Below, piece after piece: positions 1 through 42,140 of a DNA stretch of 42,140 bases; positions within the stretch are counted from its first letter, which is position 1; each line of letters starts with the position of its first letter. The DNA lies in the NCBI GenBank assembly GCA_002737275.1, contig NSIG01000042.1:1-42140 (forward strand), given 5' to 3'. The position numbers were made by a program, and so were the translations under genes. The notes under the pieces are model-generated. The model saw only the letters and a list, made by a program, of their open reading frames with translations, searched no databases and had not been told where the DNA came from. The DNA comes from Opitutia bacterium. GTDB lineage: Bacteria; Verrucomicrobiota; Verrucomicrobiia; Opitutales; Opitutaceae.

Positions 1-2
1 AC

Positions 3-263
3 GTGCTCAAGATCCCGGCGGATGTGGTGGAGAGCCGGTTCGGCTACATGTTGAAGGCGTTCACCTACGGCGCGCCGCCCCATGGCGGTATCGCCTTCGG
101 GCTCGACCGCATGTGCGCGCTGCTGTGCGGCACGACGAGTATTCGCGACGTGATCGCTTTCCCGAAGACTCAAAAAGGGCAGGACCTCATGGCCCAGAGC
201 CCGACGCCGGTGACCGCCAAGCAATTGAAGGAACTCCACATCGCGACTGTGATGCCCGAGTGA
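3..263 (+). CDS. aspS: Aspartate--tRNA ligase, C-terminal fragment (5' end outside window)
   Basis: Translation ...[40 protein letters not shown] matches the class II AspRS motif 3 and C-terminus. Confidence 0.95.
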
Positions 264-289
264 GGCTCCGGCAGGTTATTTGGTTTCAT

Positions 290-305
290 TGGCATACCCT
301 CTGCT
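290..305 (+). promoter_or_regulatory. Putative sigma-54 (-24/-12) promoter upstream of glnB
   Basis: TGGCATACCCTCTGCT: GG and GC at -24/-12 spacing (TGGCAC-N5-TTGC-like), about 170 nt upstream of the PII gene. Confidence 0.6.
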
Positions 306-447
306 TAGTAGTGAGGGACCGAGCAGCGCTCGAAAGCGCGCGCAGCGAAGTCACGATGTTACCTGCGTCAGCCATCCGTCCAAACCATCACTTCGGCGAC
401 CAGCTCGCGGTCAACGCGGGCTTGCGCTGAAATCCCCTCAGCCCTAA

Positions 448-813
<366 letters not shown>

Positions 814-840
814 TTCGCTCCTTGATTTATTTCTGAGCCG

Positions 841-866
841 GCCGGCCTCGTGAAGCCGGCTTTTTT
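841..866 (+). terminator. Rho-independent terminator after glnB
   Basis: GCCGGC-CTCGTGAA-GCCGGC followed by TTTTTT. Confidence 0.85.
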
Positions 867-1027
867 GTGGGGTGGACTGATGTGGTTCTAACCGGAGACA
901 GGCGAGCTCGGCGGAGAAAGCGCGCAGCTGCCACCGAGGGACGTGAGGCGGCCTGTTTTTGCGATGATCGCTTCGGCGAAAAAGAGTGGCGTTGCGACCG
1001 GGACGCCGGGCACCGTCTGGCCTAACG

Positions 1028-1537
1028 ATGGACTATCTCCCGCTGATCGACCGGAGCCGTACGCTCTACAAACGCTCGGATGTGACGCCGATTTTTGCGC
1101 AGCCGGCGGCGTTTGCGCGGTTGGTCGAGGATCTTGTGCGACCGTTTGAGCGCGAGCGGGTGCAACTCGTGGCGGGCCTTGACGCGCTGGGATTTATTTT
1201 GGGCACGGCGATGGCGTTGAAACTGGACGCGGGATTTTTGCCGATTCGGAAAGGTGGGAAACTGCCCGTGCGGCATGACCGCGAATCGGCGGTGGATTAC
1301 CAGGGCAAAGAGAAGATTCTCGAGCTGCGCTTAAATCCGTTTCCGGCGGGCACCCGAGTGCTGTTGGCGGATGACTGGATCGAGACCGGGGCGCAGGCGC
1401 GGGCGGCGATTGCTTTGATCGAACGGGCGGGCGGCGTGATCGTGGGAATCGCGGCGGTGGGGTTCAGGCGGAATGAGCGGACGGCGGGATTGTGGGCGAA
1501 CTACCGCGGTCACGGCGTATGGCCGGAGCAGGTGTGA
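1028..1537 (+). CDS. Phosphoribosyltransferase family protein (adenine PRTase-like)
   Basis: MDYLPLIDRSRTLYKRSDVTPIF...; PRPP-binding motif VLLADDWIETGAQ. Confidence 0.75.
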   Translation: MDYLPLIDRSRTLYKRSDVTPIFAQPAAFARLVEDLVRPFERERVQLVAGLDALGFILGTAMALKLDAGFLPIRKGGKLPVRHDRESAVDYQGKEKILELRLNPFPAGTRVLLADDWIETGAQARAAIALIERAGGVIVGIAAVGFRRNERTAGLWANYRGHGVWPEQV

Positions 1538-2855
1538 CGTGTCCGGCGCGAGTGAGGACCGCAAGCAGCGTGGCGAGGGCGCGGCGGCCGGCGGGTTTTA
1601 CAAAGGTCTCGTTCGGGCCGTGGGTAAACCGGGGCGGCCGCGCCGTGCGTTGGGAGCGGGTTCCTGGACCGCAGACCAGTGGCAGCAGAATCTCCCGATA
1701 AGCAGGGGTGAGCGCCGAGGTGATGATGGTGGCATCGGATGCGCCGGGGTTGCGATCAAAGGCGACCGCGCCGGTGTCGGCCGCGGCGAGGAAGGCCGCG
1801 CCGACGGGGGATGAGGCGCAGCGTTCGGTGACGTCAAAGCCCACGGATTGAGCGAGGGGCTTCACCGGGGTGTAGTCGTAGGGCGCGAGCTCGGCGAGGG
1901 TTGCGGCGAGCGGAAAGTTGCCGCGTTTGGTGAGCGTGAGTCGATGGGCCGCATCTGGCGTGGAACCATGGGCGAGGCCGATGGACGAGGGAACAGTGCC
2001 GTGAGACCGTTCGTCGCCGGCGCTGAGTAAGGTGAAACGGTCCGCGGCGAGGAGGGCGGCGAGGAGAGGATTTTTGTCGGGCGGTGCGGTGCAGACGTGG
2101 CCCTGCGGCGGATGATCGGTCCACACCCAGTCGGAAAGCGGTGCAATGATGGGCGTGATCGCAACCGGGCGCCAATGGGCTAAGGCGAGCTGGGCGGCGC
2201 GAAGGGCGACACGTGGGCCTGTAAGCCGGATCGTATAGCTGCTGTTTTCGGCGGCATAAACCAACGGCAGGTAGGGCGAGTCGGAGCGAATCGTGTTCTC
2301 CAATACCAGCAAGGTGCTCCCGGGAGCGGGCGCAGGCAGGCCGGAGCCAAAGGCCTCGCCCAAAGCAGTGCCCGTTTTGGGACCAGAGCCCTCTTCTTTG
2401 AAGGTAAAGGTGAAGACGATGTTTTGAAGGTCCAAGGCACCGCCCGCGGCAAGCTCGGCGAGCCAGAGTTGGGTGGCGACGCCGGCTTTGCAGTCGTTGA
2501 CCCCTTGGGCGACGAGTTGGTTTTCGTCTTCGAAGGCCGGATGCGGGGCAAACGGACTGGTCCAGATTGAGGGGTTGGCGGGAACGGTATCTACGTGTGC
2601 GCTCAAATAGAGAATCGGCGCGGATGCGATGATCCCGGCCGGGACGCAGATCAAGTTGCCGGCGGCGTCGCGGTTATGGCGATAGTTGGGGAGCGAGCGG
2701 GTCATGCGACGGTGGACCGTGTCCATGATCGCGGTCACCGTGTCGGGCGCAGTGAACGGCGAGGGTTGATCCACCAAGTGGCGGAGTCCGGCGAGGTAGC
2801 GTTCAAATTCAGCCGAAGAAACTTCAGGAAGGAAAAAGGAAGAAGACCTGGTCAT
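1464..2855 (-). CDS. M20-family metallopeptidase / deacetylase-like protein
   Basis: ILYLSAHVDTVPANP, GVNDCKAGVA and FTFTFKEEGSG resemble M20 metal-binding motifs; the 3' end overlaps the convergent PRTase gene. Confidence 0.7.
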   Translation of the reverse strand: MTRSSSFFLPEVSSAEFERYLAGLRHLVDQPSPFTAPDTVTAIMDTVHRRMTRSLPNYRHNRDAAGNLICVPAGIIASAPILYLSAHVDTVPANPSIWTSPFAPHPAFEDENQLVAQGVNDCKAGVATQLWLAELAAGGALDLQNIVFTFTFKEEGSGPKTGTALGEAFGSGLPAPAPGSTLLVLENTIRSDSPYLPLVYAAENSSYTIRLTGPRVALRAAQLALAHWRPVAITPIIAPLSDWVWTDHPPQGHVCTAPPDKNPLLAALLAADRFTLLSAGDERSHGTVPSSIGLAHGSTPDAAHRLTLTKRGNFPLAATLAELAPYDYTPVKPLAQSVGFDVTERCASSPVGAAFLAAADTGAVAFDRNPGASDATIITSALTPAYREILLPLVCGPGTRSQRTARPPRFTHGPNETFVKPAGRRALATLLAVLTRAGHVTPAPAIRRDRGSSPTIPPSAHSA

Positions 2856-2989
2856 GGTGAGAAGCAATGCGGGCGGTGGACGCTCCGTCGCGACCGAAGC
2901 GGCGTCAACCCAGAGCCGGAGAGGGCGCGGTGCCTGAGTTAGTTCTGGATTCGCGGCGGGCATCGGGCGTAGATGTGACTACTTTCAAC

Positions 2990-3379
2990 ATGATCAAACG
3001 CGGCCTCCTGAATCCCCAACTCTTGGCGCTTTTGGCGCGGGTGCGGCACACGAACTCCCTGGTGATAGCGGACCGTGGATTTCCCTTTTGGCCCGGTATC
3101 GAAACGGTGGATCTTTCGCTCGTGGACGGCGTGCCGACGATCTTGCAGGTTTTAGCCGCGGTGCGCGAAAACCACCATTTTACCGAGGTGTGGCTGGCGA
3201 AGGAATTTGCTCGTGAGAATACCGGGGCCACGCGGACGGCGTTCCAAGCTGCATGGGCCGGACTCAAAGTGAAATCGGAGCCGCACGTTGAGTTAAAGCG
3301 CCGGGTGCCGGGCGCGATCGGCATCATTCGCACGGGCGATACGACTCAGTATTCCAATCACGTGCTGGTCTCCGGCTGA
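2990..3379 (+). CDS. RbsD/FucU family sugar-binding protein (ribose pyranase/fucose mutarotase-like)
   Basis: MIKRGLLNPQLLALLARVRHTNSLVIADRGFPFWPGIETVDLSLVDGVPTI... characteristic RbsD/FucU N-terminus. Confidence 0.85.
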   Translation: MIKRGLLNPQLLALLARVRHTNSLVIADRGFPFWPGIETVDLSLVDGVPTILQVLAAVRENHHFTEVWLAKEFARENTGATRTAFQAAWAGLKVKSEPHVELKRRVPGAIGIIRTGDTTQYSNHVLVSG

Positions 3380-3451
3380 CTTGAGAAACGGCGGGTGCGG
3401 CGGGGTTTGCCGTTGATTTCGAAAAATGCCCGGCGTCTTTATGATGTGCCC

Positions 3452-4243
3452 ATGAATACGCCTACGGATTTCCTAAACTCGCTTTTTTCTCTTCGCGGCA
3501 AAGTCGCGGTCGTCATCGGAGGCACGGGTGAACTGTGCGGCGCGATGGGCGAGGGCCTCGCGGCTGCCGGAGCCGAAGTGGTGCTCGTGGGCCGAAACGA
3601 GGAGAAAGCCAAGCCGAAGCTGGAACGCATCTACGCGGTTGGTGGAAAGGGCTATTTCGTTTCGGCCGAGGCCAGCGAAAAAGCCGCGCTGGAGCAGTTG
3701 CTCGAGACGGTTTTGCAGCGATCGGGCCAGGTTGATATAGTGGTCAATGGTGCGGGTGTGAACTCCGCGACGCCCTTTCTTGAAATCGCCGAGGATGAAT
3801 TCGACCGGATTGTGCGAATCAATATGAAGGGCGTATTTTTGGGCTGCCAGATTTTCGGCAAGTATCTCGTCGCGCGGGGCCAAGGCGGTTCGATTATCAA
3901 TCTCGGTTCGATGTCGGGCGTGGTGCCGCTTTCGCGGGTGTTTACCTATTCCGCGACGAAGGCGGCCGTGCACAATCTCTCAAAGAATCTAGCCCGCGAG
4001 TGGGCACCCCAAAGGGTCCGGGTGAATACTATTGTGCCCGGTTTTTTTCCGGCGGAGCAGAATCGCAAGATTCTATCGCCCGAGCGGGTGACTTCGATCA
4101 TGGGCCACACCCCGATGAAGCGTTTCGGTGAGGCGCGTGAGCTGGTTGGCGCCACTTTACTGCTCGCCGGCGATGGCGCGGGCAGCTTTATTACAGGATC
4201 CGAGATTATTGTGGATGGTGGCTATCACGCCATGACCATATAA
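3452..4243 (+). CDS. SDR family oxidoreductase (sugar-acid reductase-like)
   Basis: [54 protein letters not shown]-terminal [10 protein letters not shown]. Confidence 0.88.
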
Positions 4244-4297
4244 TTTAAAAGATATAGAGGCTTGCACGCAGCGTATAGAAACGTTTAATAAGGATTA

Positions 4298-4675
4298 ATG
4301 ATTACCGATAAAATTAAAGAGCTCGAGGCGACCAAAGCTAAAGTCGCTTCGTTGGAAAAATCGATCGCAAGCCAGCTGGATAAAGAGTTGTCCGAGCTGC
4401 CGGCGAAATATGGTTTCGAGTCCGCTCAAGCGTTCATCAAAGCGGTCGCCGCGGCGACGGGCGGTCGGAAGAAAAAACGTGGCGGCAAAGCGGCGAAATC
4501 CGCAGGCGGCAAGCGGCGCAAACGCGCCAAGATCACCGACGAAATCCGCGCCGAACTTAAGAACCTCGCCGAGGCCGGCAAATCTGGGTCGGAGATCGCG
4601 GCGGCTTTGGGTATTTCGTTACCGAGCGTGCAGAATATCAAGAAGGCACTCGGATTGGTGAAGTCGCGGAGCTAA
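4298..4675 (+). CDS. Putative nucleoid-associated / DNA-binding protein: coiled coil, Lys/Arg-rich linker, C-terminal HTH
   Basis: 125 aa; N-terminal heptad-rich region, GGRKKKRGGKAAKSAGGKRRKRAKITDEIR linker, AGKSGSEIAAALGISLPSVQNIKKALG resolvase-like HTH. Confidence 0.65.
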   Translation: MITDKIKELEATKAKVASLEKSIASQLDKELSELPAKYGFESAQAFIKAVAAATGGRKKKRGGKAAKSAGGKRRKRAKITDEIRAELKNLAEAGKSGSEIAAALGISLPSVQNIKKALGLVKSRS

Positions 4676-4700
4676 GCGCGACCTCGAGGCAGATGGCTCA

Positions 4701-4729
4701 AGCCCTCGCGAAGACGCGGGGGCTTTTTT
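4701..4729 (+). terminator. Rho-independent terminator
   Basis: AGCCCTCGCG-AAGA-CGCGGGGGCT then TTTTT. Confidence 0.8.
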
Positions 4730-4741
4730 ATGGCCGCTGCC

Positions 4742-4765
4742 CGGACCTCCCGCAACGGAGGTCCG
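4742..4765. repeat. Intergenic palindrome, perfect 9-bp stem
   Basis: CGGACCTCC-CGCAAC-GGAGGTCCG between convergent genes. Confidence 0.75.
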
Positions 4766-4786
4766 ACCTGCGCTCGGGCCGGACGA

Positions 4787-6709
4787 TCAGAGATCGGCGT
4801 GGGCGGGTTCGGCGCTCAGGTTGCGCCACCGGGCGAGCACCTGCCGATGGATGTCGCCCGGAGCGAGACCATAAGACGCGCGGAGGACGCCGTTGCTCGA
4901 ACCGTGTTCAATAAATTTGTCGGGCCAACCAATCCGTTCAACGGCGGTGGAGCATTCGGCGTCTTGCAACGCCTCGAGCACGGCGCTGCCAAAGCCTCCG
5001 GCGAGCACGTGGTCTTCCATCGTCACGATGAGCGGGACCACGGTCGCCTGGCTGAGCAGGAGCGTGCGGTCGAGGGGCTTGATGAAGCGGGGGTTGACCA
5101 CTCCGACGGAGAGTTGCTCCTCGCGGGCCAAACGCTCGGCGAGCGCGAGCGCATCAGCGATCATGGGGCCGAGTGCCCAAATCATGATATTGGAGCCTTC
5201 GCGTAGGACCTCGGCGTGGCCGACCGCGAGGGCGGCAGGTTTGGCCTTGATCTTAACGCCGGTGCCGGCGCCTCGGGGGTATCGGATAAAGCCGGGGCCT
5301 GGGAGCTGAAGGCTGGTGTGGAGCATGTCCACGAGTTCGTCTTCGTCCTTTGGCTGCATGATGGTCGCACCCGGGATGCAGCGGAGGTAGGAAATATCAA
5401 AAAGGCCGTGGTGGGTCGGGCCGTCAGCAGGTGAAAGTCCGGCGCGGTCCATGCAAAAGGTGACCGGGAGATTCTGGAGGGCTACGTCATGGATCACCTG
5501 GTCGTAGGCGCGCTGGAGAAAAGTCGAGTAGATGGCGCAGACGGGGCGAAAGCCTTTGGTGGCAAGGCCGGCGGCGAAGAGCACGGCATGTTCCTCGGCG
5601 ATGCCGACATCGAAGAATTGCTTCGGGACTTCTTTGGCGAGATGGATAAGGCCCGTGCCGCTGGGCATCGCACCGGTGATGCCGATAACTTTTGGATTGG
5701 CTTTCGCAAAGCGAACGAGGGCATGACCGAAGACGTCCTGAAGGTTGGGCGGCGCGCCCGGGACGGACCGGCTTTCACCGGTGACGGGATCGAAAGAGCC
5801 AAGGCCGTGAAACTTCTCGGGCTGGGCGAGGGCGGCTTCGAGGCCACGCCCCTTTTTGGTGAGAACGTGAATGAGAACGGGTACGTCGGCGTGCCGGGCG
5901 AATTCCAAGTTCTTTTGCAGCGCCTCAAAGTCGTGTCCATCCACCGGCCCGAGATAGCGCAGGCCGAATTTTTCAAACAGGGACGACTCGACAAAGAAGT
6001 CCTTCGTCTCGCGTTTCCACTTATGATAAACGCGGTTCATGCTTTCGCCGGCGGGGAAGCTCTTGAAGAAGCCCTCGATGTCGTGGTGCAGCTTGTTGTA
6101 AGTGGAATTGGTGCTGAGGCGGTTAAGGTAGGTGGCGATAGCGCCGACGTTCTTGGCGATGGACCATTCGTTGTCGTTCAGGACGACGATCAGGCGCTTG
6201 GTTGATCCGACGATATTGTTGAGCGCCTCGAGGGTGACACCGCAGGTGAAGGCAGCGTCGCCGCAGACCGCCACGACATGCTCGGAGCTTCCGCGCAAAT
6301 CGCGGGCGGTGGCCATGCCGAGGGCGGCGCTCAGGGCGGTGCCGGCGTGGCCGGCACCGAAGCTGTCGTGCGGACTCTCGGCGCGGTAGAGAAAACCGCT
6401 GGTGCCGCCCGATTGGCGGAGACCGCGGAAGAATGCACCTTGGCGGCCGGTGAGGAGCTTGTGCACGTAGCCCTGGTGGGCGACGTCGAAGACAAACTGG
6501 TCGTTGGGTGTGTCAAAGACCCGGTGAAGCGCGATGCTGAGCTCGACGACGCCCAAGTTGGGACCGACGTGGCCGCCGTTTTTGGCCGTGACGGTGATGA
6601 TTTCGTCCCGAATCTCCTGCGCGAGCTGCGGGAGTTGACCGGCTGCAAGGGCTTTGACGTCGGCGGGGCCGTGAATGGTTTCGAGAAGTCGGGCGGGAGG
6701 AACGTTCAT
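4787..6709 (-). CDS. dxs: 1-deoxy-D-xylulose-5-phosphate synthase
   Basis: LAQEIRDEIITVTAKNGGHVGPNLGVVELSIALHRVFDTPNDQFVFDVAHQGYVHKLLTGR; VAVCGDAAFTCG; GLRYLGPVDGHD; DRAGLSPADGPTHHG. Confidence 0.95.
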   Translation of the reverse strand: MNVPPARLLETIHGPADVKALAAGQLPQLAQEIRDEIITVTAKNGGHVGPNLGVVELSIALHRVFDTPNDQFVFDVAHQGYVHKLLTGRQGAFFRGLRQSGGTSGFLYRAESPHDSFGAGHAGTALSAALGMATARDLRGSSEHVVAVCGDAAFTCGVTLEALNNIVGSTKRLIVVLNDNEWSIAKNVGAIATYLNRLSTNSTYNKLHHDIEGFFKSFPAGESMNRVYHKWKRETKDFFVESSLFEKFGLRYLGPVDGHDFEALQKNLEFARHADVPVLIHVLTKKGRGLEAALAQPEKFHGLGSFDPVTGESRSVPGAPPNLQDVFGHALVRFAKANPKVIGITGAMPSGTGLIHLAKEVPKQFFDVGIAEEHAVLFAAGLATKGFRPVCAIYSTFLQRAYDQVIHDVALQNLPVTFCMDRAGLSPADGPTHHGLFDISYLRCIPGATIMQPKDEDELVDMLHTSLQLPGPGFIRYPRGAGTGVKIKAKPAALAVGHAEVLREGSNIMIWALGPMIADALALAERLAREEQLSVGVVNPRFIKPLDRTLLLSQATVVPLIVTMEDHVLAGGFGSAVLEALQDAECSTAVERIGWPDKFIEHGSSNGVLRASYGLAPGDIHRQVLARWRNLSAEPAHADL

Positions 6710-6737
6710 CAGGTCTAAGGCGGAAAATCTAAAAAAA

Positions 6738-6980
6738 TCAGGACTCGGCGGTGGTCTCAAACTTCGTAAACGAGACGCCATCCTTCTGTTTTTTGAGCTG
6801 TTCGATCTTGAGCTCCGCGTCTTTCAGCCGGGATTCACAGACCTTAAGCAGCTTGGTGCCCTGCTCAAATTTGGCGAGCAGGTCGGCTAGAGGAACATCG
6901 CCGGATTCCATCGTCTCAACGGTCGCTTCGAGCTGCGTGAGGGCGGCCTCGAATGAGAGTTTAGATTCTTTGGTTTCCAC
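6738..6980 (-). CDS. xseB: Exodeoxyribonuclease VII small subunit
   Basis: 80 aa SFEAALTQLEATVETMESGDVPLADLLAKFEQGTKLLKVCESRLKDAELKIEQL. Confidence 0.92.
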   Translation of the reverse strand: METKESKLSFEAALTQLEATVETMESGDVPLADLLAKFEQGTKLLKVCESRLKDAELKIEQLKKQKDGVSFTKFETTAES

Positions 6981-7142
6981 TAAAGTAACATGAGTGGGGT
7001 GGCGACGGATTCAAACAATCTTTAGGGCCGGCCCCGCAAAAACTCTGGCGGCAGGCGTTTATTTTGCCGGGCCAAGCGGGGGTTGCGCTTGCGGGCCGCA
7101 TCGGCAGGGTCGGATGCAGCGGGACTGTTTCCGCGACATCAC

Positions 7143-8234
7143 ATGTTATTTAATTTTCTCCAGCGTTACAGTGTCGGCTTATGCTCCATGGGGCAGCGGG
7201 CGATGGGTCGGGGGCGAACGTGGTTACTGGCGCGGCCCGCCTTGGCGGCGTGGATTTTTCCGGCCGACGATGATTCGCCGGAGGCGCGGTTTCGGGAGTT
7301 CAACGGCTGGTATTTCGCCAATTTTCATGAGCAGGAAAAGATGTTGGCCGACCGGCCGCGGATGAATTTCTACCACGCGGCGATCGCCCGGCACATCCAA
7401 CCGGGTGACCGCGTGATCGACTTGGGGACGGGCACGGGGATTTTAGCCGCGTTTGCCGCACGGCGTGGGGCGGCTCACGTCTACGCGGTGGATCACTCGG
7501 AGATTTTGCGTCACGCGAAGACCTTGGCCGTGGAGAATGGGATTCAAAACGTGGAGTTCATCGCGCTGCACAGCTCGAAGTTGGAGACGACGGAGAAGGT
7601 CGACGTGATTTTGCATGAGCAGATGGGTGACTGCCTTTTCGACGAAGCGATGGTGGCGAATGTTTGCGACCTGCGCGACCGCTTGCTGAAGCCCGGCGGG
7701 CTGATCTTACCGAGCTGTTTTGATCTCTACTGCGAGCCGGTGAAATTGAACGACACCCGGCACGTGCCCTTTATTTGGGAACTGGATGTCCACGGATTCG
7801 ACTATTCGTCGTTGGGTCGGCAACGGCCGCAAGAGCCGGGCTATTATCACCTGCGGAGCTGCGACCCGAACTACGTGGAGCACTTTCTCGGCGAGCCTGA
7901 GCCGGTGCTCTCAGTGGATCTGCACACGGTGCGGGATGCGGATGTCCCGCTGGAATTGAACTTCACGCGCACGGTCGTGAATGCCGGCCGGCTCGACGGC
8001 TACGCGGTCTATTTTCGGGCCCGGGTGGATGCAGATCTGAGTCTGAGTTCGGGCCCGCATGATGCGAAGCGGGCTCCGCATTGGGGGTATCGGATCCTCC
8101 GCACCGACCGAGATGATTTCGCGGTGGGTGACGTGATCGAGATTCGGCTCAAGGTCGGGCGTTGGCCGGAACTGGATACTTGGCGTTGGAGCCAGGTGAA
8201 ACGCGCTGCGGTCGTGAGCTCGGCGGCGGAGTGA
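7143..8234 (+). CDS. Protein arginine N-methyltransferase (PRMT)-like SAM-dependent methyltransferase
   Basis: VIDLGTGTGILAAFAARRGAAHVYAVDHS (SAM motifs), LHEQMGDCLFDEAM (double-E loop spacing), APHWGYRIL (THW-loop-like); exact start uncertain. Confidence 0.75.
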   Translation: MLFNFLQRYSVGLCSMGQRAMGRGRTWLLARPALAAWIFPADDDSPEARFREFNGWYFANFHEQEKMLADRPRMNFYHAAIARHIQPGDRVIDLGTGTGILAAFAARRGAAHVYAVDHSEILRHAKTLAVENGIQNVEFIALHSSKLETTEKVDVILHEQMGDCLFDEAMVANVCDLRDRLLKPGGLILPSCFDLYCEPVKLNDTRHVPFIWELDVHGFDYSSLGRQRPQEPGYYHLRSCDPNYVEHFLGEPEPVLSVDLHTVRDADVPLELNFTRTVVNAGRLDGYAVYFRARVDADLSLSSGPHDAKRAPHWGYRILRTDRDDFAVGDVIEIRLKVGRWPELDTWRWSQVKRAAVVSSAAE

Positions 8235-8271
8235 CAGAATTTTCCGCGTCGGGGACTTTTCGGCGGAGGGA

Positions 8272-8285
8272 GCCTGCTTGCAGGC
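8272..8285. repeat. Short intergenic palindrome
   Basis: GCCTGC-TT-GCAGGC between convergent genes. Confidence 0.55.
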
Positions 8286-8358
8286 GCGTTGAGCGGCCGC
8301 AAGCGGATGGCCTACGAAAGCCAATGATCAGTCGGCGTTCTTGAAAAACGGGCAGGGG

Positions 8359-9159
8359 CTACGGCTGGGGCCACCGCGCGAGAAACTCGAGTTGAGCGGC
8401 GCCGTCAGGCAGCCCTTCGCGTTTTGGATCCGTGAGAAAACGTAGCGGGAAACCGGCGTCGAGGGCGGTGACGGTAACTTGGTGTCCGTTGACGGTGAAA
8501 AACGCCCGCCAGGCGCCGCAGCCGATTTCAAATAAATCATCCTGCCGGCGGCGGATGCGTCGAGTGCGGTGGGGTGAAGGATCGCGGACGAGCAATTCCT
8601 GGAGGCGCGGTGAGAAATCGATCTGCCAAGTGGCGCGCAACCACTCGGCTTGTGTGGTGGCGAGCGGCGAAAACTGCACGTTGAACAGCGGCGGCGAAGC
8701 CATGAGCGCGTCCACTGCCTCGATCCAACCGGCGCGCTCGTCGGGAAAACTATCGTACGCGGGGACGTAGGGTTTGAGGTCAAAAATGGGCGTTCCGTCC
8801 AAGAGGTCGCACTCGCCGAGGATCAGCGTGCGGCCCTCGATGGCGATGAGTGCGACGGGGGTGAGGCCGATGGGATTGGGCCGGTGGGGTGAACGGGTGG
8901 CAAAAACGCCGCGGCTCTGAGCGGGACCGCGGGGCGGGATGACTTGGGTGCGCCAGGTGGTCGTGCGGTGGAACCACCAGACGAGCCACACCCGGGAAAA
9001 GCCGGCGAGATCGCGGAGCGCCTGCTCGTAGTTTTGGTCGGGCAGGAGTTCGAGGAGGTTGTGCTCCGGCTGTTGCTCCGAGGGCTGGTGCAGGGCTTGA
9101 AACTTCACCTGCTTACCGGTGCGGATGAAGCCGATGGGCTGGAGCGTGAGTACGGACAT
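8359..9159 (-). CDS. trmO: tRNA (N6-threonylcarbamoyladenosine-37)-N6-methyltransferase TrmO family
   Basis: VLTLQPIGFIRTGKQVKFQALHQP..., GVFATRSPHRPNPIGLTPVALIAIEG, DLLDGTPIFDLKPYVPAYDSFP. Confidence 0.9.
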   Translation of the reverse strand: MSVLTLQPIGFIRTGKQVKFQALHQPSEQQPEHNLLELLPDQNYEQALRDLAGFSRVWLVWWFHRTTTWRTQVIPPRGPAQSRGVFATRSPHRPNPIGLTPVALIAIEGRTLILGECDLLDGTPIFDLKPYVPAYDSFPDERAGWIEAVDALMASPPLFNVQFSPLATTQAEWLRATWQIDFSPRLQELLVRDPSPHRTRRIRRRQDDLFEIGCGAWRAFFTVNGHQVTVTALDAGFPLRFLTDPKREGLPDGAAQLEFLARWPQP

Positions 9160-9268
9160 GTCAGAGTTTTCTTGGGGCCGGGGCCGAGGGCCGTCGAGGG
9201 CGGAGTTTTGGGCGATTATTGCCGTGATGCGGGATTGACGCCCGGGCGGGTTTGAAGGGAATCGGGGG

Positions 9269-9601
9269 ATGGCTCTCACCGACATCAAAATCGAAATTCT
9301 CAAAACCGGCACCGGCGCTTCGCCAAAAAAGGGCAAGTCCGTCACGGTTCACTACACCGGCACCTTCGAGGACGGAAAAAAATTTGATAGCTCTGTCGAC
9401 CGCAACGAGCCCTTCACCTTTGTGCTGGGCGCCGGCCAAGTGATCGCGGGTTGGGATCTCGGCGTCGCGACGATGAAGGTCGGCGATAAAGTCAAAATGA
9501 CGCTGCCTCATCATCTGGCCTACGGCGAGCACGGCTACCCGGGTGCGATTCCGCCGCGGGCGACGCTGATTTTTGAAGTGGAACTGCTCTCGGTCGGTTG
9601 A
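9269..9601 (+). CDS. FKBP-type peptidyl-prolyl cis-trans isomerase
   Basis: GKSVTVHYTGTFEDGKKFDSSVDRNEPFTFVLGAGQVIAGWDLGVATMKVGDKVKMTLP...YGEHGYPGAIPPRATLIFEVELL. Confidence 0.95.
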   Translation: MALTDIKIEILKTGTGASPKKGKSVTVHYTGTFEDGKKFDSSVDRNEPFTFVLGAGQVIAGWDLGVATMKVGDKVKMTLPHHLAYGEHGYPGAIPPRATLIFEVELLSVG

Positions 9602-9623
9602 GTGAAGGGATAAATTTTCCCCG

Positions 9624-9866
9624 ATGCCGACGACGAAAGCAGAATCAAGCGAACCCACGGTGGTGACGGTGCGCGAAGCGCCGATCGAGCTGTGCCAGCT
9701 TTTGAAATTTGCCGGGCTGACCGATTCGGGCGGCGAGGCGAAGCAAGTCATCAGCGAAGGCAAAGTGCGGCTGAACGGCGTCGTGGAGACGCAGAAACGT
9801 AAAAAAGTGCTGGCGGGCGACCGGGTCGAGTATGGCGACGAGACGCTGGTGGTGAAGGTGGGTTAA
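9624..9866 (+). CDS. RNA-binding S4 domain protein (YbcJ-like)
   Basis: IELCQLLKFAGLTDSGGEAKQVISEGKVRLNGVVETQKRKKVLAGDRVEY. Confidence 0.88.
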   Translation: MPTTKAESSEPTVVTVREAPIELCQLLKFAGLTDSGGEAKQVISEGKVRLNGVVETQKRKKVLAGDRVEYGDETLVVKVG

Positions 9867-9869
9867 AGT

Positions 9870-9964
9870 GGTAGGGACGACTCTTCGAGGCGGCCGTCCG
9901 CCCCGACTTTCGTGGGTAATGGGTCGCTAGTGAGATTAGGACGCCTCGGGGAGGCGTCCCTACC
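9870..9964. repeat. 95-bp element bounded by perfect 10-bp inverted repeats (MITE/REP-like)
   Basis: GGTAGGGACG (9870-9879) and CGTCCCTACC (9955-9964); nested hairpin GGACGCCTC-GGG-GAGGCGTCC at 9939-9959. Confidence 0.65.
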
Positions 9965-9996
9965 TCGGACGGGCTGGCTCTTGCGCGGCGCGGCTT

Positions 9997-10024
9997 GGAG
10001 GGCGGGTCGGAGACCCCGCTCTAC
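9997..10024. repeat. REP-like palindrome, copy A of family GGAGGGCG(G/A)GTC-nnn-GA(C/T)...
   Basis: GGAGGGCGGGTCGGAGACCCCGCTCTAC. Confidence 0.7.
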
Positions 10025-10027
10025 TTG

Positions 10028-11395
10028 TTAGGCGAGGTGCTTGACGAGGACTTTGGCGTTGCGGCCGCTGTCTTCGTAAAGTTTCAGGCGGGCCTCGGGG
10101 AGAGCGTCCTTGGTGGTTTCCTCAAAACTGCAGACGTTGGTGAAAAAACCGAAGCTCTGGGTCGAAAGCGCGAGGACGGTGGTGACGCCGCGCTCCTTGG
10201 CTTGAAGACAGGCGTATTCGACCATTTTTTTGCCGATGCCTCGGTTGTGGTAGAACGGCAGCACGTAAAGTGAACCAACTTCAGCGAGTTGGGATTTATC
10301 AGGGTAGGTGGAGAGGGTGACGCAGGCGATGATGTTTTCGTCGATTTCGAAGACGAAGAACTGGTCGATGTTTTTCTCGATGGCCTGCTGGGTGCGGTGG
10401 AGCAACTCCTCGCGCTTCACGGCGGCGCGGGTGAGGTTGTAGATGAGACGAACATCGCGTTTGTTCGCCTTCCGAATCTGCTGATAGTCGTTGCCGTAGA
10501 CGAGCGAGCCCACGCCCTCGTTGGAGAAGATTTCATTCAGCAGGCCGTCGAAGATCCGGCCGTCGACGATGTGGACGCGCGGGGTGCCGTTCTCGATGGC
10601 CTTGATGGCGTGCTCGGCTTTGGAGCGCATGGCCTCGGCGATGTGCTCGGGGTGGGCCTCGATTAACTTCTTCAGCGCTTCGACGGCGATCTCGCGGCGG
10701 ACGGTGCCGCTGATTTCCAGGCCGGCGTGCGGAGTGAGGTAGATGATTTTGGTCGCGTGGAGGGCCTCGGCGACTTCGGCCGCGAGGAGGTCAGAATTGA
10801 CGCGGAGGGATTTGCCGTCGGGTCCGAAGGCGACCGGCGTGATGACGGGCACGACTTGTTGGGCGATGAGTTCGCTGAGGAAATCTTTGTCGATCCGCTC
10901 GACCTTGCCCGTGAGCTGTTGGTCCACGCCCTTAATGATACCGAGGGGGAGGGCCCGGACGGCGTTGGTGAAAACCGCCTTGAGCGAGTTTTGGGTGAGG
11001 CCCTCGAGGATGAGGTGGGAAACGCGTGAGCCGGCCCGGATGGCGAGATCGAGCGTGGCTGCGTCGGTGATCCCGGTGCCATCGTGGCTGGTGATGGGAA
11101 CGTTGCGGAGGATGGCGAGCTCACGGAGCTGATGGCCGATACCGTGCACGAGCACGATTTTGATGCCGAGGCTGCGGAGGACGGCAATGTCGACGAGGAG
11201 ATTGTTAAAATTCTCGTCTGCGATGATGGCCCCGTCGATCGCGATGACGAAAATCTGGCCCTGAAAACGCGGGACGTATTTGAGGATGCCGCGCAGATCG
11301 TTGGGCTTGAGCGTGGTGGCTTGGGCCGGGGCGGCGGGCGCGGCGACAGGGGCGGGCGCGGAAGCAGGGAGAGAGGAGCCTTGGCCGTTGGGCAT
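10028..11395 (-). CDS. argA: Amino-acid N-acetyltransferase (N-acetylglutamate synthase; AAK + GNAT domains)
   Basis: LRGILKYVPRFQGQIFVIAIDGAII..., C-terminal GNAT LYVLPFYHNRGIGKKMVEYACLQAKERG. Confidence 0.9.
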   Translation of the reverse strand: MPNGQGSSLPASAPAPVAAPAAPAQATTLKPNDLRGILKYVPRFQGQIFVIAIDGAIIADENFNNLLVDIAVLRSLGIKIVLVHGIGHQLRELAILRNVPITSHDGTGITDAATLDLAIRAGSRVSHLILEGLTQNSLKAVFTNAVRALPLGIIKGVDQQLTGKVERIDKDFLSELIAQQVVPVITPVAFGPDGKSLRVNSDLLAAEVAEALHATKIIYLTPHAGLEISGTVRREIAVEALKKLIEAHPEHIAEAMRSKAEHAIKAIENGTPRVHIVDGRIFDGLLNEIFSNEGVGSLVYGNDYQQIRKANKRDVRLIYNLTRAAVKREELLHRTQQAIEKNIDQFFVFEIDENIIACVTLSTYPDKSQLAEVGSLYVLPFYHNRGIGKKMVEYACLQAKERGVTTVLALSTQSFGFFTNVCSFEETTKDALPEARLKLYEDSGRNAKVLVKHLA

Positions 11396-11433
11396 GAGAG
11401 AGGAGAAGATTTGCGCCGAAGCGGAGCGGCACG

Positions 11434-12048
11434 TCAATTCACTTGCAGGGTCCAGGTGCGGGAGGACGTTTCGCCAACCAACGTGACTTTAAAGGTGCCG
11501 GGCTTCAGCGCACCGGCGGGAATCGAGAGGTGGACGACGCTCTCGCGGTTGCGGGCGAGCAGTTCGCCGTCGAGCCGTTCGAACGTGGGCACGAGCGTGA
11601 GCGTGTTGTCCTTCACGTAGAGTTCGGCGCCGGAGAGCTGGCGTTTGTTATCGGCCGACGCGCACGTGAATTGGATCGGGTAGGCGAGCAACGCACTCGC
11701 GCTGGCGGCGGCGGCGACGCGGGTGATCGATGCCGGCAGGAGTGGAAGGTCGAGCAGCGTCGAGCGCAATTCGGCGGGCAGCCCGCCGGCCGTGGCGGTG
11801 GACTTGGCGCCTGCGGGCACGCCGGCGCCGTCGGCGGGGCGTTGGGCGGTAAGGGTGACGCGCTGGAAGCCCGCCGAAAGGAGGCGCATGACCCCGGCCC
11901 GATTTTTGGAATCCTGATAGGGGCGGAACGCCGGGTTTTCTTTGCGGTAGTGGAGCGTCAGGTAGGTGTAAGCGCCGAGCGAAACCACAATGAAGAGGAC
12001 CACCCACTTCATGGGCCAAGGTTTACGTTCAGGAAGGGTGCCGCGCAT
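11434..12048 (-). CDS. Hypothetical membrane-anchored/exported protein
   Basis: 204-aa ORF with N-terminal hydrophobic segment WVVLFIVVSLGAYTYL; directly upstream of argA on the same strand. Confidence 0.65.
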   Translation of the reverse strand: MRGTLPERKPWPMKWVVLFIVVSLGAYTYLTLHYRKENPAFRPYQDSKNRAGVMRLLSAGFQRVTLTAQRPADGAGVPAGAKSTATAGGLPAELRSTLLDLPLLPASITRVAAAASASALLAYPIQFTCASADNKRQLSGAELYVKDNTLTLVPTFERLDGELLARNRESVVHLSIPAGALKPGTFKVTLVGETSSRTWTLQVN

Positions 12049-12135
12049 GGATGAGTAGGAGATTAATCGCGGCGCCGGCGAATCGCGCAAATAAATTTGC
12101 GCAGAGCCGGGGGCACTGCTTCGTTGCCCGGCTGC

Positions 12136-13902
12136 ATGAAGTTCTGGTCCCAGTATTTTGTCCCTACGCTCAAAGAAAGTCCGGCCGACGCCGAGATCGC
12201 ATCGCACAAGCTGCTCGTGCGCGCCGGCCTAGTGCGCAAGCTCGGCGGCGGGCTTTACACTTATATGCCGCTCGGTCTGCGGGTGATGCAGAAACTCACG
12301 CAGATCTGCCGCGAGGAGATTGAGGCCGGCGGCGGAATCGAGCTATGGATGCCGCACGTGCACCCGGTGGAAAACTGGGAGCAAGGTCCGCGTTGGGCGG
12401 CGGCGCGTGAGATCATGTTTCGCACCGATAGTGCCGGAGCGGGCAAAGGGCGGAGCAAGGAACCGGAATTCGTGCTGGGGCCGACGCACGAGGAGGTCAT
12501 CACCCCGCTGGTCAAGCAGGAGATCACGAGCTACCGGGACCTACCGAAGAATTTTTTCCAGATCGCGACAAAGTTCCGCAACGAAATCCGGCCACGCTTC
12601 GGCCTGATGCGGGCGCGTGAGTTTGTAATGATGGACGCGTATTCGTTCGACGCGACGGACGACGGCGCGGTCAAGAGCTACTTCGCGATGAAGTCCGCCT
12701 ATGAGAAGTTTTTCAAACGCGTGGGCGTGCGGGCGATCGCGGTCGAGGCCGACACCGGTGTGATGGGAGGAAGTTTTTCCCATGAATTCATGGTGCCAGC
12801 GGAGATCGGCGACGACGATGTGATCTACAGCGATGCTGGTTATGCGGCCAACCGCGAGAAGGCCACCAGCGCGCTCGTGCCGAAAGATTTCGCCGACGCA
12901 GCCCCGGTGGGCGCGGTCGAAGAGTTCGCCACGCCGGGCGTGGTCACGATCGCGGCGTTGGCAGCGGCGCCGTTCAATGTGGCGGCCGACCAGCAGTTCA
13001 AGACGCTCGTCTACGTCGGCGACGGGAAGCCGTTTGTGGTGATTTTGCGCGGCAGCGACGAACTTGAAGAAGCGAAGCTCGGCTCGTTGGGATTCACCCT
13101 GTGTCGCGCGGCGACGTCGGAGGAAATCGAGCCGGCGCTTGGCGCGAAACCGGGCAGTCTAGGTGCGGTCAAAGGCACGTTCAAGAACGGCGAGGCGCTT
13201 GCGGGCGTGTTTGCGGACCACGCGATCCGGCTCATCGGCAACGGCACAACCGGAGCGAACAAAGACGGGTTCCATGTGCGGAACGTCAACGTGACGCGCG
13301 ATCTCGCGATCACGAAGTTTGGCGACTTCCGCCGGGTGCGTCCGGGCGAACCCTGCCCGCAGTCGGGTCAGCCCTTGCAAGTGCGGCGCGGCATAGAGGT
13401 CGGACACATCTTTAAGCTCGGAACCAAATATTCCGAGAAATATAATGCCGTTTACACTGACGATCAGAAGCAGACCCATTTTTTCGAGATGGGCTGCTAC
13501 GGTATCGGCATCAGCCGCACGATGCAGGCGGTGATCGAGCAAAGCCACGATCCCGATGGGATCGTGTGGCCGTGGAACGTGGCGCCGTTTCAAGTGCTGA
13601 TCTGCGTGCTCGATCCGGATTCGCCTGAAGCGATGGGGCTCGCGCAGAAACTCGGGGCCGTGGCGGAGCAGGCGGGCGCGGATGTGCTCGTCGACGAGCG
13701 CGCGGAGCGGCCGGGGGTAAAATTCAAAGACGCCGATCTCATTGGCATCCCGCTGCGGATCACGATCGGCAGCAAGGGGCTCAAAGATGGGATCGTTGAG
13801 TTGAAAGCGCGTAACTCCAAAGATGTCGCCAAGGTGCCCTTGGCAGAAATCGAGGCCCGACTCGCGGCGACTGTGGCCGAGGCGAAGGCGAAGTCGGCAT
13901 GA
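12136..13902 (+). CDS. proS: Proline--tRNA ligase
   Basis: LVRAGLVRKLGGGLYTYMPLGLRVMQKL..., VLGPTHEEVITPLV, RFGLMRAREFVMMDAYSF, MGCYGIGISRTMQAVIEQ. Confidence 0.96.
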   Translation: MKFWSQYFVPTLKESPADAEIASHKLLVRAGLVRKLGGGLYTYMPLGLRVMQKLTQICREEIEAGGGIELWMPHVHPVENWEQGPRWAAAREIMFRTDSAGAGKGRSKEPEFVLGPTHEEVITPLVKQEITSYRDLPKNFFQIATKFRNEIRPRFGLMRAREFVMMDAYSFDATDDGAVKSYFAMKSAYEKFFKRVGVRAIAVEADTGVMGGSFSHEFMVPAEIGDDDVIYSDAGYAANREKATSALVPKDFADAAPVGAVEEFATPGVVTIAALAAAPFNVAADQQFKTLVYVGDGKPFVVILRGSDELEEAKLGSLGFTLCRAATSEEIEPALGAKPGSLGAVKGTFKNGEALAGVFADHAIRLIGNGTTGANKDGFHVRNVNVTRDLAITKFGDFRRVRPGEPCPQSGQPLQVRRGIEVGHIFKLGTKYSEKYNAVYTDDQKQTHFFEMGCYGIGISRTMQAVIEQSHDPDGIVWPWNVAPFQVLICVLDPDSPEAMGLAQKLGAVAEQAGADVLVDERAERPGVKFKDADLIGIPLRITIGSKGLKDGIVELKARNSKDVAKVPLAEIEARLAATVAEAKAKSA

Positions 13903-14204
13903 CGAAAGCGGGAACCAAAGACTCCTCGCCCACCGAGACGCTCAGCCGCACCGAAGTGAAGCTCGGCGGAGTGTGGCGGGTCGTGGTGCTGAACGATCCG
14001 GTGAATCTGATGTCCTACGTGATGATGGTTTTCAAAAAGATCTTCGGCTTCAACGAAACCGTGGCGCGTCGGCACATGCTGGAAGTCCACGAGCAGGGCC
14101 GCTCGGTGGTCTGGAGCGGACTGCGCGAGAAAGCAGAAGCCTACGTCTATACCTTGCAACAATGGCACCTGACCGCGGTGGTCGAGCTTGATGAAACGCA
14201 TTGA
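13899..14204 (+). CDS. clpS: ATP-dependent Clp protease adaptor ClpS
   Basis: WRVVVLNDPVNLMSYVMMVFKKIFGFNETVARRHMLEVHEQGRSVVWSGLREKAEAYVYTLQQWHLTAVVE; ATGA overlap with proS. Confidence 0.93.
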   Translation: MTKAGTKDSSPTETLSRTEVKLGGVWRVVVLNDPVNLMSYVMMVFKKIFGFNETVARRHMLEVHEQGRSVVWSGLREKAEAYVYTLQQWHLTAVVELDETH

Positions 14205-14652
14205 AGTTAAACTCAGCTTACCGGTGGTGGCGCCACTGCTGGATGTGATCCGGCAACTGGCGGACGGGTTGGGTCAAAAACTTGCGGCGCCCCAAGACTT
14301 CGGCGACATCGACCAGGAGTTTCGCGACGCGTGGGTGGGCGACCTGCTGAATGGTCAGAGCAAGGACGTGAAGGCGCTGTTGGCTTTGTTCGACGACGAG
14401 TTCTTCGCCGAAGGCATCGTGGCTTTCGACGAGGACAATGCGGAACCGATCGTGCGCGCGTGTGCGGCGGTGCGGCTCCGGTTGCGCGAAGTTTATCTGA
14501 AAGGGCTCGACGACGATGCGCTGGAAGGCGGCGAAGTGGAGTTGGAGCAGATGAGTGAGGCGATGCGAAAGGCTTTTATGTGCTACCTCTTTTTGGCGAC
14601 CGTGCAGGAGCTCATTATTCAGCATCTGGATTCGAGCATCATCGAGTCGTGA
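14191..14652 (+). CDS. Hypothetical protein (possibly DUF2017-like) translationally coupled to clpS
   Basis: ATG overlaps the clpS 3' end; 153-aa acidic, helical protein. Confidence 0.75.
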   Translation: MKRIEVKLSLPVVAPLLDVIRQLADGLGQKLAAPQDFGDIDQEFRDAWVGDLLNGQSKDVKALLALFDDEFFAEGIVAFDEDNAEPIVRACAAVRLRLREVYLKGLDDDALEGGEVELEQMSEAMRKAFMCYLFLATVQELIIQHLDSSIIES

Positions 14653-14691
14653 TTGGCGTTTGACGGCGATGGGGTGCGACCTAGTTTTTTG

Positions 14692-14874
14692 GCGACGCCC
14701 TGCAGTGTTCGAGGTGCTTTCAATAACTGCTCTTTGCCTTAGAATTATTACGGGAGCCAATACCGTCGCGGAAGATGCTAGGCCGTAAATCGGAAAGCAG
14801 ACGCTGCGGAGGAGGCGCCCACCTTAACCTAAAAAGGTCCTGAGCCTTTGGGCATACGGCACAGGCGGGGCGTC
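14692..14874 (+). ncRNA. ssrS: 6S RNA (SsrS)
   Basis: GACGCCC/GGGCGTC closing stem; 5' CCCTGCAGTGTTCG...CAATAACTG and 3' ACGGCACAGGCGGGG signatures as in alphaproteobacterial-type 6S RNAs; about 183 nt; followed by a T-rich tail. Confidence 0.78.
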
Positions 14875-14890
14875 ACTTTTATTTTTCTGT

Positions 14891-17068
14891 ATGACGACTG
14901 AAACACTGGCTGGAGTCTGGGTGGACGATGACGGTCGCGTGCGCCTTGCGGTGGTCACATCGGACGGCGGTCGGCGGGAGCAGACGGGCGAGTTGAGGCC
15001 CTTTGCGTGGTTGAGCGGAACGGCGGTGGAGGCACCGGCGGGGATCACGATCGAGACCTTGAATGGCGAGGCGATGTTCGGGCGTTTGGCGCACGCGGCG
15101 AATTTGGAAGGTTATGACGCATTTTTGAAGACGGCGAAGCTCACGGGCGGCGTCGATGCGGTGCGGCCGTTGGAGAACCAGTATTTGATCCAGCAACGCG
15201 CGCGGCTCTATCGGGAGCTGAGTTTTGGCCAAGTGCGGCGGTGTCAGTTGGACATCGAAACGGCTTCGGCGGACGGGAGTTTTAGCGACGCCGGCCGTCC
15301 CGAGGATCGAGTGTTGGCCGTGGGGTTGCGCTGCGGCGGAAAGAACCGGCTGCTCCTGCTCGCAGCGGCGACGGACGAGGCGGAGAAAAAACTGCTGCTG
15401 GAGCTCAACGCGGCGCTGGCCGAGCTCGATCCGGACGTGATCGAGGGGCACAATATTTTTAAGTTCGACCTAGATTATCTGCGGCAACGGGCGAAGCGCC
15501 ACAAGGTGCCGTGCGCGTGGGGGCGGTTTGGGCAGAAGGCGTCGTTTCGCACGAGCCGGCTGAAAGTCGCGGAGCGCTGGATCGATTTTCCGCGGTGCGA
15601 TCTGCCGGGGCGGACGGTGGTGGATACCTATCTGCTCGTGCAGCTCTACGATATCACGACGCGGGAGCTGACGGCGTATGGGCTCAAAGATGTGGCCGTG
15701 TATTTCGGCATCACCGATGAGGACAAGGACGAGCGTACCGACCTTGACGGCGGAAAGATCGCGGAGACCTTTTGGGCCGACCGCGCGCGTTTTTGCGCGT
15801 ATCTCGAGGATGATTTGCGCGAGACGCAGGGGCTTTCGGATCTGCTATTGCCGACCTATTTCGAGCAAACTCGGACGTTTCCGATTCTGCTCCAAGAGGC
15901 GACGCTGCGCGGTACGACGGCGAAGATCGACCTGCTGTTTTTGGAAGAATACTACCACGCCCGACAGGCGGTGCCGGTGCCGTTGGAGGTCGCGCCCTTC
16001 GATGGAGGATTCACGAAGAGCTATGAGGAAGGCGTGTTTAAGCACGTGCTGCACTTTGACGTGGCTTCGCTTTACCCCAGCCTGCTGCTGAGCATCGCCC
16101 GGAATCCGCGCCACGACTCGCTCGGCGTTTTCATCCCGCTGCTGAAGTCGCTGCGGGAATACCGTTTGAAATTCAAGTTACTCGCGCGCACGGCGGCGAC
16201 GTTGGACGAACGCGCGGAGGCGCAGGCCCGGCAGGCGTCGTTCAAGATTTTGATCAATTCGTTTTACGGCTATCTGGGATTTTCCGGCGCGCGGTTCGGC
16301 GACGGTGAGCTGGCGGCGGAAGTGACGCGGCGAGGACGCGAATTGTTGCAGGCGTTGATCGAGGAGTTTTCGCGGCAGGGTTGCACGATCCTTGAGGCGG
16401 ACACGGATGGAATTTATCTGGCGTCGGATAAGAATTTCGCCGCGCCGGAGAAATTATTGGCCCGCGTGGCGCCGACGTTGCCGCCGGGCATCGAGCTCGA
16501 ATACGACGGCAGCTACACGGCGATGTTCTGCTACAAGGCGAAGAATTACGCGCTCTACGACGGAAAGAAAATGACGCTGCGCGGCAGCGCGCTGCGCTCG
16601 CGGGGCATTGAGCCGTTCTTGAAGAAACTGTCGCGGCAGCTCTTGAGGTATTTGGTCGGAGCGTCGGAGGATTCGCCTTTAGCGCTACTCGGGGAATTGC
16701 GGGCGCAGCTGGAGGCGCGGGCGTTGCCGGTGGCGGAGGTCGCGAAGAGCGAGTCACTGAGCATGAATCCAGATGCCTACGAACGCTTCATCGCCGAGGG
16801 CGGCAAGCCGCGGCGGGCCTCGGCGGAGGCGGCGTTGAAGATGAATCCGCGGCCGCGAATGGGAGAGCGGATCGCGTATTTTATCGCGCCCAAACAGAAA
16901 GGGCAGACGAGCGATTGGCAGCGGGCGCAGCCGTTGGAGCGGTTCAACCCGGCGACGGCGCCCTACGACGCGGGCTATTACACGGACAAACTGGACGATT
17001 GGAGCGAGCGCTACGGGAAGTTTATCGGCGTGAAGCCGCCGGGGGGAGTGCAGGGGGAGCTGCTGTAG
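14891..17068 (+). CDS. Family B DNA polymerase
   Basis: ExoI QLDIETAS, ExoII HNIFKFDLDYL, ExoIII YLEDDLRET, Pol A DVASLYPS, Pol B KILINSFYGYLGF, Pol C EADTDGIYLA. Confidence 0.93.
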   Translation: MTTETLAGVWVDDDGRVRLAVVTSDGGRREQTGELRPFAWLSGTAVEAPAGITIETLNGEAMFGRLAHAANLEGYDAFLKTAKLTGGVDAVRPLENQYLIQQRARLYRELSFGQVRRCQLDIETASADGSFSDAGRPEDRVLAVGLRCGGKNRLLLLAAATDEAEKKLLLELNAALAELDPDVIEGHNIFKFDLDYLRQRAKRHKVPCAWGRFGQKASFRTSRLKVAERWIDFPRCDLPGRTVVDTYLLVQLYDITTRELTAYGLKDVAVYFGITDEDKDERTDLDGGKIAETFWADRARFCAYLEDDLRETQGLSDLLLPTYFEQTRTFPILLQEATLRGTTAKIDLLFLEEYYHARQAVPVPLEVAPFDGGFTKSYEEGVFKHVLHFDVASLYPSLLLSIARNPRHDSLGVFIPLLKSLREYRLKFKLLARTAATLDERAEAQARQASFKILINSFYGYLGFSGARFGDGELAAEVTRRGRELLQALIEEFSRQGCTILEADTDGIYLASDKNFAAPEKLLARVAPTLPPGIELEYDGSYTAMFCYKAKNYALYDGKKMTLRGSALRSRGIEPFLKKLSRQLLRYLVGASEDSPLALLGELRAQLEARALPVAEVAKSESLSMNPDAYERFIAEGGKPRRASAEAALKMNPRPRMGERIAYFIAPKQKGQTSDWQRAQPLERFNPATAPYDAGYYTDKLDDWSERYGKFIGVKPPGGVQGELL

Positions 17069-17086
17069 GCGGCGCGCGTCGGCAAG

Positions 17087-17113
17087 GGAGGGCGGGTCTC
17101 CGACCCGCCTTAC
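17087..17113. repeat. REP-like palindrome, copy B
   Basis: GGAGGGCGGGTCTCCGACCCGCCTTAC; perfect 8-bp GGCGGGTC/GACCCGCC stem. Confidence 0.75.
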
Positions 17114-17125
17114 GGCGGCCGCGAT

Positions 17126-18298
17126 TTAGTAGCGGCGGAGGGTGGAGTCGATTTGTTGGGCCCACGCCTCGATGCCTCCGGCGACATTGCTCACGCGCGC
17201 GAAACCTTGGGCGCGGAGATACTCGGTCACGCGGAGGCTCCGGGCGCCGTGATGGCAGTGGATGAGGAGGTGTTTCTCGCGCGGCAGGTCACCGAGGCGC
17301 TCGGGGATTTGCCGCATCGGGATCGGTTCGGCGCCGGCGATCGCGCAGATCTCGAACTCGAAGGGCTCGCGCACGTCGATCAGGTGCGTGTCGGATGCGG
17401 CGGTGGTCAGGAGGCGGTGCGATGCTTCGACGGTGAGTTCGAGTGGGACGGAGTCAGGTGTCATGAGGAGAGGAGCGGGCGTGCAGGTGAAATCGTAGAG
17501 GGCGGGATCGAGTGTGGTGATGACGGGTTCGGCGCCGCAAAGGCGACAGGCGGGGTCGCGGGGAATTTTAAGGGTGGAGAAATTTTGGCCGAGCGCGTCG
17601 TAGGTGAGGAGGCGGCCGCGCAACGGTTCGCCGATGCCGGTGATGAGCTTGACCGCTTCGAGTGCCTGAAGACTGCCGATGACGCCGCAGAGCGCGCCGA
17701 GGACGCCCGCCTCACCACAGTTGGGGACGGTGCCGGCCGCGGGCGGTTCGGGGAAAAGGCAGCGGTAGCAAGGGCCGCCTTGGGCGGGGTCGAAGACGCT
17801 CACCTGGCCCTCGAAGCGGTAAACGCTGCCATAGACCAGAGGCCGGCGGGCGAGAGCGGCGGCGTCGTTGTTGAGGTAACGGCTCGAGAAATTATCCGTG
17901 CCGTCGACGACGACATCGTAGCCGGCGAAGAGCGCGAGAGCGTTGGCGGCCGTGACGCCCTCGGGGTGTTCGATGACGGTGGTGAACGGATTGGTGGTGC
18001 GGAGACGGCGCGCGGCGGACGTGACCTTGAGTTCGCCGACGGTGGAGTCCTCGTGGAGAAGTTGGCGCTGAAGGTTGTGGGTTTCGACGCGGTCGAAGTC
18101 GGCGATGCCGAGGGTGCCAACGCCGGCGGCCGCGAGGTAAAGGGCGGCGGGACAACCGAGGCCGCCGGCGCCGATGACGAGGACACGGGTGGCGGCGAGC
18201 TTTTGTTGGCCGGCGACGCCGAGCTCATTTAAGAGAATATGCCGGCTGTAGCGCGCGAGTTCGGCGGGAGTGAGAGTCGGAAGCGAAACGGCGGCCAT
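17126..18298 (-). CDS. moeB: MoeB/ThiF-family adenylyltransferase with C-terminal rhodanese domain
   Basis: LARYSRHILLNELGVAGQQKLAATRVLVIGAGGLGCPAALYLAAAGVG...; rhodanese LIHCHHGARSLRVTEYLRAQGFARVSNVAGGIEAW. Confidence 0.92.
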   Translation of the reverse strand: MAAVSLPTLTPAELARYSRHILLNELGVAGQQKLAATRVLVIGAGGLGCPAALYLAAAGVGTLGIADFDRVETHNLQRQLLHEDSTVGELKVTSAARRLRTTNPFTTVIEHPEGVTAANALALFAGYDVVVDGTDNFSSRYLNNDAAALARRPLVYGSVYRFEGQVSVFDPAQGGPCYRCLFPEPPAAGTVPNCGEAGVLGALCGVIGSLQALEAVKLITGIGEPLRGRLLTYDALGQNFSTLKIPRDPACRLCGAEPVITTLDPALYDFTCTPAPLLMTPDSVPLELTVEASHRLLTTAASDTHLIDVREPFEFEICAIAGAEPIPMRQIPERLGDLPREKHLLIHCHHGARSLRVTEYLRAQGFARVSNVAGGIEAWAQQIDSTLRRY

Positions 18299-18376
18299 TG
18301 GTGGGAAAAGAGAGCGGGCGTAGGTCGAGTCGCAAATGAAATTGCGCCGCGTGGAAGGGGCGGGCGGAATCGGGAC

Positions 18377-18817
18377 ATGCGTTGCATCGGGATTGACTAT
18401 GGTACTCGCCGGCTGGGGCTCGCTTTCGGCGACGAGATTGGCGTGGCGACGCCGTTGCCGGCGCAAGTGGAGGCCGAGGCTGAACGGCGCTGGGCGGGAA
18501 TGGTGGCGCTGGTGAAGGCGAGGCGGGCAACGGATCTCGTGCTCGGCTATCCGCTCAACATGGATGGCACGGCGGGATTTAAAGCAAAGGAAGTGGATGC
18601 GTTTGCCGCGCGGTTAAAGGCGGAGCTCGGGCTACCGGTGCACCTCGTTGACGAAACGCTCACGAGCCATGAAGCGGAGTCCACCATCTCGAAACATCGA
18701 CGACGCGAGGTGCGGGCGAGCGGGATTGTGGATTCGCGGGCGGCGACGCTGATTCTACAGGATTTCCTTGACCAAAAGTTTCCGCAGATTCCGCCGGATG
18801 AATCGCGCCGAGGGTAA
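18377..18817 (+). CDS. ruvX: Putative pre-16S rRNA nuclease / Holliday junction resolvase RuvX (YqgF)
   Basis: MRCIGIDYGTRRLGLAFGDEIGVATPLP..., VLGYPLNMDGTAG, LVDETLTSHEAE, IVDSRAATLILQDFL. Confidence 0.92.
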   Translation: MRCIGIDYGTRRLGLAFGDEIGVATPLPAQVEAEAERRWAGMVALVKARRATDLVLGYPLNMDGTAGFKAKEVDAFAARLKAELGLPVHLVDETLTSHEAESTISKHRRREVRASGIVDSRAATLILQDFLDQKFPQIPPDESRRG

Positions 18818-18864
18818 GGTGGAGATGGAGGGTGGCGCGAGACGCGCGTCGGGCGGCGAGATGG

Positions 18865-18903
18865 ATTGCCACGTCGTCCCGCGGGAGCGGGACTCTTGGC
18901 AAT
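18865..18903. repeat. REP/MITE-like palindrome overlapping the truA start
   Basis: ATTGCCAcgtcgTCCCGCgggaGCGGGActcTTGGCAAT: nested arms ATTGCCA/TGGCAAT and TCCCGC/GCGGGA. Confidence 0.7.
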
Positions 18904-19675
18904 GACAGAGACCAAGGAGCATGACACCGGTAATGGCGACACGCGCTGGAAGTGCGTGTGCGCTTACGACGGCGCGCCGTTTGCCGGTTGGCAGAGTCAA
19001 GCGGGGGGAAACAGCATTCAGGATGTAATCGAGGCGCGGCTGACGGAGATTTTTGGCACACCGCGGCGGATTCACGGCAGCGGGCGGACGGACGCGGGCG
19101 TGCACGCGCGGGCGCAAGTGTTTCACTTTGAGGCGGAGTGGCGGCATGGCGCGGAACGGCTGCTGGCGGCGATGCGCTCGGAGTTGTCGCCTGCGATTCA
19201 GATGATCTCGGTGCGACAGGTGGCCCCGGCGTTTCATGCGCGGTTCTCGGCGACGGGGAAGATCTACACGTATTACCTGCACCTCGGGGATGCGGATCCG
19301 TTTACCCGGCCGTATTGCTGGCCGGTGTTTCGCGAGCTCGATTTTGTCGCGATGGAAGCGGCGGCGGCGGCGTTGCGCGGCACGCATGATTTTAAGGCGT
19401 TTTCGGCGTTCAACGGCACGGAGCGCGAAGATACCGTGAGGGATTTGCGGCGGCTCGAGATCGCGCGGCGGGGGGCGAAGGTGCGGATCACGGCGGAGGC
19501 CAACGGATTTCTCTACAAGATGGTGCGGAGTCTCGCGGGCGCGCTGGTGGCGGCGGGCGAAGGGCGGATGCCGGCGGAGACGGTGCGGACGATCTTGGCG
19601 GCTAAAGTGCGGACCAATGCCGTGCGCACGGCGCCGCCACAGGGGCTTTTTTTGGAGAAGGTGCTCTACCGGTGA
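18902..19675 (+). CDS. truA: tRNA pseudouridine(38-40) synthase TruA
   Basis: CAYDGAPFAGWQSQAGGNSIQDVIEARL, GSGRTDAGVHARAQVFHF, FLYKMVRSLAGALVAAGEG. Confidence 0.95.
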   Translation: MTETKEHDTGNGDTRWKCVCAYDGAPFAGWQSQAGGNSIQDVIEARLTEIFGTPRRIHGSGRTDAGVHARAQVFHFEAEWRHGAERLLAAMRSELSPAIQMISVRQVAPAFHARFSATGKIYTYYLHLGDADPFTRPYCWPVFRELDFVAMEAAAAALRGTHDFKAFSAFNGTEREDTVRDLRRLEIARRGAKVRITAEANGFLYKMVRSLAGALVAAGEGRMPAETVRTILAAKVRTNAVRTAPPQGLFLEKVLYR

Positions 19676-20397
19676 GCGGGCTCGGCGAACTGTGGCGCGG
19701 GTTGGGCGACGTGGTGTTTCCGCCGTCGTGTGTGGGGTGTAGGGGCGTCGTCGAAAGGAGCGGGTTCAACCACGTCTGCGTGAAGTGCGCGGGGCAACTC
19801 GACTTTGTGGTGGCTCCGCACTGCTCGACGTGCGGATCGCCGTTCTACGGCGTCGTCGACGGCGAGCGGTCGTGTCCGCACTGCGCAGGGTTGAACCCGG
19901 CGTTTGGATCGGGCTGCACGGCGGTGCTGTTTAAAGGACCGGCGCGCGCCCTCGTGATCGAGCTTAAGTATCATCGCGGCCGGCATGTCGTCGCGGACAT
20001 GGCGGAGATATTTCGGCGTTCGCCCGAGATTCTGGCGGTGGTGACGGGTGCGGTGTTGGTGCCGGTGCCGCTGCATCCGCGGAAGGCGCGGGAGCGGGGA
20101 TTCAACCAAAGCGCGTTGCTGGCGGCGAGTTTGGCGCGGCTGGGAGGCGGGCGGGTCGAGGAGGTGTTGCGGCGGGAGGTGGACACGCCGACGCAGACTG
20201 CCTTCGACCGGAAAACGCGGCAGGCAAACCTCAAAAATGCCTTTGCACTGGCTCCGGGCGTGACGCTTACTCCGAGTCAAAAATATGTGCTCGTTGATGA
20301 TGTCTTCACCACCGGTTCCACGCTCAACAGTTGCGCGCGGGTCCTGCGCCGCGCCGGGGCTTTGAAACTCGATGTCGTCACCTTCGCTCACGGCTGA
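19672..20397 (+). CDS. comF: ComF family protein (zinc-ribbon + phosphoribosyltransferase)
   Basis: PPSCVGCRG...CVKC...CSTCGSPF...[52 protein letters not shown] start. Confidence 0.92.
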
Positions 20398-20417
20398 TTT
20401 CCGTTCCTCTTTTCGCT

Positions 20418-21287
20418 ATGCATTTCGACAAACCGACCTACAAAGTCCGCAAAACCGCCAAGAAAGACATTCCGAAGGGACTCTACACGAAAGACCCGCT
20501 GACGGGGGAGATTCTTTTCAACAAGGAGATCGAGGACAACCTGATGGTGGTGCCGCGTAGCGGGCACCATTTTCCGATCGGGGCGCGGGCGCGGATCGAT
20601 TCGCTGTTCGACGGCGGCACCTTTGTTGAGGCGGACGCCGGGGTGACTTCGGCCGATCCGCTGAAGTTTGTCGATTCGCAGGCGTATCCGGACCGGATCA
20701 AACGCTATGAGAAAGAGAGCGGCCTGCCCGAGGCGGTGATCTGCGGGATGGGAAAGATCCTTGGGATCAAAGTTTCGGTGGCGGTGATGGACTTCCGTTT
20801 CTGCGGCGGCGCGATGGGTGCGGCCGCGGGCGAAAAAATCACGCGGGCGATCGAGGCAGCGTTGGAGAAGAAAGTGCCGTGCATCATCTTCAGCGCTTCG
20901 GGCGGTGCGCGCATGCAGGAAGGAATTTTTTCGCTGATGCAGATGGCCAAGACGAGCGCGGCGCTCGGTCGGCTGGCGGAGGCGAAGTTGCCGTTTATCT
21001 CGGTGCTGACGTCGCCCACGATGGGCGGAGTGACGGCGAGCTTTGCGACGTTGGGCGACGTGATCATCGCGGAGCCGGCGGCGTTGATCGGTTTTGCTGG
21101 CGCGCGGGTCATTAAGGACACTACGAAGCAATCGCTGCCGCCGGGGTTTCAGACGGCGGAATTTTTGTTCAAGCACGGCCTGATCGACCAGATCGTGCCG
21201 CGATTGGAAATGCGCGAACGGCTGCGGGACCTGCTCGCGGTGTTGCACACGAAGAAACAGCCGGTGGCGGTTGCCGGCAAAAACTGA
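20418..21287 (+). CDS. accD: Acetyl-CoA carboxylase carboxyltransferase subunit beta, lacking zinc-ribbon cysteines
   Basis: [45 protein letters not shown]; carboxyltransferase core [62 protein letters not shown]. Confidence 0.94.
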
Positions 21288-21330
21288 GTGCGTCCCGGGC
21301 TGCCGGGGTGCGGCGTTGTTTTTCCAAGCC

Positions 21331-22665
21331 ATGGGTGACGAACTGAAACTCGCTGATTATGCGGCGGTGCAGGATTATCTCTTCAGCCTGAAGGCGCAGG
21401 GCCTGAAGTTTGGCATCGATCGGATGCGACTGCTGGCCGGTGCGTTGGGGCACCCGGAGCGTGCAGTGCCCTGCGTGCATATTGCGGGGACCAACGGCAA
21501 GGGCTCGGTCGCGGCGATGCTCGATGCGATCTTGCAGGAGACGGGACTGAGGCGCGGGCTCTACACCTCGCCGCACCTCGTGAGGTTGGGCGAACGCGTG
21601 CAGGTGGATCGGGTGTTGCTGGGCGAGCGCGAGATCATGGCCTACGCTCAGGAACTGCGGCCGGTGGCGGCGCGACTGGCGGACGAGGGCGGCGCGGACG
21701 ACCATCCGAGTTTTTTCGAGTTCATGACGGCGATGGCGTTTTTGCAGTTCGCCCGGAAAAAGTGCGATGTGAACGTGATCGAGGTCGGCCTTGGCGGCCG
21801 GCTCGACGCCACAAATGTCGTGACGCCGGCGGTGAGTGTGATCGCATCCATCGGGCTCGATCACTGCGAGATGTTGGGCAACACGGTGGAGTCGATCGCG
21901 GCGGAGAAAGCCGGTATCATCAAGCCGGGCGTGCCGGTCGTGATGGGGCGGGTGGTGCCGGCGGTGGAGCGGGTGATCCGCGCGCGGGCGGCCGAGTGCG
22001 GGTCGCGGGTCGTGAGTGTGGCGGCGGAGTTTGGCGAGGATCTGGCGACGTATCCGGCGACTAATTTGGAAGGGGATTACCAACGTTGGAATGCGGCGAC
22101 GGCGACTTTGGCCGCGCGGGAGTTGGCGGTGCGGGAAGCGAAGGTGGGCGCGGTTTTGACGGACGAGTTGATCGCGCGCGGGTTGAGGCAGGTCGATTGG
22201 CCAGGGCGTTGGCAACGGGTGCGGCTCGGCGGACGGCTCGTGGTGCTCGATGCGTCGCACAATCCGGACGGCGCACAAGTGCTGGAGACGAGCTTGGCGC
22301 GGCTGGTGGTGGAGACAGGACGGGCGCCGGTGGTGGTTACCGGGGTTTTGGGCGCGGTGCGGGCGCGGCCGCTCTTGGAGACGATCTGCCACTACGCGCG
22401 GGAGATCCACTTCGTCGTGCCGCAGCAAGGGCGGGCCTGCGGCTATGAGGAACTGGAGGCGTTGTTGCCGGCGAGTTTTGCGGCGCGAGGCGGGCGTGTG
22501 GTGCGCGCCACGGTGGAGACAATTTTTCCCAGCCGCGATGAATGCACGGCGGGCGGGCCCGATGATGCAGTGGTCCTGACGGGATCGATTTATCTGCTCG
22601 GGGAAGTGATGGCACGACTCGCCCCGCAGCGCGGGCCGGGCGAGGGTCGCTTGCAGGATTTTTGA
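21331..22665 (+). CDS. folC: Bifunctional folylpolyglutamate synthase / dihydrofolate synthase
   Basis: CVHIAGTNGKGSVAAMLDAILQETGLRRGLYTSPHLVRLGERVQV; VIEVGLGGRLDATNVV; VVLDASHNPDGAQVL. Confidence 0.95.
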   Translation: MGDELKLADYAAVQDYLFSLKAQGLKFGIDRMRLLAGALGHPERAVPCVHIAGTNGKGSVAAMLDAILQETGLRRGLYTSPHLVRLGERVQVDRVLLGEREIMAYAQELRPVAARLADEGGADDHPSFFEFMTAMAFLQFARKKCDVNVIEVGLGGRLDATNVVTPAVSVIASIGLDHCEMLGNTVESIAAEKAGIIKPGVPVVMGRVVPAVERVIRARAAECGSRVVSVAAEFGEDLATYPATNLEGDYQRWNAATATLAARELAVREAKVGAVLTDELIARGLRQVDWPGRWQRVRLGGRLVVLDASHNPDGAQVLETSLARLVVETGRAPVVVTGVLGAVRARPLLETICHYAREIHFVVPQQGRACGYEELEALLPASFAARGGRVVRATVETIFPSRDECTAGGPDDAVVLTGSIYLLGEVMARLAPQRGPGEGRLQDF

Positions 22666-22680
22666 GGGCGCGGCGGGGAC

Positions 22681-22701
22681 GGCCTCACACGAGGTGAGGC
22701 C
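22681..22701. repeat. Intergenic palindrome, perfect 8-bp stem
   Basis: GGCCTCAC-ACGAG-GTGAGGCC, followed by CTAC, between convergent folC and purA-like. Confidence 0.7.
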
Positions 22702-22710
22702 CTACGGGGA

Positions 22711-24255
22711 TCAGATCAACTTAACGAGGTCGGCGGTGGCGGGGACGTCTTTGATAATTTGGGACGGCTCGGGGCCGACGCCGAGGTAGCGGAGGTTCGG
22801 GAGTTTATCGGCGGCCGGCCAAGTCTCGCCGGCGTAGGCGACGTCGAGCGTGCTCTTCACCATCGCGGCGACGTAGCGCTGGGCGTTTCTCGGGAGCTCG
22901 GCGAAGTGGCGGATTTTGGAAATGTCTTCGGTCCAGCCGGGGTGGCGCGTGTAAACGGGCTTGAGCGTTTTGCGGACGGCTTCGTTGCGTGGGACGTGGT
23001 GGAAGATTTTCCCGGAGGCGTCTTGGTAGGAGGTGCAGATGAGCAGATCGCCCTGCCAATCGCCGTCGTGCGTGAGGGCGTCGGATTTGTTGATCATCAC
23101 GTCTTGGAAACCGCCGTAGCGGAGGGCGTCACCTTTTTCCACAGCGTCGAACCAGCCAACCATGCGTTGGCGGCCGGTGCTGGTGCCGAATTCGATGCGC
23201 TTGAGTTTGATGGCGAGCGGGTGGGCGTCGTCCATCTGCGTGAGGAACGTATGCGTGCCGACCTTGGTGTCGTAGGCCTTGGCGACGCCGAAGGTGTGGA
23301 TGCGCTGCACGGGGATGCCGGCGCTTTCGAAGAACTCGGGCGTGTAGGTATGCGAGGCGGTGACGTTGGGCGAGAAGCCGTGGCGCTTGTCGAGCCAGTA
23401 GGCTTGGCCGAATTCGCCGATGATGGTGCGGCCGGCGTTCAGCTCGCGGAGGATGAGCTCGCGGACCTCGCCGATGTTCGGCGCGAGGGCGACGCCGGCG
23501 TCCCAGGTGACCTGGGTGAGGGCGTCGAGGTTGAGCGTGAAGGGTTCGGTGCCGCGGAAGCGCGTGAAGTCGAATTCCTCTTTCGGGAAGACGCCGAGCT
23601 CGATGGCTTCGGAGTTGGCGCGCTGTTCGGCGACGGTGAGTTTGTCGAAGAAGCCGGCGAAGGTTTCGGGGCTGACGCGGCACACGTGTTGGATGACGCG
23701 CAGGGCGCGGTCGGCGCGTTGGGCGAGTTTGCGGGCGAAGAAATTCGGGCCGGCGTGGAAGTCGGAGAACGTCATCTGCCATTGGCTGATTTCGTCGGCG
23801 TAGGCGGGCGTGATGCCGCGGCCGGTGGAGCCCCGGGGTTCTTCGGTGAGAACGTTTTCGCGGTAGTCTTCCCACGCGAGGTCGAGCAGGCGGTGGGTGA
23901 GATCGGTGACCATCGTGCGCTCGTCGATGAGGAGACGCGAAAGGATGGCGTGGCCCTTGGCTTCGAGAGGTTTGGTTTCCCACCAGATTTTGCGGGGATC
24001 GGCGACGACGCCGGAGCCGATGCAAAGGTGTTTCGCGTCGCGGACGACGACGCCGGCGGGGAGAAGGTTGAGCTTGATGCCGCCTGCGGTGTGGCCGGAG
24101 TTGGCGCCGCCGTTGACCTTGAGGACGACGGAGACGGCGTGGGGCGTGCCGCGAAGTTCGTCGGCGACTTCGGGGATGAGGCGGCCTTTGCCTTCGTCTC
24201 CGAGGGAGATACCGACGTCGGCGATGAGCTGGCTGGAAAAAGGGAGGAGTGACAT
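22711..24255 (-). CDS. Divergent adenylosuccinate synthetase-family protein
   Basis: [103 protein letters not shown]; about 514 aa. Confidence 0.85.
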
Positions 24256-24701
24256 GGGTTGCGGTGCAACCGAGTCAGGCCCGCGGGCGGAACGTCCCCT
24301 GTTGCCGAAAAGGAAAAACGGAACGGGCGGGGGGAGGGCAAACAAAAATCGGGGGCTGACGCGAGGGCGTGGGCGGGCTCAGGAGGAGCAGCGGCGAGGG
24401 GCAGGTGGCGGTCGCGGCAGCAGAAGCCGGGTGATGATTTTCTCGGTTGATCTCGCAATCGGCTGTTGCGCAGCGTTGGGGTGATGCTGGCGCTGGTTTC
24501 GCCGGCTTATCCCGTCGAATTCGACGTGATTGTAGGTGTCACTTTCTAGGGCCTAGGCCTTGGGAAAAACCGGAAGATCATGCGCCGTTGGCGGCGTTTA
24601 CCGACGAAGCGCTCGGTGCGGCGACGCCGTTTGGGCAGCGCGTGCCCGCTCAGGGCTACCGCTCCAGTAGGCGGGGTCGAGGCTCGGGCGGTGGCGCAAT
24701 C

Positions 24702-25967
24702 CTAGAGCACGTAGGGCAGAGGGAAGCGGCTCATCAGCGCCGCGGCGCGAAGCTTGGCCGCAGCGAGCGCATCGGCTTCGCCGGGCGTGCCGATCGCGGG
24801 GAGCATGAGGTGGATCGCGGCGGCGATTTCGTCCATGTCTGCTTCGAGCAGGCCACGCGTGGTGACGGCGGGAGTGCCGAGGCGGATGCCGGAGGCTTGG
24901 AACGGGGAACGCGTCTCGTAGGGAACGGTGTTTTTGTTGAGCGTGATGTGCGCGAGATCGAGGGTCTCTTGGGCTTTTTTGGCGGTGAGATCCGGGAGGT
25001 TGCCGCGAAGATCGACGAGGAAGAGGTGATTGTCGGTGCCGCCGGTCAGGATTTTATAACCGCGCTGGACCATGGCGGCGGCAAGGGCGCGGGAGTTTTT
25101 GACGACCTGCTCGGAGTAGGCCTTCCACTCGGGTTTAAGGCACTCGCCGAAGCACACGGCTTTGGCCGCGATCACATGCATCAACGGGCCGCCTTGAGTC
25201 CCGGGGAACACGGCGGAGTCGATGGCCTTGGCGTGAGCGGCGCGGCAGAGGATGAGGCCGCCGCGGGGACCGCGCAGCGTTTTGTGCGTGGTGGTCGTGA
25301 CGAAATCGGCGTGCGGCACGGGCGAGGGATGGACGCCGGCGGCGACGAGACCGGAGATGTGCGCGATGTCGGCAAAAAGGTAGGCCCCCACGCTGCGGGC
25401 GATCTCGCCCATTTTGGCGAAGTCGATGACGCGCGAGTAGGCGCTGGCGCCGACGGTGATCATCTTGGGCTTCTCTCGGAAGGCGACGGTGGCGAGTTCC
25501 TCGTAGTCGATTAGACCGGTATCCTCGCGGACGCCGTACTGGCAGAAGTTGTAGAGTTTGCCGGAGAAGTTGGCGGGATTACCGTGGGTGAGGTGGCCGC
25601 CGTGGCTGAGGTTCATGCCGAGCAGTTTGTCGCCGGGTTGGAGGACCGCGGCATAGACGGCGGTGTTAGCCTGAGCGCCGGAGTGGGGCTGGACGTTGGC
25701 GTGGTCGGCGCCGAAGAGCAGCTTGGCGCGATCGATGGCGAGTTGCTCGATCTGGTCGACGAATTCGCAGCCGCCATACCAGCGTTTGCCGGGGTAGCCC
25801 TCGGCGTATTTGTTGGTGAGCACGCTGCCCTGCGCCTGCATGACGGCGGGGTAGGTGAAATTTTCCGAAGCGATGAGCTCGATGTGACTTTGTTGTCGGG
25901 CAAACTCGGCGAAGAGGGCCGCGTAGACAGCGGGATCGAGCTGGGCGAGGGGAGTGGCGTTCAACAT
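24702..25967 (-). CDS. glyA: Serine hydroxymethyltransferase
   Basis: [63 protein letters not shown]. Confidence 0.97.
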
Positions 25968-26055
25968 TGCGGGTTTCGGCGGGCGGATTGCGGGTTGGAA
26001 AAGACGGTAGTGAAAGCAGTTTCTTAATCAGCAATCCGCAACCCGAAATCTCGGT

Positions 26056-26550
26056 TTAACGGGCCGGTTTGGCGCTGATCTGAGTCTTAATAAATTCAAT
26101 CAGACTGGGGATGGCCTCGACCATTTCGTCGCGCGTGCTTTCGTAGAGTTTGAGGGCGCCGCCGTAGGGATCGCCGATTTCTTTGGTCCCGCGCTGGGGC
26201 ATGAACTCGCGGAACAGGTAGAGATTGCGCGGGACCTGGGTCATCGCGAATTGAAGCATCGCGCGGTGGGACTCAGTCATGCCGAAGACGGCAACGGCTC
26301 CGCGCACGAGTTCCTCGGTGACGGCGCGGCTGCGGTGCGCGGAGACGTCGAGGCCAACTTTCTTCATGGCCGTGACGGAGTTGGCGCTCACCGGGTCGCC
26401 ATCGCGGCCACCGACGCCCGCCGAAAGAACCTCGAGAGAACGAAGAGGTTCAGGCTGGGCGGCCAAGGCGTGCTTGAGCAGCGCGGCGGCCATAGGGCTG
26501 CGGCAGGTGTTGGCCGTGCAAACGACAAGGATGTATCCGGGAGCGGGCAT
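26056..26550 (-). CDS. Low-molecular-weight phosphatase family protein (YwlE-like, possible protein-arginine phosphatase)
   Basis: YILVVCTANTCRSPMAAALL CX5R loop; C-terminal DPYGGALKLYESTRDEM (DP general acid). Confidence 0.88.
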   Translation of the reverse strand: MPAPGYILVVCTANTCRSPMAAALLKHALAAQPEPLRSLEVLSAGVGGRDGDPVSANSVTAMKKVGLDVSAHRSRAVTEELVRGAVAVFGMTESHRAMLQFAMTQVPRNLYLFREFMPQRGTKEIGDPYGGALKLYESTRDEMVEAIPSLIEFIKTQISAKPAR

Positions 26551-26617
26551 CGTGGTGTGGTTTGGAATGGGAGGGGAAGGGGTTTCCGGCGAAAGGCAAT
26601 CCGGGGCGTGAGGTGGT

Positions 26618-27262
26618 TTAAAGGCGTTTGAGGGCAAGCAGGGATCGGTGCAGGTGCACGGCGCGTTGCAGCACGGGGTCCGTCGCGGGCGGCGGGGTCG
26701 GCGTCGGGGCGGTGGCTGCGGGGGCTGGGTCGGTGGCGGGTGGCTCGGAGGTGCGGCCAGCGAGGTAGTCGGCCACAAGCCGGGCTTCGTCGTTACGAGG
26801 TTTGGTGATGGGAGGATTGATCAACCGGGCGAGGGCCGCGGCATCGGTGAGCGCGTCGTAAGCGAGACGTTCGGCTTCGGGGGTGGTTTTAAGCGCGATA
26901 TCGGGGAAAAAGTCGGATCCCGCGAGTCCGAGCACGAGGAGGCCGGCGGTGTGCTGGCGGTCGGCGAAGGCGGCGCGCAAAGCGGGGCTCGTGGCGGCGT
27001 TGGCGAGGAGAAAAACGGGTGTGCGCGGCGCGGCGCGGAACTTGAGCCACGCCGAGAGGGCGGTGGCGGCGTCGGCATCGCCGACGGCGTAGCGGAGGTC
27101 GAGGACGAGCGGCTGGGGGCGCGTCGGCGAGGAACCGGGGAGATCGGCCGGGAGCGAGTGGGCGCGGTGGTAGGCGAGGCCTTGACCCAGATCGAAGGAG
27201 AGCGGCGCGGCGAAGGAGCAAACGGTCGCGAGCGCCAGAGCGAGTAAGCGAAGAAACGTCAT
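26618..27262 (-). CDS. Hypothetical secreted protein
   Basis: Signal peptide-like MTFLRLLALALATVCSFA; start overlaps the purD stop; C-terminal Pro/Ala/Thr-rich linker. Confidence 0.65.
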   Translation of the reverse strand: MTFLRLLALALATVCSFAAPLSFDLGQGLAYHRAHSLPADLPGSSPTRPQPLVLDLRYAVGDADAATALSAWLKFRAAPRTPVFLLANAATSPALRAAFADRQHTAGLLVLGLAGSDFFPDIALKTTPEAERLAYDALTDAAALARLINPPITKPRNDEARLVADYLAGRTSEPPATDPAPAATAPTPTPPPATDPVLQRAVHLHRSLLALKRL

Positions 27263-28554
27263 GAGCGCGTGAGTTGGCGCGCGGCGATGTCGCGGCGAAA
27301 ATACTTGGTGGCGCAAAGAACTTGGTCGCAGGCGGCGTAGGCGCCTCCGGCGGCGGCGCGGAGGGTGGGCGCGAGGGCGGTGACGCCGAGGACGCGGCCG
27401 CCGTTGGTCACGAGTTGACCGGCGGCGTTTTTCGCGGTGCCGGCGTGATAGATCGTGGTTGCAGGCGGCAGGGCACCGGGTGCGGGCAAGATGATGATGT
27501 CGCCTTTGGTGTAGGCGTCGGGATAGCCGCGGGCGGCGATGACGACGCAGACGGCGTAGCCGGGTTTCACCGCGAGCGGGCCGACGGCGGGGAGGCGGCC
27601 GAGGGCCGCGGCCCAAAGCAGTGCGAGCAAATCGGTGGCGAGGCGCGGCAGAACGACTTGGGTCTCGGGGTCGCCGAAGCGGGTGTTGTACTCGATCACG
27701 CTCGGGCCTCCGGGTGTGAGCATGATGCCGATGAAGAGCGTGCCGCAAAACGCGATGCCCTCGGCGGCGATGGCGTGCACGGAAGGACGGACGATTTCGT
27801 GATCGATGCGCGCGAGGAGCTCAGGCGTGACGACCTCGGCGGGTGAGTAGGTGCCCATGCCGCCGGTGTTGGGGCCGGTGTCGCCGTCGCCGATGCGTTT
27901 GTGGTCCTGCGAGGTCGGGAGGATGACGTAGTCGCGGCCGGAGACGACGACGAGGATGCTGGTTTCTTCACCGAAAAGGCAGTCTTCAATGAGGAGTTGT
28001 CGGCCGGCGGCGCCGAACTTTTCCCCGGCGAGCATTTCGCGCACGGCGGCTTCGGCTTCTTCGAGGGATTGGGTAACAACGACGCCTTTGCCGGCGGCAA
28101 GCCCGTCGGCCTTGACGACGATGGGCAGGGAGCGGGTGCGCAGGTAAGTGAGGGCGGGCTCGATCGCGCTGAAGAACGCGGCGGGTGCGGTCGGGATCCG
28201 GTGCTTGAGGAGAATCTGCTTCGTGAAAATTTTCGACGCTTCTAGCCGCGCGCCGTCGGCGCCGGGGCCGTAGACGGGGATTTTGAGTTCGCGTAGACGG
28301 TCGGCGAGCCCGAGGGAAAGTGGGACCTCGGGGCCGACGACGACGAAGGCGATCTGCTCGCGTTGCACGAGGGCGACGAGGCCGGTGACATCGTCGGCGG
28401 CGATAGGAAAGCAGGCCACCTCCTCGGCGATGCCGGCGTTGCCGGGCGCGCAGATGACACGGGGCGCGGCGGGGGAGGCGACGAGGGCGCGGACGAGCGC
28501 GTGTTCACGGCCACCGGAGCCAACGACGAGGAGGGAGGAGGGAAGAGTGGACAT
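27259..28554 (-). CDS. purD: Phosphoribosylamine--glycine ligase
   Basis: LLVVGSGGREHALVRALVASPAAPRVICAPGNAGIAEEV; VVVGPEVPLSLGLADRL; NTGGMGTYSPAEVVTPEL; EYNTRFGDPETQVVLPRL. Confidence 0.97.
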   Translation of the reverse strand: MSTLPSSLLVVGSGGREHALVRALVASPAAPRVICAPGNAGIAEEVACFPIAADDVTGLVALVQREQIAFVVVGPEVPLSLGLADRLRELKIPVYGPGADGARLEASKIFTKQILLKHRIPTAPAAFFSAIEPALTYLRTRSLPIVVKADGLAAGKGVVVTQSLEEAEAAVREMLAGEKFGAAGRQLLIEDCLFGEETSILVVVSGRDYVILPTSQDHKRIGDGDTGPNTGGMGTYSPAEVVTPELLARIDHEIVRPSVHAIAAEGIAFCGTLFIGIMLTPGGPSVIEYNTRFGDPETQVVLPRLATDLLALLWAAALGRLPAVGPLAVKPGYAVCVVIAARGYPDAYTKGDIIILPAPGALPPATTIYHAGTAKNAAGQLVTNGGRVLGVTALAPTLRAAAGGAYAACDQVLCATKYFRRDIAARQLTRS

Positions 28555-28560
28555 GGCAAA

Positions 28561-28860
28561 TCAGGGAGTGCGCCGTGCCAGCCAGTAGCCGGGTGCGCGG
28601 GCGGGATGGGCTACTGCCCCGCCAACGATTCGGTCGGCGATGAGTTCGTCGTGAACGATGAATTTATAACCACGGGTGACCATGCGTCGGACGCCATCGG
28701 GCTCTAAACGACCAAGACCGGGGAACTGTCGCGGGGAAACAAGGGCCCTCGCAATATCTGCGCGGACATGAGCGCCAGCGCGCGGGTGTTCGGTCTCACA
28801 AAACAACACTTCAGCTTCCAACTCAGTCCGAGCGGCCGGGTGATAGGCGAGTTCCTTCAT
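28561..28860 (-). CDS. RelE/ParE-superfamily toxin
   Basis: MKELAYHPAARTELEAEVLFCETEHPRAGAHVRADIARAL...RRMVTRGYKFIVHDELIADRIVGGAVAHPARAPGYWLAR. Confidence 0.82.
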   Translation of the reverse strand: MKELAYHPAARTELEAEVLFCETEHPRAGAHVRADIARALVSPRQFPGLGRLEPDGVRRMVTRGYKFIVHDELIADRIVGGAVAHPARAPGYWLARRTP

Positions 28861-29087
28861 CCCAACAGGCGATCTAGCGAGCGCTCAACTTCATTGCCGG
28901 GTACCAACTGCACTCTTCCGGATAGGACTTCTTCGCGGCGGCGTTGCACCCCCGTTTGCCAAGCGGCCTCATGCTCTGGGGACGTCTCGGCGACCGCCAC
29001 GGCCATGAGTTGCTCGGCGAGGGAAAGTTTTGCCTCGGGGCTGAGAGTGAGCGCGGCGCGGGCGAGCTCGGCGAGTTGGGCGGTCAT
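28857..29087 (-). CDS. Addiction-module antitoxin component (putative)
   Basis: 76 aa: LARAALTLSPEAKLSLAEQLMAVAVAETSPEHEAAWQTGVQRRREEVLSGRVQLVPGNEV; 4-bp overlap with the downstream toxin start. Confidence 0.8.
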   Translation of the reverse strand: MTAQLAELARAALTLSPEAKLSLAEQLMAVAVAETSPEHEAAWQTGVQRRREEVLSGRVQLVPGNEVERSLDRLLG

Positions 29088-29196
29088 GGGGAAAAACTGG
29101 GTGGAATTCGTGAATTGGCCAGAGTGGAACGGTGGTGGGCGCTGACGCTAACGTTCGTCGTCGTCCCCGCCGTTATGGCGAAATCGTGAATGGCGC

Positions 29197-31104
29197 TCAG
29201 AGCACCTGCAGCTTTTTGCGGTAGAAGGCGACGACCTCGGCGGGATCATCGGTGAAGAGAATGTAGTCGTTGATCCACGCGGGGGCGCGCTGGGTGGCGA
29301 TCATCGTCTTCACCTGTTTGCGGAGGTCGCCCCAGAATTTTGAATTGAAGAATACGAAAGGCGTGCGGGGGCGGATGCCGAGTTTCAGGTTGCACATCTC
29401 GATCCCGATTTCTTCGAGGGTGCCCACGCCGCCGACGTTGAAGATGCAGAAATCGGCGGCCTCGAACCACTTTTGGCGGAAGTGGCGGGAGCTCTCCTGA
29501 AACGTGTTGAAGAAATCGACGCCGAGCTCGGGCGGCTGGGCTTCGAGTTCGAGGAAGCAGGCGCCGGTGAGCGCGCCTTTGCTGCGGGCTTGGTCGGTCG
29601 CAAGGCGCATGACGCCGCCGCCGCCGCCGGTGAGCACGCCGACGTTGGGGCCGATGAAGCCGGTGAGGCCTTCGACCAGATCGGTGATGCGGGCGGTGTC
29701 GGCGGGATCGAGGCCAACGGCGGAACCGTAAAAGGCGAGAATCGTGGTTTCTTGGAATTTGCGGGTGAGTTCCTCGCGGACGAAGAAGCCGTGGCCCTTT
29801 TTGTAGACGTGGGCGTAGAGCTCTTTGGTGGACTCGTCATACCAGTAAACGCGGATGCCGATGGCGTCGAACGTGTCGAGGCGGGCGTGGGCGTTGCTGG
29901 AGAGAAAATAGCCGTGGGTCCGCGAGGCTTTGCGGAAAATGATCCGCTTCAACTTCACGTCGCCGATGCGGGTGAGCAGCTCGATGTGTTCGAGCAGATC
30001 GGGAAAGTGATCGACGATGAGGGTGTCGGCCTCGGGTGGGGCGGCGTCGAGCGCTTGTACCATCGTGCGGCTGCCGATGGGGCAGGCCTCGCCATCGAGG
30101 AATTTCTTGAGGTCCCCATTGGCCTGGCCGAGGACGCTGCGATTTTCGGTGGTTCCGCTTTGACCGCGGACGGTAATCTTGGTGCGCGGGCGGGCCTCGG
30201 CGTTGTCTCGGGGAGGATTCGCATCGAGACACTTGAAGAGCTCGTGGGCGGTGCCGAGGAGGCGTTGGCGTTTTTTTGCGAGGGTTTTGAACTCGGGGTC
30301 GGCCAAGGTTGGGGCTCTGAAGATATCAACGGAGACCATCGGATTCACGACGGGCTGGTCGCCGGTGTTGTAAATTTCGAGCATGATGTTCGTGCCGAAG
30401 GTTTTGATCGGATCGAGCAAGATGGCGCTGGTGTGGAGGCCGAAGTTGCCCTCTCCTTGGTTGAGGACGACGAAGTGTTCCTTCAGGTACATCGAGCAAC
30501 TCGTGAGGATGCCCGAGCGCGGAGGGATGGTGAGCGGCGAGGCCTCGTGGCGGACTTGGACCTTGTCGATGAAAGAGCGGCCGGCGTTGCCGGAAACAAT
30601 GTGCTCGAAGTTGAGGCGCGAGAGCCTCGAGGAGAGCGTGTAGTTGACTTGGTGCGGGGTGAGGAAAACGCGCCCGCGGGAGTCGATGGAGATGGTGTTG
30701 GGCAACTTGAGGGCATTGGCCTGGATGGCCGCCCAGATCTCGGTGCTGGATAGTTTGGCGGCGGCGGGGGCAAAAAAGAGCCGGCCGACGGGCACGCCCG
30801 ATCGGAGCAGTTTTTTCCAATACGGTGCGTTTGGGAAACTCTGGTCGTAAATGAAGGTATCGGCGGTCAGCAAAATGCGGTTCCCGTCGACGACGGGGGC
30901 GCCTTGCAAGAGCATCTCGATGCCGATGCGGGCAAGGGAGCTGCGCTCGGTAAACTTGAGGTCGGCAAGATGGGTCTTGAGGAATTCGAATTCGGCGGGA
31001 TTACGCGGCCAGAAGGCCAGGGTGAGGGTCGTGGTGCGGTCGTCCTTGTTTTTAATGTTGAGGATCTGGCCGTCTTGACTGGTCCAAAATTGATCGGGGG
31101 TCAT
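29197..31104 (-). CDS. Large protein with C-terminal LOG/SLOG-type Rossmann nucleotide-binding domain and unknown N-terminal region
   Basis: Starts MTPDQFWTSQDGQILNIKN; C-terminal ILAFYGSAVGLDPADT..., GVLTGGGGGVMRLATDQARSKGALTGACFLEL, CIFNVGGVGTLEEIGIEM. Confidence 0.8.
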   Translation of the reverse strand: MTPDQFWTSQDGQILNIKNKDDRTTTLTLAFWPRNPAEFEFLKTHLADLKFTERSSLARIGIEMLLQGAPVVDGNRILLTADTFIYDQSFPNAPYWKKLLRSGVPVGRLFFAPAAAKLSSTEIWAAIQANALKLPNTISIDSRGRVFLTPHQVNYTLSSRLSRLNFEHIVSGNAGRSFIDKVQVRHEASPLTIPPRSGILTSCSMYLKEHFVVLNQGEGNFGLHTSAILLDPIKTFGTNIMLEIYNTGDQPVVNPMVSVDIFRAPTLADPEFKTLAKKRQRLLGTAHELFKCLDANPPRDNAEARPRTKITVRGQSGTTENRSVLGQANGDLKKFLDGEACPIGSRTMVQALDAAPPEADTLIVDHFPDLLEHIELLTRIGDVKLKRIIFRKASRTHGYFLSSNAHARLDTFDAIGIRVYWYDESTKELYAHVYKKGHGFFVREELTRKFQETTILAFYGSAVGLDPADTARITDLVEGLTGFIGPNVGVLTGGGGGVMRLATDQARSKGALTGACFLELEAQPPELGVDFFNTFQESSRHFRQKWFEAADFCIFNVGGVGTLEEIGIEMCNLKLGIRPRTPFVFFNSKFWGDLRKQVKTMIATQRAPAWINDYILFTDDPAEVVAFYRKKLQVL

Positions 31105-31260
31105 GGGGGTGATTCGGAGGAAAAACGTGGTGGTTGCCTTGCTGCGACACAAGCGGGGAGTAATTGTTTGCTTTCCGGGCGGCAGACCGGCACATCCAAA
31201 AGTTTTCCGGCATAAATCGGCCGTTTCAGTTTCCAGTCTAGGTAAACCTACAACCCACAT

Positions 31261-32052
31261 ATGAAGCTCAAGTCCGCTCTCACGTTCTCCCTGCTCGCGC
31301 TCGGCACTGCCACCGCGATCCAAGCTCAGGAGGTCAAACTCAACATCCCCGGCCAGCCTGCCGCCGCTGCCGCCGCTGCTGCTCCGGTCGCCCAGGTTTT
31401 CACCGAGGCGCAACTCGTCGAGACCTTCGGATGGTTCATGGGCAAACGGATCGGGCTCTCCGAGCTCGCCTTCAGTCCGGCGGAAGTCGAGTCCCTGCTC
31501 AAGGGCATGGGCGCGGCGGTTTCCGGCAAAGAATCGCCCTACGAACTCGAGAAGATCGGGCCGGCGATGGACGAATTCATGAAGAAGAAGCAGGACGCCT
31601 ACATGGGCAAACTCAAGCAAGAGGGCCTCAAGCAGAGCGGTGATTTCTTTACGAAATTGAAGGAAATCAAGGCGGTCGTCGAACTGCCCAGCGGCCTCCG
31701 TTATGAAATCGTCAAGCAAGGCGACGGCGCCGTGCCAAAGCCCACCGAGACTGTCAAAGTCCACTACACCGGCACGCTGATTGATGGCACCGTTTTCGAC
31801 AGCTCGGTGCAGCGCAACGAGCCGGCCGAGTTCCAACTCGACCAAGTTATCCCCGGCTGGACCGAGGGCCTGCAAAAGGTGAAAAAGGGCGGCAAGATCA
31901 AGCTCTACGTCCCGCCATCACTCGCCTACGGCGATGACGCGCGCGGCAACATCCCGCCCTCGTCGACGTTGATTTTCGAAATCGACCTGCTCGACATCAA
32001 GTCGAGCGCTCCAGCGCCCGCGCTGCCGGTCGCTCCCGCTGCCGGCAAGTAA
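31261..32052 (+). CDS. Exported FKBP-type peptidyl-prolyl isomerase (FkpA/Mip-like)
   Basis: Signal peptide MKLKSALTFSLLALGTATAIQAQ; FKBP domain TVKVHYTGTLIDGTVFDSSVQRNEPAEFQLDQVIPGWTEGLQKVKKGGKIKLYVPPSLAYG. Confidence 0.94.
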   Translation: MKLKSALTFSLLALGTATAIQAQEVKLNIPGQPAAAAAAAAPVAQVFTEAQLVETFGWFMGKRIGLSELAFSPAEVESLLKGMGAAVSGKESPYELEKIGPAMDEFMKKKQDAYMGKLKQEGLKQSGDFFTKLKEIKAVVELPSGLRYEIVKQGDGAVPKPTETVKVHYTGTLIDGTVFDSSVQRNEPAEFQLDQVIPGWTEGLQKVKKGGKIKLYVPPSLAYGDDARGNIPPSSTLIFEIDLLDIKSSAPAPALPVAPAAGK

Positions 32053-32074
32053 GTCCGCTCATTCCTCTGCAAGA

Positions 32075-32106
32075 GCCCGACGCCTTAACCGGCGCCGGGC
32101 TTTTTT
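32075..32106 (+). terminator. Rho-independent terminator
   Basis: GCCCGACGCC-TTAACC-GGCGCCGGGC then TTTTTT. Confidence 0.88.
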
Positions 32107-32126
32107 CCGGCCGGACCAGCGCTGAA

Positions 32127-32345
32127 CTATGGTTTGATGGGGGCGGGCACTGACTCCGCCGGGGCGAGCTCGGTCAGTAGCGTGTTCCAGCGTCGCACGT
32201 GGGCTTCATCTTTGGCGAGTCGCGCGCTGGCGATCGCGGACGCAGGGTGGGCGCTTGTTGCCGGAAATTCAGTCCCGGGCGCGTGGGTTGAATCTATCCC
32301 AGCTCCCCGGGCTGATCCGGGGTGTTTGAGGCGGGTTGAATTTGC
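32127..32345 (-). pseudogene. Stop-free reading frame continuing after the 112-aa ORF stop; possible gene remnant or separate C-terminal fragment
   Basis: Minus strand, in frame with 32346-32684 after its TAA: ...SAHPASAIASARLAKDEAHVRRWNTLLTELAPAESVPAPIKP* (TAG at 32127-32129). Confidence 0.35.
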
Positions 32346-32684
32346 TTAACGCATTGCGGGCCGGAGCGCGCGGCGCAACTCGCCGGCGAGGACGACTTGG
32401 CGGCGACAGGCGGCGTCGATCTGCTCGCGGCTCGTATCCGGCAAGACCTCGCAGCGGAATGCGACCATCAGCGGCGTGGCCGCGGGCAGCTTGGCGGTGG
32501 TGAGCCGGCGGAGGCACTCGGTGCGGAGACTGCGGGCGCGTGACTCGATCACGAGAAAGATACACTCGGCCGAGTAAATAACGGCGACGCCCAAGGCGTT
32601 CGCGGCAATCGCGGTCTCAACATCGGCCGCAGGACAAAGAGTGAGGCCGAAGCGCTCGGGCCACGGCTGGGTTTGGTTTTCCAT
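32346..32684 (-). CDS. Hypothetical protein, 112 aa
   Basis: ORF with plausible composition and no strong antisense competitor. Confidence 0.5.
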   Translation of the reverse strand: MENQTQPWPERFGLTLCPAADVETAIAANALGVAVIYSAECIFLVIESRARSLRTECLRRLTTAKLPAATPLMVAFRCEVLPDTSREQIDAACRRQVVLAGELRRALRPAMR

Positions 32685-32762
32685 CCGGGAGCGTCCTTGC
32701 GGACGTGGCGTAAGACAACGCGTTTGTGGTGCCGACGCGTTTCGCCTTCCGCGCCCGCCGCA

Positions 32763-34163
32763 TCAAGGCGCCCGGGCAAACTGGAGGTCGGCCACCGGCA
32801 CGGAGGTCGACCAGAGTGATTTTCCTTCGCGGTTGAAGGCGGTGAAGCCGAGAATTCGCGCCCGGCGCGGCCCGGTGAGGGTGATTTCGCCGAAATTGTT
32901 TTCGACGATGATGCTCCCGGGCACGCGCACAGAATTTTTGGCTTCGGCCCATTTTTCGCCCTCGGTCACGGGCCGGCGATTTGCGCCGGCGGTGAGCGAT
33001 GAGGAAGTGAGCTCGAGCACCGGCGGCGCGCCGGCCCGTTCGAGACGGGAAAATTCGCCGAAGTGGCGGTCGCCGGTTAGAAAGACCACGCCACCGATTT
33101 TGTTTTTGAGGATAAAGTCGAGGATGTCCGCCCGTTCCTGCGGATAGCGGGAGAGGTTCTCGTCAAAGGCCATGGGATTCAAAAACTGGCTGCCGACGGC
33201 GATGAAACGCAGCGCGATGTTCGAGTTCGCGTTGGAATCGGCGAGCGCGCTCTTCAGCCATGCGAGTTGACGCGGACCGAGGAAAGACTTGCCGGGGGTG
33301 GCATCGGCCAGTGCGGAGGCGTCGCGGTGGTAGCGCCCGTCGAGGATGAAAATCTCGGCGTCGCCCTGCACAAAACGGGTATAGATGCCGGGGTTGTCGG
33401 TCTCGCCCGCGCTGCGCATCGGCCAATACCAGCGGAAGGCTTCGAGGGTGGTGTCCTTCAGTTCATAGCTGCGGCTGGAGTCGTTGGGCCCGAATTCGTG
33501 GTCGTCCCACGTGCCGTAGTGGTGCATGGCGGCGAGCAAGGGCTGGACGGCCTCGGCGCGACGGTCGGCGCTGTAGCGGAAAAAAATTCCGTAGCGCGAC
33601 GACCAATCCTGCTCGCGGAGGTAAAGGTTGTCGCCGAGCCACAGCATGAAATCGCCGCCGTGCTTCGCCATGTTGCGAAAAATCTCCGGCGACGCGCCAT
33701 AGGGCGGTCGGGTGGGGCCGGAGGGACGGTCGTAGGGTGGGTCGTTGATGTAGCTGCACGATCCGACGAGGAAACGGACCACGGGCGGATCGCCCCGCCA
33801 TTCCCATTGGGACTTGGCGCGAAACGTAAGCGGGGTCGCAGCGGGCTGCGCGGTGCCGTCGAGCATGATGGCGTAGGCATAGGCTTGGCCGGCGACGAGC
33901 CCGTCCACGACGAAGTGATGCACTTGGGTTCCGATGGGGTTGGTGAGGCTGCGGGTCGCCGGGACGAGGCGGGACGGAGCGTCGGAGGTTACCGGCCGGA
34001 CCGAGAGCTCAACGCGACCGGCTCCCTCGGTTTCAAGCCAGACGAGCACCTCGCGATGTTCCTGATAGCCCAGCATCGGGCCGGCGACGATCCGGCCGGC
34101 GGCGCAGATGGAGGTGGAAAACGCGAGGACGCTCAAAATCGAAACGAATACGCGATGGTTCAT
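32763..34163 (-). CDS. PhoD-like alkaline phosphatase / metallophosphatase, exported
   Basis: Signal peptide; RFLVGSCSYIND, DFMLWLGDNLYLREQDW, HHYGTWDDHEFGPNDSS, VFLTGDRHFGEFS. Confidence 0.9.
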   Translation of the reverse strand: MNHRVFVSILSVLAFSTSICAAGRIVAGPMLGYQEHREVLVWLETEGAGRVELSVRPVTSDAPSRLVPATRSLTNPIGTQVHHFVVDGLVAGQAYAYAIMLDGTAQPAATPLTFRAKSQWEWRGDPPVVRFLVGSCSYINDPPYDRPSGPTRPPYGASPEIFRNMAKHGGDFMLWLGDNLYLREQDWSSRYGIFFRYSADRRAEAVQPLLAAMHHYGTWDDHEFGPNDSSRSYELKDTTLEAFRWYWPMRSAGETDNPGIYTRFVQGDAEIFILDGRYHRDASALADATPGKSFLGPRQLAWLKSALADSNANSNIALRFIAVGSQFLNPMAFDENLSRYPQERADILDFILKNKIGGVVFLTGDRHFGEFSRLERAGAPPVLELTSSSLTAGANRRPVTEGEKWAEAKNSVRVPGSIIVENNFGEITLTGPRRARILGFTAFNREGKSLWSTSVPVADLQFARAP

Positions 34164-34553
34164 CCCCCGAGCGAAAGCGGCGGCGAGGCGGCGGCCAAGA
34201 GGCAAAATCAAGGGACACCCATTCGTAACCGGGTGATCGCCGGATCGGCGGCTTGGATCGAGCCGAGAAAAGCTCGGCGCTGTTTCCGCGCCGGGCCCAA
34301 CCGCCGAACTCGGCCTTGAAGCCTCCAGCGAATTTCTCCCGCTTTGGCGGTTTCGCCCAACCTGCTTTCCCGCTTGTGCCTGATCCCGCCCCCGTCAGTC
34401 CCGGCCCCGATGCTGATTTGAAATCTGATTCCCGCGATCATGGGTTTCGACCCGATGACGCCGCCGACCTGGGCGTGGCCAAAGACTCCATAAAAGCGGG
34501 TGGGTGCGACCGGGTGAAATCCATTGCGGGGAAGCGGGCGGCGGGGCTGAATT

Positions 34554-35318
34554 TTGCGCATGACTCCGCCCCTTCTTGGAAGATTTGCTCTCGTGACCGG
34601 TGCCGGCCAAGGCCTCGGTGAAGCCATGGCGCTCGCCCTCGCGGAGGCCGGCGCGACGGTCGCGTTGCTTGCGCGGGATGAGGCAAAAGCGGCCGAGGTC
34701 GCGAACCGAATCCGGGCGAACGGCGGCCGCGCCGAACTTTTGGTGGCCGATGTCCGCGACGAAGCGGCGGTGAGCCGCGCGCGGGAAACGTATGAGTCGG
34801 CGCTGGGCGGCCGGTTGGACATCCTGATCAACAATGCCGGGATCAACCTGCGCAAACCGATCGCCGAATTCACGCTCACGGAGTGGAATCGCGTGATCGA
34901 AACGAACCTGACCGGCACGTTTCTGATGTGCCGTGCGTTCGTGCCGCTGATGACCGGGCTTGGCTACGGCCGGATCATCAATCTGACTTCGATGATGGCC
35001 CATATTTCGTTGCCGGGCCGCACGGCCTACTCGGCGAGCAAGTCGGCGCTGCTGGGATTCAATCGCGCGTTGGCTTTAGAGTTGGCGCCGGAGAAAATCA
35101 CGGTGAACGGGATCAGCCCCGGCGTCTGCGATACGGAGATCAACGCGCCGCTGATGGGCAACCCGGAGCTGCGGGCGACGTTTTTGGCCAAGACGCCGCT
35201 GGGTCGCTGGGGCCTGCCGAGTGAGATCGCGGCGGCGGCGATTTATTTGTGTTCGGATGCGGCGGGTTTCATGACCGGGACCGACCTCGTCATCGACGGT
35301 GGTTGGACGGCGCAGTGA
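34554..35318 (+). CDS. SDR family oxidoreductase (gluconate 5-dehydrogenase-like)
   Basis: GRFALVTGAGQGLGEAMALALAEAGATVALLAR, NNAGIN, YSASKSALLGFNRALALELAPEKITVNGISPG, TGTDLVIDGGWTAQ. Confidence 0.92.
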   Translation: MRMTPPLLGRFALVTGAGQGLGEAMALALAEAGATVALLARDEAKAAEVANRIRANGGRAELLVADVRDEAAVSRARETYESALGGRLDILINNAGINLRKPIAEFTLTEWNRVIETNLTGTFLMCRAFVPLMTGLGYGRIINLTSMMAHISLPGRTAYSASKSALLGFNRALALELAPEKITVNGISPGVCDTEINAPLMGNPELRATFLAKTPLGRWGLPSEIAAAAIYLCSDAAGFMTGTDLVIDGGWTAQ

Positions 35319-35378
35319 ACGACGCTTTGATCAACGATGCGGATTGCGATGGGACCGGGATTTGGTTGGGGTGCCGGG

Positions 35379-36335
35379 ATGAACCGACGCGAATTTATGC
35401 AACGTACCTCATTGCTGGCGGCGACCGTGGCTGTGTCGGGGCGTGGACTCTCGGCGACAGCCAGCGGCCCCGGTCGGTCGTTTAAACTCGCGCTGACTCC
35501 GGGTAGCATTGGCGTGGCGGTGACGAGCCAGCGTGAGCTCAACGATCTGGCCCTGCGCCACGGCTTCGAGGCCGTCGAGCCGCGGCCGGATGAGTTGGCG
35601 GCGATGTCGGCGATGCAGGTTTCCGAGACGCTGGCGGATTTGACCGCAAAGAAACTGACGTGGGCCGCAGCGGGGCTGGCAGTTGATTTTCGCAAAGACG
35701 ACGCGCTGTTCCGTGAGGGCTTGGCGAAGCTGCCGGCGATCGCGGCGGGCCTGCAACGGGCGGGAGTGCGGCGGATGGGCACGTGGCTGATGCCCAGCAG
35801 CGACTCGCTGACCTATCGCGCCAATTTCAAGCAGCACGCGTTGCGGTTGGCGGAAGTTGCGCGGGTGCTGCGGGATCACGGGCTTGGACTCGGGCTGGAG
35901 TATGTGGGCACGCAGACGCTGTTGGTCGGGCGTAAGTATCCGTTTGTCCACACGCTGGCGGAGACCCGGGAGCTGATCGCGGAGATCGGGACGGGCAACG
36001 TGGGCTTGGTGCTCGATACCTGGCATTGGTGGCAGGCGGGCGAAACGGTGGCTGATTTGTTGACGTTGAAGAACGCCGACGTGGTCAGCGTCGATTTGAA
36101 CGATGCGCCGCAAGGCGTGGCGAAGAACCTGCAAAGAGACGGCGAGCGGGAACTGCCGGCGGCAACCGGCGTGATCGATGCAGCGGCGTTTCTCTCCGCG
36201 TTGGTGACTCTCGGCTATGACGGACCGGTGCGGGCCGAGCCGTTTAACAAAGTGCTCAATGCGCTGGAGAACGAGCCGGCCTGCGCGGCAGTGTCGGCGG
36301 CGATGAAGCGGGCGGTGGCGTTGCTCAAGAGCTAG
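35379..36335 (+). CDS. Exported sugar phosphate isomerase/epimerase-like TIM-barrel protein with Tat-like signal
   Basis: MNRREFMQRTSLLAATVAVSG (RRxF twin-arginine); GLGLEYVGTQTLL, NVGLVLDTWHWWQAGE, DVVSVDLNDAPQG. Confidence 0.85.
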   Translation: MNRREFMQRTSLLAATVAVSGRGLSATASGPGRSFKLALTPGSIGVAVTSQRELNDLALRHGFEAVEPRPDELAAMSAMQVSETLADLTAKKLTWAAAGLAVDFRKDDALFREGLAKLPAIAAGLQRAGVRRMGTWLMPSSDSLTYRANFKQHALRLAEVARVLRDHGLGLGLEYVGTQTLLVGRKYPFVHTLAETRELIAEIGTGNVGLVLDTWHWWQAGETVADLLTLKNADVVSVDLNDAPQGVAKNLQRDGERELPAATGVIDAAAFLSALVTLGYDGPVRAEPFNKVLNALENEPACAAVSAAMKRAVALLKS

Positions 36336-36390
36336 CGGTGCGGCCCCTGTTGGCTTGGCTCGGACCGGGCGGCGCTGCTTAGTGGGAGAT

Positions 36391-37527
36391 ATGAAAATCC
36401 CTTCGTTGGTTCGGCTGGCACAGTGGTGGACAGTCTCATGCGGGGTGGTTGCGCTGGCAGCGGCCCAGCCGATGCCCGTTTATTTCGGCACGGGTGGGGG
36501 CGGCGCAAAGGGGATCTATCGCGCTACCTTTGATCCCAAGACCGGCAAACTCACGCCGGCCGAGTTGGCGGCTGAAGTCGGTAATCCCGGATTTCTCGCG
36601 CTGCATCCGGATGGCACAAAACTCTACGCCGTCGCCGGGGTCGCCGGGATGCCCAGTGCCGTCGGGTATCGGATCGGCGCGACGGGTGCGCTTGAGATCA
36701 TCAATTCCGCGCCAACCACCGACGGCGGCGGGGCGCATATCGCGGTGCATCCGAGCGGGAAGTTCCTTTTGACGGCCCAGTATGGCGGCGGTTCAACGGC
36801 GCTGTTTCCTCTCGACGCCCAGGGACGCCTCGGAACGGCGCAAGTCGTAAAGCACGGAACCAAGGGTTCGGGCGTGATGCCGAGCCGCCAGGAAAAGCCC
36901 CATGCGCACATGTGCGCGTTTTCACCGGACAGCCGATTTGCGCTCGTGCCCGATCTCGGGATGGACGCAATCGTGGTGCATCGGATCGACCTCGCGGCGC
37001 CTTCCATCACGATGCACGGGGTCATCGCGTCGGTCCCCGGCGGCGGAGCCCGGCACATGAAATTTTCTCCGGACGGAAAATTTATCTATCTGCTGAACGA
37101 GCTCTCGTTGTCGGTCACGTCCTTCGCTTGGGATGCGGCGGCGGGCACGGCAAACTTGATCGCGACCGTGCCGGCGCTCAGTGAAGCGGTGAAGGCCAAG
37201 GAAGCGTTTAACTCCGCCGCCGAGATTCTGGTCCACGCCAGCGGGAAGTTTCTTTACTCGTCGAATCGCGGTCACGATACGATCACGGTTTATCGCGCCG
37301 ATCCGGCGACAGCGGTCTTGCAGGTGATCCAAGTGCAACCGGTGCGCGGAGCTTTTCCGCGCAACATCGCGCTCTCGCCCGATGGCGGTTGGTTGCTCGC
37401 GGCCGGGGCCGATTCTAACACCGTCGCGGTGCATCGGGTGAATCAGACGACCGGTGAACTCACCTATCAAACCAAGGGCGTGATCAACGTGCCGGCGCCG
37501 ATCTGCATTGTTTTTCTCCAACGATAA
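36391..37527 (+). CDS. Exported lactonase family protein (Pgl/YbhE-type beta-propeller)
   Basis: YFGTGGGGAKGIYRATFDPKTGKLTPAELAAEVGNPGFLALHPDGTKLYAV...GGGAHIAVHPSGKFLLTAQYGGGS...HMKFSPDGKFIYLLNEL. Confidence 0.9.
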   Translation: MKIPSLVRLAQWWTVSCGVVALAAAQPMPVYFGTGGGGAKGIYRATFDPKTGKLTPAELAAEVGNPGFLALHPDGTKLYAVAGVAGMPSAVGYRIGATGALEIINSAPTTDGGGAHIAVHPSGKFLLTAQYGGGSTALFPLDAQGRLGTAQVVKHGTKGSGVMPSRQEKPHAHMCAFSPDSRFALVPDLGMDAIVVHRIDLAAPSITMHGVIASVPGGGARHMKFSPDGKFIYLLNELSLSVTSFAWDAAAGTANLIATVPALSEAVKAKEAFNSAAEILVHASGKFLYSSNRGHDTITVYRADPATAVLQVIQVQPVRGAFPRNIALSPDGGWLLAAGADSNTVAVHRVNQTTGELTYQTKGVINVPAPICIVFLQR

Positions 37528-37800
37528 CGGGGACGAACGTTTACTGACCGGGGGGGGCGGCGGGCGGCCAACGTGATAAAGCGCGGGACCGGGTCCCGTT
37601 CGCCAAAAATCAGCAGTCGGGTCCGGGCACCGGGTTGACGGTCAAACAACCGGTCGAACAGGCGGGTGCGATCCGTCTTGGCCGTGAGTTGGCCGTCGAT
37701 CGCGACTGGGTGGGCGGCTCAGTGGGCGCCGGGGCCGGCGCAGCGGGCGAACGTCCGTTCTTGATTTAGCAGCCCGGCGATCTGGCCGCGGTCGGTCCGG

Positions 37801-38214
37801 TCAACTCGCGGGATTTGAAGCAGCCGGTTTACGCCAGACCCAGAGAAAATTGGTCGCGAGGCTGAAGCCGATGGAGAAGAAAATGGCGAGGATCGGGGCC
37901 ACTAGGTAGTGGATGCCGGACGCTTCGAGCAGATTGGCCGCCGACCACCAGACTGCGAAGCCCAAGGCATTGGCGAGATGATAGTGCCAAAGTCGTTTCC
38001 AGGTCGGGCGTCGGTTCGCAAATACCCAGCGATCTACGACTAGAAATCTCAAAACGGTTCCAACCTCACCGGAGACGAGAGTCGAAATCATGAAGGGCCA
38101 ACCCATGATGCCGACCATAAGCTTCAGCACGAGCACCCCGAACGCCGAAAAGCCCACGCCGACGACGAACCATTTTATGACTTGCGGGGTGATAAATTTC
38201 TTTAAGCGCTTCAT
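37801..38214 (-). CDS. GtrA-like membrane protein
   Basis: KWFVVGVGFSAFGVLVLKLMVGIMGWPFMISTLVSGEVGTVLRFLVVDRWVFA...ILAIFFSIGFSLATNFLWVWR. Confidence 0.82.
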   Translation of the reverse strand: MKRLKKFITPQVIKWFVVGVGFSAFGVLVLKLMVGIMGWPFMISTLVSGEVGTVLRFLVVDRWVFANRRPTWKRLWHYHLANALGFAVWWSAANLLEASGIHYLVAPILAIFFSIGFSLATNFLWVWRKPAASNPAS

Positions 38215-38281
38215 CTGGGGCCGAACAGTTTCATAGCTCGGAGGTTTCGGCGAGTGCGAGTTACGCGAAAGCGCAGCGGGC

Positions 38282-38310
38282 AAAAAAAACCGACGCTTGG
38301 GGGCGTCGGC
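38282..38310 (-). terminator. Rho-independent terminator for the minus-strand coiled-coil gene
   Basis: Minus strand: GCCGACGCCCCCAAGCGTCGG followed by TTTTTTTT. Confidence 0.85.
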
Positions 38311-38334
38311 TGAGTTTTTGACCAGCAGGCCAGA

Positions 38335-39147
<813 letters not shown>

Positions 39148-39266
39148 AGGATAGGGGGTTAAATGTTTCGAGGCGGAGATTAGTAACGGCGGAGGCGGGA
39201 ATGCAACGTCGACGTAGAGCGAGGTTTTGCGGTTGTTTTTGGAATCATGCGACGCAGGTTGGCGGC

Positions 39267-39593
39267 ATGAGTTTGAATCGGTTTGAGCAGCGGATCTTCG
39301 ACTATTGGCAAGGTCATCGCGACGAACGACAGTTTTGGCAGGAGAAGGTTCGTGGAATCGTGAAATCGCTCAACGACGACCATGCGGCGGCGACGCGGTT
39401 GGACGGGGAATTTTGGCGTTATTACGTTGAGCGGAGCGGGGTGGTGCCGGTGTTTAAGGAGGCGGCCCGCCACGAAGGTATGAAACGCACCAGTATGAAG
39501 AATTTGGCGGAATTGGTGATCCGGCTGTGGATGGAACCCCGGCCGAAGAAGAAAAAGCCGGACGCCGGCCTGGAAATGTTGCCGGGATTTTAA
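39267..39593 (+). CDS. Hypothetical protein, 108 aa
   Basis: MSLNRFEQRIFDYWQGHRDERQFWQEKVRGIVKSLNDDHAAATRLDGEFWRYYVERSG... Confidence 0.7.
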   Translation: MSLNRFEQRIFDYWQGHRDERQFWQEKVRGIVKSLNDDHAAATRLDGEFWRYYVERSGVVPVFKEAARHEGMKRTSMKNLAELVIRLWMEPRPKKKKPDAGLEMLPGF

Positions 39594-39653
39594 TGCGGAA
39601 AATGCCGCTGTCCCTGTCCTGAGATTTGCTCCAACTTCATCGACGTTGTCCAA

Positions 39654-40334
39654 ATGATCGCTTCCGACTTTTTTTCTCTGCCCCAGTCGCTCGCAGCTTT
39701 TGCGGCGCATTTTCCGGGGGACGTGGCGCCGTGGGAATGGCTCAAGCGCATCGGGCCGGCGCTCGCGGCGCATAAGTTTGAGGGGGCTTTGCCGGCGCGG
39801 CCGGCGGGCGTGCACATTGAAGGATTCGTTTTCATTCACCCGACTGTAACGTTGCCGCCGTATGCGACGATCATCGGACCGGCGTGGATCGGCAAGGGGA
39901 CGGAGATCCGGCCGGGAGCGTTTATCCGGGGCAACGTCATCGTGGGGGCGAATTGCGTGCTGGGGAACGCGTGCGAGTTTAAAAACTGCTTGTTGATGGA
40001 TGGCGCGCAGGTGCCGCATTTCAGCTACGTGGGCGACTCGATTTTGGGTAACGGCGCGCACTTCGGCGCGGGGGTAATTTGCTCCAACCTACGGCTTGAT
40101 CAGAAATTTATCACCGTGCGCACGCCCGAGACGGTGCACGAAACCGGGTTGAGAAAATTTGGCGCGATTGTGGGCGACCGGGCCGAGGTAGGCTGCAACG
40201 CGGTGCTCAATCCCGGAACGGTGCTCGGACCGCGGGCGCTGGTGATGCCGACGGTGGCGTTTTCGGGTTACCTGCCGGCGGCGACGATTGCGAAGTCACG
40301 GGGCGGCGTGACGCTGTTGCCGCGCCGGGATTGA
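39654..40334 (+). CDS. Left-handed beta-helix acyltransferase-like protein (GlmU C-terminal-like)
   Basis: VFIHPTVTLPPYATIIGPAWIGKGTEIRPGAFIRGNVIVGANCVLGNACEFKNCLLMDGAQVPHFSYVGDSILGNGAHFGAGVICSNLR hexapeptide repeats. Confidence 0.88.
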   Translation: MIASDFFSLPQSLAAFAAHFPGDVAPWEWLKRIGPALAAHKFEGALPARPAGVHIEGFVFIHPTVTLPPYATIIGPAWIGKGTEIRPGAFIRGNVIVGANCVLGNACEFKNCLLMDGAQVPHFSYVGDSILGNGAHFGAGVICSNLRLDQKFITVRTPETVHETGLRKFGAIVGDRAEVGCNAVLNPGTVLGPRALVMPTVAFSGYLPAATIAKSRGGVTLLPRRD

Positions 40335-40370
40335 CGCCGCGGCGAGACGTCCGCGAAGCTCCGATTTTCC

Positions 40371-41336
40371 ATGCGCACACTCACCGGCATCACGCCCTCC
40401 GGCACGCTCCACATCGGCAATTATTTCGGCGCGATGCGGCCGGCGATCGAGGCGCAATCGCGGGGCGATTGTTTCTATTTTATCGCGGACTACCACTCGA
40501 TGACGACGGTGACGGATGCGGCGGAGCGGCGGAAAAACACGCAGGGAATCGCGCTCGACTGGCTGGCGTGCGGGCTTGATCCGAAGACGAGTGTTTTCTG
40601 GCGGCAAAGTGATGTGCCCGAAGGGTGCGAACTCATGTGGATGCTCGGCTCGCTCGCGCCGATGGGCCTGATGGAGCGGGCGCACAGTTTTAAGGATAAG
40701 ACGGCCAAAGGAATTTCGCCGAACTTTGGGCTGTTTGCGTATCCGGTGCTGATGGCGGCCGATATCTTGCTCTACGACACGCACCGCGTGCCGGTCGGCC
40801 GCGACCAGAAGCAGCACGTCGAGATGACGCGCGACATGGCGATCAAGTTCAACGAGGCCTACGGCGAGACGCTGGTGGTGCCGGAGTCGGAGATCCGTGA
40901 CGAAGTCGCGGTGATTCCCGGGCTTGATGGGCAGAAAATGTCGAAAAGCTACGGTAACACGATCGAGATTTTCGGCGACGAGAAGGCGCTGCGAAAAAAG
41001 ATCATGGGCATCGTGATGGACTCGCGCACGCCGGCGGAGCCCAAGCCGGATGCGGACAAAAATCTGGCGATCCAGCTGCTGAAGTTTTTTGCGCCGGCGG
41101 AGGTGGCGACGGATTTCGAAAATCGGTTGCGGGCGGGCGGGCTGGGTTACGGTGATTTGAAGAAGGCGCTGTTTGAGCACTACTGGAATTTCTTCGCGGC
41201 GGCGCGGGCGCGACGGGCGGAACTCGCGGCGAACCCGGATCACGTGGAGGAGGTGCTGCGCGAAGGCGCGCAACGGGCGAGGGCGGTGGCGGAGCAGGTA
41301 ATCGATCGGGCGCGCAAGGCGTGTGGCCTGCGCTGA
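40371..41336 (+). CDS. trpS: Tryptophan--tRNA ligase
   Basis: TGITPSGTLHIGNYFGAMRP (HIGH-type), FYFIADYHSMT, PVLMAADILLYDTHRVPVGRDQKQHVEMTRDMA, DGQKMSKSYGNTI (KMSKS). Confidence 0.96.
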   Translation: MRTLTGITPSGTLHIGNYFGAMRPAIEAQSRGDCFYFIADYHSMTTVTDAAERRKNTQGIALDWLACGLDPKTSVFWRQSDVPEGCELMWMLGSLAPMGLMERAHSFKDKTAKGISPNFGLFAYPVLMAADILLYDTHRVPVGRDQKQHVEMTRDMAIKFNEAYGETLVVPESEIRDEVAVIPGLDGQKMSKSYGNTIEIFGDEKALRKKIMGIVMDSRTPAEPKPDADKNLAIQLLKFFAPAEVATDFENRLRAGGLGYGDLKKALFEHYWNFFAAARARRAELAANPDHVEEVLREGAQRARAVAEQVIDRARKACGLR

Positions 41337-41519
41337 GCCCGATTTGAGGGCCAAGTGGATAATTCGGCTAGATTGCTTCGTCGCTGAGTTTCTCGCAACG
41401 ACAGTCGGCTTATCGAGGGACGTTGGGGTAAGCTGCGTTCAAGCTGAGTCGGATGACGAAGCTTGGTAGGAACAATTGGCGGGTGATGGATTGGCTGGGC
41501 GGGCGTGCGCGCGGGGCGT

Positions 41520-41547
41520 GGAGGGCGAGTCGGAGACTCTGCCCTAC
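41520..41547. repeat. REP-like palindrome, copy C
   Basis: GGAGGGCGAGTCGGAGACTCTGCCCTAC; GAGTC/GACTC stem versus GGGTC/GACCC in copies A and B. Confidence 0.7.
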
Positions 41548-41554
41548 GTAGGAC

Positions 41555-42139
41555 TCAGGGTAATTCGTAGATTTCGATCAGGGCGACACCAGTGGTGTCG
41601 TTTACGCCGCTGACTTGGGCGGTGTAGTTGCCGGGGGCGACCGTGACGATGAGCGCGGCGTCGCGGCTCGCGGGATTGGGCAAGGCGAAGGCACCGGTGC
41701 GGGCGAAGGCGGCGACGAACTCGGCGGTGCCGGTGGCGGTGGTGTTGGCGGCCCAGTTGTCGTTGGCGTGGAGGAGCGTGGTATCGCGGAAAACTTCGAG
41801 TTTCGGATCGGCGAGGGTGTTGGGCACGCCGAACTGGGTGAGGCCGGGGCCGATGCCGCGGATGAGAACGGTGCGCGGGACGTTGCCCGAGAGCGTGAAA
41901 CCGGCGATGAGCAGATCGGCCCCGGTGCCGACTTGGGCGCGGGCGGAGAGGTTGAGGAGGCGGGCGGGCGCGGCGGGAGAATCGAGGTCGTAGACTTCGG
42001 CGAGCGCGACTCCGCTCGCCGTGCCGGGCGGGGAGACGTTGGCGGTGTAGTTGCCGGCGAGAAAAGTCTGGGTGAGGGCCGCGTCTCGACCGGCGGGATC
42101 GAGGGGGAAGGCGCCGACGGACGGGAATAGGGCGGCCAA
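41555..42139 (-). CDS. C-terminal part of a repeat-containing secreted/surface protein (5' end outside window)
   Basis: Repeated units GAF.L....RDAAL......GNYTA.VS......GVAL.E.Y.L and SARAQVGTGADLLIAGFTLSGNVPRTVLIRGIGPGLTQFGVPNTLADPKLEVF. Confidence 0.8.
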   Translation of the reverse strand: MAALFPSVGAFPLDPAGRDAALTQTFLAGNYTANVSPPGTASGVALAEVYDLDSPAAPARLLNLSARAQVGTGADLLIAGFTLSGNVPRTVLIRGIGPGLTQFGVPNTLADPKLEVFRDTTLLHANDNWAANTTATGTAEFVAAFARTGAFALPNPASRDAALIVTVAPGNYTAQVSGVNDTTGVALIEIYELP

Positions 42140-42140
42140 C

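Follow-up and report, generated by a model that had tools for sequence, protein, structure and literature searches.

Omega-arginine methylation by protein arginine methyltransferases (PRMTs) is usually regarded as a eukaryotic speciality. We asked whether an open reading frame in a stretch of Opitutaceae DNA (42,140 nucleotides, referred to here in its entirety as the window) encodes such an enzyme and, if so, what this enzyme might methylate. The ORF (7143-8234, Table 1) starts with an ATG at position 7143, in agreement with the orthologues, whose alignment begins in most cases at this methionine or close to it, and ends with a stop codon at 8232-8234. Its translation contains VIDLGTGTGILAAFAARRGA, an exact match to the SAM motif quoted in the sequence-only reading, LHEQMGDCLFDEAM, which holds E159 and E168 in E-x8-E spacing, and APHWGYRIL, which includes H313 and W314; the coordinates, the reading frame and the motifs from which that reading had proposed a bacterial PRMT were all exact. 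The helix that precedes the PRMT core has a net charge of +2 to +6 and a median hydrophobic moment of 0.58 among 30 orthologues. The helix is kept in the orthologues, though single proteins are only borderline when compared with shuffled sequences (median p 0.06). This helix might bind membranes or nucleic acids.

Table 1. Positions in the window of the PRMT-family gene and of the elements of its product
Feature	Positions	Strand	Basis
PRMT-family methyltransferase gene, 363 aa	7143..8234	+	ORF and translation; phmmer against PDB PRMTs; genus orthologues; dN/dS
N-terminal basic amphipathic helix, residues 2-29, extension before the PRMT core	7146..7229	+	AF2 helix, pLDDT ~72-77
N54...F58, NxxxF at the site where type I PRMTs have YFxxY	7302..7316	+	Alignment
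Rossmann-fold SAM-binding domain, ~residues 60-190	7320..7712	+	Pfam Methyltransf_31/25; AF2 secondary structure, mostly at pLDDT > 90
M67, D70, R73 = PRMT1 M48, D51, R54	7341..7361	+	Alignment; role of M48 from PMC8619983
Motif I VIDLGTGTG within the Rossmann-fold domain	7413-7439	+	
Double-E loop H158 E159 Q160 M G D C L F D E168 A M170	7614..7652	+	Alignments
C-terminal beta-barrel domain, ~residues 192-354	7716..8204	+	PRMT_C PF22528; AF2 strands; Foldseek, 335 columns to PRMT2
Probable dimerisation arm, ~residues 205-245, W212 and G-x-D (218-220)	7755..7877	+	Alignment to PRMT1 arm
HW of the THW loop, H313 W314 = PRMT1 H293 W294, PHWGYR here	8079..8084	+	Alignments

When the protein was used as a single-sequence phmmer query against the PDB, the best match was PRMT2 (5g02, E 6.2e-28, residues 62-342), followed by more than 50 other PRMT chains, including Arabidopsis PRMT4.2, PRMT1, PRMT8, PRMT3, PRMT6 and CARM1. 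In Pfam, PRMT_C (PF22528) scored 28.6 bits over residues 211-316 against a cut-off of 27, and several orthologues scored under this cut-off; the PRMT5 domain (PF05185) had no Pfam match in the genome or in the 363-aa protein. Rossmann and barrel strands were predicted in an AF2 model (pLDDT 89.6, pTM 0.80) that was built from 43 sequences and may be steered by the SEWLG-type PRMT relatives included in its alignment (A1). The best Foldseek match of this model was 5fub (E 1.2e-25, TM 0.71/0.76), and the 50 PDB fold matches listed were all eukaryotic PRMTs. The PRMT beta-barrel, to which the sequence-only reading had tied its assignment, is therefore present in the prediction. The arm region could be aligned to the PRMT1 arm (IHWWENVYGFDMS), with W212, G218 and D220 common to eukaryotic PRMTs, and the AF2 monomer model places short helices at 222-227 and 232-235 within it.

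General methyltransferase domains were also matched on approximately residues 81-193 (Methyltransf_31, E 3.9e-12). One rival reading is that the protein is a class I methyltransferase of a generic or PrmA-like kind (PrmA methylates ribosomal protein L11) in which the PRMT motifs are coincidental; Pfam PrmA (E 1.8e-10) and Methyltransf_31 (3.9e-12) both match on residues 81-191, and two plasmid homologues are annotated as L11 methyltransferases. However, the PrmA match is a local one, limited to residues 81-163 and thus to the SAM-binding Rossmann domain that both proteins have in common, whereas among the matches listed the whole-length sequence and fold matches were all PRMTs. PrmA itself is not known to have the PRMT barrel, the double-E or the THW. 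We rejected a PrmA identity, which appears hardly credible. A role in defence was also rejected, as only the methyltransferase part (residues 80-194) matches PADLOC mad2 of the MADS system (E 7.6e-17), which we took as general kinship; Mad2 itself may hold a PRMT-like domain. The PRMT likeness of the ORF is far beyond that of a chance motif, and we are almost certain that its product belongs to the PRMT superfamily.

We then considered the active site. Residue invariance was scored in a 46-row PRMT alignment, and equivalences to PRMT1 were counted without gaps, starting at M48 and at the double-E loop (PRMT1 numbers absent from PMC8619983 are our own count). Both double-E glutamates, E159 and E168, were invariant in 30/30 orthologues and in wider PRMT alignments, as the sequence-only reading had expected, and their spacing is that of E144 and E153 in PRMT1, which neutralise the guanidinium (PMC8619983). 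In the 46-row alignment D70, R73 and W314 were invariant and M67 was present in 45/46 rows, while M170 was conserved in the family and nearly invariant. M67 and M170 align with Met48 and Met155 of PRMT1, which direct asymmetric dimethylation; M48F permits symmetric dimethylation (PMC8619983, where the roles of the double-E and the THW in PRMTs are also described). H313 and W314 were found in all aligned Opitutaceae orthologues, and H313 was conserved in alignment A1. The ORF is under purifying selection, with dN/dS of 0.08-0.25 against members of the genus and the family. Substitutions in the double-E loop and in YFxxY could mean that the protein is a catalytically dead PRMT fold that serves as a scaffold, but this is very unlikely, given the low dN/dS and the fact that R73, the SAM motif and the two glutamates do not vary among members from three phyla. 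Sequence comparison, the predicted fold, residue conservation and the trees thus all support PRMT homology with all core catalytic positions.

These substitutions nevertheless set the protein apart from the motifs YFxxY, SExMGxxLxxExM and THWxQ, which characterize type I or all PRMTs (PMC12925635). The loop HEQMGDCLFDEAM keeps the E, M, G, L, E and M of the second motif and has lost the S, PHWGYR has lost the T and Q of the third, and YFxxY is replaced by NxxxF (N54 in 20/20 and F58 in 19/20 sequences of the clade described below, Tyr in most other PRMTs). The sequence-only reading had spoken of an intact double-E loop and a THW-like motif; both glutamates and the HW are indeed kept, but the loop reads HEQMGD where SEWMGY is expected, including a change of Y to D, and P replaces the T of THW. 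The same changes recur in a set of bacterial proteins that we call the HEQ type, a name coined here from the loop HEQ[MI]GD. These proteins formed one group in two trees (support 100/99 and 100/100). H158 (for Ser), Q160 (for Trp) and D163 are invariant in the HEQ clade and absent or rare elsewhere, and the positions fixed or nearly fixed in it in the 46-row alignment are N54, F58, H118, H158, Q160, D163, E198, R276 and R320. The clade comprises the Opitutaceae proteins together with sequences of Verrucomicrobiales and Akkermansiaceae (L172, L193, L067), of Litoribacter ruber from Bacteroidota (L174) and of Acidimicrobiia (L173, L176, L178, L180). The four Acidimicrobiia members have Ser for the THW-loop His (TSWGN), the same change as in PRMT1 H293S, which alone leaves MMA and ADMA formation unaffected (PMC8619983). 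Judged from sequence, the ORF represents a divergent bacterial PRMT subfamily that is probably active and is not a canonical type I PRMT. An open-access literature search for bacterial PRMTs returned no paper describing the HEQ group, which is weak evidence of its novelty.

What reaction would such a protein carry out? From the alignments and the predicted model, the product of the ORF is probably an arginine (guanidino-N) methyltransferase that uses SAM and belongs to a distinct, HEQ-type bacterial PRMT subfamily. SAM would bind in the Rossmann domain and the substrate arginine would enter between this domain and the barrel. By analogy with the family, E159 and E168 would hold and orient the guanidinium, D70/H313 and M67/M170 would shape the pocket, and the methyl group would be passed to an omega nitrogen of arginine. 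The protein would act as a ring dimer joined through the arms. Since neither of the methionines that direct the product has been lost, asymmetric dimethylarginine is the likeliest end product and is favoured over the symmetric form; we make this assignment tentatively, with close to an even chance of its being right, and an enzyme that only monomethylates is possible.

Because the barrel and the arm region are kept, we place the substrate arginine in a protein, with good though not high confidence. An enzyme of PRMT fold could instead methylate a small molecule, such as a free guanidino compound, or some other target that is not a protein arginine, in which case H158, Q160, D163 and E198 would reflect the new substrate. 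The radical, fixed changes next to E159 and within the barrel (H158, Q160, D163, E198, R276, R320), the loss of YFxxY, the patchy distribution (44/119 good genomes of the family) and the lack of association with RRM tails described below are all consistent with such a target. On the other hand, the barrel and arm region that form the cleft are kept, as are M67, M170, H313 and W314, and no biosynthetic gene cluster was found around the gene in the neighbourhoods examined. We therefore consider a small-molecule substrate unlikely, and a protein arginine remains our preferred target.

To look for a candidate protein, we turned to the genome that contains the window. It encodes an RRM protein (L266, G000:C11:12500-13700) with a GAR-type tail, GGRGFGGGGGRGFGGG, given also as EEGGGRGFGGGGGRGFGGGGGGRGFGGG, a long Gly/Arg sequence with GGRGFGGG repeats. 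This tail resembles the Gly/Arg-rich substrates of the PRMT1 type. RRM proteins occur in 142/150 genomes of the family and Gly/Arg tails are common there, and when 20 RRM tails from gene-bearing genomes were compared with 20 from genomes that lack the gene, no difference was detected (p 0.27-0.70). As such tails are just as common where the gene is absent, the L266 tail is a candidate only, and a rather improbable one. Identification of an RGG/RRM substrate by phylogenetic profile was likewise given up, in view of this wide occurrence of RRM proteins and of the lack of a difference among the 40 tails compared.

The neighbourhood of the gene did not name a substrate either. Upstream, xseB and dxs lie on the minus strand and point away from the gene; downstream, a TrmO-like gene converges on it and is followed by FKBP and S4-domain genes. 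The gene stands alone, and the flanking order is held within the genus only. Beyond the genus no neighbour recurred within ~8 kb, except an S4-domain gene at two loci. The operon or neighbour route to the substrate was therefore abandoned, as the neighbours are conserved only within the genus and none of them indicates what is methylated. Near dxs, positions 4298-4675 of the window encode a protein of 125 aa in which a linker rich in Arg, Lys and Gly (GGRKKKRGG...GGKRRKRAK) precedes a helix-turn-helix domain; it is conceivable that this protein is a target of arginine methylation.

Next, we determined how widely the gene is distributed. It is present in 11/13 genomes of the genus, and relatives occur in 50/150 genomes of the family, 42 with the window type (at least 54% identity) and 8 with only a distant type (~30-35%). 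In a sample of the class, matches were found in 16/286 genomes, 12 of the 16 belonging to the same family. Single-contig genomes (G003, G004, G020, G064, G075) also carry the gene, which means that it is not an assembly contamination. A search of phage records for homologues returned nothing, and four plasmid records gave weak matches.

The sequence-only reading held that bona fide PRMTs are uncommon in bacteria. We found them to be commoner than this: clear, canonical PRMTs with SEWLG/SEWMG and THW are present in further genomes of the family to which the window belongs, and also in Planctomycetota, Myxococcota, Acidobacteriota and Poribacteria. Besides the HEQ clade there are two bacterial clades in which SEWLG/SEWMG and THW are retained, and one of these is represented in family genomes that do not have the window type. 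There are thus at least three bacterial PRMT lineages, and since canonical PRMTs occur in other bacteria, including the same family, bacterial PRMTs are patchy rather than exceptional. A canonical PRMT of ~311 aa with SEWLG and THW (L035-L042; L156-L160) never co-occurs with the HEQ type in the family sample. Proteins of ~690 aa of the Kiritimatiellae type (L077, L201) have two PRMT-like halves, with two PRMT_C matches in one ORF, and recall PRMT7/PRMT9. Many virus-labelled metagenome contigs (L084-L145, 72 loci) carry PRMT-like or related methyltransferases.

Could the HEQ gene have been captured from a eukaryotic type I PRMT and not be an old bacterial lineage? The eukaryotic type I proteins clustered in the tree with one Polyangiaceae sequence (98/96), and the HEQ clade stood apart from this group (support 100/100 and 98/96); the eukaryotic references were the aligned parts of five animal and plant sequences only. 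The Polyangiaceae protein (L184) carries SEPWGFFLFHERM as well as ETHWSQ; it clusters with PRMT4.2 of plants within the eukaryotic clade and is possibly the product of a CARM1-like gene transferred into myxobacteria. With this row counted among the eukaryotes, an AU test did not reject HEQ and eukaryotes together as one side of a branch (p 0.40), and placement of HEQ beside a single eukaryotic paralogue was disfavoured but not firmly rejected (p 0.06-0.09); an AU p of 0.0015 against HEQ with eukaryotes was dropped because the CARM1-like Polyangiaceae row inside the eukaryotic group had been left out. The AU values thus leave room for capture, but the well-supported separation of the HEQ clade, its span of three bacterial phyla and the diversity of bacterial PRMT lineages argue against it, and we regard capture as quite unlikely. 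It is also unlikely that the gene was recently acquired from any of the eukaryotic paralogues sampled.

If the HEQ clade is instead a native bacterial PRMT subfamily of Verrucomicrobiota, Acidimicrobiia and Bacteroidota, its rebuilt active-site rim (H158, Q160, D163, N54, F58, E198) could give a substrate or product unseen in eukaryotic PRMTs, and these bacteria would possess their own system for methylating protein arginines. We advance this broader proposal as possible but on balance doubtful. If free-living bacteria have a PRMT subfamily of their own that is conserved and under selection and combines the double-E core with a different rim, the existence of a bacterial arginine methylome would become open to direct test, and the finding would bear on the origin of eukaryotic PRMTs.

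Finally, we compared the HEQ type with known systems. A review of the field (PMC10117894) covers M. tuberculosis Rv1988, a bacterial arginine methyltransferase whose target is H3R42 of the host, and a pair of predicted PRMTs from Legionella pneumophila Paris. They are bacterial and have proposed roles in protein arginine methylation, as we suggest for the HEQ type, but they are treated as host-directed pathogen factors, whereas the ORF has no sign of secretion or of a host. The canonical SEWLG-type PRMTs (Pelagicoccus mobilis L156, Mariniblastus L159, Planctomycetota L160, Myxococcota L158, family L035-L042) have the PRMT fold and core residues in common with the ORF, L035 being 35% identical to it. 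Unlike the HEQ type, they retain the second Tyr of YFxxY as well as SEWLG and THW, and they form a separate well-supported clade. With the eukaryotic type I PRMTs (PRMT2, PRMT1, PRMT6, PRMT3, CARM1 and Arabidopsis PRMT4.2) the ORF shares the Rossmann domain, barrel and arm region, E-x8-E and the equivalents of M48, D51, R54, M155, H293 and W294, at ~22-28% identity in structural alignments. It differs from them in having HEQMGD for SEWMGY, PHW for THW and NxxxF for YFxxY, and its sole extension relative to these enzymes is the short N-terminal basic helix.
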